A stretch of 64,000 bases of DNA from an uncultured Verrucomicrobiota bacterium (lineage in GTDB: Bacteria; Verrucomicrobiota; Verrucomicrobiia; Limisphaerales; UBA9464). Location: positions 134,603 through 198,602 of the forward strand of contig CAIXUG010000069.1 in assembly GCA_903922605.1 (NCBI GenBank). Direction: 5' to 3'. The translations under genes were made by a program, and so were the position numbers. The notes beneath the pieces were generated by a model, which was given only the letters and a program-made list of their open reading frames with translations, did no database searches and was not told the origin of the DNA. Below are positions 1 to 64,000 of this stretch, piece after piece (positions within the stretch are counted from its first letter, which is position 1; every line of letters begins with the position of its first letter).

Positions 1-548
1 GGCGCCGCGTCCTGATACGCCCCGATGATCGTCTGGATGAACTCACGCCGCACCAACGGGTCGAGGCCGGAGGTGGGTTCGTCGAGAACCAGCATCTCCG
101 GCTCGGCCGCGATGGCCCCGATGAGCGCCAGCTGCGTACGTTGCCCCTTGCTCAGTCCCGAAGTCGGCGCGGCCGGATCGAGCTGGAACTGCTTCAACAG
201 CGATTCCTCCGCACCCCGGTTCCACCGTTCGCGAAAACTGGCCTGATAATCCAGCGCCTCCCGGATGCTCATCCAAGGGTAGAAGGCCACAAAGTCGGGC
301 ACATACGCGAGCCGGGCCTTCACCTCGGCTTCGGAACGACGTGGGTCCATGCCGAAGACACGCACGGAGCCGGACGCCGGACGGAGCAGGTTCAGCAGGC
401 ACTTGATGGTGGTGGTCTTGCCGGAACCATTGCGGCCGAAGAAGCCGTAGCACTGGCCGGGCTCGACCGTGAGGCTGAGCCCGTGCAACGCCTCGGTGCG
501 GCCGTAGCGGTGGACGAGATCGTGGACTTCGATGGCGGGCGTGCTCAT
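1..548 (-). CDS. ABC transporter ATP-binding protein (3' end outside window)
   Basis: Reading the minus strand from the ATG at 548 gives an open frame to the window edge, about 182 residues, with no stop, so the C-terminus is missing. It shows Walker A (GRNGSGKTT, about residues 36-44), an ABC signature in the form LSKGQ, and Walker B (MLVLDEPTSGLDP). The family hydrolyses ATP on the cytoplasmic face to drive a membrane permease; the permease should lie beyond position 1. It is the last visible gene of a three-gene minus-strand operon headed by a YtrA-type GntR regulator, an arrangement typical of drug or peptide exporters in Gram-positive and PVC bacteria. The substrate cannot be inferred. 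Confidence 0.93.
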   Translation of the reverse strand, partial: MSTPAIEVHDLVHRYGRTEALHGLSLTVEPGQCYGFFGRNGSGKTTTIKCLLNLLRPASGSVRVFGMDPRRSEAEVKARLAYVPDFVAFYPWMSIREALDYQASFRERWNRGAEESLLKQFQLDPAAPTSGLSKGQRTQLALIGAIAAEPEMLVLDEPTSGLDPLVRREFIQTIIGAYQDAA

Positions 549-579
549 GGCAGTGACGGGTTGGGAGGTTGAATTGCGC

Positions 580-777
580 TCAGGCCCGGGTGCGTCCCGC
601 GCCCTTGATCAGGGCCAGCAACGCCCCGGCCATCAGGGCGACGCCCAGGAACAGCGGCAGAATGACCCGCATCGTGTCCATGCCGCCCTGCCGCCACCAG
701 GCGACCGCCGGCATGATGAAGCCCAGACCGACGAGCACACCGACCACGCCGGCGCCAATGAGGAGGATTCGTTTCAT
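580..777 (-). CDS. Small hydrophobic membrane protein (65 aa)
   Basis: A 65-residue protein with two hydrophobic segments (about residues 4-28 and 39-59) separated by a short polar stretch containing WWRQGG. It ends with a basic tail. I recognise no family. It sits between a YtrA-type regulator gene (69 bp upstream) and an ABC ATPase gene (31 bp downstream), on the same strand, so it is probably co-transcribed and may be an accessory membrane component of that transporter. The function is inferred only from position. Confidence 0.6.
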   Translation of the reverse strand: MKRILLIGAGVVGVLVGLGFIMPAVAWWRQGGMDTMRVILPLFLGVALMAGALLALIKGAGRTRA

Positions 778-846
778 GATGAGTGAATGAGGTTTGATGG
801 TTTACAGTTTGTTTTGCAGAGAATGGGTCCGGTCAGAAATGTCCGC

Positions 847-1254
847 TCAATTTTGGCCGCGTTGCCGTTGGCGCTCACGGAAATCGGTGAGGCGCTCCTC
901 CAGCAGCGCCCGCAGTTCGTCATCGCCAATTTGCAGGTGGTGCGCCTGCACGATCACGGCATCCAGCTCGGTGGCGAGCCGCTCGGAGCGTACCGCCCGG
1001 CGCAGCGGCGAGGCGCCATTGGCCTTCAGAAAGCAGCCGCTGCCCTGCCGCAGCTCCAGCACGCCCTCGGTCTCCAGCTCGGCGTAGGCCTTGGCGATGG
1101 TGTTGCGGTTGACCCGCAGCTCCTCGGCCAGCGCCCGCACCGACGGCAGCGGATCGCCGGGCCGCAACGCCCCGCTGGCGGCCGAATCCTTCACCTGCGC
1201 GACAATCTGCAGGTAAACCGGGACTCCGGACTTGAAGTTTAAGTGTACTAACAT
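847..1254 (-). CDS. GntR family transcriptional regulator, YtrA subfamily
   Basis: 135 residues from the ATG at 1254. An N-terminal winged helix-turn-helix typical of GntR proteins is clear: VPVYLQIVAQVKDSAASG, then RPGDPLPSVRALAEELRVN and NTIAKAYAELETEGVLE, followed by RQGSGCFL. Only about 55 residues follow, with no large effector domain, which is the hallmark of the YtrA subfamily. A longer frame continues upstream to 2574, but that part is antisense to the nucleotidyltransferase gene and is rejected. It heads an operon with a small membrane protein and an ABC ATPase, so it probably represses this operon. An imperfect palindrome at 1274-1293 lies just upstream of the start and is a candidate operator. 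Confidence 0.93.
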   Translation of the reverse strand: MLVHLNFKSGVPVYLQIVAQVKDSAASGALRPGDPLPSVRALAEELRVNRNTIAKAYAELETEGVLELRQGSGCFLKANGASPLRRAVRSERLATELDAVIVQAHHLQIGDDELRALLEERLTDFRERQRQRGQN

Positions 1255-1273
1255 CGGGTGACGTGCTGATAAG

Positions 1274-1293
1274 TGACATAGGACACTATGACA
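1274..1293. promoter_or_regulatory. Candidate GntR/YtrA operator palindrome
   Basis: The sequence TGACATAGGACACTATGACA has 8-bp arms (one mismatch) around GACA; the inner arms CATAG/CTATG are perfect. It lies 20 bp upstream of the YtrA-type regulator start, in the 132-bp divergent region shared with the nucleotidyltransferase gene. YtrA-type regulators commonly bind such palindromes in their own promoters. Binding itself is inferred. Confidence 0.4.
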
Positions 1294-1386
1294 GTCAATC
1301 GGAAAGTTCGCAGGCGTGAACGATTTCCCGGAAACACGCCGAGATTGCAGCTTTTGCCCGCGCCTGCACCTGACTAGGGTGTCCAC

Positions 1387-2796
1387 GTGCTTGACCGTCT
1401 GCCCCCCATCCTGCTCCGCGTGCTCCGGGAAACCCCGGAGCTGACGCAGGCCTATCTCGTGGGTGGCGGGGTACGCGACTCGCTGCTGGGCGTGCCCGGG
1501 CAGGACTTCGACGTCGAAGTGTTCGGGGTGGATTACGGCAGCCTGGTCAGCGCGCTGGGCCGCTGGGGGCGGGCCGATCTGGTGGGCCGGTCGTTCGGCG
1601 TGGTGAAACTCACCATCGACGGGCAGACCTTCGACTTTTCCCTGCCCCGGCTCGACTCGAAGGTCGGGCCCGGCCACACCGGGTTCAACGTCCAGTTTGA
1701 ACCGGCCCTGACGCCACGTGAGGCGGCGGCCCGCCGGGATTTCACGATCAACTCGCTCATGTTCGATCCGCACCGGGGCGAACTGCTCGATTTCTTTGGC
1801 GGGGCCGCCGACCTGAAACAGCGGGTGCTGCGCCACACGAGCGAAGCCTTTGTCGAGGATCCGCTGCGCGTGCTCCGCGGCATGCAGTTCGCCGGCCGCT
1901 TCGACCTGACCGGCGCGCCCGAGACGCTGGCGCTCTGCCGCAGCATCGCCAATTCCTATTCGGAACTCGCCCTCGAACGGGTGCGCGAGGAGTGGTTCAA
2001 GTGGGCCGCGAAATCCACCCGCCCATCGGCCGGTCTGCGCTTCCTGCGCGACAGCGGCTGGCTGCGGCATTTTCCCGAGGCGGCGCTGCTGGTCGGTGTG
2101 CCGCAGGACCCCGGCTGGCACCCGGAAGGGGACGTCTGGACGCACACGCTGCACTGCCTCGACGCGCTCGCCGAACTGCCCGACTGGCAGGCGGCCGACG
2201 AAGCCACGCGGGTCGTCGTGATGCTGGCGGTGCTGGCGCATGATTTTGCCAAACCCGCCTGCACGCACACCGACATGCGGCACGGCAGCCTGCGCATCGT
2301 GTCGCCGGGCCACGAAGCGGCTGGCGGTCCGCTGACCGAAGCCTTTCTCCAGCGCCTTTCCGTACCGATGGCGCTCGCCGACCGCGTACCTCCGCTGGTC
2401 ATCAACCATCTCGCCCACCTGCACGACATCACTCCCCGCTCCGTGCGCCGGCTGGCCCAACGGCTCGCGCCAGCAACGATCCGGGAACTTTCCTGGGTGA
2501 TGATTGCCGATGCCTATGGGCGGCCGCCGCTTCCGCGAATGACGCTCGCGAGCGTGAACGAATTGCTCGCGCAAGCGGCCCAGCTCAATGTGCAGCTACA
2601 AGCCCCACAAGCCATCCTGCTCGGCCGGCACCTGATTGAGCGCGGCCTATCCCCCGGCCCGACGTTCAAGCCGCTACTGGATGCTGCCTTCGAAGCGCAG
2701 CTCGACGGCGTTTTTACCGACATCGAAGGCGCGAAAGCCTGGCTGGACCAGCGGTTGTCGGCGACAGCGGCCGCGACGGTGGGTAGTCCTGCATAG
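1387..2796 (+). CDS. CCA tRNA nucleotidyltransferase / poly(A) polymerase family protein with HD domain
   Basis: 469 residues from a GTG start. The class II nucleotidyltransferase head is clear: YLVGGGVRDSLLG (about 23-35), the metal-binding D40-F-D42, and RRDFTINSL (about 117-125), followed by the RNA-binding head segment (EDPLRVLRGMQFAGRF). A C-terminal HD phosphohydrolase-like region contains HPEGDVWTHTLHCLDAL and LAHDFAKP. The family adds CCA to tRNA 3' ends or polyadenylates RNA using ATP/CTP; sequence alone does not separate the two. It is divergent from the GntR operon and convergent with the 3' half of dprA. The length suits HD-containing bacterial CCA enzymes. Confidence 0.9.
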   Translation: MLDRLPPILLRVLRETPELTQAYLVGGGVRDSLLGVPGQDFDVEVFGVDYGSLVSALGRWGRADLVGRSFGVVKLTIDGQTFDFSLPRLDSKVGPGHTGFNVQFEPALTPREAAARRDFTINSLMFDPHRGELLDFFGGAADLKQRVLRHTSEAFVEDPLRVLRGMQFAGRFDLTGAPETLALCRSIANSYSELALERVREEWFKWAAKSTRPSAGLRFLRDSGWLRHFPEAALLVGVPQDPGWHPEGDVWTHTLHCLDALAELPDWQAADEATRVVVMLAVLAHDFAKPACTHTDMRHGSLRIVSPGHEAAGGPLTEAFLQRLSVPMALADRVPPLVINHLAHLHDITPRSVRRLAQRLAPATIRELSWVMIADAYGRPPLPRMTLASVNELLAQAAQLNVQLQAPQAILLGRHLIERGLSPGPTFKPLLDAAFEAQLDGVFTDIEGAKAWLDQRLSATAAATVGSPA

Positions 2797-2831
2797 GGGT
2801 CTTCGAAAGGGCCCAAGGTCCTTCGTCAGGC

Positions 2832-3425
2832 TCACTCACGCCCGCCGTTGCGGGTAAAGATTTTTCCCGGCAACTGTCGCACGAGCTTTTTCATTTCAAG
2901 GCTGAAGAGCGAGACATTGACCGCGCTGGCCGGCAACCCGCTGGCCCGGATGACCTCGTCCACCGACCGCTCTTCCCCGGCACCAAGCACCGCCAGCACC
3001 TTGGCCTCATTGTCCGACAGTGCGAGGCCCGGCAGCGTTCCCGTTTCCGAGGGAGAAGCTGGCCGGTTGCTGGCCGGAAACAGGTACTCAAACTCGCTCA
3101 GGATATCCTCGATGCCCTCGCAGAGCTTGGCGCCTTTCTTGATGAGATCGTGGCAGCCCTTGCTGCGCGGCGAATCAATCCGGCCCGGTACCGCGAAAAC
3201 CTGCCGGCCATACTCGTTGGCGAAATTGGCCGTGATGAGCGCGCCACTGGTGAGGTTCGCCTCGACTACCACCGTGCCGAGCGTCATGCCGGCCACGATG
3301 CGGTTGCGGATCGGGAAGGACTGCTTGTCCGCCGGCCGGTTGAAAGGGAACTGGCTGATGACTGCCCCATTGGCCGCGATGCGCTCGAACAGCTCCGCGT
3401 TCTCCGGTGGGAACACAATGTTGAT
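2832..3425 (-). pseudogene. dprA: dprA, 3' portion (C-terminal half), interrupted by an integrated element
   Basis: This frame encodes the C-terminal part of DprA/Smf, the DNA-processing protein that loads RecA on incoming single strands during transformation. Visible are INIVFPPENAELFERI, the Rossmann-fold motif FPIRNRIVAGM, TSGALITANFANEYGRQVFAVPG, and a C-terminal winged-helix domain (LALSDNEAKVLAVL to KIFTRNGGRE). The frame runs upstream to 3530, but codons above the TTGAT at 3421-3425 belong to the element and are unrelated to DprA. The N-terminal half lies 6 kb away at 9489-10057 on the same strand. Joining them through one TTGAT gives one uninterrupted frame of 374 codons from the ATG at 10021. 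Confidence 0.95.
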
Positions 3426-3443
3426 TCTGTTATCTTTTACACC
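3404..3443. other. attL: left junction of the integrated element
   Basis: Chromosomal dprA sequence runs to 3420. TTGAT (3421-3425) is shared with the right junction at 9489-9493. Beyond it, 3434-3443 reads CTTTTACACC, the exact reverse complement of GGTGTAAAAG at 9468-9477 by the other junction. The chromosomal side carries TGGGAAC (3408-3414), one arm of an imperfect inverted repeat of the deduced attB. Confidence 0.85.
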
Positions 3444-3455
3444 TACAATCAATTC

Positions 3456-5072
3456 GTGCGCAAAATTGCCTATTCCTACATCCGTTTCAGCACGGCACAG
3501 CAGAAACTCGGTGACAGCAAAAGGCGACAATTAGCGGCTGCGGAGGCTTATTGCGCGGAGAACGGCTACACGCTCGACACTTCCTTATCGCTCACCGATG
3601 AAGGCGTATCTGGGTTCAAGGGAAAGAATCTAACGCACGGGAAATTGGGCGAATTTGTCCGACTGGTTGATTCGGGAGTCATCAAACCCGGCGCGACCTT
3701 AATCATCGAGAATTTGGATCGGCTGACCCGCACGAACATCGTCGATGCGCAGACCCTCTTTCTCCGTTTGGTCTCAGCCGGCATCGCCATCGTAACGCTA
3801 ACGGATCGGCAGCACTATTCACGGGAAAGCATCGAGGAACGCCCAGAACGGCTCTACGTTTCGCTTGGAGGGCTGATCCGAGCCAATGAGGAGTCCGCCA
3901 CAAAAGGCACCCGAATCAGGGCGGCGCGGGCAAAGAGACGCGAAGAGGCAAAAACTGGTTTTCCAGTCAAAGCATGGACTCCGCCATGGTGTGATTTTCA
4001 AAATGGCCAGTTCGTCGTCAACCAAGCCAAAGCAGCGTTGGTGCGAAGACTGTTCGATTTGTATCTCGGGGGCCAAGGAAGCTTCTCCATCGCCAAGCTC
4101 CTTAACGCGGAGAAAATCGCTCCGCTGGGTCGAAGCTCCAAGGGAAGGAAGGCGTCGGAGTGGTACAAAAAAATCATCTACGACATTTTACGGGACAAGC
4201 GGGTTTACGGTTTCGCGCACCAGCTAGAAAAAGAAGACTACTACCCGCCAATCCTGCCCCGAGAGACATTCCTCCGCGCCCAGCATGTCAATGGAGAGCG
4301 GAGAAAGAAAAAAGGACCGACGGGCAAGACCGTGGGCAATCTCTTCACCGGCTTGGCTTACTGCTCTAGCTGCGCCGGTCCAATGAGCAAGACTCCAAAG
4401 CATCGCGGCAAAAGACGGTACGAGTATCTGGTTTGCGAAAATAGCCGCGCCGGAAAAACGTGCCTCTATCGGAGCATTCCGTACCCCGCTTTCGAGGGTG
4501 CCTTTTTCGGCGCGATAGCATCGAACGAGTTTTTTGGCACGCTAATCGACGCCAACAACGGCGCGGCGGATCGTATCGAGGCCAAACAAGGCGAGCTTGC
4601 CGAATACCGTAGGCAATTGGAGGCCATCAATGTGGCGCTGGCCGACTACACGGTGTTTCCCAAACTCCTAGTGGAGAAAATCAACGATCTGGAGGCGAAG
4701 GTGAAAAAGAGTTCGGCCGAACTCTTGGCGCTAGAAGGGGCCAGAGTTCCTGTGAGCGACGACGAAAACTTGGGGGAGATTCTCGGTCTGACCAACGAGT
4801 GGCAGGATTTGATTCCCACCAAAGAATTTCGCCTCAAGGTGCGCGAAAGCCTACGCCGACAAATTCAGAGCCTGACTATCGACACCTTGAGCAACCCATG
4901 GAGCTGCGTCATCCGTTTCAAGTCGTCCAAAGCCGTGGGATTCCGTTTCTGGCGCGTTGAGGATGCGTCAGGCGTGTCGGTGGACTTGGACATTTTTAAC
5001 CCGGACGACGGCAAGAAAGTAGGAAAAACCAGATGCTGGCCCTTCAGCCCAGACTGGAAAGACGCGTGGTGA
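3456..5072 (+). CDS. Large serine recombinase (integrase of the element)
   Basis: 538 residues from the GTG at 3456. The N-terminal resolvase domain has the catalytic serine in YIRFSTAQQ (S12), then DEGVSGFKGKN and ENLDRLTR. A Recombinase domain follows (about 170-270). A zinc ribbon comes next (YCSSC, later CENS and KTC, about 302-340) interrupted by a coiled coil rich in E/K (about 370-430), the layout of phage-type large serine integrases. It acts on att sites with a 2-bp crossover. The frame is open further upstream, but that part is antisense dprA. The start lies only 35 bp inside the left end, so integration changes what is upstream of it. No strong Shine-Dalgarno sequence is seen. Confidence 0.95.
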   Translation: MRKIAYSYIRFSTAQQKLGDSKRRQLAAAEAYCAENGYTLDTSLSLTDEGVSGFKGKNLTHGKLGEFVRLVDSGVIKPGATLIIENLDRLTRTNIVDAQTLFLRLVSAGIAIVTLTDRQHYSRESIEERPERLYVSLGGLIRANEESATKGTRIRAARAKRREEAKTGFPVKAWTPPWCDFQNGQFVVNQAKAALVRRLFDLYLGGQGSFSIAKLLNAEKIAPLGRSSKGRKASEWYKKIIYDILRDKRVYGFAHQLEKEDYYPPILPRETFLRAQHVNGERRKKKGPTGKTVGNLFTGLAYCSSCAGPMSKTPKHRGKRRYEYLVCENSRAGKTCLYRSIPYPAFEGAFFGAIASNEFFGTLIDANNGAADRIEAKQGELAEYRRQLEAINVALADYTVFPKLLVEKINDLEAKVKKSSAELLALEGARVPVSDDENLGEILGLTNEWQDLIPTKEFRLKVRESLRRQIQSLTIDTLSNPWSCVIRFKSSKAVGFRFWRVEDASGVSVDLDIFNPDDGKKVGKTRCWPFSPDWKDAW

Positions 5073-5180
5073 ACTTGAGCCCCTACGGAGATTGGTTCCA
5101 TGCAAGACGGTTCCCCGGAGGATCGGCTAGCCTGCAAAATCCATCCCTTTTTCACCCAAGCGTGCGTAATTGCATTTTCG

Positions 5181-5199
5181 AGGGCAAAAAAAATGCCCT
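5181..5199. terminator. Hairpin between convergent element genes
   Basis: AGGGCA and TGCCCT form a perfect 6-bp stem around seven A residues, in the 208-bp gap between the large serine recombinase and the convergent coiled-coil gene. No U-tract follows on either strand, so termination is only a possibility. The rest of the 5073-5280 gap shows nothing I can name. Confidence 0.3.
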
Positions 5200-5280
5200 G
5201 TGTGTAAAGCACGTGTGGGTAGGTCTGGGACACAAATTCGCGTTCCATCCAGACACGTTTTTCAAGTTACTGGTTCAGAG

Positions 5281-5586
5281 TTACTTACGTAGCCTCTTGC
5301 GTTCTGCGTCGATCTCCTTCTTTCGCTTTTCCACCGCGCGCAGCTTCTGCTTTTTCACGGCTATATCTGCCACTTTCGCCTTCAAACGCGCCATATCCCC
5401 GTCGAAACGGTCTATTTGTTTTTCTTTGCCTTCCGTGACGGTGGCCATTCCATGTTCCTCGTAACGGCGCAGGATTCCGTCCTCTTCTCGGATGGCCGCT
5501 GCCGCGATGGCGAGATGCTTGTTCGTGAGCACGCGCAAATTCACCGCACGCTCAAAGTCTGCTTGCCGGATGGGGCCGCTGCTCAT
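5281..5586 (-). CDS. Small coiled-coil protein, translationally coupled to the Rep-like gene
   Basis: 101 residues. The N-terminal third (MSSGPIRQADFERAVN) is followed by long charged heptad-like helices (GKEKQIDRFDGDMARLKAKVADIAVKKQKLRAVEKRKKEIDAE) that should form a coiled coil. It ends in a basic RKRLRK tail. The start overlaps the stop of the upstream Rep-like gene as ATGA, with a clear GGAGG four bases before the ATG, so translation is coupled. I do not recognise the family. Co-expression with an HUH protein suggests a replication accessory, a relaxosome-like partner or a recombination directionality factor; these are guesses from position. Confidence 0.7.
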   Translation of the reverse strand: MSSGPIRQADFERAVNLRVLTNKHLAIAAAAIREEDGILRRYEEHGMATVTEGKEKQIDRFDGDMARLKAKVADIAVKKQKLRAVEKRKKEIDAERKRLRK

Positions 5587-6152
5587 GCTGCCTCCTTCAG
5601 TTCTTGGCCGGCGAGCGCCTTGCGTTTCAAATAGTGAATCGGCGGCGTGTAGCAGCTTTGCATGAACGGGTTGTCCTTGGTGATGTAGCGCAACCAGCCG
5701 TCATCTTCGTACCCTCGGTAGTGGCTGACACCGTGCTTCCTCCAGTTCCTCTTCAGCCAAGAAACCAAGGCGAGTTCATCGGGAAAGGAATTTTCCGAAC
5801 CCCGGAGGTAGTGAAATTCCGGCGTCGCATCCATGAGGACGAAATGGCAGTGAAGTCGTTCTTTCGAGTCGTACTCCCAGCGCCAATAGACCGGGACGTT
5901 TCTCCAGTCGAATTCGCCATTTAGGTGCCAACTCAGGGCACTAAATAGCTTTTTCACTTTGTCGTTTTGCGTATCCAAGTGCTTCGTCTTGAAGCTCAGG
6001 GTTCCGCATATTTTCCAGCCATCGCCGCATGGGGGGAAGTTGGTGATTTTCAGCAACCACGAACGATCCGGATGGAAGGGTCTTTGGGTGATTGGGTTAA
6101 TTTCTATTTCTGTTTTTACAGGCATTTCGCCGATTATGGTGTGTTTTTTCAT
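5583..6152 (-). CDS. HUH-endonuclease Rep-like protein (rolling-circle type, probable)
   Basis: 189 residues from the ATG at 6152; a TTG at 6173 would add seven. Three features match rolling-circle Rep proteins: a motif-1-like strand (GTLSFKT), the metal-binding HUH motif in RLHCHFVLMD (His 101 and 103), and a motif-3-like tyrosine in GWLRYITK (Y156). VYWRWEYDSKERLHCHF matches the usual W-x-E-x(n)-GRLHCH context. Such proteins nick one strand at an origin through a phosphotyrosine link. The protein is short, and no helicase or winged-helix domain is obvious. The gene is first in a two-gene coupled operon. A palindrome at 6182-6198 lies 30 bp upstream. The family call is by motif only. Confidence 0.6.
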   Translation of the reverse strand: MKKHTIIGEMPVKTEIEINPITQRPFHPDRSWLLKITNFPPCGDGWKICGTLSFKTKHLDTQNDKVKKLFSALSWHLNGEFDWRNVPVYWRWEYDSKERLHCHFVLMDATPEFHYLRGSENSFPDELALVSWLKRNWRKHGVSHYRGYEDDGWLRYITKDNPFMQSCYTPPIHYLKRKALAGQELKEAA

Positions 6153-6173
6153 ATGTAATTTGTTGATAGTCAA

Positions 6174-6483
6174 GGACTACCGAACCGAAAATCGGTTCCG
6201 CATGCGTTACGCTCTTGAATCAACCTCCTACTGGTGGCCGGGAATTCCGCTGGACCAACAGGCGTTCAATTTCAACCTCCTTGATTTGCCGACAATCATA
6301 CATAGTTCTGCTTGACTTTTCGATTTAATTTATTTTGGAAATCTTCGCCCTCCTGCGGCGAAAGCAGCCAGCAGAGGGATCTCATTTGCATGTAACCTGT
6401 AATCAGCAACTTACAAAGAAATGAACACATTTTCTTTAGAATTTGTGTTTACGGCGCGACGATTTCCCTTCAGATTCTGACCC
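6174..6483. other. AT-rich divergent intergenic region of the element
   Basis: About 310 bp between the divergent Rep-like and second recombinase genes. It is the most AT-rich stretch of the window, for example around 6310-6340 and 6410-6450. It holds the 6182-6198 palindrome and must contain promoters for both genes. I see no coding frame, no iteron array and no confident -35/-10 pair. Confidence 0.6.
6182..6198. promoter_or_regulatory. Perfect 7-bp palindrome upstream of the Rep-like gene
   Basis: GAACCGA-AAA-TCGGTTC is a perfect inverted repeat 30 bp upstream of the Rep-like ATG. It could be an operator for control of replication or the nick-site hairpin of an origin. There is no T-tract after it on the minus strand, so a terminator is less likely. 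Confidence 0.4.
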
Positions 6484-7176
6484 GTGAAAGCGAAAGAGAA
6501 GGCGTTTGGGTATCTTCGGACCTCCGGCAAAGGACAGATCGGCAATGACGGCTTTCCGCGCCAGCGCGAGGCCATTGCGTCTTACGCCAAGAGCAATCGC
6601 CTTGAAATTGTCCAAGAATTTTCGGATGAGGCTGTCAGTGGCACCACGGATGCGATGGATCGAAACGGGCTCACGGATTTGCTAGTCGCCCTAAAGGCCA
6701 ACGGCGTGCGTCTGGTGGTGGTGGAAAATGCGACACGACTTGCGCGGGACTTGATGATTTCAGAAATCATCCTCAGCGAGTTCCGTAAAATCGGGGTTCG
6801 GGTCATTTCCGCAGATGGAGATGTTGACCTGACTTTGGGCAATGACGATCCCACCGGAAAATTAATTCGTCAGATCCTTGGAGCCGTTAGCGAGTGGGAA
6901 AAATGCGCTTTGGTCCAAAAGCTCCGCGCCTCACGGCTTCGTTTGCGCCGGGCCGGCGAGCGTTGCGAAGGTCGCAAGCCCTACGGTCAAAACGCCGAAG
7001 AGAAAACCGTTATCGCACGAATCTTGGCACTTCGCGAAGAACGTCTCTCGTTCGTCGCCATCGCCGCCAAATTGAATGCGGATGGGGTTCGGTCGAGGTC
7101 GAACAAGCAATGGCACGCCACACAGGTTCAACGCGTGCTTCAGCGTGGAAGTAGGCTTAAGGCCGGGGCGCGTTAA
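6484..7176 (+). CDS. Serine recombinase (resolvase/invertase family)
   Basis: 230 residues from a GTG. The resolvase domain has YLRTSGKGQ, in which the serine after RT is the likely nucleophile. It continues with FPRQREAIASYA, DEAVSGTTDAMDRNGL, VVVENATRLARDLM and DDPTGKLIRQILGAVSEWEK. A short DNA-binding tail of Recombinase type follows (PYGQNAEEKTVIARILALREERLSFVAIAAKLNADGV). It lacks the zinc ribbon and coiled coil of the larger enzyme. It may resolve multimers, invert DNA or help excision. Having two serine recombinases in one 6-kb element is uncommon. Its 3' end overlaps the convergent membrane-protein gene by 20 bp. Confidence 0.92.
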   Translation: MKAKEKAFGYLRTSGKGQIGNDGFPRQREAIASYAKSNRLEIVQEFSDEAVSGTTDAMDRNGLTDLLVALKANGVRLVVVENATRLARDLMISEIILSEFRKIGVRVISADGDVDLTLGNDDPTGKLIRQILGAVSEWEKCALVQKLRASRLRLRRAGERCEGRKPYGQNAEEKTVIARILALREERLSFVAIAAKLNADGVRSRSNKQWHATQVQRVLQRGSRLKAGAR

Positions 7177-7507
7177 TTGCCGTTCGCCTCCTAAGTTTCT
7201 TGATATGAATCATTTGCAGAACAGCAACAGGGAACAAAAAAGCCGAACTCATGTAGAGTGCCTGCTTTATCCCACCCGGCTCTCCCGGTCCATCCCGCTT
7301 TAACAAGAACATGGCATCCGATCCTCCGGTATCTCGTCCTAGCTGGATGTCATCGTCGACCCGTTTCTGAATTCTGGTCATATTTGCGTTGTACGCTTCC
7401 TCGTTCGCTTTTTCAGACCATAATGCAGGAATAAACCAAGGAAACACGCTGAGGACCACCAGAAATAAGGCGAGCTTGCCTTGCCATGTCTTGAATTGAT
7501 TTTTCAT
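7157..7507 (-). CDS. Small two-helix membrane protein of the element
   Basis: 116 residues from the ATG at 7507. One hydrophobic helix lies near the N-terminus (LALFLVVLSVFPWFIPAL, about 12-29), followed by a polar region (ANEEAYNANMTRIQKRVDDDI). A second hydrophobic segment follows (ALYMSSAFLFPVAVLQMI, about 83-100), then a basic tail (HIKKLRRR). I do not recognise the family. It sits in the accessory part of the element, next to the nested inverted repeats. The start is supported by the hydrophobic profile only. Confidence 0.5.
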   Translation of the reverse strand: MKNQFKTWQGKLALFLVVLSVFPWFIPALWSEKANEEAYNANMTRIQKRVDDDIQLGRDTGGSDAMFLLKRDGPGEPGGIKQALYMSSAFLFPVAVLQMIHIKKLRRRTAINAPRP

Positions 7508-7567
7508 TTCGTTTTCCCACGCAACCGAGCGTGGTCAGAAATGGAAAAGGCGCGCATCCAACGCGCC

Positions 7568-7690
7568 CAACTGGAGGCCCTGAGAGGTGCCCATTCGGAA
7601 AACGCGCCAAGACACGCGCCCAATGGGCACGCGTCAGGACGGATTCCGAATGTGTGTGGGTCTGACGGAAGTCTCTCAGGTTTCCAGTTG
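7568..7690. repeat. Nested, alternative inverted repeats (possible ssDNA origin or structured RNA)
   Basis: Outer arms CAACTGGA..CCTGAGAG (7569-7586) pair with CTCTCAGG..TCCAGTTG (7673-7690) apart from a 2-3-base bulge. Inside, CATTCGGAA (7592-7600) is perfectly complementary to TTCCGAATG (7644-7652). GTGCCCATT (7587-7595) is perfectly complementary to AATGGGCAC (7622-7630). The two inner hairpins share bases, so they exclude each other. The 274-bp region has no convincing gene. It could be a single-strand origin, a recombination site for the second recombinase, or an RNA switch upstream of the cargo gene. Confidence 0.6.
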
Positions 7691-7781
7691 TCCAACCCAA
7701 CTACGCTAAAATTTGCATGGCATTTCTCGCAGGGAAGTGGTGCATTTTCAACGAATTTTCCCTAGAATCGTGATCCATAGC

Positions 7782-9398
7782 ATGGTGAAATTCCCCGTGC
7801 TTTCAGACAACCGCCGACTGCTCCGACTTTGTTGTATGCCGATGGTGGCCCTTACTGTTTCCGCTTCGGGAATCTCTGTCACACTAGACCAGAATCGGCT
7901 TTCAGTCCAAGCACCCGACGGCGCACCGGTTGTGATTGAACAGTCTGAAGACTTGGTGATGTGGAGTGACTTGGGCAGCGGCATCGCCACCGACGGATAT
8001 TTTCTTAAGGAAATTTCGGGGGGGGGTACGCGCTATTTCCGTGCCCACGCGGGCGCTACTGTTATCGCCACCAATGCGAGCCCGTTTGTCCTGACGGTGA
8101 ACCCTGAGCTAGTCACGATGCCAGACGGCCAGATTTGGCGGGTGGCTCCGCAGACCGTCACGGTTCATCCCGGCACAAACTATCTGGCCGGTGATCTATT
8201 CGACGGGCGACTCCACGTTCTCAAGCGCCGCCTACATGACGGCGCGGTTTATTACTCACGGGTGATCGCCGACACCAACGGGGTCACACAGGTTGAGCCG
8301 ATCAACGCGGTGCTTCCGATTACTGCGATCCCAAAAACAAAGGCTGCCATCGCAGCACATCAGGCGCTCAAGGTCGTTCTTGTCGGGGACTCGCTGGAGC
8401 AGGGCGCAGGCATAGCGGATTATCATGGAACGTGGCCCTTCTTGGTGTTCGATGCCACGGCAACTACCAACGCGTGGTCATTGCGACCGGAGGTGTCCCC
8501 ACTCACTTACCGGAACTTCGGAATCGGAGGGATTACGGCCGAATATGGGCTGATTGCGACACGCCCCGGCAGTCCTGTCCTTACTACCGGATATGACCTA
8601 GCGATTGTGGGCTTCGGTGCCAATCCCGGCACGGGCGATGCTGTGCTAGTTGAGTCCATGGTGCATGAACTTCGCTCGGCAGGAATCGAAGTTATTCTGC
8701 AAAGCGGGGAGCAAAGGCAAGATGGCATCGCCACACCGTTTCTCGACACCGACGTGTTTTTGGCGGGTATTGCAGCCAACCAAGGCTGTGCTCTCGCAGA
8801 CACCTACTCGTACATGCTTGAGAACGATGGGAACTACTCGACAGACAAGGTTCACCCGTCGGAGCTGGGGCATCAAGTTTGGGCAGGCTGCATGCGGTCT
8901 CTCCTGAACGGTCTGCCACAGGAATCCAAGGCCGTCGTTCCGGCTTCCGAATTCCAGTCTCTGACGAGCTTGCCCGAATCCCTACGTGGTGCATTTCCCA
9001 CGTCAACCACGGTCCAATTCACGCCCACGACCACCACGGGAATTTCTGCGGCCAGCCTTTTCCCGTACAACACGATGGGCGTGGTTCTTGGGAAAATCCC
9101 GGCTCTCTCCGCCGTCAACGTCCTTGTGGTAGGGCAGAGCGCCACCTTCCATGCCGACTCGGCCTGTGCCGTGTCGTTATTGACAGAAAATCCAAACGGA
9201 GTGCAGGCAGAGGTTTTGGTCGAGTACGGCAATGGGATGCCCAACAGAAGTCTGACCGTGAATGGTTTTTTCCTCCCAAGGATCACCCCTTCATCGGGCA
9301 TTGGCACATGGAACACCAATCTGCCGGTTGACCTGACCATCACCGTCACGGATGGAGTTTTGACTCTCGCTGGAGTGTCGTTCCCTGTGCGTCACTAA
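7782..9398 (+). CDS. Secreted SGNH/GDSL-hydrolase-like protein (element cargo)
   Basis: 538 residues from the ATG at 7782, which gives a signal-peptide-like start (basic LSDNRRLLRL, then CCMPMVALTVSASG). All four SGNH blocks are visible: VVLVGDSLEQ (S204), a glycine block (NFGIGGIT), an N in GFGANPG (N281) and a D-x-x-H pair in DKVHPSELG (D355, H358). Residues 25-195 and the last 140 look like beta-rich accessory domains. SGNH enzymes deacylate lipids or acetylated sugars; the substrate here is unknown. A run of nine G at 8018-8026 codes three glycines and could slip, switching the gene off. It is the only cargo-like gene of the element. Confidence 0.75.
   Translation: MVKFPVLSDNRRLLRLCCMPMVALTVSASGISVTLDQNRLSVQAPDGAPVVIEQSEDLVMWSDLGSGIATDGYFLKEISGGGTRYFRAHAGATVIATNASPFVLTVNPELVTMPDGQIWRVAPQTVTVHPGTNYLAGDLFDGRLHVLKRRLHDGAVYYSRVIADTNGVTQVEPINAVLPITAIPKTKAAIAAHQALKVVLVGDSLEQGAGIADYHGTWPFLVFDATATTNAWSLRPEVSPLTYRNFGIGGITAEYGLIATRPGSPVLTTGYDLAIVGFGANPGTGDAVLVESMVHELRSAGIEVILQSGEQRQDGIATPFLDTDVFLAGIAANQGCALADTYSYMLENDGNYSTDKVHPSELGHQVWAGCMRSLLNGLPQESKAVVPASEFQSLTSLPESLRGAFPTSTTVQFTPTTTTGISAASLFPYNTMGVVLGKIPALSAVNVLVVGQSATFHADSACAVSLLTENPNGVQAEVLVEYGNGMPNRSLTVNGFFLPRITPSSGIGTWNTNLPVDLTITVTDGVLTLAGVSFPVRH
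8018..8026 (+). repeat. Poly-G tract (G9) inside the SGNH gene
   Basis: Nine consecutive G residues inside the reading frame, coding GGG near residue 80. Mononucleotide G runs of this length are prone to slipped-strand mispairing and are the usual substrate of phase variation. In the given sequence the frame is open. Confidence 0.7.
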
Positions 9399-9467
9399 TT
9401 CAAAACCAGCCCAATTCTCCAATAAAAGTGCATGTTTCTGTGTTTTGAAGATCAATTTCTGGTGGTG

Positions 9468-9504
9468 GGTGTAAAAGTTACTTCTATCTTGATGCCCGTA
9501 CCCA
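9468..9504. other. attR: right junction of the integrated element
   Basis: Element sequence ends with GGTGTAAAAG (9468-9477) and 11 more bases, followed by the shared TTGAT (9489-9493). Chromosomal dprA resumes with GCCCGTACCCA. The chromosomal arm GTACCCA (9498-9504) mirrors TGGGAAC at the left junction with one mismatch. Together they form the inverted repeat of the deduced attB, centred on the same TT. Confidence 0.85.
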
Positions 9505-10057
9505 GCACCGCGACGGTGCGCCCTTTCGCCGTGAGCGCGCCCTGATGCGCGGCAGTGTCGATCCCCCGCGCGCCACCGCTCACGACCGTCACGCCAGTAT
9601 AAGCGAGCTGGTAGCCGAACTTGCGGGCGACCTCCAGGCCGTAGGTCGTCGTCTGCCGCGAACCGACCATGGCGACCGAATTCTTGTCCTCCGGTTTGAG
9701 CGCGCCTTTCACGTAGAGCACGGCCGGCGGATCATAGATTTCCCGGAGCGACGGCGGGAATTCCTCGTCGAACTGGGTCACTACCCGACAGCCGAAATCC
9801 GCGATGCGTTTGAGTTCGCCGGCAAGATCCACCGACTTCTCCCAGCCGTTGATGGACTCCGCCGTGTCCTCGCCAATGCCGCGCACCGCCTGCAACTGGT
9901 GCTTGCTGGCGCGCAGGATCGCGGCGGGATCATCGCCGAAATGATCCAGCAGGTGGCGCAGCCTGACCGGGCCGACGTGCTCGACCATGTTCAGGGCAAT
10001 CAGGGCTTCCCGGGCGTCCATTGGCAGCGAAATACCGGAGGAAGTGACGGAATGCAA
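9489..10057 (-). pseudogene. dprA: dprA, 5' portion (N-terminal half), interrupted by the element
   Basis: This encodes the N-terminal helix-hairpin-helix/SAM-like region (ALIALNMVEHVGPVRLRHLLDHFGD, VRGIGEDTAESI) and the first half of the DprA Rossmann fold (NSVAMVGSRQTTTYG, VVSGGARGIDTAAHQGAL, VAVLGTGI). After LGTGI the frame runs 11 codons into element sequence and stops at 9452. The best start is the ATG at 10021 (MDAREALIAL); a TTG at 10057 would add 12 residues. As integrated, the two halves cannot make the complete fold. DprA is cytoplasmic and binds ssDNA and RecA, so natural transformation should be impaired unless the element excises. Confidence 0.95.
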
Positions 10058-10079
10058 CGCATGGAGAGGTACTTAATTG

Positions 10080-10103
10080 GGAAAACAGGAAAGCAGGAAA
10101 CGG
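10080..10103 (-). repeat. Dispersed leader repeat, copy 1 (upstream of dprA)
   Basis: GGAAAACAGGAAAGCAGGAA on the plus strand (a C/T-rich tract on the sense strand of dprA) is identical over 20 bp to 42443-42462. The copy ends 22 bp before the TTG at 10057. A loosely conserved AATT and CCTCTC follow it at both places. Confidence 0.6.
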
Positions 10104-10209
10104 ACAGGCATTGGATGTCGTGGAATCAGAGGGACGCAGTTTTGGCGTGCGCTCCGGCGGCTGCGGGCATTTCCTGAATCGGTTGTCGTTGAGCCGAGTC
10201 AGTTGATCT

Positions 10210-11967
10210 ATGCCGTTTCATGCTTTGAAAGACCAAGCCCGGAAGCTATGGCCGCTACTCGTCGTCTTATGTGCGGTGCCTGGCCAGGCGAAACCAGTCA
10301 TGCTGCAGGATTTTGAGTCTCTCGCCGAGCCGCCCAAGGTCTGGGTCGTCAACATTCCCAACACGAATGCAACGACCTCGCTCTCGACTGAGCAGGCGCA
10401 CGAAGGCAGGGAGTGCCTGAAACTGCACTATCACTTTCTGGAGGAAGGCCAATTCCAGTACCTCGGCGTTTCGTTGCCGGTGAACCTCCCAACCGCCGTA
10501 CACCAGCTGCGCTTCTGGCTGCACGGTGACGGCTCGAAATGCACGTATGGCGTGCGGGTGGATGATGCGGGTGGTGAGACACACCAGTTCTCCCGCAACA
10601 ACGGCCAGGGCGGTGTCATCAGCTTCACGGGCTGGAAGGAAGTGGTGATCGACCTCGACACCGGACACGAGACCTGGGGCGGAGACAAAAATGGCCGGAT
10701 GGATTATCCGATCGGCACCATCACGCTCACCGTCAGTCAGCCCTCGGAAGGTGAAAAGCATCTGGCCGCTGAGGGCGACCTGTATTTCGATGCGCTCAGC
10801 GTGGATTCCGAAAAATTCGTCGCGCCTCCCCCGCCACACATCGCCGTCACCTCCCCGACCTACGCCAGCGACATCAGGGGGGATACGATCATTCACCTCG
10901 CAGCTCCCGGCTTCAACCGCGCCGTGGCCAGATGCTGGCAGGCCGGAGACGGTCCCGGAACCGATTCCACGGTTGCCACGGTCACACTGGATGCCCAGGG
11001 CGACGGCTCGTTTGTTTTCCCGGCAAACCGGTACCCGCACGGCCCCATCACCGTGCGGATCAGTGGCGAAGGCGACGGGGCGAAGGACAACTGCTACCTG
11101 CAGCTCTACAACCAAGGAGGCATTTCCTGGCGCGAGGGGATGCCCAAAACCCCGCCGCCCGCCGCCGCCGGCATGTCCCTTGTTTTCGCCGACGACTTCA
11201 ACGGCCCCCTTTCCATCTCCAGCACCAACCTCCAGGCGACCTACTACGATCACAAACCGCCGGGCGGGGTGCAGGATTTCAGCACGCACCGGTTTTCCGG
11301 GCACGAATCCTCGAAAAATCCCTTCCTCCAGCGGGATACCTATCTGCGCATTCGAGCCGATGACCGGACGCACAGCGCAGGCCTGCTCTCCTCCCTTAAG
11401 AACGATGCCAGCGGCATCACCGCCAAGGTCCCCTGCTATTTCGAATGCCGCTTCCTCGGCCCCAACGCCATCGGCACCTGGCCGGCCTTCTGGCTGATGA
11501 CGGATTATATGACCGACCATGTGCAGGGCCGCAAAGTGCCTTGCGACGAACTGGACATCATCGAGGCCTACGGCGGCGAAGGCCCGCACGCACCCAACGC
11601 CCACGACGGCTACATGATCACGCCCCATTGCTGGGATCAGGGTGAGACCGGAAAAGCCGTGGAAAAACAGGCGTTCGAGGTGCTGCACAATCCCATCCGC
11701 ATGGGCCGGTTTGGTGTTCCCTCCACTTGGTACGAGGCGTTCCACACCTATGGGTGCAAAATCACGGAAACCGAAACGATCTACTACTGCGACGACCGGG
11801 AAGTGGGCCGGCACGCCACCCTGCCCCTGTGCCGCGAGCGTCCCCTGTTCTTCCTCATCAATCTGGCCACCGGTGGCGGCTGGCCGGTGGACCTGTCCCG
11901 CTACGGCGGCGTCGCCGACATGTACGTGGACTACGTACGCGTCTACCAGCAGACCCCGCCCCGCTGA
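10210..11967 (+). CDS. Secreted glycoside hydrolase family 16 enzyme
   Basis: 585 residues. An N-terminal signal peptide (WPLLVVLCAVPGQA) is followed by a beta-sandwich resembling a carbohydrate-binding domain (about 30-205, starting VMLQDFESLAE). A linker with PPPPHIAVTSP and an Ig-like domain (about 210-305) come next. The GH16 catalytic domain runs from about 325 to 583. The catalytic signature is ELDIIE: nucleophile E447, D449 and acid/base E452. WPAFWLM and YVDYVRVYQ are also typical. GH16 enzymes cleave beta-1,3/1,4-glucans, agars or carrageenans outside the cell; the exact substrate is not evident. It lies just upstream of a beta-lactamase-fold serine hydrolase on the same strand. Confidence 0.9.
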   Translation: MPFHALKDQARKLWPLLVVLCAVPGQAKPVMLQDFESLAEPPKVWVVNIPNTNATTSLSTEQAHEGRECLKLHYHFLEEGQFQYLGVSLPVNLPTAVHQLRFWLHGDGSKCTYGVRVDDAGGETHQFSRNNGQGGVISFTGWKEVVIDLDTGHETWGGDKNGRMDYPIGTITLTVSQPSEGEKHLAAEGDLYFDALSVDSEKFVAPPPPHIAVTSPTYASDIRGDTIIHLAAPGFNRAVARCWQAGDGPGTDSTVATVTLDAQGDGSFVFPANRYPHGPITVRISGEGDGAKDNCYLQLYNQGGISWREGMPKTPPPAAAGMSLVFADDFNGPLSISSTNLQATYYDHKPPGGVQDFSTHRFSGHESSKNPFLQRDTYLRIRADDRTHSAGLLSSLKNDASGITAKVPCYFECRFLGPNAIGTWPAFWLMTDYMTDHVQGRKVPCDELDIIEAYGGEGPHAPNAHDGYMITPHCWDQGETGKAVEKQAFEVLHNPIRMGRFGVPSTWYEAFHTYGCKITETETIYYCDDREVGRHATLPLCRERPLFFLINLATGGGWPVDLSRYGGVADMYVDYVRVYQQTPPR

Positions 11968-12041
11968 AAGCCGCCCGTCAGGGACTGAGTCAGGACGCTT
12001 TTCCGCTTTCGCCCCCTTCCGGTTTAAGGCAATCCAACCGC

Positions 12042-13208
12042 GTGAAAAGCCATCCCCTCCGGACTCTGTTCCTGCTTTTGCTCTCGACCGGACTCGTCTC
12101 CATCGAAGTCGTTGGGGAGAATGCGCCGCCGGCCAGTCCCGAAGTGACGGCGGTCATGCAGCCCTACTTCGACAGCTACAAACTCGCGGGGGCCATCGGC
12201 ATCATCGCCGACAAGACCGGCAAGGTTCATTACAAGAATCTCCTCGGATACGCCGATGTGGAGGCAAAGCAGCCCATCAGCGAAAACAACACCTTCTGGG
12301 TCGCTTCCATGAGCAAAATGTTCGTCGGAGCGTCCATCATGATGCTGGTGGATGAAGGCAAGGTCAGCCTCGAAGATCCCGTGACCAAATTCATCCCGCA
12401 GTTGGAGAAGTGGATGGTGGTCGAAGAACAGGACCCGTCCCACGTCCTGCTGAAGCCGCTGGTCCGCCCCGTCACGGTCCGCCATGTGTTAAGCCATACG
12501 AGCGGCCTCACCGGCATGTCGGAGCTTCAGAAGGCGACCGGTTCAGACAGCACCCCACTGAAGGCCCGCGCACTCAGTTCCGTGACCGGCCCGCTCCAAT
12601 GGCAGCCCGGCGACAAGTACGCCTATGGCAACCAGGGCATGAACATTGCAGCCCGCATCGTGGAAATCGTCAGCGGCATGCCTTACGAGGAGTTTCTGCA
12701 AAAGCGCTTCTTCGATCCGTTGGGCATGACCGAAACCACCTTCTGGCCCAGCCAAGCGCAGACCGCCCGCCTGGCCGGCGCCTACGGACCCAACAAGGAA
12801 AAGAACGGCTACGCGCGCGGCGGAGTGGGCTTCCTGACCAAGCCCTACGACGATCGCATCCACCGCTTTCCTGAAGCGGCTGGCGGCCTGTTTTCCACCA
12901 CGCACGACATCTTCCGCTACGGCCTGCTGCTGGCCAACGATGGCGAACTGGAGGGCAAACGCTACCTCTCGCACGCAGCGATGGAGGAGCTGCGCAAAGA
13001 GCAGACGGGCGCGACCAAGGTCAACTACAGCCTCGGCTATCATCTGCGCAACGGCATGTTCGGCCACGATGGCGCCTACGGCACCGACCTCTCGGTAAAT
13101 CCGGCCACTGGCATGATCGCCATCTTCATGGTCCAATGCACCAGCGGCGACCAATGGGCGGCCCGTGATCTGTTCCTTAAAACGGCCACCCAAGTCTTTC
13201 AAAAGTGA
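12042..13208 (+). CDS. Serine hydrolase of the beta-lactamase (class C / PBP-like) family, exported
   Basis: 388 residues from the GTG at 12042, which leads directly into a signal peptide (PLRTLFLLLLSTGLVSIEVVG). Motifs are SMSK (S89, K92), the YxN element in YAYGNQG, and a C-terminal HDG replacing the KTG box, as in esterase or peptidase members. ARGGVGFLTKPYDD and FPEAAGGLFSTTHD are typical of Verrucomicrobia and Planctomycetes homologues. The family covers beta-lactamases, DD-peptidases and esterases; I cannot choose. It starts 74 bp after the GH16 gene, so co-transcription is possible. Confidence 0.87.
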   Translation: MKSHPLRTLFLLLLSTGLVSIEVVGENAPPASPEVTAVMQPYFDSYKLAGAIGIIADKTGKVHYKNLLGYADVEAKQPISENNTFWVASMSKMFVGASIMMLVDEGKVSLEDPVTKFIPQLEKWMVVEEQDPSHVLLKPLVRPVTVRHVLSHTSGLTGMSELQKATGSDSTPLKARALSSVTGPLQWQPGDKYAYGNQGMNIAARIVEIVSGMPYEEFLQKRFFDPLGMTETTFWPSQAQTARLAGAYGPNKEKNGYARGGVGFLTKPYDDRIHRFPEAAGGLFSTTHDIFRYGLLLANDGELEGKRYLSHAAMEELRKEQTGATKVNYSLGYHLRNGMFGHDGAYGTDLSVNPATGMIAIFMVQCTSGDQWAARDLFLKTATQVFQK

Positions 13209-13239
13209 TCCCGCAGTAGGAAGCCAGCACGCGCTGACA

Positions 13240-13253
13240 GGCTCGGGAGAGCC
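13240..13253. terminator. Small GC hairpin between convergent genes
   Basis: GGCTC-GGGA-GAGCC forms a 5-bp stem in the 53-bp gap between the convergent serine hydrolase and membrane protein genes. A short CGTCTT follows on the plus strand. It is weak as a terminator. Confidence 0.3.
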
Positions 13254-13261
13254 CGTCTTGA

Positions 13262-14545
13262 TCAAGACACTTTGTGTGCTTCGCGTTCCGCCTTGGCCGC
13301 CTCGCGCAAATGCTGCGGCGTGTAGTCAAACCACGGGAGCTGGATGAGGGGCTGGTTCCACCAACCGCGCCCGGCGGCGTGGAAATTGAGGAATTCGTGC
13401 GTCATTACATTGAGCACAAACGCCAGCCACACCAGAAAGGTGGCGACACCCGCCGTGATCCGTCCCGCGCGCGTACCCAGCCAACGCAGCAGCCGCCACG
13501 CCCAATGCCGGGCCGGCTGAGCAAGCGGCGCAAGGAGTCCCAGCCGGTGCATCGCCTGCCATTCGCCATCGGCCAGCTCCTCCGGGGTCACAGTACCGGC
13601 CTGTACCCCGTCCACCACGGCCCGGGCATAGAGACGGGCTGCCGCTAGCCGCAGGATGAGAAAGGCGGACACCCCGTAAACCGACACGAGATAGTAATAG
13701 CGCTCCAAACGACGCAACTGCTCGGCGGCGGACAGGTTCAGCAGCGCCTCGCTCATCTGCGGCCAGAAGACGGGCAACGACTTGAAGATGAGCAGCGGAA
13801 AAGTCAGCGCGAGCGCAAGCAGCGCGAGGCTGAAGTTGGCCAACCAACGACGGCGGATCAGCCGGCGGACCAGGCCAAACTGATAGAAGCTGCGCCAATC
13901 CCCCGTGCTGGCCTGTCGCGCCAGGGCCATGGGCACATAGAACATGGCCGCCACAAACAGCGCCGTGCCGATACCGAACAGGCTCATGCCCACGTAATAG
14001 TTCTCGTAGCCCTTGTTAAATGAGTTCATCCAGCCCGCATACCAGCCGACCGCCCACAGCAGGGTACCGGGCAGCACGAACACCGCCGTGTTGAACGTGG
14101 CCTGTACGCCCAACCGCGCGTTTTCGGCAAGCGAGCCCAGCAGCCCGGCCGCGATTGACCGGAGCGAACCTTCCCGCCAGCCACCGTTCCGCTGCGCCAG
14201 GAACCAATTCGGCCACCGGGCCTGATCGGCCGTGCCACCGTCGGCTTCGGCAAATTGAACGAATGTCTCATCAGTTTGTGGCTGGCGACGGCAACGCCAC
14301 CAGGTTTTCAGCACTTCCCGTCGTGCAGCACGCTGGGCCCAGCCGACGATCAGGAAACTGAGCAGAAACGACAGGCCACAGAACGCACCGAAGCCAAGCC
14401 GCCAAAGGGCTCCGGCGACCGTTCGGAGTCGCTCACCGATTCCCCCCCGTGACGGGGCCACCGCCCGAGCTTCGGAGACACTGACGGCCGTCAGCGGAAC
14501 GCCCTCATGGCTGCGGCTCTCCGGGTCGGGAAATTCCGCGTTCAT
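13262..14545 (-). CDS. Polytopic membrane protein of unknown function
   Basis: 427 residues. Hydrophobic segments lie at about 47-70 (LWRLGFGAFCGLSFLLSFLIVG), 145-170, 185-210, 235-255, 285-305 and 365-385, with arginine-rich cytoplasmic-type loops (LVRRLIRRRWL, RRLERYYYL). I recognise no family. Its start overlaps the stop of the upstream phosphatase/sulfatase-like gene by four bases (ATGA), so the two are translationally coupled and probably act together at the membrane. Confidence 0.75.
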   Translation of the reverse strand: MNAEFPDPESRSHEGVPLTAVSVSEARAVAPSRGGIGERLRTVAGALWRLGFGAFCGLSFLLSFLIVGWAQRAARREVLKTWWRCRRQPQTDETFVQFAEADGGTADQARWPNWFLAQRNGGWREGSLRSIAAGLLGSLAENARLGVQATFNTAVFVLPGTLLWAVGWYAGWMNSFNKGYENYYVGMSLFGIGTALFVAAMFYVPMALARQASTGDWRSFYQFGLVRRLIRRRWLANFSLALLALALTFPLLIFKSLPVFWPQMSEALLNLSAAEQLRRLERYYYLVSVYGVSAFLILRLAAARLYARAVVDGVQAGTVTPEELADGEWQAMHRLGLLAPLAQPARHWAWRLLRWLGTRAGRITAGVATFLVWLAFVLNVMTHEFLNFHAAGRGWWNQPLIQLPWFDYTPQHLREAAKAEREAHKVS

Positions 14546-15756
14546 GCAAATACCTCCTCCAGAACACGGCCCGCCGCAAAGCCTGTCTTGAAGCCCATCA
14601 GATGGCCGATGGTCGGCGCGATGGCGGTCTGGTCGGTCAGCTTGTCCACCACCACCCCGCGCGGGACGCCCGGACCGAAGGCGAGGGCAAATATCTCATG
14701 CGCCGACCGCGACCCGAAATGGTGCTGGCAAGGCACATCCATGAACGGGTTATCGTCACGTCCGCAGTCGGGCACCACGACGAACACCGTATTGTCGCGG
14801 TAGGCCGGGTCGGCCTCGACGGCGGAGACGAGAGTCTTCAACCCTTCGTCCATGATCGTCATGGCTCGCGTGTAGTGGTCAAGATAGCCCCAGTGGACGT
14901 AGTCGCAGTCCTGGTAATTGACCATCACCAGCTTGGGCTTGAGCTGCTTGAGAGCGCGCAAGGTCAGCTCGGTAAGCAACCGGTCCCCCCGCGGATTGAC
15001 CAGGCCGGTATCGCCATAGTAGCCGCGCCACTCGGCCCAAAAATTCTCGATGGCCTCGCCCTGGCCGTGCTCCTTGCTCGCGCGGTAATCGAGCGCTTCC
15101 AGCTTCGCCAGTTCCCGCTGCTGTTTCGCGAGCTCTTTCCCGTCCCACTTGTTCGCGGCGAGATTCTGCCGCAGCAGCCAGGTCTTGTAGCGGCGCAGGC
15201 TGAGCGTCTGGGAACGGTAGCTGACGCCGAACAGGTGATGGTTGCTGAAGTTGTAAAACTCCTCGTCCGCACGGTCTTCGCCGTTGATGAGCAGCGCCTC
15301 ATGATCCGGCACCGCAAAGGTTTCGCGCAGATACTCGAAGATGGTCGGCACCTTCGCCTCGAACCGCGCCCCGAGCATCTTGAAGCCGGCGTCCGGCCGC
15401 TCCTTGCCGATGTCCTGGTAGCGGTCGTATTTGCCAGTGAGCAGATTCAACGTGCCTTCGCCGTGACTCGTCTGCAGCCCTTCGAACTGCGCGATCTCCA
15501 TCTTCGGAAAGAGCACGCCACGCTTCGTCAGCTCGTGGGTCAGGAACGGCGCATAGGTGAACTTCGGATCGATGGACTCGCGCCGCCGGGCCCCGCCACC
15601 CCAGCGGACGACGATGACGTTGGGTCCGCGATAGTCCGGCCGGGGTGTCGCTGCCTCGGCGAGCAGGCTACCAGCCCCGGCCAACGAGGCGGCACCAAGG
15701 GCGGTGGTGCGGAGAAACGTGCGGCGGTCCAGCGGTGGCAAAGAGGAGTGGTTCAT
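14542..15756 (-). CDS. Tat-exported alkaline-phosphatase/sulfatase-superfamily protein
   Basis: 404 residues. It starts with a twin-arginine signal (DRRTFLRTTALGAASLAGAGSLL). Signatures of the alkaline phosphatase-like fold follow: GPNVIVVRWGGGARR, the C-terminal metal-site segments DCDYVHWGYLDHYTRAM and VFVVVPDCGRD, then QHHFGSRSAHEIFALAFGPGV. DCDYVHWG and PDCGRD hold the Asp/His ligands expected of the metal site, but I cannot place the usual Ser/Thr/Cys nucleophile with confidence. It is probably a periplasmic metal-dependent hydrolase. It is coupled to the downstream polytopic membrane protein gene. Confidence 0.75.
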   Translation of the reverse strand: MNHSSLPPLDRRTFLRTTALGAASLAGAGSLLAEAATPRPDYRGPNVIVVRWGGGARRRESIDPKFTYAPFLTHELTKRGVLFPKMEIAQFEGLQTSHGEGTLNLLTGKYDRYQDIGKERPDAGFKMLGARFEAKVPTIFEYLRETFAVPDHEALLINGEDRADEEFYNFSNHHLFGVSYRSQTLSLRRYKTWLLRQNLAANKWDGKELAKQQRELAKLEALDYRASKEHGQGEAIENFWAEWRGYYGDTGLVNPRGDRLLTELTLRALKQLKPKLVMVNYQDCDYVHWGYLDHYTRAMTIMDEGLKTLVSAVEADPAYRDNTVFVVVPDCGRDDNPFMDVPCQHHFGSRSAHEIFALAFGPGVPRGVVVDKLTDQTAIAPTIGHLMGFKTGFAAGRVLEEVFA

Positions 15757-15807
15757 GGCGAGCGACGATTACCCTGCGATAAACACACGCATGACGCGGC
15801 GAAAGTT

Positions 15808-16314
15808 TCAGGTCAACCCGCGACTTCGCCGCCGCTGCCGCCACCACGTTCCGACAACCACCAAACACGCCACCAAGCCAAACCACCGCACCGGGCCCGT
15901 GGGGAACATGACCGCGCCGTTGAACCACATGAAGAAGAAGTACCCACGCACCAACCACGGCCAACCGCGTGCGGCCTCGCGACGGGCGGGTGCAGCCCAC
16001 GCCCAAGCAGCATCCATGAGCCAGAGCGCGACCATCGCGTAGTTGAACCACACACCCCCGCCCCAGTTCAGGCCAAACTTCGCCTCTGTCTGCCGCGCTG
16101 TATCGGCCAACACGGCCGCGTGGCTCCAGCCATGGCGCAGTTGCATCGCCAAGGCAATGTGCGCCGCCAGTGCCAACGCCCCCAAAGTCCAGAACCACCG
16201 CCAGTCGGGCACCGGCTTTCGTTCACGGCTCGTCCCCTCCACCACTTCGGCCGTCGCCCAGGCAGTCAAGGCAAGCCAGACCGTGCCGTGCAACGCCAGT
16301 TCGCCTCCGCTCAT
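15808..16314 (-). CDS. Small polytopic membrane protein coupled to lnt
   Basis: 168 residues with about four hydrophobic helices: near residues 8-24, 40-60 (WFWTLGALALAAHIALAM), 88-108 (WFNYAMVALWLMDAAWAW) and 125-158 (YFFFMWFNGAVMF, VRWFGLVACLVVVGTWW). It is rich in tryptophan. No family is recognised. The start overlaps the stop of lnt by four bases (16311-16314), implying translational coupling. Confidence 0.7.
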   Translation of the reverse strand: MSGGELALHGTVWLALTAWATAEVVEGTSRERKPVPDWRWFWTLGALALAAHIALAMQLRHGWSHAAVLADTARQTEAKFGLNWGGGVWFNYAMVALWLMDAAWAWAAPARREAARGWPWLVRGYFFFMWFNGAVMFPTGPVRWFGLVACLVVVGTWWRQRRRSRGLT

Positions 16315-17972
16315 GACGGCAGTGTCTGCAAGCGGGCCCGCACCAGTGCCAAGACGCTCAGGCCGACACAGAGCCAGCCAAATACATCGCCGTGCGCACG
16401 ATAAAAGGTGAACGGACGAAGGCCATCGGCCGGCAACGGAAGGTTCACCAGCAGGAAGCCCGCATCGTACACGCTTCCCTGCCCCTGACCGAGCACATCG
16501 CGCAGGCGGCCATACTCATCGATCCAGCACGTCAGCCCGTTGTTCGCGCAGCGCACGAGCGGCACACCATTTTCCACGGCCCGGAAGGCGGCATTGGCGC
16601 AGTGCTGCCATTGGGCGCCGCTTTCGCCGAACCAGCCGTCGTTCGTCATTTCCAGCAGCCAGTCGGTGTCTGGCGCGAGGGTGTTGCGGGTATGGTGCGG
16701 AAAAATATCCTCGAAGCAGATGACCGGCGTGAAGCGGTTGGTCCGCGCCCCCGCCACGACCGGAAACAGGCCCGGGCGGTCGCCGGACGAAAACCCGTCG
16801 CCGATGGGCGTCACCCATTTCAGGAACGGCAGCAGGTCCACGAGCGGGACGTATTCACCGAAGATCACCAGGTGCTGTTTGTGGTAGATGCTGGCGGTCC
16901 CTCCGGACGGAGAGGCAAGCACGGCGGAATTGTAGAAGCGCGCCTTGCCATTGGGCCCGGTGTCCTGGTCGTCCGCGCCGAAGATCCACCAGGCCTTGGC
17001 CGAGCGGATGAGATTGGTCATCGAGGCATACTGCTCCTGGTTGAAGCCGGGCAGAAATCCCTCGGGCCACACGAGCACATCCGGCTGGGTCGCGGCCGCC
17101 TGGCGGCTCAGGTCAAAGGCCTTCTGGAAGCGCGCCGGGCTGGCGGCGTCATCCCAGATGAGCTGCTGCGGGATGCTCGGTTGCACCAGCGCCACCCGCA
17201 GGTTTGCCGGGGCTGGCGCCGCCTCCCGCGGCGGCAGCATGCGGTTGAAACCGATGCCTACGAGGATCAGCAGCGTGATGAGCGGCAGCCGCCCCTCGGC
17301 CATCCACGAAAAGCGGCTGGCCGGTCGTAGCACCACCAGCAAAAGCGCGCTCGCCAGCGCGACCGAACACCAGCACACGAGGAACGAAACCCCGTAAACG
17401 CCCGCCACGCTGGCCACCTGGATCACCGGCGCATTCCGCCACTGGGACACTCCAAGAAAGTTCCACGGAAAACCGCTGAACAGGCGCGCCTGCACCATCT
17501 CTAGCGCCACCCAGAGGGCGGCGACGCTCAGCGCGATCACCGAGCGGCGAAACCAGGAGAGAGCGGTGAAGGCTGAAAGCGCTTCACGCCAAGTTTCGAG
17601 TGACGAGTTTCGAGTGGTGAGTAAAGGGACGGAGGCTCGTTCGACGATTCGCATGGCCAGCCACACCCACGCGGCCGGAAACAGTGCGAGGAAAGCTGAC
17701 AGGGCCATCCAACCGGCGATTGCCCCGCTGGGAAACGGGATGTGCAGCAGCCAGCGCAGCGAGATGAGGAAGTGAACAAGTCCTCCTGTGTAGCCCAACC
17801 GGAAAGACGCCTTTCCGGGCAATCCCAGCGCCGAGAAGAGCCACAGCCCCGGCACAAACCAGGCGAAGCCCGCGATTCCCGGTGTGGGATACGCCAGGCC
17901 CAGCAGCAGACCGCCCAGCAGCGCGAGCATGAGCCGCAGGCGGGATTCCTTTAAAAATGCCGTCAGATTCAA
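16311..17972 (-). CDS. lnt: Apolipoprotein N-acyltransferase
   Basis: 553 residues. An N-terminal half of about six transmembrane helices (LLGGLLLGLAYPTPGIAGFAWFVPGLWLF onwards) is followed by a carbon-nitrogen hydrolase domain from about residue 255. The catalytic triad is visible as Glu in LVWPEGFLPG, Lys in IYHKQHLVIFGEYVP and Cys in PVICFED. MTNDGWFGESG and FRAVENGVPLVRCANNG are diagnostic. Lnt adds the third acyl chain to lipoproteins in the inner membrane. A short loop (RASVPLLTTRNSSLETW) is encoded by tandem heptanucleotides at 17597-17624 and looks like an in-frame repeat insertion. Confidence 0.95.
   Translation of the reverse strand: MNLTAFLKESRLRLMLALLGGLLLGLAYPTPGIAGFAWFVPGLWLFSALGLPGKASFRLGYTGGLVHFLISLRWLLHIPFPSGAIAGWMALSAFLALFPAAWVWLAMRIVERASVPLLTTRNSSLETWREALSAFTALSWFRRSVIALSVAALWVALEMVQARLFSGFPWNFLGVSQWRNAPVIQVASVAGVYGVSFLVCWCSVALASALLLVVLRPASRFSWMAEGRLPLITLLILVGIGFNRMLPPREAAPAPANLRVALVQPSIPQQLIWDDAASPARFQKAFDLSRQAAATQPDVLVWPEGFLPGFNQEQYASMTNLIRSAKAWWIFGADDQDTGPNGKARFYNSAVLASPSGGTASIYHKQHLVIFGEYVPLVDLLPFLKWVTPIGDGFSSGDRPGLFPVVAGARTNRFTPVICFEDIFPHHTRNTLAPDTDWLLEMTNDGWFGESGAQWQHCANAAFRAVENGVPLVRCANNGLTCWIDEYGRLRDVLGQGQGSVYDAGFLLVNLPLPADGLRPFTFYRAHGDVFGWLCVGLSVLALVRARLQTLPS
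17597..17624. repeat. Heptanucleotide repeat array inside lnt
   Basis: Four consecutive 7-mers read CGAGTGA, CGAGTTT, CGAGTGG, TGAGTAA on the plus strand. They follow the CGAGTNN rule also seen at 37333-37367 and 42549-42576. The array is inside the lnt frame, antisense to it, and codes part of an inter-helix loop. Confidence 0.65.
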
Positions 17973-18033
17973 CCGCCGCAGAATGGGGACAATGCCGCCT
18001 CAGGACGAGTGACAAAGCATGCCCGCGCAAAAA

Positions 18034-18066
18034 ACGCCGGACAGACGATGACCGCCTGTCCGGCGT
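18034..18066 (-). terminator. Rho-independent terminator of the beta-barrel gene
   Basis: ACGCCGGACAG and CTGTCCGGCGT form a perfect 11-bp stem with an 11-base loop. Read on the minus strand it is followed by a run of T residues. It lies 70 bp after the stop of the minus-strand beta-barrel gene and before lnt, so it separates the two transcription units. Confidence 0.8.
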
Positions 18067-18135
18067 AACCACACACACCCTCGGGAACGGCGGCAGCACC
18101 CGCCGGCCACCGTACCGTTGCTGACACACCGAAAC

Positions 18136-19014
18136 TTAAAACCGCCAGCTCAGGTCCACCGTCACGCGATCACGGAAGATGTCTTCCTGGCCGGTGATGC
18201 CAAACTCATAGGCCAGGCCGAGATCGAGATTGTCCAGCAGGCGCGAGCGGAAGCCGCCACCGAAGGCCGCCTGCGTCTGGCCGGCCGCCTGGCTGCTGCC
18301 GAAGTTGATCAGGTCAAAGCCCTCGGTGTTGATCCCCAGCCCATGGGCCGCGTTCAGCGTGGTGAAGGCGTTCAACGAGACAAAGGGCGTAAACCAGCGG
18401 CAGACCCAGTAGTCCAGCATGCCGCTGTAGTGCAGCGAAGCCGTGTTCTTGCTCATGTCCAACGGGATGTTCCCGCCGACATTCGCGGTGACGTGGAAGT
18501 TGCCGAAGCCCTTCACCGCCGACACAAAGATGTTTCCCACGCCCTTGCCTTTGCCCTGGAAGACCTTTTCGTTGCCGGTCGGCAGGGTGAACGTAAAGCC
18601 GGGCGTGAGCTGGAAGGCGTTCGCGTCGTCCTTGATGAGCGCGTACTTGAGGCCGGCGGCAAGATCCGCCCAGCCGCTGCGGTTGCCAATGCCGGGCGTG
18701 TGCGTGTCGATGTAGCCGTCCTTGGTCGCGATGATCGCCAGACGGTCATTCACGGCGTAGCGGAGCTGGAGCGCATACACGTTCACGAATCCGCCACCCA
18801 CGAAGCCGTCATCCAGACGGTGATACAGGAAGAGCGGGCGGACCTCGTTCTGGATGAACGGGCTTTCGAAGAAGATCGGGTTGGTGACGGGGTTGATGGC
18901 TTGATCCGTCCAGTTGCTGTCTGCAACGAGCGGCAGAGCCAGCGCGGCGGTGGAAGTGGCAGTCAGGAGTTTTTTCAGAGCATCATTTGTTCTCATGGCG
19001 GAGGTGATACTCAC
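18136..19014 (-). CDS. Probable outer-membrane beta-barrel protein
   Basis: 292 residues with a signal-peptide-like start (LKKLLTATSTAALALPLVADS). It ends in DLSWRF, a C-terminal aromatic typical of proteins assembled by the BAM machinery. Alternating hydrophobic strands occur throughout (LQLRYAVNDRLAIIATKDGYID, WADLAAGLKYALIKDDANAFQLTPGFTFTLPTGNE, FGGGFRSRLLDNLDLGLAYEFG), the pattern of transporter-like barrels. Substrate and role are unknown. It has its own strong terminator and is divergent from the VOC gene. Confidence 0.75.
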   Translation of the reverse strand: MSITSAMRTNDALKKLLTATSTAALALPLVADSNWTDQAINPVTNPIFFESPFIQNEVRPLFLYHRLDDGFVGGGFVNVYALQLRYAVNDRLAIIATKDGYIDTHTPGIGNRSGWADLAAGLKYALIKDDANAFQLTPGFTFTLPTGNEKVFQGKGKGVGNIFVSAVKGFGNFHVTANVGGNIPLDMSKNTASLHYSGMLDYWVCRWFTPFVSLNAFTTLNAAHGLGINTEGFDLINFGSSQAAGQTQAAFGGGFRSRLLDNLDLGLAYEFGITGQEDIFRDRVTVDLSWRF

Positions 19015-19152
19015 CAGCTCCGCTTATGCGCGCCCTACGCGGCTTGCCCGATGCTGGCCATCTTTTGCTCAGGGTCCCGAGTATCGGATCCTGGGGCCCA
19101 GCCGGTCATTGGTTGCGAAGCAGGACGGACGCGATAAAATTACCAGCAGACC

Positions 19153-19629
19153 ATGAACAAGAACACGCTTTGCCTGTGGTACAACCATGACGCGGAAGAG
19201 GCCGCGCGCTTTTACGCCAAAACATTTCCCAACAGCACCGTTGGCGCGGTGCATCGGGCGCCGTCCGACTTTCCGAGCGGCAAGGCGAACGATGTCCTGA
19301 CGGTGGAGTTCACAGTGTGCGGCATCCCGTGCATCGGCTTGAACGGAGGGGACATGTTCAAACACAGCGAGGCGTTTTCCTTTCAAATCGCCACCGACAG
19401 CCAAGAGGAGACCGACCGCTATTGGAACGCGATCATCAGCAACGGCGGCTCGGCGAGCCACTGTGGCTGGTGCAAGGACAAATGGGGCCTGTCGTGGCAG
19501 ATCACGCCGCGCGTCCTCACCGAGGCCATGGCCCTAGGCGGAGAGGTGGCAAAGCGCGCCTTCGGGGCGATGATGGAAATGCAGAAGATCGACATCGCCA
19601 AGATCGAGGCGGCCGTGCGGGGATCCTGA
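19153..19629 (+). CDS. VOC-family protein, PhnB/3-dmu-9_3-mt type
   Basis: 158 residues. The glyoxalase/VOC fold of the PhnB-like group is recognisable: LCLWYNHDAEEAARFYAKTFPNS, VLTVEFTVCGIPCIGLNGG, FSFQIATDSQEETDRYWNAI, and the C-terminal CGWCKDKWGLSWQITPRVL. Members of this group are often annotated as 3-demethylubiquinone methyltransferase but mostly lack demonstrated activity. It is cytoplasmic, with no signal peptide. It is probably a single-gene unit followed by the hairpin at 19638-19712. Confidence 0.87.
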   Translation: MNKNTLCLWYNHDAEEAARFYAKTFPNSTVGAVHRAPSDFPSGKANDVLTVEFTVCGIPCIGLNGGDMFKHSEAFSFQIATDSQEETDRYWNAIISNGGSASHCGWCKDKWGLSWQITPRVLTEAMALGGEVAKRAFGAMMEMQKIDIAKIEAAVRGS

Positions 19630-19637
19630 AACAAACC

Positions 19638-19712
19638 AACCGCTGATCTGCGCTGATAAACACTGATACCAGGCGACGATCCGATCAGTTCCCTCAGTGT
19701 CGATCAGTGGTT
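19638..19712. repeat. Long imperfect hairpin repeat after the VOC gene
   Basis: AACCGCTGATC (19638-19648) pairs with GATCAGTGGTT (19702-19712), 10 of 11. Internal copies of CTGAT and ACTGA continue the pairing, so most of the 75 bp can fold on itself. It resembles dispersed, REP-like intergenic repeats and may end transcription from the VOC gene. Confidence 0.5.
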
Positions 19713-19826
19713 CACTTCAATCGGCGGCTTTGGTCACGATCGCAGCCCGGGTGACCGAATCGGCGAACAACGGCGCTGATGAAAAAGCCTGCCCTGACCG
19801 CCCTTGTGCCCTCAATCTTCGCCGTC

Positions 19827-20618
19827 ATGAAATGGGTGAGCACTTCCAGTTTCGTCACCGCTTGCCTCGCCGCCGCGGCGATGCTTTTCACGCTGGCCCG
19901 GGGACAGGCCGCACCCGCAGCACCGAAACCGCCCGATAAGCTCGTGGTGCTCACCTTCGATGATTCGGTGGCCAGCCACGCCACGGTCGTCGCCCCGCTG
20001 CTGAAGAAGTACGGCTTCGGCGCCACGTTCTTCATCACCGAGGGATTCGATTTTGCGACCAACAAGACCCAGTATATGACGTGGGAGCAGATCAAGGGGC
20101 TGCACGACGCGGGCTTCGAGATTGGCAATCACACTCGCCATCACACGGGCGTCACCGGCCAGAACGCGGCGCAGATCGAGGCGGACGTGGCCTACATCGA
20201 GGAGCAGTGCGCGGCGCACCAGATTCCGCGGCCCACCAGCTTCTGCTATCCGGGCTATGCCGGGAGCGAAGCGGCGGTGCAGGTATTGCGAACACGTGGA
20301 TACCGGTTCGCCCGCGCCGGCGGGGAGCGGGCGTTTGACCCGGCAAAGGACGAGCCGCTGATGATGCCGCAGGCTTTCGATTCCAAGCCGGGCGTGACGT
20401 TCGAGCAGTTCGTCGCTGCGGTGGCGCAGGCCCGGGCAGGCAAGATTGCCGTGCTCACCTTCCATGGCGTCCCCGATCGGCAGCACCCCTGGGTCAATAC
20501 CGATCCGACGGTGTTCGAGAAATACCTGGCCCACCTGAAGGAACAGGGCTGCACAGTGATCGCGGTGCGGGAGATGGCCAAATATCTGCCGGCGAGCCGG
20601 CAGGGCAGTTCAAACTAA
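19827..20618 (+). CDS. Secreted polysaccharide deacetylase family protein (CE4-like)
   Basis: 263 residues from the ATG at 19827, which gives a clean signal peptide (SFVTACLAAAAMLFTLARGQA). An upstream in-frame ATG at 19779 is possible. The NodB-type motifs are LVVLTFDDSVASH (motif 1, catalytic Asp pair), the metal-binding NHTRHH (motif 2), SFCYPGYAG (motif 3) and AVLTFHGV near the end. The family removes N- or O-acetyl groups from chitin, peptidoglycan or xylan. The esterase gene follows after 8 bp on the same strand, so they are probably co-transcribed and may deacetylate the same glycans. Confidence 0.88.
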   Translation: MKWVSTSSFVTACLAAAAMLFTLARGQAAPAAPKPPDKLVVLTFDDSVASHATVVAPLLKKYGFGATFFITEGFDFATNKTQYMTWEQIKGLHDAGFEIGNHTRHHTGVTGQNAAQIEADVAYIEEQCAAHQIPRPTSFCYPGYAGSEAAVQVLRTRGYRFARAGGERAFDPAKDEPLMMPQAFDSKPGVTFEQFVAAVAQARAGKIAVLTFHGVPDRQHPWVNTDPTVFEKYLAHLKEQGCTVIAVREMAKYLPASRQGSSN

Positions 20619-20625
20619 CTGAAAG

Positions 20626-21510
20626 ATGCCTATGAAAATGATGCGATGGTGGCTGGGACTAGCAAGCTGTGCCGTGATGGCAATGGCGAAGGGGGCAGAG
20701 CCGTTGCGGATCTCGATCTGGGACAGAGAGGCCCCGCTCGGTGACGGGAAGTCGGAAAAGGTCGAGGTGCCGATCACCGTGCATCTGCCTGAGCCGGGCC
20801 TGGCGACGGGAACCGCCATGGTGATCTGTCCGGGCGGCGGTTACGCCGGAAAGGTCGTGGAAGGCGAAGGTCACGGAATTGCCCGCTGGCTAAACGTCCA
20901 CGGCATTGCCGGGGTGGTGCTCGAATACCGGCTGCCGGAGGGCAACTACCATCGCCCGCTGCTGGATGCGCAGCGGGCCATCCGCGTGGTGCGGTCGCAC
21001 GCCACGGAGTGGCAGCTCGATCCGCGCCGGATCGGGATCGTGGGCTTTTCCGCCGGCGGCCATCTGGCCGCGACGGCGGGAACGCACTTCGACGCCGGCG
21101 ATGCGAAGGCGGCCGACCCCGTCGAGCGGTACAGTTGCCGGCCTGATTTCATGGTGCTCGTTTATCCGGTGATCACTATGGGGGAACTGACGCATGGCGG
21201 CTCGCGGAACAACCTGCTGGGGCCAACCCCCTCGGCCGAACTCGTGGAACTCCTGTCCAACGAAAAGCAGGTTACCTCCCAAACGCCGCCAACCTTCCTC
21301 ACCCACGCCCGGACGGATGCGGTGGTGCCGGTGGCGCACAGCCAGATGTTCTACGCGGCGCTCAAGGCGAAGGGCGTTCCGACGGAGCTGCAGGAGTTTC
21401 CCAAAGGCAACCACGGCTACAACGGATACCAGGGCGAGGAATGGGATGCCTGGCAGAAGCGTTCGCTGGAATGGCTGACCGAACAATCGTTGCTGAAGTC
21501 CCCAAAGTAG
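20626..21510 (+). CDS. Secreted alpha/beta hydrolase, BD-FAE/acetylxylan-esterase-like
   Basis: 294 residues with a signal peptide (WWLGLASCAVMAMAKGAE). The fold shows an oxyanion segment (AMVICPGGGYAGK), the nucleophile elbow GFSAGG (S142), an acid near HARTDAVVPV and the histidine in GNHGYNGYQ. It matches the esterase/lipase group common in Verrucomicrobia xylan loci. It follows the polysaccharide deacetylase gene by only 8 bp, suggesting an operon for removal of sugar acetyl groups. The precise substrate is not evident. Confidence 0.85.
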   Translation: MPMKMMRWWLGLASCAVMAMAKGAEPLRISIWDREAPLGDGKSEKVEVPITVHLPEPGLATGTAMVICPGGGYAGKVVEGEGHGIARWLNVHGIAGVVLEYRLPEGNYHRPLLDAQRAIRVVRSHATEWQLDPRRIGIVGFSAGGHLAATAGTHFDAGDAKAADPVERYSCRPDFMVLVYPVITMGELTHGGSRNNLLGPTPSAELVELLSNEKQVTSQTPPTFLTHARTDAVVPVAHSQMFYAALKAKGVPTELQEFPKGNHGYNGYQGEEWDAWQKRSLEWLTEQSLLKSPK

Positions 21511-21524
21511 GCTCGTCAATCCCG

Positions 21525-22118
21525 CTACTCGGTAGTCGGGTCGGGACGCAGCCACCGGACCATGTGCGGATACGGCGCGTGGCCCGCTTCCTTAGCGCGC
21601 TTTTCGTCCAGGGTCATGCCAACCCATTGCAGCATGGGAACCGCCAGATACCTCCCCTGGGCAAAATTCGAGAGCATCGAATCGGAACCGCCCCGGTAGC
21701 CCTCCGCGTGAAACACCGTCTCGGGCGGCAGGCCGAGATGCAGGCAGGCCGCATACGACCAGCCGATGGCCATCATTTCCTCCGCCGGATCGCTCCCCAT
21801 GTCCGCCGTGGCCCGCTGGCGCTCGGCGGGCAGCTTGACCGCGAGATGCCCTGCCTCATGCAACAGATCACCCGGAAAGCTCAGCTTCTCCGGGTCAATC
21901 CTGAGAACCCCGTCCTGCACCCATATCCCGGGCAACGACGTATCTTCGAGGATGGAACGTGATTGGACCTCCAGCCCCAACTCGCGCAAGAAAGAGATGA
22001 TCTTCGCGGTCACGCCCGATTCAATTTCGCGGAGTCCTTCCACGGCGACGGTTGTGTCGCTTCCGCCTCCGGTGGTCAACCTTTCAAGGTCAAAACGGGC
22101 TGTCTTCGGTTGCGTCAT
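21525..22118 (-). CDS. HEAGH-motif putative zinc metalloprotein
   Basis: 197 residues with no signal peptide. It has DLLHEAGHLAV (H87, E88, H91), the HExxH zinc-protease signature, preceded by IDPEKLSFPG. The region EEMMAIGWSYAACLHLGLPPETVFHAEGYRGG follows and may carry a third ligand. The family is unknown to me, and the small size resembles hypothetical proteins with an M48- or M78-like core. It is divergent from the ECF sigma gene and convergent with the esterase gene. Confidence 0.65.
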   Translation of the reverse strand: MTQPKTARFDLERLTTGGGSDTTVAVEGLREIESGVTAKIISFLRELGLEVQSRSILEDTSLPGIWVQDGVLRIDPEKLSFPGDLLHEAGHLAVKLPAERQRATADMGSDPAEEMMAIGWSYAACLHLGLPPETVFHAEGYRGGSDSMLSNFAQGRYLAVPMLQWVGMTLDEKRAKEAGHAPYPHMVRWLRPDPTTE

Positions 22119-22243
22119 GGGGCGTGCGTCTTAATTGGGGCCGTTTGGCCGGGTTTGGCACCCCGGAAAGAACGACAGGCATTGTCCGTTTTTTCCGTGT
22201 CCAAAAAGCCCAACTCGGCGGAAGTAGGGGCGTACACTCTTTG

Positions 22244-22801
22244 ATGTCTTCGGACTCTCAATCCCGTTCCGAAAGCCAGTCCGCTGCGCAACAACGGTTT
22301 TTATCGCTGTTCCTGCGCAGCGAGCGGGAGGTTTTTCGGTACGTGGCCGCCTTGGTGCCGAATGTCGCTGATGCCGAAGACATTGTGCAGCAGACGGCGC
22401 TGGCGCTCTGGGAGAAGTTCGACGCGTACGATCCGGCGCAGCCGTTCACGCCCTGGGCGTGCCGGTTTGCTCTCAACAAGACCCGCCAATGGATCGAACG
22501 GCACCAGCGCTGGCGGGCCCTGATCGACGGCGGCTTGGCGGAGGAACTGGCCCACCGGCGCGAGGAGCTGCGTCCGGAGCTGGAAGCCCGGCTGAGACGT
22601 CTCGAGGGCTGCCTGGGGCGGCTGCCGGAGGAACAGCGGTCACTGGTGGAGGGCTACTACTACCGCCGCCAGGAAATCAGCCAGCTCGCGAACGAGTCCG
22701 GCCGCACCGTCGCTTCGGCCTACAAGGCGTTGCAGCGGATTCGCCAAACGCTGCAGTTCTGTGTCGAGGACGGTCCGGAGCCCGAAGGGCGCGTGTCATG
22801 A
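22244..22801 (+). CDS. ECF-type RNA polymerase sigma factor (PVC subfamily)
   Basis: 185 residues from the ATG at 22244. Region 2 is FLSLFLRSEREVFRYVAALVPNVADAEDIVQQTALALWEKFDAYDP; region 4 is LPEEQRSLVEGYYYRRQEISQLANESGRTVASAYKALQRIRQTL. It belongs to the sigma-70 group that in Planctomycetes and Verrucomicrobia is paired with FecR-LamG proteins. Its stop overlaps the start of such a gene (ATGA). It therefore probably responds to an extracellular, likely polysaccharide, signal and may drive the downstream enzyme genes. Confidence 0.93.
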   Translation: MSSDSQSRSESQSAAQQRFLSLFLRSEREVFRYVAALVPNVADAEDIVQQTALALWEKFDAYDPAQPFTPWACRFALNKTRQWIERHQRWRALIDGGLAEELAHRREELRPELEARLRRLEGCLGRLPEEQRSLVEGYYYRRQEISQLANESGRTVASAYKALQRIRQTLQFCVEDGPEPEGRVS

Positions 22802-24453
22802 GCCTGACTTTTCCTTCCCTCGGATTTGACGAGACGGTGGCGGCCGTCTGTCACGGCACCGCTTCGGACGGACAACTGGAGGCGCTGCACGGATTGCTAC
22901 GTCAAAATCCGGCGGCCCGCGATGAATACATCCTGCGGGTGGAACTGCATGCCCGGCTGGCCTCGGAACCCGAACTGTTTGCCCCGGGAACCGGCGATGT
23001 CCCGATGCCGACCACAGGGGAAACCCGGTGTGAGTTTCCCACACAGTTTCAGACCGCCCCTGCCGCCGGTCCGAGGCGGACGTGGCGACGAAACCAGGTG
23101 CTGGCCCTGGCCGCGTCTCTGGCCCTGCTCCTGACCGCAGGATGGTGGCTGCGGTACGGCTCTGACAATCGCCGGGGAGCAACCAGCCACGCGGTCGCCA
23201 TGTTGAACCGTGAGGTCAACGCCCGCTGGAACTCTGCCGACCCCGTTCCTCGCCTCGGTGCCCCGTTGGAACCTGGCCGCCTGCGCTTGGAGTCGGGCCT
23301 CGCCCAGATCGTCTTCTACAACGGCGCCCGCGTGGTGATCGAGGGCCCCACGGAACTCCGACTCGTGTCCTCGACCGAAGCGGCGTGTGCCGGCGGAAAG
23401 CTGACCGCCGAAGTGCCGCCCCAGGCCCGAGGATTTCGGATCGTGTCCCCGCGCTTCGACGTGACCGATCTGGGCACCTCCTTCGGCCTGGACATGGTGA
23501 ACGGACGAAATGAACTGCATGTGTTTGAAGGCAAAGTGGAGTTTCGCAGCGGTGGTAGCAGCACCAACCAGAGCCTGCTGAAGGGCCATGGTGCCGTGAT
23601 GGACGGCGGCAGCGCGCCACGACTCGTGGCTGCCGATCCCACGGGCTTCGCATCGCTGTTCGAGCTGCAGGCCCGGTCGGTGGCCGCCGACGCCTTGCGC
23701 TATGACCGCTGGCGGGAGGCGAGCCTGAAACTCCGGCGCGACCCTTCCCTGTGGGTGTATTTTGATTTCGAACACGGCACGCCGTCCGACTGGCGCCTGC
23801 CCAACCTCGGAGCCCGCAGCGCGACCGTACCGGACGCCACCATCGTGGGTTGCCAATGGCAGGAGGGACGCTGGACCGCCAAGCCCGCGCTGGAGTTCCG
23901 CGGCGTGAGCGATCGCGTCCGCCTCAGTGTGCCCGGCACCTGTGAATCGGTGACGCTCGCCGCCTGGGTCCGGGTGCAGGGGCTGGACCGGCAAATCAAC
24001 TCGCTTTTCATGTCCGACGGCTTTGAAGCCGGAACGGTCCACTGGGTGATCCGCGCGGACGGCGTCCTGGGGCTGACCGTGATCGGGGCCCGAGGAGAGC
24101 ATCAGATCCTGACGAGCCCTCCGGTGCTGCCGGTGGATCAATTCGGTGTCTGGACACACCTCGCCGTCGTGCTCAATGGGCCAGCGAAGCAGGTGGTTCA
24201 CTATGTGAACGGTCAGCCGGTCAGCCGGCACGCGGTCCGCATCGGTCCGCCTTACCGGATGGGCACCGCCGAGCTGGGAAACTGGAACGCCATCGGCTTT
24301 CCGGGCAATGACCCGTTCCTGATTCGCAACTTCAGCGGGGTCATGGACGAGTTCTGCCTGTTCGGTCGCGCACTGGGCGACACCGAAATCCGGGCCCTGT
24401 ACGCCGATGGCAAGCCCCAGGCCGAAACCATGGCTGCAGCGGCCAGGCACTGA
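22798..24453 (+). CDS. FecR/LamG-domain membrane protein (anti-sigma-like sensor)
   Basis: 551 residues. A cytoplasmic N-terminus (about 1-98) is followed by one transmembrane helix (VLALAASLALLLTAGWWL, about 101-118). A FecR domain follows (LRLESGLAQIVFYNGARVVIEGPTELRL, then FRIVSPRFDVTDLGTSFGLD, about 155-270). The C-terminal LamG/concanavalin-like jelly roll (about 320-540, SVTLAAWVRVQGLDRQINSLFMSDG, FGVWTHLAVVLNG) probably binds a glycan. The topology suggests transmission of a periplasmic signal to the ECF sigma factor encoded upstream, with which it overlaps by four bases. The sensing role is inferred from family and context. Confidence 0.9.
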   Translation: MSLTFPSLGFDETVAAVCHGTASDGQLEALHGLLRQNPAARDEYILRVELHARLASEPELFAPGTGDVPMPTTGETRCEFPTQFQTAPAAGPRRTWRRNQVLALAASLALLLTAGWWLRYGSDNRRGATSHAVAMLNREVNARWNSADPVPRLGAPLEPGRLRLESGLAQIVFYNGARVVIEGPTELRLVSSTEAACAGGKLTAEVPPQARGFRIVSPRFDVTDLGTSFGLDMVNGRNELHVFEGKVEFRSGGSSTNQSLLKGHGAVMDGGSAPRLVAADPTGFASLFELQARSVAADALRYDRWREASLKLRRDPSLWVYFDFEHGTPSDWRLPNLGARSATVPDATIVGCQWQEGRWTAKPALEFRGVSDRVRLSVPGTCESVTLAAWVRVQGLDRQINSLFMSDGFEAGTVHWVIRADGVLGLTVIGARGEHQILTSPPVLPVDQFGVWTHLAVVLNGPAKQVVHYVNGQPVSRHAVRIGPPYRMGTAELGNWNAIGFPGNDPFLIRNFSGVMDEFCLFGRALGDTEIRALYADGKPQAETMAAAARH

Positions 24454-24497
24454 AGGATGACCACCCACTTTTGAACGCATCAACCACCACCACTCCC

Positions 24498-27244
<2,747 letters not shown>

Positions 27245-27247
27245 TTC

Positions 27248-29947
27248 ATGAAGAGCTCCAAACCAATCCTGCTGCTGCTGACGGGTGGTCTGACCGTCCT
27301 CAACTTGTTGGCCGCCGACGCCCCCGATCGTCCGCTGCACGTGCTTTATTTCGGCCCTGCAAGCACGGGTGCCGGTGGATTCGCCGGGGGCGGAGGCCGC
27401 ACCAACTACGCCTACCTGCCCGGGCAGACGCTGGCGCCCGAGGCGATCTACTTTGATCAGCTCGCCGAGGCCACGTACCTCACCGACGCCTACCTGAAGC
27501 ATTTTGATGCGGTGGTGCAGGCCCGGCCGGACAGCGAAGTGGATGCGGCCCACCAGCAGATGCTGCGGAGCTATGCGGGCGCGGGCCACGGGCTCATCAA
27601 GTACACCGACGGCAAGCGCCCGACGGACGCCGTCCTGCGCGAAGCCGTGCTCGGCGCGGTGAGCCCGAAGGCCAAGGCGGATTGGGAGGCCTCGCTCGCC
27701 TCGCGTCCTCCGCTGAAGCGCCTGGATGGCGAGGTGCCCAACTACGAGCGCCGGCCCGAGCCGGTCAAATACCAGGCGCCGCTCGATCCCAAGGACAGCC
27801 TGCGTTACACGCAGGTTCCGGCGGATTTCGAGCTTCAGCTCTTCGCCACGGAACCGGACGTCGTGAAGCCCATTTTCGTGGCTTGGGATGAGCGCGGACG
27901 CGCCTGGGTGGTTGAGGCACGCGACTATCCCCACGGGCTCGTGGCGGAAGGCGAGCCGGGCCATGACGACATCAAGATCTGCGAGGACACGGACGGAGAT
28001 GGCCGGGCCGACAAGTTCACCGTGTTTGCCGACAAGCTGAACCTCGCCACCTCGCTCGTGTTTGTGAATGGCGGGATCATGGTGTCAGAAGCGCGCCACA
28101 TGCTCTTCCTCAAGGACACCGACGGCGACGACCGTGCCGATGTCCGACAGGCCATTCTCCCGGGCTGGGGCACGGGTGACACGCACGCGATGCAGAGCAA
28201 CCTCGGCCGCGGCTTCGACAACTGGCTCTATGGTGCGGTGGGCTACTCAAACTTCCGCGGCAACGTCGGCGGCAAGGACCTCCAGTTCGGCCAGGGCGTG
28301 TTCCGATTCAAGGCCGACGGATCGGCGCTGGAATTCCTGCACCAGTTCAACAACAACACCTGGGGCTTCGGCCAGAACGCCGCCGGCGACATCTTCGGCT
28401 CCACGGCCAACGGCAACCCCACGTTCTACGGATACCTCCCGGCCTACATCCTGAATCCCACGCAGCCCGGCGTGGGCCGCCGGGGTGGTGGTGGTGGTGG
28501 CGGCGGTGGCGGCGGCTTCCGCCCCGGCTACCGGCTCGGGGCCGACGGCGCTGTCGAGGCCAAAGCAACCGAGGCCAATGCCGCGCAGGTCCGCCGGCTG
28601 CCTTCCGCCAAGTCCATGGCACCCGGCATGCGCATGCACCCCAACACGCCGAATGTCCGCATGGTGGACAACTTCGGCGGCTACACCGCCGGGGCGGGAC
28701 ACGGGTTCATGGTCAGCGACGCCCTGCCCCCGCGCCTGCAGGGCAAGGCGCTGGTGACGGAGCCGACCGCCAAGCTCATCGGCATCATGGATATCCAGCC
28801 CGATGGCGGCGGCTACCAGGCCAGCGATGGCTTCAGTTTTCTCGCCAGCACCGATGAATGGATGTCGCCGATCTTCGCCGAGGTCGGTCCCGACGGCGCG
28901 GTCTGGGTGATCGATTTCTACAGCTTCATCATCCAGCACAATCCCACGCCCAGCCTCCAGTCGGCAGGCGTGCGAGCCACAACCGGTCCCGGTGGAGCCT
29001 ACCAGACCGAGCACAATTTGCGCGACCAATCCCACGGCCGCATCTACCGCGCGGTCTGGAAGGATGGCCCCCGAAGCCCGATCAAATCATTGGCGAAGGC
29101 CAAGCCGAGCGAACTCGTGGCGGCGCTCGACAGCGGCAACCAGTTCTGGAGCCTCAAGGCCCAGGGCCTGATCGTGGACAACCAGGCCACCGACGCCGCG
29201 CCAGCCCTGAGGAAGCGCGTTCGCTCCGGCACCGGAGGCACCGGCGCCATCCATGCCCTCTGGGCGCTCGCCGGCATTGGCGCGCTCGACCATGACACCC
29301 ACCAAGCGGCGCTCCTTGCCAAGGACCCCGCCCTGCGCCGCAACGCCATTCGCGCCCTGCCGGCCGACGAGGCCGGCCGCAAGCTGTTCTTCAGCAGCCC
29401 GGTCATCCAGGACCCGGATCTCATCACGCGCCAGGCCGCCTTCGTGAAGCTGCTGGAGTTTCCCACGATCCCCGAAATCCAGACGGTGGTCGCCCAGCTT
29501 TCACGAACGCCCGTCAACAGCAGCGATCCGTTCCTGAACGATTCCCTCACCCTGCTCGGTCGCATCCACAAGGTGTCCGGGGTCGGCGAGAACGAGGTGA
29601 AAGTTACGGCGGGCGATCCCCGGCGAGGTGAGGAGCTGTTCTTCAACAGCCCGACCGCGGCATGCGCGTCCTGCCACACGGTGAAGGGCAAAGGCGGCAG
29701 CGTCGGCCCCATCCTCGACGGGATCGCCGTGCGCGCCGACCGGGCTTACATCGTGGAGAGCCTGATGGACCCCAATGCGAAGCTCGCCAAAGGATTCGAG
29801 AATCTGACCATCTCGCCCATGCCGCCCCTCGGCACCTTGCTGAAGGAGCAGGACCTGGAGGACATCCTGTCGTTTCTGTCCACGCTGACCACCCCGCCCA
29901 AGGACGGGATCACCGTCCCGGCAAAGAAGCCTGACCAATTCGAATGA
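27248..29947 (+). CDS. PVC-type membrane-bound dehydrogenase with c-type haem domain
   Basis: 899 residues. Signal peptide (ILLLLTGGLTVLNLLAA), a ThuA-like N-terminal remnant (LHVLYFGPAS...TYLTDAYLKHFDAVV), then a beta-propeller of the PVC membrane-bound dehydrogenase type (FELQLFATEPDVVKPIFVAWDERGRAWVVE, CEDTDGDGRADKFTVFADKL). HEAT-like repeats and a C-terminal cytochrome c domain with ACASCHTVKG (C806, C809, H810) complete it. It is probably periplasmic and passes electrons from sugar-derived substrates to the respiratory chain; the substrate is unknown. A run of 11 glycines (about residue 415) is coded by GGT/GGC repeats. It starts 3 bp after the second CE1 gene. Confidence 0.88.
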   Translation: MKSSKPILLLLTGGLTVLNLLAADAPDRPLHVLYFGPASTGAGGFAGGGGRTNYAYLPGQTLAPEAIYFDQLAEATYLTDAYLKHFDAVVQARPDSEVDAAHQQMLRSYAGAGHGLIKYTDGKRPTDAVLREAVLGAVSPKAKADWEASLASRPPLKRLDGEVPNYERRPEPVKYQAPLDPKDSLRYTQVPADFELQLFATEPDVVKPIFVAWDERGRAWVVEARDYPHGLVAEGEPGHDDIKICEDTDGDGRADKFTVFADKLNLATSLVFVNGGIMVSEARHMLFLKDTDGDDRADVRQAILPGWGTGDTHAMQSNLGRGFDNWLYGAVGYSNFRGNVGGKDLQFGQGVFRFKADGSALEFLHQFNNNTWGFGQNAAGDIFGSTANGNPTFYGYLPAYILNPTQPGVGRRGGGGGGGGGGGFRPGYRLGADGAVEAKATEANAAQVRRLPSAKSMAPGMRMHPNTPNVRMVDNFGGYTAGAGHGFMVSDALPPRLQGKALVTEPTAKLIGIMDIQPDGGGYQASDGFSFLASTDEWMSPIFAEVGPDGAVWVIDFYSFIIQHNPTPSLQSAGVRATTGPGGAYQTEHNLRDQSHGRIYRAVWKDGPRSPIKSLAKAKPSELVAALDSGNQFWSLKAQGLIVDNQATDAAPALRKRVRSGTGGTGAIHALWALAGIGALDHDTHQAALLAKDPALRRNAIRALPADEAGRKLFFSSPVIQDPDLITRQAAFVKLLEFPTIPEIQTVVAQLSRTPVNSSDPFLNDSLTLLGRIHKVSGVGENEVKVTAGDPRRGEELFFNSPTAACASCHTVKGKGGSVGPILDGIAVRADRAYIVESLMDPNAKLAKGFENLTISPMPPLGTLLKEQDLEDILSFLSTLTTPPKDGITVPAKKPDQFE
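28483..28515 (+). repeat. GGT/GGC trinucleotide run coding polyglycine
   Basis: A run of GGT then GGC codons in the dehydrogenase gene codes 11 consecutive glycines. It is a microsatellite whose length may vary in steps of three bases without breaking the frame. Confidence 0.6.
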
Positions 29948-30564
29948 TCATGAAAAAGCTGTTCTGCCTCCTCGCGCTGATTGCCTTGGGGGAAAGTTCG
30001 ATGGCGAAGGCCGGCACGGGCGAAACCTCGACCCTTGACCCCGAGGGCTACATTCGCGACTGGGTGACGCTGGCCCCAATTGCTCTCCCCGACGGCGACA
30101 CCGCCTCCGATCTCCTCCTCCGGGAACAGATCCCGGCGGAAGCCAACCTCAAACCCCGGGACGGGGACAAGCTCACCGTCCGCAGCAAGGAACTGGTCTG
30201 GAAGAACGTCACTGCCGCGACCAATTTCTTCGATTTCAATGCCGTGCTGAAGTCCCAGAACGACCACGCGGCCGGCTTCATCGTCACCTACGTCGAGTGC
30301 GACCAGGATATCCCCGAAGTGACCATGGCGGTGGCGAGCAATGATGAGGGGCGGATCTACTTCAATGGCGTGGATATCTACGCGTTTACCGAGGCGCGTC
30401 CGCTCCTGCTGGACTCGGACAAGGGGCGGATCACCCTGAAAAAAGGCGTCAACGTGATCGTGTTCAAAATCCTCAACGAGCAGAACAGCTGGCAGGGGGC
30501 CATGCGCCTGCTGGACAAAGCCGGGACCCCGCTGAAGAACGTCAAAATCAGGCGTTCGCCCTGA
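29944..30564 (+). CDS. Small secreted beta-rich protein of unknown function
   Basis: 206 residues; signal peptide (MKKLFCLLALIALGESSMAKA). The rest looks like a beta-sandwich similar to PA14-like or planctomycete/verrucomicrobial domains: GYIRDWVTLAPIALPDG, FFDFNAVLKSQNDHAAGFIVTYVECDQDIPEVTMAVASNDEGRIYFNGVDIY, GVNVIVFKILNEQNSWQGAMRL. Such domains often bind sugars or act as structural partners of secreted enzymes. The start overlaps the stop of the dehydrogenase-cytochrome gene (ATGA), so the two are coupled. Confidence 0.75.
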   Translation: MIMKKLFCLLALIALGESSMAKAGTGETSTLDPEGYIRDWVTLAPIALPDGDTASDLLLREQIPAEANLKPRDGDKLTVRSKELVWKNVTAATNFFDFNAVLKSQNDHAAGFIVTYVECDQDIPEVTMAVASNDEGRIYFNGVDIYAFTEARPLLLDSDKGRITLKKGVNVIVFKILNEQNSWQGAMRLLDKAGTPLKNVKIRRSP

Positions 30565-30597
30565 GAGCCGGGAGACTCTTCAATCCACCGCCATCCC

Positions 30598-31863
30598 GTG
30601 AATCTTTCCGATCCATTCTCCCGGTTTCGCACCGGCCTGCTCGCCGCGCTGCTGTTTGCGTCCGGCGTAATCGCTTGGGCGGCTGACGCCCCCACGCTGA
30701 AGGGCGCCTACCGGGAAGACTTCCAGGTCGGGGTGGCTGTCAACCGGAGCATCGTAACGGGCACGCCGTCCCCCCGCCGGGTCGCCGCGCTGGTGGCCCA
30801 GGACACCGAGCTCGCGAAGGCGCAGTTCAATCAGATCTCCCCCGAGAACGATCTGAAGTGGCAGCTCATTCATCCGCGGGAAGGGCCCGATGGCTACGAC
30901 TTCGGCCCGGCGGATGCCTTCGTAAACTTCGGGCTGAGCAACAGGATGGAAGTGGTCGGCCACACCCTCGTGTGGCACAGCCAGACGCCGAACTGGGTGT
31001 TCGCCGGTACCAACCCACCGCCGGCGGTAATTGATGCCCCGGCGGTCGTCGCCGCCAGCACCAACGCGCCGGGCACCAACCGGCCCGGTCCCGGACGCTT
31101 CGGACCCGGCGGCTTTGGCCGGTACGACGGTCCGCGCGCTTCCCGCGAGGAGCTGCTGGCGCGGATGCGCGACCACATCCACACCGTCGTCGGCCGCTAC
31201 CGGGGCAAGGTGAAGTGCTGGGATGTCGTGAACGAGGCGCTCGCTGACGGTCCCGCCACGAACGTGCTGCGCAAATCGCTCTGGCTGGAGATCGTCGGGC
31301 CCGACTTCATCGCCAAGGCGTTTCAATACGCCCACGAGGCCGATCCCGACGCGATCCTCCGTTACAATGACTACGGGCTGGAGAACCCGGTCAAACGCCG
31401 CAAGCTCATCACGCTCATCAAAACCCTTCAGGAGCAGAAGGTGCCCATCCACGCCATCGGCTCGCAGGCCCACGTCAACGTCGGGACGACCTTTGAGACG
31501 ATGGACCAGACCCTGACCGAATTGGCGACACTCGGATTGGCCATCCACATCACGGAGCTCGACGTGAACGGCGCCCAGGGCGGCCAGCAGGGTTTCGGTG
31601 CCGATACCGCCAGCAACGCCGCCACCACCGGCGGCGGACTCGTCAGCGATGCCGACCGGAAGCTGGCCGACGCCTATGCGGGAATCTTCCGCGCCTTCCT
31701 GAAGCACCGCGACACGGTGAAGCTGGTCACCTTCTGGGGCGTGAATGACGCGGTGTCCTGGCGGGCGAATGGCAAACCGCTCCTGTTCAACGGCACCAAC
31801 CAGCCGAAGCCCGCGTTTGATGCCGTGATTGCTGAGGCGAAGAAGACGGCGGCCGGCAAATGA
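30598..31863 (+). CDS. Secreted endo-1,4-beta-xylanase, glycoside hydrolase family 10
   Basis: 421 residues from a GTG; signal peptide TGLLAALLFASGVIAWAA. The GH10 barrel is clear: FNQISPENDLKWQLIHPREG, GHTLVWHSQTPNW, acid/base E213 in WDVVNEAL, HAIGSQAHV, and the nucleophile E320 in ITELDVNG. The enzyme cleaves xylan backbones outside the cytoplasm. Between VWHSQTPNWVF and REELLARMRDHI there is an insertion of about 45 residues rich in P, G, N and A (including RPGPGRFGPGGFGRYDG) that is unusual for GH10 and resembles the linker of the second CE1 esterase. It fits the esterase, GH5 and CE6 neighbours. Confidence 0.95.
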   Translation: MNLSDPFSRFRTGLLAALLFASGVIAWAADAPTLKGAYREDFQVGVAVNRSIVTGTPSPRRVAALVAQDTELAKAQFNQISPENDLKWQLIHPREGPDGYDFGPADAFVNFGLSNRMEVVGHTLVWHSQTPNWVFAGTNPPPAVIDAPAVVAASTNAPGTNRPGPGRFGPGGFGRYDGPRASREELLARMRDHIHTVVGRYRGKVKCWDVVNEALADGPATNVLRKSLWLEIVGPDFIAKAFQYAHEADPDAILRYNDYGLENPVKRRKLITLIKTLQEQKVPIHAIGSQAHVNVGTTFETMDQTLTELATLGLAIHITELDVNGAQGGQQGFGADTASNAATTGGGLVSDADRKLADAYAGIFRAFLKHRDTVKLVTFWGVNDAVSWRANGKPLLFNGTNQPKPAFDAVIAEAKKTAAGK

Positions 31864-32046
31864 ACCGCCCTGCAATTTGTCGTCGCAGCGCTGGGGCGCG
31901 ACCGACTGCCTGTAATTTCTCGCCGACCGGAATACTTGGCCGCCAACCTGCTATGTAGCGGCCGACTTCCACTCGAAGTCATCTCGAATTGCGGTCATGG
32001 AGTTGGTTTTCGCCTTGGGCGAGCAGAGAAGTTTCACCGTTGAAGC

Positions 32047-34800
32047 ATGGATTTTATAATTCGGACCTTGGTTTTACCATTTGTCGCCGTCGTCCTGGCG
32101 GGAAGTTTATACGCGCAGACTCTTACGGACATCCGCTCCGCGCCGGATCCGGGGACAGATGGCATTTCCCAACTGTCCACCAGCGGCAACCAGACCTCTC
32201 CCGACGGGCCGTTCCCAATTCCGACCTATGGGTGGAATCTGGGAAATACCTTGGAAGCCACCTGGGGAGTGCCGGGGTTTTCTGCGGCCGTATTCCATGC
32301 CGCCGCCCATGCGGGGTTCAACGCCGTCCGCATTCCCTGCGCGTGGGATTTCAACGCCACCACCAACATCAACGGCGGCGTGACCAACTACCGGATCAAT
32401 CCCGCTTTCATGGCGAAGGTCAGGCAGGCCGTTGACTGGGCTGTCGGCGCGGGGATGCATGTCGTCATCAACGATCACTGGGACGATGGCTGGCTGGAGA
32501 ACCACATCGGTTCGACGGTTGATCCCACGATCAATGCGAAGATGAATTCCTATTGGAGACAGATCGCCACCGCCTTCGCCGGTTACGACAATCATCTGCT
32601 CTTTGCCGCGGCGAACGAGCCCGGCCTGCACAACCCGGATGAGATGAAAACGCTGATGTATTACTACCAGACTTTCGTCACCGCGGTGCGCGGCGTGGGC
32701 GGCAACAACACCCAACGCTGGCTGGTGCTGCAAAGCGTGTCGGACCCGTCGTGGTTGAATGCCCTGCCGACGGACCCGACGCCAAACCGTCTGATGGTGG
32801 AGTACCATTGCTACTCGCCGGCCCAGTTCGCGATTTTGTCGGACGATGCCTCGTGGGGCATTGCGCAATACTTTTGGGGACAGGCCTACCATTATGCCGC
32901 CGATCCGACCCGTAACTGTGTCGCGCCTGAAGAGGGCGGCATCGATGCGGGCTTCCAGCAACTGACGGACCGATACGTCAGCAAGGGCATCCCGGTGATG
33001 ATCGGTGAATTCGGAGCGGCCTCGAAGCCGTCTCTTGCGGCCACCAATGCAACGGAGTCCGCCTTGAGCCGCGCTTCCCAGCATTATTGGCACAAGTATG
33101 TCGCCGAGTCCGCCCGCGGTCATGGACTCAGCCCGTTTTTCTGGAGCACTCCCGGCACCCCATTTGACTGGACCTCGGGCGCAGTCAATGACGCGCAGCT
33201 TGTCACCGCCTTGACGGACGGGACTGCGCCTCCGCCACCGAACGGCGCCCCCCACGCCGCGTCCGGCCTCACCGCCACGGTCAGCAACAACACCGATGTG
33301 AGTCTGACCTGGACTGCCGGCAGTGGAGCCGCCAGCTACAGTCTCTACCGGGCGGCGGAATCCGGGGGCGGGAGTTCCATTGCCCCATTCGTCACCGGCG
33401 TCACCGGCACAAACTACACGGACACCAATCTCAACAGCGGCACCACCTATTATTATCAGGTGGTTGCCGTCAATGGCTCCGGCCCGGCCGGCCTTTCACC
33501 CGAAGCTCACGCCACGACCGCCGGAGCTGATCTGGATCCCGCGCTGTTCAACTTTGAAGCCGACCCGCAGGGTTGGGCGGGCGACAACACCAGCCTAATT
33601 TCCGGAGCGGCCACTTCAACCGCCCAGCACTTTGCGGGCAGGCAGTCGCTGGCCGTGAACCTCAGCAGCAGGAACGCGGCCTCCGCGTCACTGAAGGTCG
33701 GCAACGTAAGCGCTCTTCCGGGCCAGAAGATCACCTTCCATGTCTGGATTCCGGGCGGCCACAAAATCTCGAACCTCCAGCCCTACATGCAGGACAACAA
33801 CTGGGGATGGACCGCCAGCTGGTATGGAAGTTTCACGCCCAACGCCTGGAACACGCTGTCCCTGACCGTGCCGGCGAACGCCGTGTCGCCCTTCCACGCT
33901 CTCGGCATCCAGTTCAACACCAGTGCCGGCTGGACGAACACCTGTTATATTGATTCCGTTTCCTGGAATGCTCCCGCGCCGGACTTCAGCGTGTCCCGAA
34001 GCCAAACCAGCCTGACCGTGCAGGGCGGGGCGAGCGGCACGAACACGGTCACGATCACGGCATTAAACGGCTTGAATGGCTGTTACACGTTCAGCGCAAC
34101 CAACCTTCCCAGCGGAGTGAACGCCACGTTTGCCACCAATCCCATCTCCGGCGGCTCGACCAGGCTGATCCTCACCGCCTCCGACACCGTGACCTCCGGC
34201 ACTTCGGATGTGACCATCGTCGCCACCTGCGGATTGTTGAGCCACACGACCGCCATGGCACTCACGCTGAATTCCATCCTGCCGCCCAACACGCCGCCGG
34301 TGCTCGCCGCCATCGGCGATCGCATGGTGAATGCCGGTCAGACCGTCGCCTTCACCGCCAGCGCCACGGACAGCGACCAGCCGCCGCAGAAGCTGACCTT
34401 TGAGTTGTTGTCCGGTCCGGCGAACGCCACGCTCGACACCAACGGCGGCGCGTTTTCGTTCCGTCCGCTCGTCACGCAGGCGGACTCGACCAACCATTTC
34501 ACGCTGAAAGTTTCCGACAACGGCTCGCCGTCATTGAGTGCCACGCAAAGTTTTTCCGTGGTGGTAAATCCGCTGTCCGTTCCGGGCCTCGGCAGCATTT
34601 CATCGGCCGGCGGACAGATCAGCTTCAACGTCAGCGGCCAAAGCGGACCGGATTACGCGATTGAGACTTCGACCGACCTCACGCAGTGGACCAGCGTGTT
34701 CCTCACCAATTCGCCCGCGCTGCCGTTCAGCTGGACGGACGCCACGACGAATCCGCCAGTCCGCTTCTATCGCATCAAACTCGGCCCACCGCTGCCCTGA
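32047..34800 (+). CDS. Secreted multidomain GH5 endoglucanase/xylanase-like enzyme
   Basis: 917 residues; signal peptide (LVLPFVAVVLAGSLYAQ). The GH5 catalytic domain (about 60-385) shows GWNLGNTLEATWG, NAVRIPCAWDF, INDHWDDGW, the acid/base E191 in AANEPG and the nucleophile E321 in IGEFGA. A fibronectin type III domain (about 398-490) is followed by a carbohydrate-binding-like jelly roll (about 498-645, FNFEADPQGWAGDN) and Ig/cadherin-like domains (about 650-835). A C-terminal verrucomicrobial domain (ISFNVSGQSGPDYAIETSTDLTQW) completes it. It probably hydrolyses beta-1,4-glucan or mixed hemicellulose. Followed after 53 bp by a CE6-like esterase gene. Confidence 0.93.
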   Translation: MDFIIRTLVLPFVAVVLAGSLYAQTLTDIRSAPDPGTDGISQLSTSGNQTSPDGPFPIPTYGWNLGNTLEATWGVPGFSAAVFHAAAHAGFNAVRIPCAWDFNATTNINGGVTNYRINPAFMAKVRQAVDWAVGAGMHVVINDHWDDGWLENHIGSTVDPTINAKMNSYWRQIATAFAGYDNHLLFAAANEPGLHNPDEMKTLMYYYQTFVTAVRGVGGNNTQRWLVLQSVSDPSWLNALPTDPTPNRLMVEYHCYSPAQFAILSDDASWGIAQYFWGQAYHYAADPTRNCVAPEEGGIDAGFQQLTDRYVSKGIPVMIGEFGAASKPSLAATNATESALSRASQHYWHKYVAESARGHGLSPFFWSTPGTPFDWTSGAVNDAQLVTALTDGTAPPPPNGAPHAASGLTATVSNNTDVSLTWTAGSGAASYSLYRAAESGGGSSIAPFVTGVTGTNYTDTNLNSGTTYYYQVVAVNGSGPAGLSPEAHATTAGADLDPALFNFEADPQGWAGDNTSLISGAATSTAQHFAGRQSLAVNLSSRNAASASLKVGNVSALPGQKITFHVWIPGGHKISNLQPYMQDNNWGWTASWYGSFTPNAWNTLSLTVPANAVSPFHALGIQFNTSAGWTNTCYIDSVSWNAPAPDFSVSRSQTSLTVQGGASGTNTVTITALNGLNGCYTFSATNLPSGVNATFATNPISGGSTRLILTASDTVTSGTSDVTIVATCGLLSHTTAMALTLNSILPPNTPPVLAAIGDRMVNAGQTVAFTASATDSDQPPQKLTFELLSGPANATLDTNGGAFSFRPLVTQADSTNHFTLKVSDNGSPSLSATQSFSVVVNPLSVPGLGSISSAGGQISFNVSGQSGPDYAIETSTDLTQWTSVFLTNSPALPFSWTDATTNPPVRFYRIKLGPPLP

Positions 34801-34853
34801 AAATTGAGCTGGAACGATTTCGGGCCAGAGCCCATCAGTCTCCAAACCATGTC

Positions 34854-35720
34854 ATGATGAAACTGCCGCTACGACTGCTTATCCTCGCCGGCGCGCTCCT
34901 GTTCCATGTGACGGTCTTTTCCCAAGACACGAATTTCCACATCTACCTCTGCTTCGGCCAGTCGAACATGGAGGGATTCCCCGGCATCGAAGAACAGGAC
35001 AAAGGACCGGTGGACGAACGCTTCCAGGTGCTCGCGGCCGTGGATTTTCCCAAGCTGGAACGTACCCGGGGCCACTGGTATCCGGCTATCCCACCCCTGT
35101 GCCGTCCGTCCGCCGGACTGGGGCCGGCGGACTATTTCGGCCGCACACTGGTATCCAACCTCCCGCCACAGATCAAAGTCGGCATCGTCCACGTCGCCAT
35201 CGGTGGCTGCAAGATCGAGCTCTTCGGGAAGGACACGTTTCAGGCGTATTCCGCGACCGCGCCGAAATGGATGACCAACACCATCGCGACCTACGGCGGC
35301 AACCCTTACCTGCACCTGGTCGAAATGGCGAAACTGGCCCAAAAGGACGGCGTGATCAGAGGCGTCCTGCTGCACCAGGGCGAATCCAACACGAATGACC
35401 GGGAATGGCCCCGCAAGGTCAGGGACATTTACGAAAACTTGCTCCGGGACCTGAACCTGAAGGCCGATGAGGTGCCCCTGCTCGCCGGTGAACTCGTCGG
35501 TGCAGATCAACATGGCGCCTGCGCGAGCATGAACCAGATCATCCGGGAGCTTCCCAAGGAGATTCCCACGGCCCACGTCATTTCCTCGGAAGGCTGCGAA
35601 GCCCGCGGGGATCATCTGCATTTCACGCCAGCCGGCTACCGGGAACTTGGGAGCCGCTACGCGCAGGTCATGCTGTCTCTTCTGGGGCGTCCGGTCCCCG
35701 AGACCAAGCAGCCCAAGTAG
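34854..35720 (+). CDS. Secreted CE6-like acetylxylan esterase (SGNH; sialate O-acetylesterase-like)
   Basis: 288 residues from the ATG at 34854; signal peptide LLILAGALLFHVTVFS. IYLCFGQSNMEG carries the nucleophile S37 of the QSNM block typical of CE6. KVGIVHVAIGGCKIELF, GVLLHQGESNTND and the catalytic pair in GDHLHFTPAGYRELG (D253, H256) complete the SGNH set. CE6 enzymes remove acetyl groups from xylan. It is the last gene of the plus-strand polysaccharide locus; the next 630 bp hold no gene. Confidence 0.9.
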   Translation: MMKLPLRLLILAGALLFHVTVFSQDTNFHIYLCFGQSNMEGFPGIEEQDKGPVDERFQVLAAVDFPKLERTRGHWYPAIPPLCRPSAGLGPADYFGRTLVSNLPPQIKVGIVHVAIGGCKIELFGKDTFQAYSATAPKWMTNTIATYGGNPYLHLVEMAKLAQKDGVIRGVLLHQGESNTNDREWPRKVRDIYENLLRDLNLKADEVPLLAGELVGADQHGACASMNQIIRELPKEIPTAHVISSEGCEARGDHLHFTPAGYRELGSRYAQVMLSLLGRPVPETKQPK

Positions 35721-36306
35721 TTTCCGCGGAACTCGGTCATGCGCCGTGTTTGTCCTGCGCTGGCATGCCTTCACCATCAGAAGCTGGAAGACCGTATAAA
35801 TACAGGGCAATGCCCCGCACTACGCCCTCCAGTTCAGCCGGATTCTGTACGTCAAACGGTGGAAGGCCGGAAGCGCTTGACCGCCGCGGCGGTGCGCAGT
35901 TGCGCCACTTCCTCAGCCAGCGGGTTTGATTTGATTGGAGCCAGGCACGTGAGGTTTGCCAGGCGGGCGGAAGAAGCCGGACGGATGGCCCGCTAATTCA
36001 TCCCCGAAAGCAGAGAGCCGGCCTGGCATTGCCTGCAAGCTTGTCACAGCCCCAATGCCGACCCGTCCAATGCGTGGGGAGTAAACGGTCCGTCGGATAC
36101 GATCACCAAAAGGGGATGGACCTGGAACCGCCCGAGTAAGGAAGCGCTGCCCAAAGAGAAGAGATGGGGCGTTCCTGTGAGGCCGATTGGCCACGCCGAC
36201 GAGGACCGGTTGGGGCGGAGAAATCAAAACCAAAGGCCGATCATTCGGCGACATCCTCGATTCAATTCTGAATGTCACTCTGAATTTGAAACAACCGTCG
36301 GCGATA
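35721..36306. other. Gene-free region between the xylan locus and tRNA-Ser
   Basis: About 590 bp without a convincing coding frame on either strand; the short frames present have no recognisable motifs and biased composition. No recognisable RNA gene is seen before the tRNA terminator. It may hold degenerated sequence. Confidence 0.5.
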
Positions 36307-36337
36307 AAGACAAAACAACCTGCTGGTTCTCAGCAGG
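36307..36337 (-). terminator. Rho-independent terminator of tRNA-Ser
   Basis: Read on the minus strand, CCTGCTG and CAGCAGG form a perfect 7-bp stem with a 5-base loop, followed by a T-rich tract (TTGTTTTGTCTTT). It begins 11 bp after the encoded CCA of the tRNA gene. Confidence 0.85.
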
Positions 36338-36347
36338 TCGGAAAGTT

Positions 36348-36440
36348 TGGCGGAGAGGGGGGGATTCGAACCCCCGTTACGGCTTTTGACCGTAAACCGG
36401 TTTAGCAAACCAGCGCCTTCAGCCACTCGGCCACCTCTCC
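36348..36440 (-). tRNA. tRNA-Ser (anticodon GCU), CCA encoded
   Basis: The minus strand reads GGAGAGGTGGCCGAGTGGC at the 5' end, pairs with CCTCTCCG at the 3' end, and ends in an encoded CCA (36348-36350). The D-arm (GGCCGAGTGGCTGAAGGC), the anticodon loop TTTGCTAAA with GCT, a long variable arm (TTTACGGTCAAAAGCCGTAAC) and the T-arm GGGGGTTCGAATCCCCC are all as expected of a class II tRNA-Ser. It is divergent from metG, whose start is 93 bp away, and is followed by its own terminator. Confidence 0.97.
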
Positions 36441-36501
36441 GCGCCGGCGGAAGAAAACATGGCTGCAAGGCATCGGTCAAGGTTTCGGCGTGGTTGGACT
36501 T

Positions 36502-36515
36502 CTTTCCAGTTTTCC
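36502..36515 (+). repeat. Leader motif before metG similar to the dispersed leader repeat
   Basis: CTTTCCAGTTTTCC differs by one base from CTTTCCTGTTTTCC found on the sense strand upstream of dprA and of the hydrolase at 41512-42420. It ends 17 bp before the metG ATG. With 14 bases it may be chance. Confidence 0.3.
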
Positions 36516-36532
36516 GGCAGGCTCCCCGGTCC

Positions 36533-38143
36533 ATGAACAAACGGTTCTACCTCACGACCGCCATTGACTATGTCAACGGCGCGCCGCATCTCGGTCACGC
36601 CTACGAAAAGGTGCTGGCCGACGTCATCGCCCGCGTGCATCGCAGCATGGGCGTGGAGGTGTTCTTTCTCACCGGGCTCGACGAGCACGGGCAGAAGGTC
36701 CAGCAGGCCGCGCAGGAGCAGGGCAAGACGCCCCAGGCCTATTGCGACGAGCTGGCGGTGCAGTGGCTCGCCTTCGTGCAGAAGCTCGGCCTGAGCAACG
36801 ACGATTTCGTCCGCACGACCGATCAAAGGCACAAGGATGTGGTGCAGGCCATCCTCACGAAGCTCCATGCCGAGGAGCAGTTCTACAAGAAGCCGTACGT
36901 CGGCTTTTACTCCGTGCGGGAAGAGACCTTCCTCACGGAGAAGGACCGCAATCCCGACGGCACCTGGGACGCCAAATGGGGCCAGGTCAACGAGCTGGTC
37001 GAGGAGAACTGGTACTTCAAGCTGGGCCAGCATCAGCAATGGCTCATTGAGTATATCGAAGCGAATCCGGGGTTCATTCAGCCCGATTATCGTCGCAACG
37101 AGGTGTTGGGCTTCCTACGTTCACAGAACTTGGAAGACCTGTGCATCACCCGGCCGGCGGCCCGGCTGAGCTGGGGCATTCCCCTGCCCTTCGACCCGGC
37201 CTTCGTGACCTACGTGTGGTTCGACGCGCTGGTGAACTATTTCTCCGTCCCGGCATCACTCGGTGATCCGGCCGCAGCGGGGGTCTTGGGTTTCAGGTCT
37301 CGGGTCTCGGTTCCGGAGGCGGAGGCCTCGGGCAACTCGCAACTCGCAACTCGCAACTCGCAACTATCCTTGTGGCCTGCTGACGTTCATCTGATCGGCA
37401 AGGACATCCTGAAGTTTCACGCGGTCTATTGGCCCATCATGCTGAAGGCGCTCGGGGCACCGTTGCCCAAGACGCTACTCGTCCACGGCTGGTGGCAAAG
37501 GGACGGCGCGAAACTCAGCAAGAGCACCGGCAACGTGGTGGACCCCATCGCCGTCATCGACGAATGGGGCCTCGACGCCTTCCGGTACTACCTCGTCCGC
37601 GAACTCGGCATTGGCCCGGATGGCAACTGGACCGACGCAGGCTTCAAGTCCCGCTACAACGCCGAGCTGGCCAACGGTCTCGGCAACCTCCTGAACCGCT
37701 CCATTTCCATGCTGAACAAGTACCGGGGCGGAGTCGTGCCGACGCCGTCGGACGAACTCAAGGCCGAGGCGGTCATCGCGCTGAAGGCGATTGAGGAAAA
37801 GCTGGCCGGCTTTGATTTGCAGGGGGCGTTGGTGGAAATCTGGAAGGAGGTCAACCGCGCCAACCAGTATATCGAACAGACCCGGCCGTTCAGCCTGGCC
37901 AAGGACCCGGCGCAGGCCGCGCGCCTGGACGCGGTGCTCTACAATCTCGTCGAGATCTGCCGCATCCTAGCGGTCCTGCTGTGGCCCTTTATTCCGGCGA
38001 CATCGGAGAAGATCTTCGCCCAACTCAACGTCACGGGATCGCCCGGCGATTGGAAACTCGCCGCTTGGGGCGGGCTCCAATGCGGCCATAAGATCGGGGC
38101 GCCCATCCCACTCTTCCCGCGCAAAGACCTGGTGCCCAAGTGA
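36533..38143 (+). CDS. metG: Methionyl-tRNA synthetase
   Basis: 536 residues from the ATG at 36533. Class I signatures are the HIGH box as PHLGHAYEK (about 16-24) and the KMSKS box as KLSKSTGNVVDP. The connective peptide (VGFYSVREETFLTEKD) lacks the zinc-binding cysteines, and there is no C-terminal EMAP/OB tRNA-binding domain, as in the short zinc-free type. The enzyme charges tRNA-Met in the cytoplasm. Residues about 250-278, between SLGDPAAAG and LWPADVHLIGKD, are coded by heptanucleotide repeats and look like an in-frame insertion of 29 codons. Confidence 0.96.
   Translation: MNKRFYLTTAIDYVNGAPHLGHAYEKVLADVIARVHRSMGVEVFFLTGLDEHGQKVQQAAQEQGKTPQAYCDELAVQWLAFVQKLGLSNDDFVRTTDQRHKDVVQAILTKLHAEEQFYKKPYVGFYSVREETFLTEKDRNPDGTWDAKWGQVNELVEENWYFKLGQHQQWLIEYIEANPGFIQPDYRRNEVLGFLRSQNLEDLCITRPAARLSWGIPLPFDPAFVTYVWFDALVNYFSVPASLGDPAAAGVLGFRSRVSVPEAEASGNSQLATRNSQLSLWPADVHLIGKDILKFHAVYWPIMLKALGAPLPKTLLVHGWWQRDGAKLSKSTGNVVDPIAVIDEWGLDAFRYYLVRELGIGPDGNWTDAGFKSRYNAELANGLGNLLNRSISMLNKYRGGVVPTPSDELKAEAVIALKAIEEKLAGFDLQGALVEIWKEVNRANQYIEQTRPFSLAKDPAQAARLDAVLYNLVEICRILAVLLWPFIPATSEKIFAQLNVTGSPGDWKLAAWGGLQCGHKIGAPIPLFPRKDLVPK
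37281..37367. repeat. Heptanucleotide repeat array inside metG
   Basis: The segment is built of 7-mers: GGGTCTT, GGGTTTC, AGGTCTC, GGGTCTC and GGTTCCG (37281-37315), less regular units, then CAACTCG four times (37333-37360) and CAACTAT. The reverse complement of CAACTCG is CGAGTTG, matching the CGAGTNN family in lnt and at 42549. The total is 87 bp, exactly 29 codons, so the metG frame is kept. Confidence 0.75.
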
Positions 38144-38148
38144 TCCAC

Positions 38149-38201
38149 GCGCCGCCGCGTCGCTCGAACGGGTTTCCCGTTGAGCGACGACGGCGGTGCG
38201 C
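38149..38201. terminator. Long GC-rich hairpin after metG
   Basis: CGTCGCTC-G-AACGGG (38158-38172) pairs with CCCGTTGAGCGACG (38176-38189) with one bulged base and a TTT loop. Outer bases GCGCCGCCG and CGGCGGTGCGC extend the stem. There is no long T-tract. It lies between metG and the rhodanese gene and could be a terminator, an mRNA stabiliser or a REP-like element. Confidence 0.5.
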
Positions 38202-38213
38202 TAGCCTTTCCCT

Positions 38214-38582
38214 ATGCAGCACAGCCCCGGCTTTCTCAAACTCGTGGACGACGCCAAGAGCCGCGTCCGCGAAGTGACCATCGAAGACCTCCGCTCCCGG
38301 CTCGCGGCGAACCCGCAGCTCATCCTCCTCGACGTGCGCGAGGACGGCGAATGGGCCGCCGGCCACGCCGTTCAGGCACAGCATCTCGGCAAAGGTATCC
38401 TCGAGCGCGACCTCGAGACCCGCGTGACCGACCCGAACGCGGAGATTGTGATGTATTGCGGCGGCGGCTTTCGCAGCGCGCTGTCATGCGACGCGGCGCA
38501 GAAGATGGGCTTTACCAATGTCACGTCGCTCATCGGCGGCTACAAGGGACTGGTGGCCGCCGGCTGGCCGATGACGAAGTAG
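38214..38582 (+). CDS. Rhodanese-domain protein
   Basis: 122 residues, a single rhodanese domain: VTIEDLRSRLAANPQLILLDVREDGEWAAGHAVQAQHL and the active-site loop MYCGGGFRS with catalytic C82, then GFTNVTSLIGGYKGLVAAGWPM. It has no signal peptide, so it is cytoplasmic. Rhodaneses carry persulfide sulfur to acceptors such as tRNA-modifying enzymes or detoxify cyanide; the acceptor is unknown. It is 70 bp after metG but separated by a long hairpin. Confidence 0.92.
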   Translation: MQHSPGFLKLVDDAKSRVREVTIEDLRSRLAANPQLILLDVREDGEWAAGHAVQAQHLGKGILERDLETRVTDPNAEIVMYCGGGFRSALSCDAAQKMGFTNVTSLIGGYKGLVAAGWPMTK

Positions 38583-38701
38583 CCAGGGTTTCCAGGGTGC
38601 GTCCGCGTGAGGCAACCTCCCGATGCTATCTGGAACACGGGGCGGCGGCCCCGGAAACGGAAGGGTTGGGAGCGTTCACAGACGATCACCGTCTCGCCCG
38701 C

Positions 38702-39583
38702 TCAGGTTGCCATCAGCCTGGCCGGACTGGAGGCCTCCGGTGAGCTTGGATCCTGCACCGGGGCTGACATTCCCGACAGGACGAAGGCAATTCCGCTAAA
38801 GGCCAACGCTTCGAACACGGCCGTCGTCTCGTTGGAGTCATGCAGATTGGCCATGGCCCGCGGGATGTGCAGGAGGATGACCCACAGAAAGATCATCACA
38901 CCGGTGCATGGCGCAGCCAACCGCATTGTAACTCTGAGCGCATATAGCAGCCTCTTCTGGAAAGTCATCACACCAGTCCTTCGCTCCGCCAATCGCGTGG
39001 TCTGCGGGAGCACGATTCCCACGCCGCCGGCGATCAGCGCCACACCGGCAAAATACGTCCAGAACACCGGTCCCGGGATCCAGGACGGTACCATGGTCTT
39101 CACGAATTGGGACCAGATGAAATGCTGGATTCCACCCAGGATCAGGAAGGCGCTGAAGAAGAGCCGGCCGACAACGATGAGTCCTCCCGGCAGCCGGATG
39201 GTTTCGCCGTCCGCACTGCGCGACGACAGGGCGACGGCGATGGCGCCGCCACACAAGGCGAGCGCCTTGCCCGCATTGGTCCACTTGCCACCCCAGGCCA
39301 TGTCCGCGACCGCGAGCGGCAGACCCAGAAAGACAAACGACAGCAGCAGCAGCGCCGCCAGCAGCAGGGCGGCGCCGCGCGACCTGAATTGAAGGAGGAT
39401 CGCCCCACCAGCTGCCACCAGCACCGCCCCTATGAGATAAGCCCAGAGTGCGTGCCCAGGTATCCAGGCCGGCCACGAAGGCAAGACCCGAGTCACGAAA
39501 TCGCCGTAGATGAAATGCTGGATGCCGAAGGCAACCATCGCCATGGCGAAGCAGCAGCGCCCAAGGGGCAGGAGTTGTTTCAT
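38702..39583 (-). CDS. DoxX-like membrane protein with internal duplication
   Basis: 293 residues, about eight hydrophobic helices. Two halves repeat the same motif: GIQHFIYGDFVTRVLPSWPAWIPGHALWAYLIGAVLVAAGGAIL (about 20-64) and GIQHFIWSQFVKTMVPSWIPGPVFWTYFAGVALIAGGVGIVL (about 150-191). This layout resembles tandem DoxX-type domains. It is an inner-membrane protein of unknown function, possibly redox-linked by family analogy. It stands alone on the minus strand. Confidence 0.7.
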   Translation of the reverse strand: MKQLLPLGRCCFAMAMVAFGIQHFIYGDFVTRVLPSWPAWIPGHALWAYLIGAVLVAAGGAILLQFRSRGAALLLAALLLLSFVFLGLPLAVADMAWGGKWTNAGKALALCGGAIAVALSSRSADGETIRLPGGLIVVGRLFFSAFLILGGIQHFIWSQFVKTMVPSWIPGPVFWTYFAGVALIAGGVGIVLPQTTRLAERRTGVMTFQKRLLYALRVTMRLAAPCTGVMIFLWVILLHIPRAMANLHDSNETTAVFEALAFSGIAFVLSGMSAPVQDPSSPEASSPARLMAT

Positions 39584-39712
39584 GGGGGCGGCTATTGGGT
39601 GCGTCTCAAAATCTCAAATCAAGATGAAGCGGCATGAGGACCGCGCCATTTTGAGCGGGCCGGTGGTGATCTGCCGACTGAATACACCCGTGTCTGGGGC
39701 AAGGTAACAGGT

Positions 39713-41437
39713 TTACTTGCTCTCCAAGTGCCACACGCCATTCCAATTCGGGGTTGGCGGCTTTTCCCGCAGCTGGCGGATGCGATCAAGAAACAGTTTC
39801 GATGGTCCATCCGTCGGCTTCAGCGTCAGGCACTCCTGAAAACCGGCCTCCGCCCGATTCCAATCTCCCAGGCGGTAGGCAGTCAGGGCCGGCTCGAAAG
39901 TGTCGCGCAACTTCAGTAACGCCTCGTTGGTTGCGTCCACCATGCCAAGGAGTTCGAAGACACGTGTGGGCTCGGCCTTGCCTTTGACGGTCAGCGCGTC
40001 GATCTCGCGGGTCACGATATGCCCGCTGGCGTGATGGCGGGTGGCCTCGCTGAGGAGGATGTTCGTGCCGTAGTGGCGATTGGCGCTTTCGAGCCGTGAT
40101 GCCAGGTTCACGGCGTCCCCTATCACGGTGTAGCTGCGGGTCGTTTCAGAACCGATGTTGCCCACGATGACCTCCCCGGTGTTCAAGCCGATCCGGACGT
40201 CGATCCAGGGAAGATTTTTCCGGAGTCCGGTCAGTTCCGGGAGCATCAGGCGGAAGATCGACACCGCCTCGAGCTGCAACAGCGCCGACCGGCAGGCCAG
40301 CTCGGCATGCTCGCCCTCACCAGTAAACGGTGTGCCCCAGAACGCCATCACCGCATCGCCGATGAACTTGTCCACGACGCCCCGCTGTTGCTGGATCGCC
40401 TCGGCCTGCAGGGAGAAGTGACGGTTGAGAAGCGTCACCAGCCCGGCGGGCGTCAGCTGTTCGCCCAAAGCGCTGAAACCCACCAGATCGGAAAAACCCA
40501 CCGTCATCTCCCGCCGCCCGCCCGCGGCCTCGGCGGTGACGGGTTTGAGGATGAACTGGTCGAGGATGCGCGGGTCCACGTAGTGGCCGAAGGTCCGCCG
40601 CAGCTCCTCCTTGCCGCGCAGTTCACCGATGAAGCCGTTGAAGGCGGTGGTAAGGGTGCCGATTTCGTCGCTGGTGCGCACCGGAAGCTGCACCGTGAGA
40701 TCGCCCCGCTCCACGTTCCGGATACCGAGCACCAGTTCGGTGACCGGCTGCACCATGCGCTGCGTGAGCAGCTTGGCGATCACGAGCCCGAGCGCCACGA
40801 GCGTCACCGTGGCGGCAATGGTCAGCCAGAACACCTTGTTCTGCTCCCTCGTCAGCTGCTTCGATTTCTGGATCACCAACGTATCCACCAGATTCTCAAG
40901 ATCCTCGCGATGGGTTTGCCGGCGGCGTTGCACATCCTCGATGAGCACAAGCTGTTCGTTCGTCCGCGCTGTCTGCCCGGTGCGGATCAGCTCGATCAGC
41001 TCGAGCTGACGGCGGTCGTCCTCGGGATAATCCTTCTGCAGTTGCTGGAGCAGGACCTCGATCTTCGTAAGCGCCGCGACGTTAAGCCCCCGGTGCGGAT
41101 ATTTCTGGAGCAGGGTGTCGGCCTCTTTGAGGAGCTTTTGGACCACCACCGTATCCGCCTCGTCCTCGCGTTGCGCGGCGATGGCGGCGCGTGAATCGGC
41201 CGGCGTGGCGCGCAGCGCCCGGACCCACCGGTCAAACGCCAGCCGTCGCCGCGTGCCCGCATCGTTCAGCTGCGAAAGGGTATGGCCCAGCTGTGTGTCG
41301 ACCTCGGCGATCACATGGAGCTCGTTGCCCACGTGAATGACGCGGGTCAGCAGAAACACCGCCAGCACGACATTCAACGCGAGCAGGAGGAGGGCGAGTC
41401 CGAAGATTTTTGCGCCGATGCTTAACTTCATGCCCAT
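39713..41437 (-). CDS. Membrane-bound adenylate/guanylate cyclase with HAMP domain
   Basis: 574 residues. An N-terminal helix (IFGLALLLLALNVVLAVFLL, about 11-30), a periplasmic helical sensor (about 35-200) and a second helix (VFWLTIAATVTLVALGLVIAKLL) precede a HAMP linker (TQRMVQPVTELVLGIRNVERGDLTVQLPVRTSDEIG). The class III cyclase domain follows: EMTVGFSDLVGFSALGE with a metal-binding Asp, VVDKFIGDAVMAFWG with the second Asp, IGLNTGEVIVGNIGS and YTVIGDAVNLASRLESAN. A short TPR-like tail ends it (LTAYRLGDWNRAEAGFQECLTL). It probably makes cAMP in response to a periplasmic cue. Confidence 0.92.
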   Translation of the reverse strand: MGMKLSIGAKIFGLALLLLALNVVLAVFLLTRVIHVGNELHVIAEVDTQLGHTLSQLNDAGTRRRLAFDRWVRALRATPADSRAAIAAQREDEADTVVVQKLLKEADTLLQKYPHRGLNVAALTKIEVLLQQLQKDYPEDDRRQLELIELIRTGQTARTNEQLVLIEDVQRRRQTHREDLENLVDTLVIQKSKQLTREQNKVFWLTIAATVTLVALGLVIAKLLTQRMVQPVTELVLGIRNVERGDLTVQLPVRTSDEIGTLTTAFNGFIGELRGKEELRRTFGHYVDPRILDQFILKPVTAEAAGGRREMTVGFSDLVGFSALGEQLTPAGLVTLLNRHFSLQAEAIQQQRGVVDKFIGDAVMAFWGTPFTGEGEHAELACRSALLQLEAVSIFRLMLPELTGLRKNLPWIDVRIGLNTGEVIVGNIGSETTRSYTVIGDAVNLASRLESANRHYGTNILLSEATRHHASGHIVTREIDALTVKGKAEPTRVFELLGMVDATNEALLKLRDTFEPALTAYRLGDWNRAEAGFQECLTLKPTDGPSKLFLDRIRQLREKPPTPNWNGVWHLESK

Positions 41438-41511
41438 CAGCCCGAAAGCAGAACAGCAATCACCCGCCCTGTCCCGCCGATTTCAGCCTGGCGCCGGGCC
41501 TGCAACCACGC

Positions 41512-42420
41512 TCACGGTTTCAGATATTGGTCGTACCAGTCCGCAAACTTTCGCACGTCCCACAGCATGGTTGGCCAGCCGTGGTGGCCGCCGGGATGCA
41601 CCACCAGCTCGACTGTCCGGCCCAGTTCCCTCGCCCGGGCCTGGAAGCGTTGCGACTGGTCGAGCGGCACCAGCGTGTCGGCGTCGCCGTGATAGATGAG
41701 CGTTGGTGGCAGGTTCGAGCTGACGTAGTAAATGGGGGACATCTCGTGGCCTGTGATCTTCCACACGGCGAGATTCTTCGGCTCCTGGCCAAAGGCTTTC
41801 ACGTAGCTCTTCGGCGGGCCGTCGTCATGCAGGTTCTCAGTCGAGTCGCCGAGGTTCAGCAGATCGGTGACGGGATAGAAGATGGCGACCGCCTGCACCG
41901 CGCTGCTAGCACGGTCCACGGGGTCGGGCGCATCCGCCGGACCGGGGCCGCCCCGGGTCGCGAGCATCAGGCTGAGGTGACCGCCCGCACTGCCACCGCT
42001 CACCCCCAGACGATTCGGGTCCACGCCATAGTCGGACGCATGGAAACGGATGAAACGCAGCGCGTGGCTGACGTCGTCAAAGATCTCCATGACCGTGGCT
42101 TCGGGCTGGGAAATATGGCACACGGGAAACACCGTATAGCCCCGGCGCAGCAGTGGCGCGGCCATCCAAGGATGAAAGGCGTTGGTGCCCGACTTCCAGC
42201 CGCCACTGACCATGAACGCCACGCCCAGTCCGTTGGGTTTCGCCGGACGTACCACATCGAAAGTCAGGTCATGCCCATGCCGGTGGCCATAGACGACTCC
42301 CGTGGTCTGCTGGATGGACGGATGCAGGTAGAGCCAGCCGGAGCCGATCACGAGCCCAAGGATCAGGACCACGGCGAGGAGAAACCGCAGGGTGAATCGA
42401 AGGACTCGGCGCAGGCTCAT
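41512..42420 (-). CDS. Membrane-anchored alpha/beta hydrolase (BD-FAE/lipase-like)
   Basis: 302 residues from the ATG at 42420. An N-terminal helix (FTLRFLLAVVLILGLVIGSGWLYL) anchors or exports it. The hydrolase has the elbow GGSAGG (S144), DPNRLGVSGG before it, the acid in YHGDADTLVPL and the histidine in HPGGHHGWPTM. A longer frame begins at 42552 but its extra 44 residues are non-conserved in look and overlap the heptamer array; the ATG at 42420 precedes the helix directly. The dispersed leader repeat lies 22 bp upstream. The substrate is unknown. Confidence 0.87.
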   Translation of the reverse strand: MSLRRVLRFTLRFLLAVVLILGLVIGSGWLYLHPSIQQTTGVVYGHRHGHDLTFDVVRPAKPNGLGVAFMVSGGWKSGTNAFHPWMAAPLLRRGYTVFPVCHISQPEATVMEIFDDVSHALRFIRFHASDYGVDPNRLGVSGGSAGGHLSLMLATRGGPGPADAPDPVDRASSAVQAVAIFYPVTDLLNLGDSTENLHDDGPPKSYVKAFGQEPKNLAVWKITGHEMSPIYYVSSNLPPTLIYHGDADTLVPLDQSQRFQARARELGRTVELVVHPGGHHGWPTMLWDVRKFADWYDQYLKP

Positions 42421-42442
42421 GGTCAGAGAGGAGTTTGAATTT

Positions 42443-42462
42443 GGAAAACAGGAAAGCAGGAA
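42443..42462 (-). repeat. Dispersed leader repeat, copy 2
   Basis: GGAAAACAGGAAAGCAGGAA on the plus strand is identical to 10080-10099. On the sense strand of the alpha/beta hydrolase it ends 22 bp before the ATG at 42420, the same distance as from copy 1 to the TTG start of dprA. Confidence 0.6.
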
Positions 42463-42548
42463 GCGGGACGGCCGTTCATCCGGGCGTGGTATGCGCGAAC
42501 GGATTGGGGCGCGGGTGGAACCGCGCCCTCGCCACGCGGATTTCGCCA

Positions 42549-42576
42549 TCACTCGTCACTCGTCACTTGTCATTTC
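42549..42576. repeat. Heptanucleotide repeat array in an intergenic leader
   Basis: TCACTCG, TCACTCG, TCACTTG, TCATTTC follow each other without gaps. The reverse complement of the first unit is CGAGTGA, the same 7-mer as in lnt (17597-17603). It lies in the divergent region between the hydrolases at 42420 and 42638. Confidence 0.65.
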
Positions 42577-42637
42577 CCGAATTGCCGTCCGCGCTACGGG
42601 TTTGTGTGTCGGACCGTTTTGAGGGCAAGCTCCCGGC

Positions 42638-43933
42638 ATGCACTCCACCTCGCGGAAGATTCTCGCCCTCTTTTGCCTGACGCTCGGACCTATCCTCATT
42701 CCCCACAGGATGTCGGCAGCCGAGCCGCCTCCACCCGCAATCCTGCTCTGGCCCGACCGCGCCCCCGGAGCCACCGGCGACACGGACGAGGACCGTCCGG
42801 CAATCTATCCTTACCTGCCTTCCGCCGAGAAGAATACCGGCGCGGCGGTCCTCGTGTGTCCGGGAGGTGGCTTTCTTACGCGCTGCTCCGATCATGAGGG
42901 GGTGCTCGTCGCCCAATGGCTCCAGGCGCACGGCATCGCCGGTTTCGTCCTGCGCTATCGCATCGGCCCGATCTATTCGCGCCAGGAATCGCTGCTGGAT
43001 GCGCAACGCGCCTTGCGCCACCTGCGCGCCCATGCGGCGGAATTTCATCTGTCACCCGACCGGATCGGAATCATCGGTTTTTCGGCCGGAGGAGAACTCG
43101 CCGGCATGACGGCAGCACAAGCCCTGGCAGCAAAACCCGGCGAGGCTGATCCGCTGGAGCGGCCCTCGAGCCGGCCGGACTTCGCGATCCTTGCCTACGG
43201 TGGTTCCGTTTCGCGGGAAACCAACGAGGTCAAGGTGCCCGCCAACGGAACCAACACCTACCCGCCCACGTTCATGTTCTGCACCGCCGAAGATGCGGGC
43301 CATCTCAATTCCATGCTCAGTCTTTACACCGCGCTACGGCAGCAGCACGTCCCGGTGGAGGCGCACTTCTTCGCTGATGGGGAGCATGGCGTGAGCCTGG
43401 CCCAGAATGATCCGGTGCTCGGCCTCTGGCCCGAACTGATGTTCCAATGGATGCGCACCAGCGGCTGGTTGACGGATCGCCCCCGGCTGGCGGTTCACGG
43501 GACGGTGAAACTCGACAGCGAACCTTTGCCGCATGGCAGTGTGATCTTCACACCGCTCGACTCCGCCGGAGCGCCGCCAGTCGTCGCCTATCTGTTGGGC
43601 ACGACGGCCGTACCCGCTGAGTTCACTCTGCGACCGGAGCGAGGTCTGACTCCGGGTCGTTACCGCGTCGAGGTCCGGCAGGATGCGGTCCGCTGGCAGA
43701 GCAATTCGCGCAACCCGATCATGATCCGCATGTCGCAGAAGCAGCGCGCCGGCACCCTGACCGATGAGGATCGCCGCGAATGGAACGCCTATGCCCGCCA
43801 ACGGCAGCTTTCTCCTGCCATCGAAGGGCCGCGTGTGTTCACCCGCCGGCATCCGGGCGACAAGGATGAACAGTTAGTGGAGGTGAAGGCCGGCACTGAG
43901 AATCAGTTCGAAATCGAGGTATTCAGCAAATAA
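42638..43933 (+). CDS. Secreted alpha/beta hydrolase fused to a carboxypeptidase-regulatory-like domain
   Basis: 431 residues; signal peptide (ILALFCLTLGPILIPHRMSAAE). The N-terminal esterase (about 30-285) shows AAVLVCPGGGFL, the elbow GFSAGGE (S149), the acid near FCTAEDAGHLNS and the histidine in DGEHGVSL. A C-terminal beta-sandwich (about 290-428, AVHGTVKLDSEPLPHGSVIFTPLD, LTPGRYRVEVRQDA) has the planctomycete transthyretin-like pattern. The fusion is unusual and suggests surface anchoring or sugar binding. It is divergent from another hydrolase gene. Confidence 0.85.
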   Translation: MHSTSRKILALFCLTLGPILIPHRMSAAEPPPPAILLWPDRAPGATGDTDEDRPAIYPYLPSAEKNTGAAVLVCPGGGFLTRCSDHEGVLVAQWLQAHGIAGFVLRYRIGPIYSRQESLLDAQRALRHLRAHAAEFHLSPDRIGIIGFSAGGELAGMTAAQALAAKPGEADPLERPSSRPDFAILAYGGSVSRETNEVKVPANGTNTYPPTFMFCTAEDAGHLNSMLSLYTALRQQHVPVEAHFFADGEHGVSLAQNDPVLGLWPELMFQWMRTSGWLTDRPRLAVHGTVKLDSEPLPHGSVIFTPLDSAGAPPVVAYLLGTTAVPAEFTLRPERGLTPGRYRVEVRQDAVRWQSNSRNPIMIRMSQKQRAGTLTDEDRREWNAYARQRQLSPAIEGPRVFTRRHPGDKDEQLVEVKAGTENQFEIEVFSK

Positions 43934-44014
43934 GCAAACCGGACGGAACAACGAGGCAAAAAGGAGCGCCGGTCTCCGACCCGGCGCGTTGGCCCATCCT
44001 GAGAGCGGAAACTT

Positions 44015-45298
44015 CTACGGTTTCCTGACGCTCGCGCCGGGGCCAGCGCCCAGGCGCGGGCCGGTGCCGTTGTTCAGCCAGACATCCACCCGCGGGGCAT
44101 CCCAATTGTATGGTTTGTTGAGGATGTCGAGGTCGCCGTCCCCATCCAGATCGGCCAGTTTTCCCTCGTGGAAACCATGTCCGGTGGCCACGACGGTCTT
44201 GCGGAAATGGCCCTTGCCGTCGCCGTAGAAAATCAAGGCCTCGGCCTTCGGGTTGTCCGGCTCAGCCCGCTTCTCGGTCCACTTCGCCATCTCGGCGGCG
44301 AAGATGTCGAGGTGCCCATCACCATCCACGTCGCCCACATCCAGGGAGTGGCCGTGGATCATGTCGCGATCGAGCAGGTCGTGACCGACCCAGTCACCCT
44401 CCTTCAGGGGATCCCCGGTGCATTCATACCAGCGAAGCGGGCCGGAGCCGTCACCCGGCGCGATCACGATCTGCGGATGCTTCGAAGACTCGACAAACTT
44501 GCCGGCGGCAATGCGCCCGCCGATCACGCCGACCTTGATCGCCTGGAATTTGCCGCCGCCGAGATGCTTGAACCAGTAGTTGCCCGCGAGCAGATCCGTC
44601 ACCCCATCACCGTCGATGTCAGCTGCCCCGGTGCCCTCGGCATAGCGAAACCCGCCGCTCTGGTCTCCGCGTTCCCCGGCTTCGCCGGAGAAAACCGGCA
44701 CGAATGGCCATGGCCCACTGTTTCGTGGGTCAGCGGGAATATCGGCGATGAAGAGCGACTTTGCCCCCTGGTTCCAGAAGACGAGCTGAGGCGTGCCCGT
44801 ACCCTTGAAGTCACCGAAGACCTGGTCGTGATGCTGCGTCTTGCCGCCCCGCTTGATCACATGGCGTTTCCATGGGACGGATGGATCGAACTTGGGATAC
44901 GGATTTTCCCACCACCACACCTCATCACTCTGCCAGTCACCGCCAAAGACAATGTCGAGGTCCCCGTCGCCGTCGATGTCCTGAACCGCGCCGCCCGCCT
45001 CCACGGTCAGGAACTGCGGCTCGATGACCAGGCGGTCCCAGCCCTTCGCCGTGCGACGATACCAGACCAGCGCGGGTGCCTTGGCGCGAAAGCTGAGCAC
45101 AAAGTCATTGAGACCATCCCGGTCGAGATCGGCGACCACGTTGCCGGTCTGCTCGGTGGACTCACCCGGAACCGGCAGGTCGCCGTGCTTGCTGGAGAGA
45201 TTGGTCCACCGCACCTCGGCTCCATGAAGACTAAGCGCGCCGGCGATCCAGGCGGGGGCGAAAATCGCGAACCACGCCGAAGACAAGCGGGATTTCAT
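44015..45298 (-). CDS. Secreted FG-GAP/VCBS-repeat protein
   Basis: 427 residues; signal-peptide-like start (AWFAIFAPAWIAGALSLHGAE). At least five calcium-binding repeats of the FG-GAP type are visible: VVADLDRDGLNDFVLS, VQDIDGDGDLDIVFGG, GAADIDGDGVTDLLAGNYW, VGDVDGDGHLDIFAAEM and LADLDGDGDLDILNKP. These form an integrin-like beta-propeller. No catalytic motif is visible. It is probably an extracellular binding or adhesion protein; such genes are numerous in Verrucomicrobiota. Confidence 0.88.
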   Translation of the reverse strand: MKSRLSSAWFAIFAPAWIAGALSLHGAEVRWTNLSSKHGDLPVPGESTEQTGNVVADLDRDGLNDFVLSFRAKAPALVWYRRTAKGWDRLVIEPQFLTVEAGGAVQDIDGDGDLDIVFGGDWQSDEVWWWENPYPKFDPSVPWKRHVIKRGGKTQHHDQVFGDFKGTGTPQLVFWNQGAKSLFIADIPADPRNSGPWPFVPVFSGEAGERGDQSGGFRYAEGTGAADIDGDGVTDLLAGNYWFKHLGGGKFQAIKVGVIGGRIAAGKFVESSKHPQIVIAPGDGSGPLRWYECTGDPLKEGDWVGHDLLDRDMIHGHSLDVGDVDGDGHLDIFAAEMAKWTEKRAEPDNPKAEALIFYGDGKGHFRKTVVATGHGFHEGKLADLDGDGDLDILNKPYNWDAPRVDVWLNNGTGPRLGAGPGASVRKP

Positions 45299-45451
45299 CG
45301 CGGCAGAATGTCAGGGCCGCGGTGGAAAGCATTCCCAATTTGAGCCCATGACCATGGCTGGACGGGCACTTCATTTCGCGAGGTCACGTCGGGGAGTTCT
45401 AAGGCTTCAGAAAGAAGCTGACGCTGATTCGTCCGAGGTTAGGGTGTCGGC

Positions 45452-46243
45452 ATGTTCCACCTGAAGTCTTCCCTGCTGGCCACGCTTTGCCTCGGCCCCG
45501 TCATCACGCTGCACGCCGAGGTCCCCGCCAATTATCAGGGAAAGCCCTTTACGGACACCTATCACAAGTCCGGCCCGCCGAACATTCCCGGGATCGTCCA
45601 GTGCGCGCTCTACGATCTGGGCGGCGAAGGGGTCGCCTATCACGACACCGACGCCGTCAACAACGGCAGCGGCAAGCTGAACCTCGATCCCAAACACCAG
45701 CGCGAACACGCCGGCGAATATCTCTGGCATTTCCGCAAGGACGAGGGCATGGACCTCTCGTTCGTGAAAGATTTTGCGGACCTGAACCACACCAACCTCG
45801 TCACCCCGCACATCAACCAGCTCTACATCGGCTGGACGGCCGATGGCGAGTGGGTCAACTACACCGTCAACGTGGCCCGGCCCGGCAGCTATCGCATCAA
45901 GGCGCTCTATTCCTTCCAGACGAACAGCGTCACCTTCGACCTCAACGGCCAGCCGGCAGCCGCCTGCCGCCTGCCGGTCCCGACCCTGAACTATCACCAG
46001 TGGAACTACGCTGAGATCGGCACGATCAAGTTCTCCGAAGCCGGTCTGCAACTGCTGACCTTCCACTACGGCAAGGGTAACAACTTCGCTTATTTTGTGT
46101 TTGAACCGGTGGAGGCGCCGGTTGCTGTCCAGAAGGTCACAGTCCCTGGGCAGGTAAACCGTCCGGGTCGCATTGAAATTCCAACCGACAATTCAGTCGA
46201 CGTGCTCAAGGCGATTGACGCTGCCAGATCGACGAAACGATAA
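45452..46243 (+). CDS. Secreted protein with CBM6/CBM35-like domain
   Basis: 263 residues; signal peptide (LLATLCLGPVITLHAE). A carbohydrate-binding jelly roll is suggested by ALYDLGGEGVAYHDTDAVNNGSGKLN, YIGWTADGEWVNYTVNVARPGSYRIKALYSFQTNSVTFDLNGQPAA and GLQLLTFHYGKGNNFAYFVFEPV, all typical of CBM6/35 modules. No catalytic domain is present. It may act as a stand-alone glycan-binding protein. It is convergent with the SGNH-DUF1080 gene. Confidence 0.78.
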   Translation: MFHLKSSLLATLCLGPVITLHAEVPANYQGKPFTDTYHKSGPPNIPGIVQCALYDLGGEGVAYHDTDAVNNGSGKLNLDPKHQREHAGEYLWHFRKDEGMDLSFVKDFADLNHTNLVTPHINQLYIGWTADGEWVNYTVNVARPGSYRIKALYSFQTNSVTFDLNGQPAAACRLPVPTLNYHQWNYAEIGTIKFSEAGLQLLTFHYGKGNNFAYFVFEPVEAPVAVQKVTVPGQVNRPGRIEIPTDNSVDVLKAIDAARSTKR

Positions 46244-46370
46244 AGTACAGCTGCGATCAGCTGCGAAAGCTCGCTGAAGAGAGTAACCGCGTGATGCTGG
46301 AACCTGGGATGTCGTGAATGTAGGCGAAACCGATTGACGTAGCCTTGAAGGACGGCGGCCCGTCCTACGC

Positions 46371-47747
46371 TCACGGCGTCATCTTGATCCGGATGCGCCG
46401 GTACTCCATCTGGCCACGGTCGCCTTCGAGGCCGATCTGGCCGGTCTTGGGAACTTTCATCGCGGCCTCCAGAACTTCGCCATTGCAGAGGCAGTATGCG
46501 ACACCCTTCTTCACGGTGACTTCGATTTCGTTCCACTCACCGGGGCGATAGTTCTTCAGCTTCGTATAGGGACCGGCGAGAAGGTAGTCGCGGCACTGGA
46601 GCTGGGGGCCGCGAATGAAGATGCCGCTGTCGGCGTAGGGTGTGGCGCGAAATTCCAGGCGCAGGATGAAATCCTTCGGAAAATCTTTCGTGGTGGCGAT
46701 CTGCTGAATCCGGCGGCCCTCCGGCGGAGTGGTAACGATCAGCCGGCCATTCTGCGCGACGTAGCGGCCGTCGGGACTGCTGGTCTGACCATCGAAGCTC
46801 ACGGCCTTGTCCACGATGGGCCACGGCGGGGCGTTATGGTCTGAAGCCTGCCATTTCCGGGCGGATTCCCGGTCGGAGGCGGGCGTGACCCGGAAGCCCC
46901 AGCCGCTGAGATCGTGGCCGTTGAACAGACTCACGAAGCCCGGCTCGGGGGTGAACTCGTACGGCGTGTTTTCCAGAAAACCGAGCGTCGCCAAGATGGG
47001 GCGCAAACCGGCGGCCCAGCGGGCGTAACCGGCCTGGTTGGGATGCAGCAGATCAGGAAACTGCTCCGGGATGGCGTCTCCCTTCGCATCAGCAAAGAGC
47101 ACCCAGGTCTCAAGCGGAGTGACTTGGGCATTGCCTTTCACCAGATTCGCATACAGCTGGTTCAACTTCTTGATCTTGTCGGACGGGCGCGATTTCGCAG
47201 CCGCGCTCGGGAAGACATGGCACAGCACAATCGGCATCTTCGGGTTGTGGGCCTGGAGGGCTTCGAGGATCAGTTTCAGGTTGCCCACGATGGTTTCCGG
47301 CTCGGCTTTTTCCTCGAGGTCATTGGTCCCGATGAGCAACACCACCGCCTTGGGATTCAGCGCCAGCACGTCTTCCTGCAGCCGGATCAGCACGCCGCGC
47401 GAGGTGTCACCGCTGATCCCGCGATTGGCGATTTTCAGGCCGGGAAACCAGCCGCTGAAATCCTCGCCCCAGCCCTGGGTGATGGAATCGCCCAGAAACA
47501 CTACGGCCCCCTGATCGGCCTCGACGCGGGTCGCCCACTTCGTGCGGCGATCGCTCCAGAGGTTGCGAAACCAGTCATAGCGCCGGATGGGCCCCTGCCC
47601 CGGCAGGCCGTCATCAGTAGGCGGAATCTGGAGGGAGGCGGCCGCTGTGGAGACGACCGGGTTGGGCTTGTCCTGGGCCCGGGTGGCGGCGGCGCCCAGC
47701 AGCAGGGACATCGCGAGGAAAAGGACGTTGGATCGGCGCATGTTCAT
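46371..47747 (-). CDS. Secreted SGNH hydrolase fused to a DUF1080 domain
   Basis: 458 residues; signal peptide (VLFLAMSLLLGAAATRAQ). The N-terminal SGNH hydrolase (about 75-260) has VVFLGDSITQGWG (nucleophile Ser), NRGISGDTS, VVLLIGTNDLEE and the D/H pair in FPDLLHPNQAGYARWA. The C-terminal DUF1080 jelly roll (about 270-457) has FVSLFNGHDLSGWGF, DFILRLEFRATPYADSGIFIRG, GEWNEIEVTVKKG and YRRIRIK. DUF1080 members include 3-keto-disaccharide hydrolases. The fusion suggests joint deacylation and glycan cleavage or binding in the periplasm. The two activities are inferred from families. Confidence 0.9.
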   Translation of the reverse strand: MNMRRSNVLFLAMSLLLGAAATRAQDKPNPVVSTAAASLQIPPTDDGLPGQGPIRRYDWFRNLWSDRRTKWATRVEADQGAVVFLGDSITQGWGEDFSGWFPGLKIANRGISGDTSRGVLIRLQEDVLALNPKAVVLLIGTNDLEEKAEPETIVGNLKLILEALQAHNPKMPIVLCHVFPSAAAKSRPSDKIKKLNQLYANLVKGNAQVTPLETWVLFADAKGDAIPEQFPDLLHPNQAGYARWAAGLRPILATLGFLENTPYEFTPEPGFVSLFNGHDLSGWGFRVTPASDRESARKWQASDHNAPPWPIVDKAVSFDGQTSSPDGRYVAQNGRLIVTTPPEGRRIQQIATTKDFPKDFILRLEFRATPYADSGIFIRGPQLQCRDYLLAGPYTKLKNYRPGEWNEIEVTVKKGVAYCLCNGEVLEAAMKVPKTGQIGLEGDRGQMEYRRIRIKMTP

Positions 47748-47882
47748 TCCCGTAATTAAATTCAGTGAGAGCGCTGAGACTGAGCGCGCCAGGCGAGAAA
47801 GTCAGCGTCTTTCCGCCAGAGGCGGGGGGATTACGATTAGGATTAAGAAACTGCAACATCCGCGCCGTGTGCGCTTGCCCGC

Positions 47883-49133
47883 TCAAGGCTTGTGTACCGG
47901 TCCCCAAAGCTCCCGGATGGTCGCCTCGGTATTGAAGCCCGCCGGGCAGGCCGCGCTGCGGGTGTTGGCCCAGTACCATTGGGGCAGCTCCCGATTTCCC
48001 GGGCGCAGGATGCGGCTGCCGGGCATTTCGAGATGCCCGATGGGATCGGTGTCGTGGACCCATTTCCACGCGTAGCGCAGCCAGTCGTTGCGGTCTTTCT
48101 CCGGCAGCAGCGCAAACCAGGTGATTTCGTCCCAGCCCCAGATGAAGGGCGCCTTGCCCGGTTTGCCGGGGTTGTTGCTCCCGAAATTGTCGAACTCCAC
48201 GAGGTACGGCAGGTGGTCGCACGACCAGCCGCTGGGGGTAATGCCGCCCTTGCTCTTGGTAAAGATGGAGTCCGAGTAGCCGACCTGCAGGACGCCCTGG
48301 TACGGGTGCTCCGCCACCTCGGCGATGCGCAGGGGAAACGCGTGGAAATCGAAGAGCAGTTTGCCGTTTTCCACGTAACCGCCGGTCGGAGTATGGGCGT
48401 CACAGAGCAGGAAGTGTCGGCGCGCATGTTCGTGCGCATAGGCCCGAACCCGCCCGAGCATGTCCTGCCAGTGGGCATGACCGGGATCGTTCTTGTCCAT
48501 CAGGCCCACCTGGCCGAAGTGGATGGCCTCGATCCCCGCATCGATGTAGCTGCTGGCCAGAAAGTAGAACCACATCCGCGTCTCCAGCTGACTCATGTCG
48601 GGCACGGACGAGTTGGTTCCCCAGTGGTTCACAAATCGACCGTTCGCATAGAGCATGTCCTCGTAATGGAACATCCGGTTGGTGGCCGGTTGGTCAAAGG
48701 CACGCAGCACCGACGGCGGAACCGGAATCGCGTCCACCCGGCGGGTGACGATCTCAAAGGCCGCCGCCTGCAGCACGACATCCGGATCGGCCTGGTGGAT
48801 GGCGTCAATGTAAGGCTTCGCCGTGAGCAGGAAGGCGGGAAGATTCGTCTCACGGCCCCACAGCATCAGCGCACGCCCCACGAACTTGGCTTTGGAGTCG
48901 AGGATCAGCCGCAGGTTGTCGTGCGGATCGACTCCGCGGGCATTGTGCGGCTGCGTGAGGTCATCGTGCAGCAGTTCGGTAAAGGAGATGGAACGCGAGA
49001 GGTAATTCTCCAGCACCGGGCGGGAAATGGAGCCGTCAAAGCGGAAATCCTGCGCGGCTGCGGGAACAGCCAACAGGCAGAGGACCGTCGCCAGCAGGCG
49101 CGTCAGCCAAGGGGCATTGGGATGGGAATTCAT
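47883..49133 (-). CDS. Secreted protein of unknown function
   Basis: 416 residues from the ATG at 49133, which leads to a signal peptide (WLTRLLATVLCLLAVPAAAQ). An in-frame ATG at 49157 would add eight residues. The sequence has barrel-like character (FVGRALMLWGRE, DPDVVLQAAAFEIVTRRVD, GIEAIHFGQVGLMDKND, RRHFLLCDAHTP, FIWGWDEITWF) and could be a TIM-barrel hydrolase-like protein, but I see no family signature. Acid residues occur in AIHFGQ-like and GWDEIT segments. Its neighbours are an SGNH-DUF1080 gene and a LysR gene. Confidence 0.75.
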   Translation of the reverse strand: MNSHPNAPWLTRLLATVLCLLAVPAAAQDFRFDGSISRPVLENYLSRSISFTELLHDDLTQPHNARGVDPHDNLRLILDSKAKFVGRALMLWGRETNLPAFLLTAKPYIDAIHQADPDVVLQAAAFEIVTRRVDAIPVPPSVLRAFDQPATNRMFHYEDMLYANGRFVNHWGTNSSVPDMSQLETRMWFYFLASSYIDAGIEAIHFGQVGLMDKNDPGHAHWQDMLGRVRAYAHEHARRHFLLCDAHTPTGGYVENGKLLFDFHAFPLRIAEVAEHPYQGVLQVGYSDSIFTKSKGGITPSGWSCDHLPYLVEFDNFGSNNPGKPGKAPFIWGWDEITWFALLPEKDRNDWLRYAWKWVHDTDPIGHLEMPGSRILRPGNRELPQWYWANTRSAACPAGFNTEATIRELWGPVHKP

Positions 49134-49216
49134 GTGTGCGGGAAATGAGATGGCCAATGTTGTTACTGGGAGGACGGAAATGCAGGTTCAATTTCGCTCC
49201 GAAAACAAGGGCTCCG

Positions 49217-50140
49217 TCATCCCTTGGGCTTCGTCTTCTCCCCGCGCAGTTCGCGCGCGACCTGTCGGAGGATGTCGCAGAATTTTTCGCCAGCCGGGGT
49301 GACATCCCCCTTCTTCGTGCGGGCGATGCCGATGCTGTGGGACTCGATGGAATCCGAAACCCGGCGATAAACCAGGCGGCGCCCAGCGATGCGGCGAAAC
49401 AGCTCACTGACAATGCCGATGGCGTTGCCGGCCTCCAGTTCCGTGAGCATCGAGGTCGATCCATCGCATTCAACGGCGATTCGCGGGCGTGTCTTCACGG
49501 AGGCAAAGATGCGGTCCAGCAGTTGGTAATACTCGGTGTAGTCGCGACGGCTCAGGCCCACCAGCGGTTGCGAGGCGATCTCTTCGAGGGTCAGCGACCT
49601 CTTGCGCGCAAATGGATGGTTGGCCGCCAGCGCGACGCAGAACGGATAGCGCCGCAGCTCTTCGAACTGAATGTCCCCCGAGACGTCCGCCCAGGGTTCC
49701 ACCGTGATTCCCAGGTGCAGCGTGCCGTCAAGCAGCCGGGCGATCATCTCGTCACTGGCAAGGTCATGCAGCACCACGCGCACACGCGGCGCCGCCTTTT
49801 GGAAGGCCGCCAATGCCGGTGGCAGCACCTCCACCGATGGCGACGGCGCGTAGCCAACGTGCAGTTCGCCGTATTCCCCCCGGGCCAGCGCCCTTACTTT
49901 GGCGACCGACTCGTCCGCGCGCTTCAGCAGTTCGCGCGTCTCTTCCAGGAACAGCTTGCCCTCCGCCGTCAGCGTTACCCCGCGCGGGCTGCGCCGCAGC
50001 AGGTCCACACCAATCTCCTCTTCCAGGTCCTGAATCTGCCGGCTGAGCGCGGGCTGGGCCACGCGCAACTGCGCGGCGGCACGGGTGAAATTCAGCGCCT
50101 CGGCCACCGCCGTGAAGTATCGCAGATGCCGCAGTTCCAT
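49217..50140 (-). CDS. LysR-family transcriptional regulator
   Basis: 307 residues. The N-terminal winged helix-turn-helix is canonical: MELRHLRYFTAVAEALNFTRAAAQLRVAQPALSRQIQDLEEEIGVDLLRR. A periplasmic-binding-like effector domain follows (about 90-300, GELHVGYAPSPSVEVLPPALAAF, DGTLHLGITVEP). The gene is divergent from a nitroreductase gene, with 157 bp between the starts. A palindrome with the T-N11-A form lies 15 bp upstream of its ATG. It probably controls itself and the nitroreductase; the effector is unknown. Confidence 0.94.
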   Translation of the reverse strand: MELRHLRYFTAVAEALNFTRAAAQLRVAQPALSRQIQDLEEEIGVDLLRRSPRGVTLTAEGKLFLEETRELLKRADESVAKVRALARGEYGELHVGYAPSPSVEVLPPALAAFQKAAPRVRVVLHDLASDEMIARLLDGTLHLGITVEPWADVSGDIQFEELRRYPFCVALAANHPFARKRSLTLEEIASQPLVGLSRRDYTEYYQLLDRIFASVKTRPRIAVECDGSTSMLTELEAGNAIGIVSELFRRIAGRRLVYRRVSDSIESHSIGIARTKKGDVTPAGEKFCDILRQVARELRGEKTKPKG

Positions 50141-50154
50141 GCTCGGAGTCCATT

Positions 50155-50169
50155 ATGCCTAAAAGGCAT
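50155..50169. promoter_or_regulatory. Candidate LysR-type operator
   Basis: ATGCCT-AAA-AGGCAT is a perfect inverted repeat and contains a T-N11-A core, the consensus form of a LysR recognition site. It is in the divergent region between the lysR and nitroreductase genes, 15 bp upstream of the lysR start. Confidence 0.6.
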
Positions 50170-50297
50170 CGCTGCGCAAGGAACGTGGTATTGGGCGGAA
50201 CCGGCCCGCGCCACTAATGCTGTTGCCAGATGGACGGAACGTCCGGACCGAGAGAAGCCTCCGGCCAAAAATGTCCTGCAAAAGAAACACAAATATT

Positions 50298-50948
50298 ATG
50301 AAAACAATCCCCGCCCAAGACCTCCTCGACCAACTGAACTGGCGCTACGCCACGAAGCAGTTCGATCCCCAGAAGAAAATCAGCGTCCAGGATTGGGCTG
50401 TGCTCGAGGAGGCGCTGCTCCTCACGCCCTCCAGCGGCGGATTGCAGCCCTGGAAGTTCATCGTGGTCACCAATCCCGAAGTTCGGGCCCGCCTCCGTCC
50501 TGCCGCGTATGGTCAGGCCCAGGTCACCGACGCCTCGCATCTCGTCGTGTTCGCGGCGAAGCCCAATATCACGGAGGCCGATGTGGACGCCCACCTGGCG
50601 CACGTCGCCGAGATTCAGGGCGTGCCTGTCTCCGCCCTGGCCGGCCTTCGTGGCATGCTGGTCGGCGGCATCGTGCAAAGCATGGACGAAACGGCCCGGG
50701 CCGCCTGGGCCCGCAACCAGACCTTCATCGCCCTGGGCAATCTGCTGACCAGCGCGGCGTTGCTCGGTATGGATGCCTGTCCGATGGAGGGGTTCGATCG
50801 GGCGCAATTTGACGAGATCCTCGGTCTCAAAGCGCAGGGACTGGCCAGCGCGGTCATCGCCACCCTCGGCTACCGCTCGCCGGCGGACAAATATGCCGGC
50901 GCGCCGAAAGTCCGCTTCCCGAAGGAGCAGGTGTTCGTCCAGGTCTGA
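50298..50948 (+). CDS. Nitroreductase-family NAD(P)H oxidoreductase
   Basis: 216 residues from the ATG at 50298; a longer frame to 50217 has no typical family sequence. Nitroreductase signatures are LNWRYATKQFDPQKKIS, LLTPSSGGLQPWKFIVV (flavin-binding) and QTFIALGNLLTSAALLGMDACPMEGFD, with GYRSPADKYAGAPKVRFP near the end. FMN-dependent members of this group reduce nitroaromatics or quinones in the cytoplasm. It is divergent from a LysR regulator gene whose putative operator lies between them, so redox or xenobiotic control is likely. Confidence 0.93.
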   Translation: MKTIPAQDLLDQLNWRYATKQFDPQKKISVQDWAVLEEALLLTPSSGGLQPWKFIVVTNPEVRARLRPAAYGQAQVTDASHLVVFAAKPNITEADVDAHLAHVAEIQGVPVSALAGLRGMLVGGIVQSMDETARAAWARNQTFIALGNLLTSAALLGMDACPMEGFDRAQFDEILGLKAQGLASAVIATLGYRSPADKYAGAPKVRFPKEQVFVQV

Positions 50949-51046
50949 ACCGGTCCGGCGCGGTGATGGCTGAAAGCAGCAGCTACCGCATGGTCACAAG
51001 GTGACAGCAACGTTCCGACGGGCCCGGACACGGGGCTTACCGTCAT

Positions 51047-54000
51047 TCACCGCTCCAGAACCAGGCCGTAGAAGCGCTGGGCATTCCCCAGCGTGTCATC
51101 CACTACTTCACTGAGCACATCGGTGGCCGTAAAATCCGTGAGTGATTGCCAGGGCACGGTAAGCGAGTCGCGAAACACCACGCGATAATGCAAACCGGGC
51201 TGCGTCGGCCAGGCCAGATGCAGCTGCCGGAGATCCGGATCGAAGCTTGGTCGCAGCGTGAGCGGAACATTGGCGGTCCCGGGGGTGGGCAGGTAGAATT
51301 TCACGTAGGTGTCGTCACTGCCATCCGGTGCCCGGCCCTCACTGATGTCGGCGGTTTGCGCGCCAAAACTGACACTGTCCACCAGGGAGCCGTCCGTTGC
51401 GAACAAACCGATGTCCGTACCGCTCTTGCTGAGGTGGAAGGGCAGATGAAGCGGAGTGCCGGGCGCGTTGGCGGAGGGGAGCTTGTCCGCCCAGACGAGG
51501 AGAAAACCCTGCGGAGGAATGACCGTGCCGCCCGGGATGACGAACCGGGTCGGATTGGCAACCGGGATGCTCAACTGGAAGCCAGCCAGATTCACTGCGT
51601 TGGAACCGGCATTGTAGAGTTCAAACCAATCGTCGGCCAGGCCGGTCGCCGCATTGGTGATCGTGTGGGAGTTGGCGGCCATCCACTCGTTGATAAACAC
51701 GGGATTCGGTCCAAGGGCCGGATTGTTGCTCGCGCCAGGCGTGACGTAATAGAAGCCGCTCCTTTGGATGCCCTGGCCTTCCGGAAGCGAGCCGAAGCTG
51801 TGTCCCGGCCGGATCAGGGAGTAGTCCAGGTAGTCGAGGACCACCGGTTGCGCGGGCGATCCCAGCAGGCAGGACAAGGTCACCGTACCGTTGGCCGGGG
51901 TGAGACGAAAGCTGGTGTGGGGTATGCCGGGGGCGGATTGGTTGGTCTGACCATCGGCCCACACGACGAGAAACCCGCCGGGGGCGAGCGTCGTGCCCCC
52001 CGGGAAGTTCCACTGGGTCAGATTCGTGTAATTGTCGGCCAGGAAGCAGGTGCTCAAATCAAGGGTGTTGGTGCCGCCGTTGTAGAATTCAATGAAGGGA
52101 TCGTGCTCGTTGAAATTGTCCGCATTGGTCGTCGTGTTTTCGGGCAGCACCTCGTTGATCCACAGCGCCGGGAACGCAGGCAGGCTGGCCAGGAAGGTGT
52201 TCGGTTGCCCTGGCGTGTAAGACGAGGCGGAGCCGGGTGCGCTGGCCGCCCAGTTGCCAACGCGGGAATTGTCCTGGGTGGGGTCAATCAGCTGCAAGGA
52301 TGGCCCCTGGCCGTCGGCGGCAACTGGCCACGGCGCAGTTCCCCGGAACCGGACCGCGTTCACCACCTGGTCATCAGCCGCTGTGATGCCGGGTTTGACC
52401 AGTTGGAGGAGGCCACCCGACCCGCTGGGAAAGCCGGCAAAGACATCGGCCACCGGAATGCCGCGCCCGTAGGCGGTCGTGAAAGCGGTCCGGTTTTTTG
52501 CCAGCACCAGATAGGCCCCGGCGCCGATGGTGGTTCCCTCGGGAAACGCGTAGCCGACCCCGTCCAAGCGCCAACCGGAAAGGTCGAAGGGTGTTGTCGC
52601 CGACCGGTTGTAAAGTTCGATGAACTCGGCATCGGTGACCGCCGGATGATACATGATCTCGTTCAGCACGACCTGGTTGCCCAGCGGCTCGAGGGCACCG
52701 GTGTAAATCACCTGGAAACTGCTTTCATCGCCCGCGACGGGATTGCCGAGACGATCCAGCCCGCGCACGACCAGGGCGTTCGTCACCCCGGCCAGGGGCA
52801 GACTCAACTGCCAATGGCGGACATCGGTCCAGACCACGGGATACGTGATCCCGTTCACCTCGATGTCCTGCACCCCGACCGGTGCCAGACCGGTCAGGAC
52901 GAGGGGATTTTGCGCGGTGACGACGTCCGCGCCGGCCGAGGTGGTCACCGAAAAAGTCGTCGCCACTGTGTTCAGCTGGGCGAGGAGATAGGTGTGGCGC
53001 GTGTTGATCCATGACTTCAGGGCGGTGGGTGAACTGGCGGCCAGGCCTTCGGTCTTGAAGGCCGCATACCGTGCGTCGATCAGTGGGTTGGCATTGGGAC
53101 TGTTCATCGCCCCGTTGGCGAGTTCCCCGAAGGCCCGCCACAGGGCCCGCCGGTAAATGGGGGCGGCCGCAAACTGGTTCATCGCCCCGTTGTCACCGCC
53201 CGTGGTCTTGAACAGGTCGTCACCGCTCGGACCGTCCGAATAGTTGCCCAGGCCCAGCACGATGTTGTAGTCCCAGATGAAAAGGGTCCAACGGCCCGAT
53301 ACGGGCTTGTAGGCGTACATGTTCTGACCGTTGCTGTTCAGGAAACTGTCCCAGTTTCCAACGGCGTGCTGGACCGCCATCGTGCGCAGCCATTCGTCGG
53401 TATCAACGCTGCCATTCATCGCCTGGACGTAGGCGGCCTTCTGCGCCGCCGTCCCGACCGGCAAACCAGCCGTGTCGATCAGCTGAAAGACGTTGGTGTA
53501 ATCGTTGGCGGTGGCCTGGGCGTGCCGGGTCAGATAATTGACCCGGTAGCGGGCGAGCTTTTTCTTCCCGCCCGAGACGTAGTTGTTCAAGGTGCACCAG
53601 CCCTGATTGTCGAAGGTCTGGCCATTGTCGGCGAACTCGAACCAGGGCTGGAGCTTGTAGAGATTGCCGTTGCTGTCGTTGGGGAAATGTTCGCCGACGA
53701 CGTCCGCGTCCGGCGTCTGGGTGTCCTCCATGAGGGCCGAGGGCTGGCGACGGTTGCCGTTGAAGAAGAAGTTCACATAGCGGCGGTAGTTCCAGGGCAA
53801 CCCGAGGGAGCGGACCATCCCATAGGCCGTCTGTTCGCGCTGGAGGGTGTCATCCTCCCACGGGGCGTTCCCGGGCGCGTGAATCTTGTTGAAGCTGGTG
53901 GCGCCCAGGAACTGGTCGTCGCCCGGCATCTCGAACGAGTAATGGCAGTTGTTGTCGACGGGCGAACCGAAGCCCTGATGGTAAGGACTGCCGGCAAACT

Positions 54001-57000
54001 TTCCTTCCACGTTGTAGATCACCCGCGAATTGCCATAGACGAAGGTGCCGTCATGCCGTTCGTTGCTGATCGAGGCGAGGCTCGTCCACAGGCTCACCCG
54101 GGCCTGGGTCAGCCAGAAATGGTAGGTGCCAAAACTGCTGTTCAAGCCCGGCTCTCCAAAGCGTACCAGGCATTCCCGTGCGGGCGCGTCGGCAGGAAAG
54201 CGGGCAGTCACAGGAGTGGCGGCGTTGTCGCTGGCCACAATCTGAAAGGCGACCAGCGTACCCGCCGGCATCGGAGGAATTGTCCCGCTGAAAATCCCGT
54301 CCCCGGCCACGGCGTCGCCACCGGTGCCGTCATCGGTCATGGGCACATCGACGAGGGTCGTCGCGGGGTCCATCCGGTAGCTGAGTTTAATCTGGGACAA
54401 TCCGTCCGGATCATTGATGCGCGCAGAGACGACGACCGGCTGCTGGCCGGCCGGCAGCACCGGGAAGTGGGTGACCTCGGAAATCGCCGGGCCGGCATTG
54501 TCCGTCCGCTGACTGTTGGGCGCTCCCGGCGTCCCCAGATTGGCCGGCAGCAGGAGCTCCCCGGGAGCCTCGGCATAATTGCCTTTCACCCGCAGCAGGA
54601 TTTCCGGAAACCCGCGCAACCAGCGCACTTTGGCGCGCAGCGTGACGGTTTTTCCGGCCGTAAGCGCCTGCTGCAAGGGCACCCGCAGGTGATTGACCAG
54701 GGTGTCGCCCCGGTCGGTCGCGTGGATGTGCAGACATTGGCCGCCGCCGAAGCCGCTGCCGCTCTCGAGGTGTGACTGGACGTGATCGCCCGTTGCGATC
54801 CAGCCGCCGATTCCCGATTCGAAAGTGGAATTCGCCACCGACAACCTGTTGGTGCCGCTGTCGGTCTGGATGACCTCGACGTTATCGAGCAGGCATTCGC
54901 CTTCGCCGCTCATCGACACGTCCAACCGGTCGATGGGGGTGGCGCCCTGGGTCGCCCCGAGGTCCAGAACACTGGTGGCCTCGACGGTGGTCCAGGGAGC
55001 CTTGCCGGTATCATCGCTGTCCCCCCAGTTGGCCGCGAGGCGATGATCGGCGTGGGGATCACGCAGTTCCAGACTGCTGCCGCCGCCGTCGCTCCAATGT
55101 CCCCAGCGACCGCCGAGCCCGTAGGTCACCTCGTCCAGAATGACCGCCACCTGATTGGTGGTCGCCGCACCCTTCTTGCCCAGGCTGACAAAGGGCTGGG
55201 GCTGGGCCAGAGCAACCCGTTCCCCGCTCCCGGAAAGCGAGCCGCCAAAATCCCCCACTGTGTTGGTGGGGTTCAGATTTGGATAGTTGGTCAGCAACCG
55301 GCCGGCATTCCGGGCGACGACGAGGTATCCCTGCGGCTGCAACAGGGTGCCCGCCGGAAAGGTGAATTTGATGCCGTGGGCAAATTGCCAGCCGCTCAGG
55401 TCCACCGCGGCGGACCCCTGGTTGTACAATTCCACGTACTGGTCGTCCTTCAGACCACTGAGGGGTTTGACCATCAGTTCGTTGATGACCACATCCGCCA
55501 CCCGCGCGGGACCATTGGGGTTCCCTGGCGTCGGGTTTTGCAGACGGTGGAACTCGGGCCCGCCATCGGGCACCCGGCCGGTGGCCACGCCCTGTTCCTG
55601 AGCCTCAAACGGCACCACATCCAAGATGGTCTGGGCGTCGGGCGTTTCAAAATAGAGCGTTTCCCCCGTCGGCTCGGGCGCGAAGCCCAGTTGGGACACG
55701 GTGAAGCTGACAAAACCCCGGGCGGGCAGGCTGGTCCCGGTCGGGATGACAAACCGGTTGGTGCCTGGAAAGTCCGTCAGCAGGCAGCCGGAGATATCCA
55801 CGGGCTGATTACCGTGATTATAGAGCTCCACATACCCGGTCTGCCCGGCGCCAGGGTTGACGAACAGTTCATTGATCACGACCTGTCGCCAGGGCCCCGG
55901 CCGATAGGCGTCCACCATTCCGGGCGAACCACCGAGGCTCTCGCTCAGCCCCCAGGCTTCCACAAATCCCTCCCCGTAACTCGGGCGCTTCAACACCAGG
56001 GAATGGCCGGTGCCATCGGCGGCCGTCGTCCAGGGGGGCAGGCTTTGGTAGGGCACTTCCAGATAGACGGCCGGAATGTTTCCATGGTCGAGCAACTGGA
56101 TGACGCCCGAGACCAGCAATGGATTCGCATACGGGCCGAGCACACCCGAAAGGCCATAGGTCTGTTCCAGGTCGGCCGGCGACTTGGCGACGACCAGAAA
56201 GCCGCCGCCGGCAATGCTGGTGCCGGCGGGAAAGGCATAGCTGATATCGCCCGCCAGCTGGTAGCCGCTGATGTCCTCCGGCCACGGATTCGAATTGAAC
56301 AGCTCAATAAACGCGAGATTCCGGCCATCCGCTCGCGGTGCCGCATGATACATGATCTCCGTAATGGTGAGGCCGGTCTTGCGACTCGTCGGCCCAGGCG
56401 GCTCGAAGGGCAACGGCGAGGCCGCCGCCACCGTGCCTCCGGCCGCACTGCCAAGCTGGTGGAACGTGGCCGTGGTCGCCTGGACTGCCGCGTGGCCCGC
56501 GGCGCTCAGGCCCAGGTAAACTGTTCCGGGCAGGGCCAGCGTCACCGAGCCTACCGGGGTCCACTCGCTGCCATCAAAGCCCGCATAACCGTTGACGGTG
56601 TTGCCCACCCGTTGCAGGCGGAGCCACGTCTGGGGGTGGTTCACCGGGAAGCTGCCGCTTTTCGCCGCGGCGGCCCCGGCCGAAAGACGGCTTTCAAAAA
56701 AGACCCCGTTCAAACTCGGCGTGGCCGTCATCGCCGCAAACCGGCTGCCGGCGTCGAGCGTCTCGCGCAACATCAGGCCAGCCTGCGCCCAGACGTCGCT
56801 GGGCAGCACACTTTCCACGCGGACTCTCCGATCAAAATCGCCGGTCACGGCCTGCCAGGCGAACTGTAGCTGGTCGGCCGTGCCCTCGGCCCCCTGCCCG
56901 GCCGAGCTGACGGCATAGCCGCCATCGGTCAGGGGCAAAACCGCGTCGGCCTGGGTCGGCGCGCCGATGCTCGCCGGCACCAGTTCGGTGGCCACAAAGG

Positions 57001-58321
57001 TCGCGGTCGTGTCTGGCGCCAGGGGATTGGCGGCGTGCGACCGGTCCGTCACACCATTGACGGTCACGGTGTAGCTGACGCCCAGTTGCAGCGGCGAGGT
57101 GGTTAGGATAATGGTGCGGGGATCGGAACCAAACGCGGCTGCGGAGACGGTAAGGCCGGCGTTGAGCATATAATTGGCCGCCAGCGTCGCGGCCGGTGCG
57201 GCCAGTGCCTCACTGAAGGTGAGCTGGATCGTAACTGCATCCAGGTTCACGGCGCTGATCAGGGTGGGAGGCGTCACATCGGGAACGACGGTGAGGACGG
57301 CCGGGGCGGCATTGGTCGAACCGAGCCGGTTGCTCAGGACCGCGCTGAAGACTGACTGATCATCGGCCAGGGTCACCGGTCCGTAGTTCAGGACCGTGTT
57401 GGTGGCATTGGGAATCGCCTGTCCCGCAAGCTGCCACTGCGCCGTGACCAGAGCGGGGTTGGCCAGCTGCACTGCAAAAACGGCGGTCTCACCCTCCATC
57501 ACCGTCACATTGGTCGGCTGTTGCACGATCGCAGGTGGCGCGTGTACCGCGACCTGCTCAAAGGTGGTGCCGACAAAGAGATCATCCATCCGGATGACAC
57601 CCGGAGCACCCGTGCTGCTGTTGGAAAGTCCGGGCCGGAGATTGATCGCGGCAATTGCCTGCTGGGCGCCTGCCGGCGGGTCCGTCGCCGTCACACTGTC
57701 ACTGGCCTCCGAGGTGGGGTTGAGCCACAGCGTGGTGTTACCCGTTGTCAGATCGTATTTTACGACCACCGGGTAGGAAACATTCAGTTGCAAGTCCAAA
57801 GGGAATTCGACGCTGTTGGCCTGGCTCCAATTGGCGTTGGCGACTGACAGCCGGAACATTCCCGGAGCAGCCCCATCGGTATCCGCTCCGACCCGGCCGT
57901 AGAACGTCGTCCCATTGGTGGCCACGCTCAGATTCAGGAAATAGGAGCCGGTGTCGGTAAGGGGGAGCGCCGTCCAGGTGGCGTCGAACGCGTAATAGGC
58001 CACCGAGTTACCAGAGGTGGTAAACGGAATGTCAATTGCCCGGCTGACCTTCTCGAGTCCCGCCGTCAGGTCACCCTGGTTGATGACCGCGGTGCCATTG
58101 GAGATGTTGAAGGCGGTGCCGGCGGTTTGAACCGTCCACAGGCCCCCGGAAACCTTGGTGATCTCCCCGTCGGGATAATTGAATCGCTCGACAAGTGTCT
58201 GGGCCCGAACACCCACCGTGGCCAGCCAGAGCCCGCCAATCATCACCAGCCAGGCCAGACCCAGGCCGGGTCCAAGCCGGACAGGACGGGACCGGGCCGC
58301 TGGGTGCAAAGAGGAAGGCAT
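51047..58321 (-). CDS. Giant secreted protein with six lamin-tail domains and a CotH-like region
   Basis: 2424 residues. After a signal peptide (LAWLVMIGGLWLATVGVRAQ) come a LamG-like jelly roll (about 45-265), Ig-like domains (about 265-450) and a second jelly roll (about 460-640). Three lamin-tail domains follow (about 655-1090: LTITEIMYHAAP, VVINELFVNPGAG, VVINELMVKPLS), then a carbohydrate-binding-like region. A CotH-kinase-like domain follows at about 1390-1790 (NYRRYVNFFFNGNRRQPSALME, LFIWDYNIVLG). Three more lamin-tail domains end it (VVLNEIMYHPAV, LWINEVLPENT, VFINEWMAANSH). Such proteins are exported surface or adhesion proteins in Verrucomicrobiota. The function is unproven. Confidence 0.92.
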   Translation of the reverse strand: MPSSLHPAARSRPVRLGPGLGLAWLVMIGGLWLATVGVRAQTLVERFNYPDGEITKVSGGLWTVQTAGTAFNISNGTAVINQGDLTAGLEKVSRAIDIPFTTSGNSVAYYAFDATWTALPLTDTGSYFLNLSVATNGTTFYGRVGADTDGAAPGMFRLSVANANWSQANSVEFPLDLQLNVSYPVVVKYDLTTGNTTLWLNPTSEASDSVTATDPPAGAQQAIAAINLRPGLSNSSTGAPGVIRMDDLFVGTTFEQVAVHAPPAIVQQPTNVTVMEGETAVFAVQLANPALVTAQWQLAGQAIPNATNTVLNYGPVTLADDQSVFSAVLSNRLGSTNAAPAVLTVVPDVTPPTLISAVNLDAVTIQLTFSEALAAPAATLAANYMLNAGLTVSAAAFGSDPRTIILTTSPLQLGVSYTVTVNGVTDRSHAANPLAPDTTATFVATELVPASIGAPTQADAVLPLTDGGYAVSSAGQGAEGTADQLQFAWQAVTGDFDRRVRVESVLPSDVWAQAGLMLRETLDAGSRFAAMTATPSLNGVFFESRLSAGAAAAKSGSFPVNHPQTWLRLQRVGNTVNGYAGFDGSEWTPVGSVTLALPGTVYLGLSAAGHAAVQATTATFHQLGSAAGGTVAAASPLPFEPPGPTSRKTGLTITEIMYHAAPRADGRNLAFIELFNSNPWPEDISGYQLAGDISYAFPAGTSIAGGGFLVVAKSPADLEQTYGLSGVLGPYANPLLVSGVIQLLDHGNIPAVYLEVPYQSLPPWTTAADGTGHSLVLKRPSYGEGFVEAWGLSESLGGSPGMVDAYRPGPWRQVVINELFVNPGAGQTGYVELYNHGNQPVDISGCLLTDFPGTNRFVIPTGTSLPARGFVSFTVSQLGFAPEPTGETLYFETPDAQTILDVVPFEAQEQGVATGRVPDGGPEFHRLQNPTPGNPNGPARVADVVINELMVKPLSGLKDDQYVELYNQGSAAVDLSGWQFAHGIKFTFPAGTLLQPQGYLVVARNAGRLLTNYPNLNPTNTVGDFGGSLSGSGERVALAQPQPFVSLGKKGAATTNQVAVILDEVTYGLGGRWGHWSDGGGSSLELRDPHADHRLAANWGDSDDTGKAPWTTVEATSVLDLGATQGATPIDRLDVSMSGEGECLLDNVEVIQTDSGTNRLSVANSTFESGIGGWIATGDHVQSHLESGSGFGGGQCLHIHATDRGDTLVNHLRVPLQQALTAGKTVTLRAKVRWLRGFPEILLRVKGNYAEAPGELLLPANLGTPGAPNSQRTDNAGPAISEVTHFPVLPAGQQPVVVSARINDPDGLSQIKLSYRMDPATTLVDVPMTDDGTGGDAVAGDGIFSGTIPPMPAGTLVAFQIVASDNAATPVTARFPADAPARECLVRFGEPGLNSSFGTYHFWLTQARVSLWTSLASISNERHDGTFVYGNSRVIYNVEGKFAGSPYHQGFGSPVDNNCHYSFEMPGDDQFLGATSFNKIHAPGNAPWEDDTLQREQTAYGMVRSLGLPWNYRRYVNFFFNGNRRQPSALMEDTQTPDADVVGEHFPNDSNGNLYKLQPWFEFADNGQTFDNQGWCTLNNYVSGGKKKLARYRVNYLTRHAQATANDYTNVFQLIDTAGLPVGTAAQKAAYVQAMNGSVDTDEWLRTMAVQHAVGNWDSFLNSNGQNMYAYKPVSGRWTLFIWDYNIVLGLGNYSDGPSGDDLFKTTGGDNGAMNQFAAAPIYRRALWRAFGELANGAMNSPNANPLIDARYAAFKTEGLAASSPTALKSWINTRHTYLLAQLNTVATTFSVTTSAGADVVTAQNPLVLTGLAPVGVQDIEVNGITYPVVWTDVRHWQLSLPLAGVTNALVVRGLDRLGNPVAGDESSFQVIYTGALEPLGNQVVLNEIMYHPAVTDAEFIELYNRSATTPFDLSGWRLDGVGYAFPEGTTIGAGAYLVLAKNRTAFTTAYGRGIPVADVFAGFPSGSGGLLQLVKPGITAADDQVVNAVRFRGTAPWPVAADGQGPSLQLIDPTQDNSRVGNWAASAPGSASSYTPGQPNTFLASLPAFPALWINEVLPENTTTNADNFNEHDPFIEFYNGGTNTLDLSTCFLADNYTNLTQWNFPGGTTLAPGGFLVVWADGQTNQSAPGIPHTSFRLTPANGTVTLSCLLGSPAQPVVLDYLDYSLIRPGHSFGSLPEGQGIQRSGFYYVTPGASNNPALGPNPVFINEWMAANSHTITNAATGLADDWFELYNAGSNAVNLAGFQLSIPVANPTRFVIPGGTVIPPQGFLLVWADKLPSANAPGTPLHLPFHLSKSGTDIGLFATDGSLVDSVSFGAQTADISEGRAPDGSDDTYVKFYLPTPGTANVPLTLRPSFDPDLRQLHLAWPTQPGLHYRVVFRDSLTVPWQSLTDFTATDVLSEVVDDTLGNAQRFYGLVLER

Positions 58322-58484
58322 GGGGAAATCCTAGCCAATTTCAAGCCATCACAGATGAAATAAGCGTCATAATGTGGATCAAAATCCATTGCGGCTCAGC
58401 CCCGGTTGGCCTTCGCACGGCGGCCTGGCAGTGCCGAGCCTCCCTCTCGGGCCCAACTCGGCAGCGGCCACCCCAACGCGTCGT

Positions 58485-59459
58485 CTACATCACCCGGTCC
58501 AGCAACGGCTCGTGGCGGACGAAGCGCTCGAGGTTCTTCAGGAAGTGACGGACGAGGGTCTTTGCCTCGCCCGTATGCCCACCGGCCACGTGCGGGGTGA
58601 TGAAACAGTTCGGTTCCGCCCAGAGCGGATGGCCTTCGGGCAGAGGTTCCGGTTCGGTGACGTCCAACCAGGCGGCACCGAGCCGGCCCGACCGCAAAGT
58701 GGCCAGCAACGCGTCCTGATTGACCGTCGCTCCGCGACCGATGTTGTAGAAGGCTGCTCCCGGCTTCATGCCGGCGAACCGGGCCTCATCGAAAAACCCG
58801 CACGTTTCCTCGCTCTCGGGCAGGATGTTCACCACATGGTCCGCCGCCGCCAATGCGGTTGCCAAACCCTCCGCCGTGACCACCGGCACAATCTCATCGC
58901 CCCGCGCCTGGCGGCGATGGGCGATGATTTTCACGTCGAAAGCGTCGAGCAGTTCCGCCAGTCGCCGGGCGATGGCGCCGTAACCGACGAGCAGCACCGT
59001 CTCGTCACGCAGCGTCCTGGAATTGCTGCGCACCGCCAGCCATTCGGCGGTGCCGTTGGCAGCCCGCGTGCGCAGCCCAAGGGGCAGCTTGCGAGCCTGC
59101 GCCAGCATGAAACTCAGCACATGTACGGCACAGGCCTCATTGTACACCTCGGAGCTGTTGGAAACCGCGATCCCGCGCGTGTTGGCCAGTTCACGAAATT
59201 CAGGGGTGTCGTAGCGGGTGATGCCCGCCGAACTGATATGCACCCAACGAAGCCGCTGTGACTCCCGGATGGCCTCCAGATCGGGCTGGCCGAAGGCCAC
59301 CTCCACGGTGCCGAACTGCGGATCAGGTTCTCCCTTGGCCAAAACGGAGCTGATCGGATTCGCCGGGAAAACCAGCTCATGCCGGATCGTCCCCGCCCGC
59401 AGCAGGTCCAACGCTTCTGGCGGCATGGCCAGATCGACATAGATACGAAGGGCATCCAT
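58485..59459 (-). CDS. D-isomer-specific 2-hydroxyacid dehydrogenase
   Basis: 324 residues. NAD-binding Rossmann motif VLLVGYGAIARRLAELLDAFDVKIIAHRR, then the catalytic region VVNILPESEETCGFF, FYNIGRGATVNQDALLATLRSGRLGAAWLDVTEPEPLPEGHPLW and the histidine in ITPHVAGGH. The substrate-binding half has VHISSAGITRYDTPEF. The family oxidises or reduces 2-hydroxyacids with NAD(P); the substrate is not evident. It is cytoplasmic, with no signal peptide. It sits between the giant protein gene and a zinc dehydrogenase gene on the same strand. Confidence 0.92.
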   Translation of the reverse strand: MDALRIYVDLAMPPEALDLLRAGTIRHELVFPANPISSVLAKGEPDPQFGTVEVAFGQPDLEAIRESQRLRWVHISSAGITRYDTPEFRELANTRGIAVSNSSEVYNEACAVHVLSFMLAQARKLPLGLRTRAANGTAEWLAVRSNSRTLRDETVLLVGYGAIARRLAELLDAFDVKIIAHRRQARGDEIVPVVTAEGLATALAAADHVVNILPESEETCGFFDEARFAGMKPGAAFYNIGRGATVNQDALLATLRSGRLGAAWLDVTEPEPLPEGHPLWAEPNCFITPHVAGGHTGEAKTLVRHFLKNLERFVRHEPLLDRVM

Positions 59460-59565
59460 CGTGTTGGTGACAATCGCGTTTCAGCGGTCAAAAACAACGC
59501 AAGAAATCACCTGCCGTCCATTAGGTCGCATGGCTGAACCGACAACCATCAGCCACACTCGCCGG

Positions 59566-60582
59566 TCACTTTCCCATGGTCAGCACCACCCGAAAGCGGG
59601 CCTTGCCGCTCTCCATGCGCTCATAGGCTTCGGCGACCTTTTCCAGAGGGTACACCTCGTTCATGGAGCGCACGCCCGAAAGGACGCTGAAATGGAGCGT
59701 ATCCTGCGAATCGGCCGCCGTGCCCGAGTACCAGCCCTTCACCGAGCGGCGACCGGAAATCAGCACCAGCGGCGACACGGTCAGGGCTTGCGCCGCTCCG
59801 ATGACGACCAGCGTGCCATTCAGACCGAGACCGCCCTGTACCGCGCCCATCGCGTCGCCGTTGGTCACCGTGGCAAGGATGGCCCGGGCACCGCCCAACT
59901 TCTGCAGCTCAACCGAGGAATTTTGCGCCTGACTGTCGATATAATGATGCGCCCCCAGTTTTCGCGCGAGCGGTTCCTTGTCCGCCCCCCGAGCAATGCC
60001 AACGGTCTTGAAGCCCATTTTCACCGCATACTGCACGCCGAGGTGGCCGAGCCCGCCCAGCCCCAGAATGGCCACCAGGTCGCCCGGCCGGGCACCGCTG
60101 TTGCGGAGCGCGTTGTAGGTCGTGATGCCGGCGCACATCAGCGGCGCCGCCTCAACCGGTGAGAGGTCATCCGGCACCAGCGCCACGGCGATGGCGGGCG
60201 CAACCATGTATTCCCCGTAGCCGCCATCGAAAGAAATGCCCGTGACCTGAAGCACGGCACAGCCGAAGAAATCGCCATTGCGACAGGCGTCACACTGGCC
60301 GCAGTGCCCGCCATGCCAGCCCACGCCGACACGCTGGCCGGTTTTCCATTGGGTAACGCCCGCACCCACGGAATCCACGATGCCGACGACCTCATGGCCG
60401 GGCACACGTGGGTATTGCAGGCCGGGCCAATGACCTTCCTTCACCAGTGAATCGCTGTGGCAGATGCCGCACGCCTGAACCTTGATCCGGATCTGTCCCG
60501 CCGTCGGCGAGGGGATTTCGCGCTCGACGATTTCAAACTTTCCGCCGGGTTGGGTGATTTGGGCGACACGCATCGTAGGCAT
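59566..60582 (-). CDS. Zinc-dependent alcohol dehydrogenase (MDR family)
   Basis: 338 residues from the ATG at 60582; an ATG at 60573 is also possible, and the longer frame to 60738 adds non-family residues. Catalytic zinc ligands are in CGICHSD and GHEVVG; the structural zinc motif is HCGQCDACRNGDFFGC. The NAD(P) site is AILGLGGLGHLGVQYAVKMGFKTVGIARG. It most resembles the class of dehydrogenases acting on primary or aromatic alcohols. Cytoplasmic. It may share a metabolic role with the adjacent hydroxyacid dehydrogenase. Confidence 0.95.
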   Translation of the reverse strand: MPTMRVAQITQPGGKFEIVEREIPSPTAGQIRIKVQACGICHSDSLVKEGHWPGLQYPRVPGHEVVGIVDSVGAGVTQWKTGQRVGVGWHGGHCGQCDACRNGDFFGCAVLQVTGISFDGGYGEYMVAPAIAVALVPDDLSPVEAAPLMCAGITTYNALRNSGARPGDLVAILGLGGLGHLGVQYAVKMGFKTVGIARGADKEPLARKLGAHHYIDSQAQNSSVELQKLGGARAILATVTNGDAMGAVQGGLGLNGTLVVIGAAQALTVSPLVLISGRRSVKGWYSGTAADSQDTLHFSVLSGVRSMNEVYPLEKVAEAYERMESGKARFRVVLTMGK

Positions 60583-60780
60583 GGGGATAAATTGGGTGTT
60601 TTGAACGGACACCGACAGTTTAGCAGCGTATGGCCCGCTGACAACGGCGGTAAAATCTGGGTAGGGAGGGCGCGCTGCGCCGTTCCCCGTCACGCAGCGC
60701 AGCGTCAGGTGACGGAACGAACGCCCAGGCGTATGCACGGTTCTCCCGCCCTTTCATGACGAAGCCCTCGATCCCCCCGC

Positions 60781-63700
60781 TCAGGCAGGCCGCCGCAGGT
60801 CCAATGTGAACGGGAAGTCCGGGTTGATCGCTTCCGTGGGCGGGACGAACCATCGCTGGGTGGCTCCCTGCGCGGTGAAGCGGGCGAGGCGACGGCTTTC
60901 AGCCTCGTAGCTGTTCACCGGGAAGCTGTCGTAGCTGCGTCCGCCGGGATGTACGACATGGTAGGTACAGCCCCCGAGTGAGCGCTGGTTCCACGTGTCG
61001 TAGAGGTCGAACACCAGCGGCGCATGCACCGGGATGGTCGGCTGGAGGCAGTTGGGCGGCTGCCACGCGCGGTAGCGCACACCGGCGACGGACTCGCTGT
61101 TGGTGCCGGTGGGATGCAGCGGCACGCGGCGACCGTTGCACGTGAGTGCGAAACGGTCACCGGCGAGGCCCCTGGCTTTCACCTGGAGGCGTTCCAGCGA
61201 GCTGTCCACATAGCGGACAGTGCCGCCGCCGGCATTTTCCTCGCCGAGGACGTGCCACGGTTCCAGCGCGGTGCGCAGCTCGACGTGGACGTCGCGCTGG
61301 GCAAAGTCGCCGATCCGCGGGAAGCGGAACTCGAAGTGTGGCTTGAACCAGTCCGCCTCGAATGGATAGCCGGATTCGCGCAGGTCCCGGATGACGTCCG
61401 CGAAGTCGTTCTCGCAGAAGTGCGGAAGCATCCAGCGGTCGTGGATGTCGGTGCCCCAGCGGACGATCCCGTTATTGTAGGGCTCCTGCCAGAACTTGGA
61501 CACCAGTCCGCGCAGCAGCAGGTGCTGCGCAAGGCTCATGCGGGCGTGCGGCGGCATCTCAAAGGCGCGCATCTCGACCAGCCCGAGGCGGCCGCCGGGA
61601 CCATCGGGCGAGTAGAGCTTGTCGATGCTGAACTCGGCGCGGTGGGTGTTGCCGCTGGAGTCGATGAGCAGGTTGCGGAACAGGCGGTCCACCAGCCACG
61701 GCGGCGTCCACTGGCCCGGCCCGGGCAGCTGCTTAAAGGCGATATCCAGCTCGTACAGCGAGTCATTGCGCGCCTCGTCCACGCGTGGCGCCTGCGAAGT
61801 TGGTCCGAGGAAGAGGCCGCTGAAGATCCAGCTGAGCGAAGGATGATTCTGCCAGTAGGCCAGCAACGAGCGCAGCAGATCGGGCCGGCGCAGGATCGGT
61901 GAATCCGCCGGGGTCTCGCCGCCGATCAGGATGTGATTGCCACCGCCGGTGCCGGTATGGCGGCCATCGACCATGAACTTCTCGGTGCCGAGCCGGGTCT
62001 GACGGGCTTCCTCATAAAGCACGGTCGTGCGCTCAACAATCTCACCCCAGGTTTTGCTGGGGTGCATGTTGACCTCGATGACGCCGGGATCAGGCGTGAC
62101 CGCGAGCTTGTTGAGGCGCGGATCGCGCGGCGGGGCTTCCCCCTCCAGGATGACGGGGAGGCCCAGCTCGGTGGCCGTGGTCTCAATGCCGGCCACGAGA
62201 TCGAGGTAATCCTCAGTGGTCTCGACCGGTGGGAGGAAGATGTGCAGTCGGCCATGGCGCGGCTCGACGCACAGGGCGGTGCGGATGATCCACGGCGCGC
62301 TCTCCTGCGCGGCCGGGCGGCGTGTCGGATCAAGGTCGCGATCCAGCTCCTTGCGCCACTTGCCTTCCTCCGCCGACAACTCCTGCGGGCGCTGGCCCGG
62401 ACCGAAGCCCGGGGCAGTCGGTGCGCCGGCACCGGTAACGAAACGCTGGCCGGACAATTCGGGCCGGGCCTTGTAGGGAAACTCCACCGGCAGCGGCGGC
62501 AGCTTCTTCAGCAGGTCGGGCTGGTGTAGCCACGGGTAATCTTTCTCCGCGACCCATGGGATGGAGTCGATCGGTAGGCGCAGCCCCATCGGCGAGTCGC
62601 CGGGGATCAGCCAGAGGGTGTCGTCGTCGCGCAAGAACCACGAGCCGGAGATCCAGCCGCGCTCGCCGCCAAACACGCCGCTCTTCAGCGGCAGTGAGTA
62701 TCCAACCACTTCGCCCAGTCCCTGCTGGAACAGGCGGGCGAGGCGTTCGCGTTCCTGCTTGTCCTTCAGGTTGGCCTTGTCCGGTGTGACGTTCGACGGC
62801 AGCCGACGCTCCTTCCACGTGTAGTAAAAGATGTCCTCGTAACCCGGCAGCAGGTTCTTGGGATCGACCTCCAGCACCTGCGCAAGGCGGGTGGCGAGGG
62901 CCTTCGCCTCTTTCGCACCGTGGCCGTAGTCCTTCGACTCGTCGGCGATGAGCGAATCATCCTTCCAGATGGGCACGCCATCCTTGCGCCAGTAGGCGGC
63001 CAGCGCATAACGCGGCAGCGGCTCGCCGGGATACCACTTGCCCTGCCCGTAGTGCAGCATCGCGCCGGGGGCGAACTTGTTCCGTAGCCGCTTGATGAGC
63101 GTGCCGGAGAGTATCCGCTTCTTCAGCGACATTGCCGTGAAGTTCCACTCGGGACCGTCCGGATCGTCGATGGAGATGAACGTCGGTTCGCCGCCCATCG
63201 TGAGACGCACGTCGTGCTTCTCCAGGTCCTCGTCGATGGCGTGACCGAGCAGCTCGATGTCCTCCCATTGCTCGTCGGTGTAGGGCTTCGTGACGCGCGG
63301 TGACTCGTAGATGCGCGTGACCGTCATCTCATGGACGAGTGTGGATTCGCATTCGTCCACGGCCCCGGTGACCGGCGCGGCGCTGGCCGGCTCCGGTGTG
63401 CAGGAGAGCGGGATGTGCCCCTCGCCTGCGAGCAGGCCGCTGGTCGGATCAAAGCCGATCCAGCCCGCGCCGGGCAGGAAGACTTCGCACCACGCGTGCA
63501 GATCGGTGAAATCCACCTCGGTGCCGCTCGGACCGTCCAGCGACTTCACATCGGACTTGAGCTGGATGAGGTAGCCGCTGACAAAGCGCGCCGCAAAGCC
63601 CATTGAACGCAGCGTCTGCACGAGCAGCCAGCCCGTGTCGCGGCAGGAGCCGAGCGCCAGGGTGAGCGTCTCCTCGGGCGTCTGCACGCCGGGTTCCAGG

Positions 63701-64000
63701 CGGATGGTGTACTTGATGTCGTTCTGCAGCCGCTGGTTGACCTCGACGAGGAAGTCGATCGTCCGCTTCCCGGCTGTCAGATACTTGTCCATCAGCTCAC
63801 CCACGAGGGCGAGCAGCTTGGGTGTCGGCTCGGGCAGCTCCATGAACGGCGCCAGCTCCTTCTTCAGCGCAGGCTCGTAGGCGAACGGATAGATCTGCGC
63901 CGAATCCTCGAGGAAGAAATCGAACGGGTTGTGGACCGCCATTTCCGCGACCAGTTCGACCTCGATGCAGAGCTCCGTCGCCTTCTCGGGAAAAACAAGG
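60781..64000 (-). CDS. Transglutaminase-like / DUF2126 protein (5' end outside window)
   Basis: At least 1073 residues; the frame runs past 63942 to the window edge with typical family sequence (LVFPEKATELCIEVELVAEMAVHNPFDFF), so the first ATG in the window is internal. The transglutaminase core has LGSCRDTGWLLVQTLRSMGFAARFVSGYL (Cys), DLHAWCEVFLPGAGWIGFDPTSG (His, Asp). The large DUF2126 part follows (HDVRLTMGGEPTFIS, KWYPGEPLPRYAL, DGRHTGTGGGNHILIGG, RDLRESGYPFEADWF). It ends VDSSLERLQVKARG and HVVHPGGRSYDSFPVNSYEAE. Such proteins occur near circularly permuted ATP-grasp and alpha-E genes, and a peptide-modifying role is suspected but unproven. Confidence 0.93.
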   Translation of the reverse strand, partial: LVFPEKATELCIEVELVAEMAVHNPFDFFLEDSAQIYPFAYEPALKKELAPFMELPEPTPKLLALVGELMDKYLTAGKRTIDFLVEVNQRLQNDIKYTIRLEPGVQTPEETLTLALGSCRDTGWLLVQTLRSMGFAARFVSGYLIQLKSDVKSLDGPSGTEVDFTDLHAWCEVFLPGAGWIGFDPTSGLLAGEGHIPLSCTPEPASAAPVTGAVDECESTLVHEMTVTRIYESPRVTKPYTDEQWEDIELLGHAIDEDLEKHDVRLTMGGEPTFISIDDPDGPEWNFTAMSLKKRILSGTLIKRLRNKFAPGAMLHYGQGKWYPGEPLPRYALAAYWRKDGVPIWKDDSLIADESKDYGHGAKEAKALATRLAQVLEVDPKNLLPGYEDIFYYTWKERRLPSNVTPDKANLKDKQERERLARLFQQGLGEVVGYSLPLKSGVFGGERGWISGSWFLRDDDTLWLIPGDSPMGLRLPIDSIPWVAEKDYPWLHQPDLLKKLPPLPVEFPYKARPELSGQRFVTGAGAPTAPGFGPGQRPQELSAEEGKWRKELDRDLDPTRRPAAQESAPWIIRTALCVEPRHGRLHIFLPPVETTEDYLDLVAGIETTATELGLPVILEGEAPPRDPRLNKLAVTPDPGVIEVNMHPSKTWGEIVERTTVLYEEARQTRLGTEKFMVDGRHTGTGGGNHILIGGETPADSPILRRPDLLRSLLAYWQNHPSLSWIFSGLFLGPTSQAPRVDEARNDSLYELDIAFKQLPGPGQWTPPWLVDRLFRNLLIDSSGNTHRAEFSIDKLYSPDGPGGRLGLVEMRAFEMPPHARMSLAQHLLLRGLVSKFWQEPYNNGIVRWGTDIHDRWMLPHFCENDFADVIRDLRESGYPFEADWFKPHFEFRFPRIGDFAQRDVHVELRTALEPWHVLGEENAGGGTVRYVDSSLERLQVKARGLAGDRFALTCNGRRVPLHPTGTNSESVAGVRYRAWQPPNCLQPTIPVHAPLVFDLYDTWNQRSLGGCTYHVVHPGGRSYDSFPVNSYEAESRRLARFTAQGATQRWFVPPTEAINPDFPFTLDLRRPA

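Follow-up and report, generated by a model that had tools for sequence, protein, structure and literature searches.

Integrated plasmids with virus-like Reps and without structural genes are known (Kazlauskas 2019, PMC6668415), and IMEs with RCR-type relaxases have also been described (Coluzzi 2017, PMC5357655), so that the element analyzed here is not, as a first-pass annotation of the same DNA had put it, one that fits no nameable class. Like pCRESS1-9, it bears a Rep, sits site-specifically in a bacterial chromosome and lacks viral structural genes. The differences are in the Rep, which in the pCRESS plasmids has nuclease and helicase parts (PMC6668415) and here is a short PF23343 protein with the nuclease alone, and in the presence of two serine recombinases, one large and one small. 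With RCR-relaxase IMEs it shares small size, an integrase, an RCR-initiator-like protein and the absence of a mating pore, and exchange of integrase modules is common to both kinds of element (PMC5357655). It departs from the surveyed IMEs of this type, which have tyrosine integrases only (PMC5357655), in its serine integrase and verrucomicrobial host, and no coupling protein or oriT was recognized in it. Inoviruses and microviruses have G2P/ORF2-type Reps of the same PF23343 family with a similar predicted fold, but no coat, assembly ATPase or packaging genes were recognized in the present element.

Mobile elements are also known to insert into competence genes, which offers a second point of comparison. 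The available portions of the relevant papers list comK, comYC, comFA and comM as disrupted genes and radC as a further target (Croucher 2016, PMC4774983; PMC11472951), describe islands in comM (PMC11472951), and record one strain in which a phage disrupts pilQ (PMC4774983; PMC11472951) and, for Piscirickettsia, transposable elements that interrupt comEC (PMC12955456). The elements considered here likewise hit genes for natural transformation, and such insertions are expected to block curing through recombination; as far as those portions of PMC4774983 and PMC11472951 go, they differ in their additional targets, dprA (twice) and comEC, and in carrying serine integrases. Within a limited literature search, neither dprA nor comEC was reported to host a replicon with a serine integrase. 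If our reading is correct, the known range of rolling-circle integrative replicons would grow by a phylum for which the same limited search found none described, dprA would join the competence genes that mobile elements split, and a possible link between such replicons and competence loss would emerge.

Boundaries and gene content of the element in dprA

The window, a stretch of 64,000 nucleotides, comes from contig C69 of a lake verrucomicrobium MAG (G000), of which G004 is a near relative. Within it, the element spans positions 3421-9493, and its size of about 6.07 kb follows from the pentamer TTGAT, which stands at 3421-3425 (attL core, left boundary) and again at 9489-9493 (attR core, right boundary). 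The att arms form an inverted repeat (3431-3451 and 9460-9480), and the flanks of the element align to the intact dprA gene of G004 (L060), the closest congener, where the empty site reads ATGTTGATGCCC. Six congeners have a dprA gene that is unsplit at the corresponding site.

The dprA gene is required by bacteria for DNA uptake and recombination. In the window, this host gene is interrupted on the minus strand: its C-terminal half (2832-3425; Pfam DNA_processg_A positions 101-210 plus DprA_WH) lies to the left of the element and its N-terminal half (9489-10057; DNA_processg_A positions 3-111) to the right, and a search of the MAG for another dprA was negative at E <= 1e-30. The split is absent from the first-pass annotation. 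The locus presents a Rep gene and a site-specific integrase between attachment repeats, with the empty site found elsewhere, and, as in competence-disrupting mobile elements, a transformation gene split by the insertion with its halves on both sides.

The large serine integrase (3456-5072, plus strand, with an inferred GTG start) scores above the cut-offs for Pfam Resolvase, Recombinase and Zn_ribbon_recom and matches a PHROG integrase at 2e-69. The small serine recombinase (6484-7176, plus strand; Pfam Resolvase, 3e-25) is of the resolvase/invertase type, with a dN/dS of 0.044 against its counterpart in L007 (G004); such a gene also lies near the Rep in L008, L049, L070, L117 and L121, and a remnant is left in L006. 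Farther to the right are a small predicted membrane protein (7157-7507, minus strand), an ORF without a Pfam match that may be cargo, and a GDSL/SGNH hydrolase (7713-9398, plus strand; Lipase_GDSL_2, 36.7 bits against a cut-off of 32.9), a probable cargo gene. A strong imperfect hairpin (z -3.8) occupies 7560-7700 between these two. The earlier description of a serine-integrase element without capsid or conjugation genes agrees with our scans: with Pfam on all genes of the element and PHROG on four, no capsid, conjugation, Zot/pI or coat gene was detected.

The Rep gene, its partner and a candidate origin

The HUH Rep is encoded on the minus strand at 5583-6152, counting from the likelier ATG start at 6152; the ORF itself reaches 6173 with a TTG start. 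The motifs that the first-pass annotation had picked out as HUH and catalytic-tyrosine signatures, RLHCHFVLMD (His-Cys-His) and GWLRYITK, both fall inside this ORF, and the profile search it had proposed placed the protein in PF23343 (REP_ORF2-G2P) with 32.6 bits against a cut-off of 27.8, a family matched by all seven members of alignment A6 (E <= 0.1). Both His and Tyr are retained in 11 of the 12 proteins of alignment A8, and the His-x-His and the catalytic Tyr are also kept in L117 and L121. Against the congener G004, rep has a dN/dS of 0.105, indicating purifying selection. The exception in A8 is L005, the Rep homologue at 10435-11007 of L008, in which the His motif reads NVH (His to Asn) and the Tyr is replaced by His, while its dN/dS against L006 is nonetheless low. 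This homologue may have a non-catalytic role, and with the first His and the Tyr lost, at least one copy can do without catalysis by the Rep. The window Rep had no match in PHROGs, in a plasmid collection or in a phage collection; against the sequences of solved structures, phmmer returned nothing and a profile search returned only kinases and a glutathione transferase.

Two AlphaFold2 jobs were run on the window Rep. The first, with an alignment of four close sequences (A1), gave a model too low in confidence for use (pLDDT 37.5, pTM 0.32), after which distant PF23343 proteins were added to form the 12-sequence alignment A8. The second job reached modest confidence (pLDDT 60.6, pTM 0.58) and showed the expected HUH topology, with the order strand, helix, strand, strand with the His pair, helices, and a helix with the Tyr; the fold claim depends on this input, and the added PF23343 proteins may have biased the model towards their own fold. 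A Foldseek search with this model gave 76 matches at E <= 0.001 in a viral library, several of them named replication initiators and including microvirus Reps. In the PDB, nothing was found at E <= 0.001, the best match being a circovirus Rep at 7e-3, with unrelated folds scoring similarly. We regard the HUH assignment as likely on the grounds of sequence, with the predicted structure supporting but not conclusive.

Immediately downstream of rep, a small basic coiled-coil-like protein (5281-5586, minus strand) is translationally coupled to it: the two genes overlap by ATGA, and the GGAGG site reported previously is present, as AAGGAGG, ahead of the second gene. The pair also occurs beyond the window, the coiled-coil gene being kept beside rep in L007, L006 and L008. 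L051 and L121 have a small ORF in the same position with a 4-nt overlap, and L117 has one about 130 nt downstream of rep, all three without clear sequence similarity to the coiled-coil gene. The dN/dS of the coiled-coil gene against the congener G004 is 0.217.

Upstream of rep lies a conserved non-coding block (6160-6285, minus strand), a candidate double-strand origin and/or recombination site. It is 94% identical to L007 (G004), compared with 77% for the adjoining intergenic DNA, its limits having been chosen after inspection of the alignment. At 6172-6198 (minus strand), a hairpin with a 7-bp stem (6182-6198) is followed after 3 nt by AGTCCTT (6172-6178), a candidate nick site. A hairpin with AGTYCTT likewise occurs in L007, L070 and L051 (stems of at least 5 bp near the motif; the 2-nt loop in L051 is beyond the limits of the scan, which itself scored 4 bp there) and is absent or weak in L006 and L008. 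Because such a stem arises at a background rate of 6% per site and the motif was spotted by eye, the assignment of this feature as the origin nick site is suggestive only.

Rep modules in other elements and the nature of the window element

Besides the copy in the window, the Rep was found a second time in the same genome, twice in G004, once in G548 and once in L070, a contig from a viral collection; samples of the phylum and of the order gave no further copies. It is associated with differing integrases from element to element. On G004:C60, a tyrosine integrase neighbors the small recombinase and the Rep/coiled-coil pair (DNA identity 90%), and the element is bounded by 40-nt repeats of tRNA-Ala that stand 4.8 kb apart. 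The Rep/coiled-coil pairs on G000:C7 and G004:C26 accompany related tyrosine integrases, and the Rep on G548:C45 another tyrosine integrase. L070, an apparently circular contig of 8,305 bp, carries the Rep, the small recombinase, a large serine integrase and a BglII-type R-M pair. Exact repeats inside the contig are all shorter than its 123-nt end overlap, and an LRR gene stays open across the junction. The apparent circularity depends on an assembly overlap within a tandem-repeat gene; the apparently circular form is that of this relative and not of the window element.

Several further features were observed in these contigs. Four repeats of about 105 nt stand between the gene modules of L070 (1805-1909, 3493-3597, 5373-5477 and 7897-7997) and are probably MITEs: an integron-like cassette array was considered and rejected, since terminal inverted repeats and short target duplications seen by eye make MITEs the simpler reading. 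The element in L051 contains a 114-nt direct repeat, 90% identical, around one small gene (5040-5153 and 5726-5839), and L051 also encodes, at 7096-8385, a 429-aa protein without a Pfam match whose motifs give the impression of family A polymerase motifs A and C. L040 (1-3538) encodes a Rep of family PF23343, its ends overlap exactly over 141 nt, and it is possibly a circular replicon of 3.4 kb.

We consider it likely that the window element is an integrative rolling-circle replicon, that is, an integrated small plasmid with IME-like features. The large serine integrase would recombine the circular form with the TTGAT-core site within dprA. After excision, Rep would most likely start rolling-circle copying by nicking an origin with a hairpin that lies directly upstream of rep; the coupled basic coiled-coil protein probably assists or controls Rep, and multimers are probably resolved by the small serine recombinase. 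Because integration breaks dprA, natural transformation is likely disabled, and the element would in this way be shielded from being recombined out. What we observe directly are the gene content, the boundaries, the broken dprA, the empty site, the conserved Rep/coiled-coil pair and its recurrence in relatives; nicking, replication, the origin, resolution and the benefit against curing we infer. With attL, attR and the empty site all in hand, the hypothesis of chromosomal curing of integrative elements is directly testable in this group.

The same genes could be read as an IME, in which the HUH protein acts chiefly as a relaxase and the excised circle passes through the conjugation system of another element. 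The element has an integrase and no mating-pore genes and, if its Rep is taken as a possible relaxase, the gene set of an IME; RCR-type relaxases are present in 118 of 144 streptococcal IMEs (PMC5357655), and coupling-protein matches were obtained in G548 and, weakly, in G000. However, G004 yielded no such match despite its two Rep elements, neither a coupling protein nor an oriT was recognized in the element itself, and the streptococcal survey found RCR-type relaxases with tyrosine integrases only (PMC5357655), all of which makes transfer as the main role of the Rep rather unlikely.

The first-pass annotation had offered an integrative replicon or a satellite, and the former half of this proposal is the one we retain. 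Derivation from an ssDNA phage, filamentous or not, as a satellite or remnant that a helper packages, would account for a Pfam family named for phage proteins (PF23343, ORF2/G2P), the microvirus Reps among the viral Foldseek matches and the filing of L070 as a viral contig. We nevertheless judge it highly improbable: the Rep has no PHROG match, no coat or packaging gene was recognized in the elements examined, no helper with Zot/pI emerged, given that Zot was not found in G000, G004 or G548 (incomplete MAGs), and the viral label of L070 may stem from its apparent circularity and its integrase. It is also improbable, if less so, that the locus is a degenerate, domesticated island, now immobile, whose Rep-like gene has become a regulator. 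The L008 copy, which lacks the first His and the Tyr and still has a low dN/dS, would suit such a fate, but the window element has kept both recombinases, its Rep motifs and its boundaries intact, and a congener lacks the dprA insertion.

Integrase relatives at competence genes

The order was searched with the window integrase, the threshold being relaxed from 1e-60 to 1e-45 after the first competence-gene neighbor had appeared, and matches were obtained in 23 genomes at 1e-45. Both halves of a split gene were seen in G694 (comM) and G607 (dprA). The integrases of G056, G052 and G615 adjoin one comM half, the second half in G615 not being found on the contig stretches examined, and that of G578 adjoins one comEC half (PF03772 from position 32). 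Altogether, dprA, comM or comEC is adjoined by 7 of the 23 integrases placed on a tree, with both halves present in three, these integrases having been chosen by similarity and not at random; for the other 16, a competence-gene target was not demonstrated and the targets are mostly unresolved. Competence targeting did not cluster on the tree (5 label changes versus 6.2 in shuffles, 81 of 500 being as low), so that a preference for competence genes is a hypothesis drawn from 7 of 23.

The location in dprA might be incidental and not selected, as dispensable genes are often disrupted by serine integrases (PMC5704250) and the labels cluster no more than in the shuffles. With 7 of 23 similarity-picked integrases beside dprA, comM or comEC, we hold this to be somewhat doubtful. 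Returning to the integrative replicon, elements that carry a Rep and a serine integrase and put natural transformation out of action may have appeared repeatedly within this order. We propose, tentatively, a recurrent Verrucomicrobiota class that combines a serine integrase, an HUH Rep, a small basic partner and a small serine recombinase, prefers dprA, comM and comEC, and joins autonomous replication to the shutdown of curing. In other genera, related elements bear a replication gene of this kind and interrupt dprA or comM, which suggests a type of parasite that occurs repeatedly and may shut down the means by which it could be removed.

In the elements of G694 and G607, a short basic gene follows rep, whose product is a divergent HUH Rep, and a small serine recombinase is present as well. 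Pfam assigned no family to the Reps of L117 and L121, and a Rep profile built from six close sequences gave E-values for them that were not significant (0.65 and 0.054, respectively); a ten-sequence profile from which both had been left out found L117 at E 2.2e-7 and L121 at E 1.7e-10. A Rep-like ORF is likewise found close to the integrase of G659 and, in part, to that of G655.
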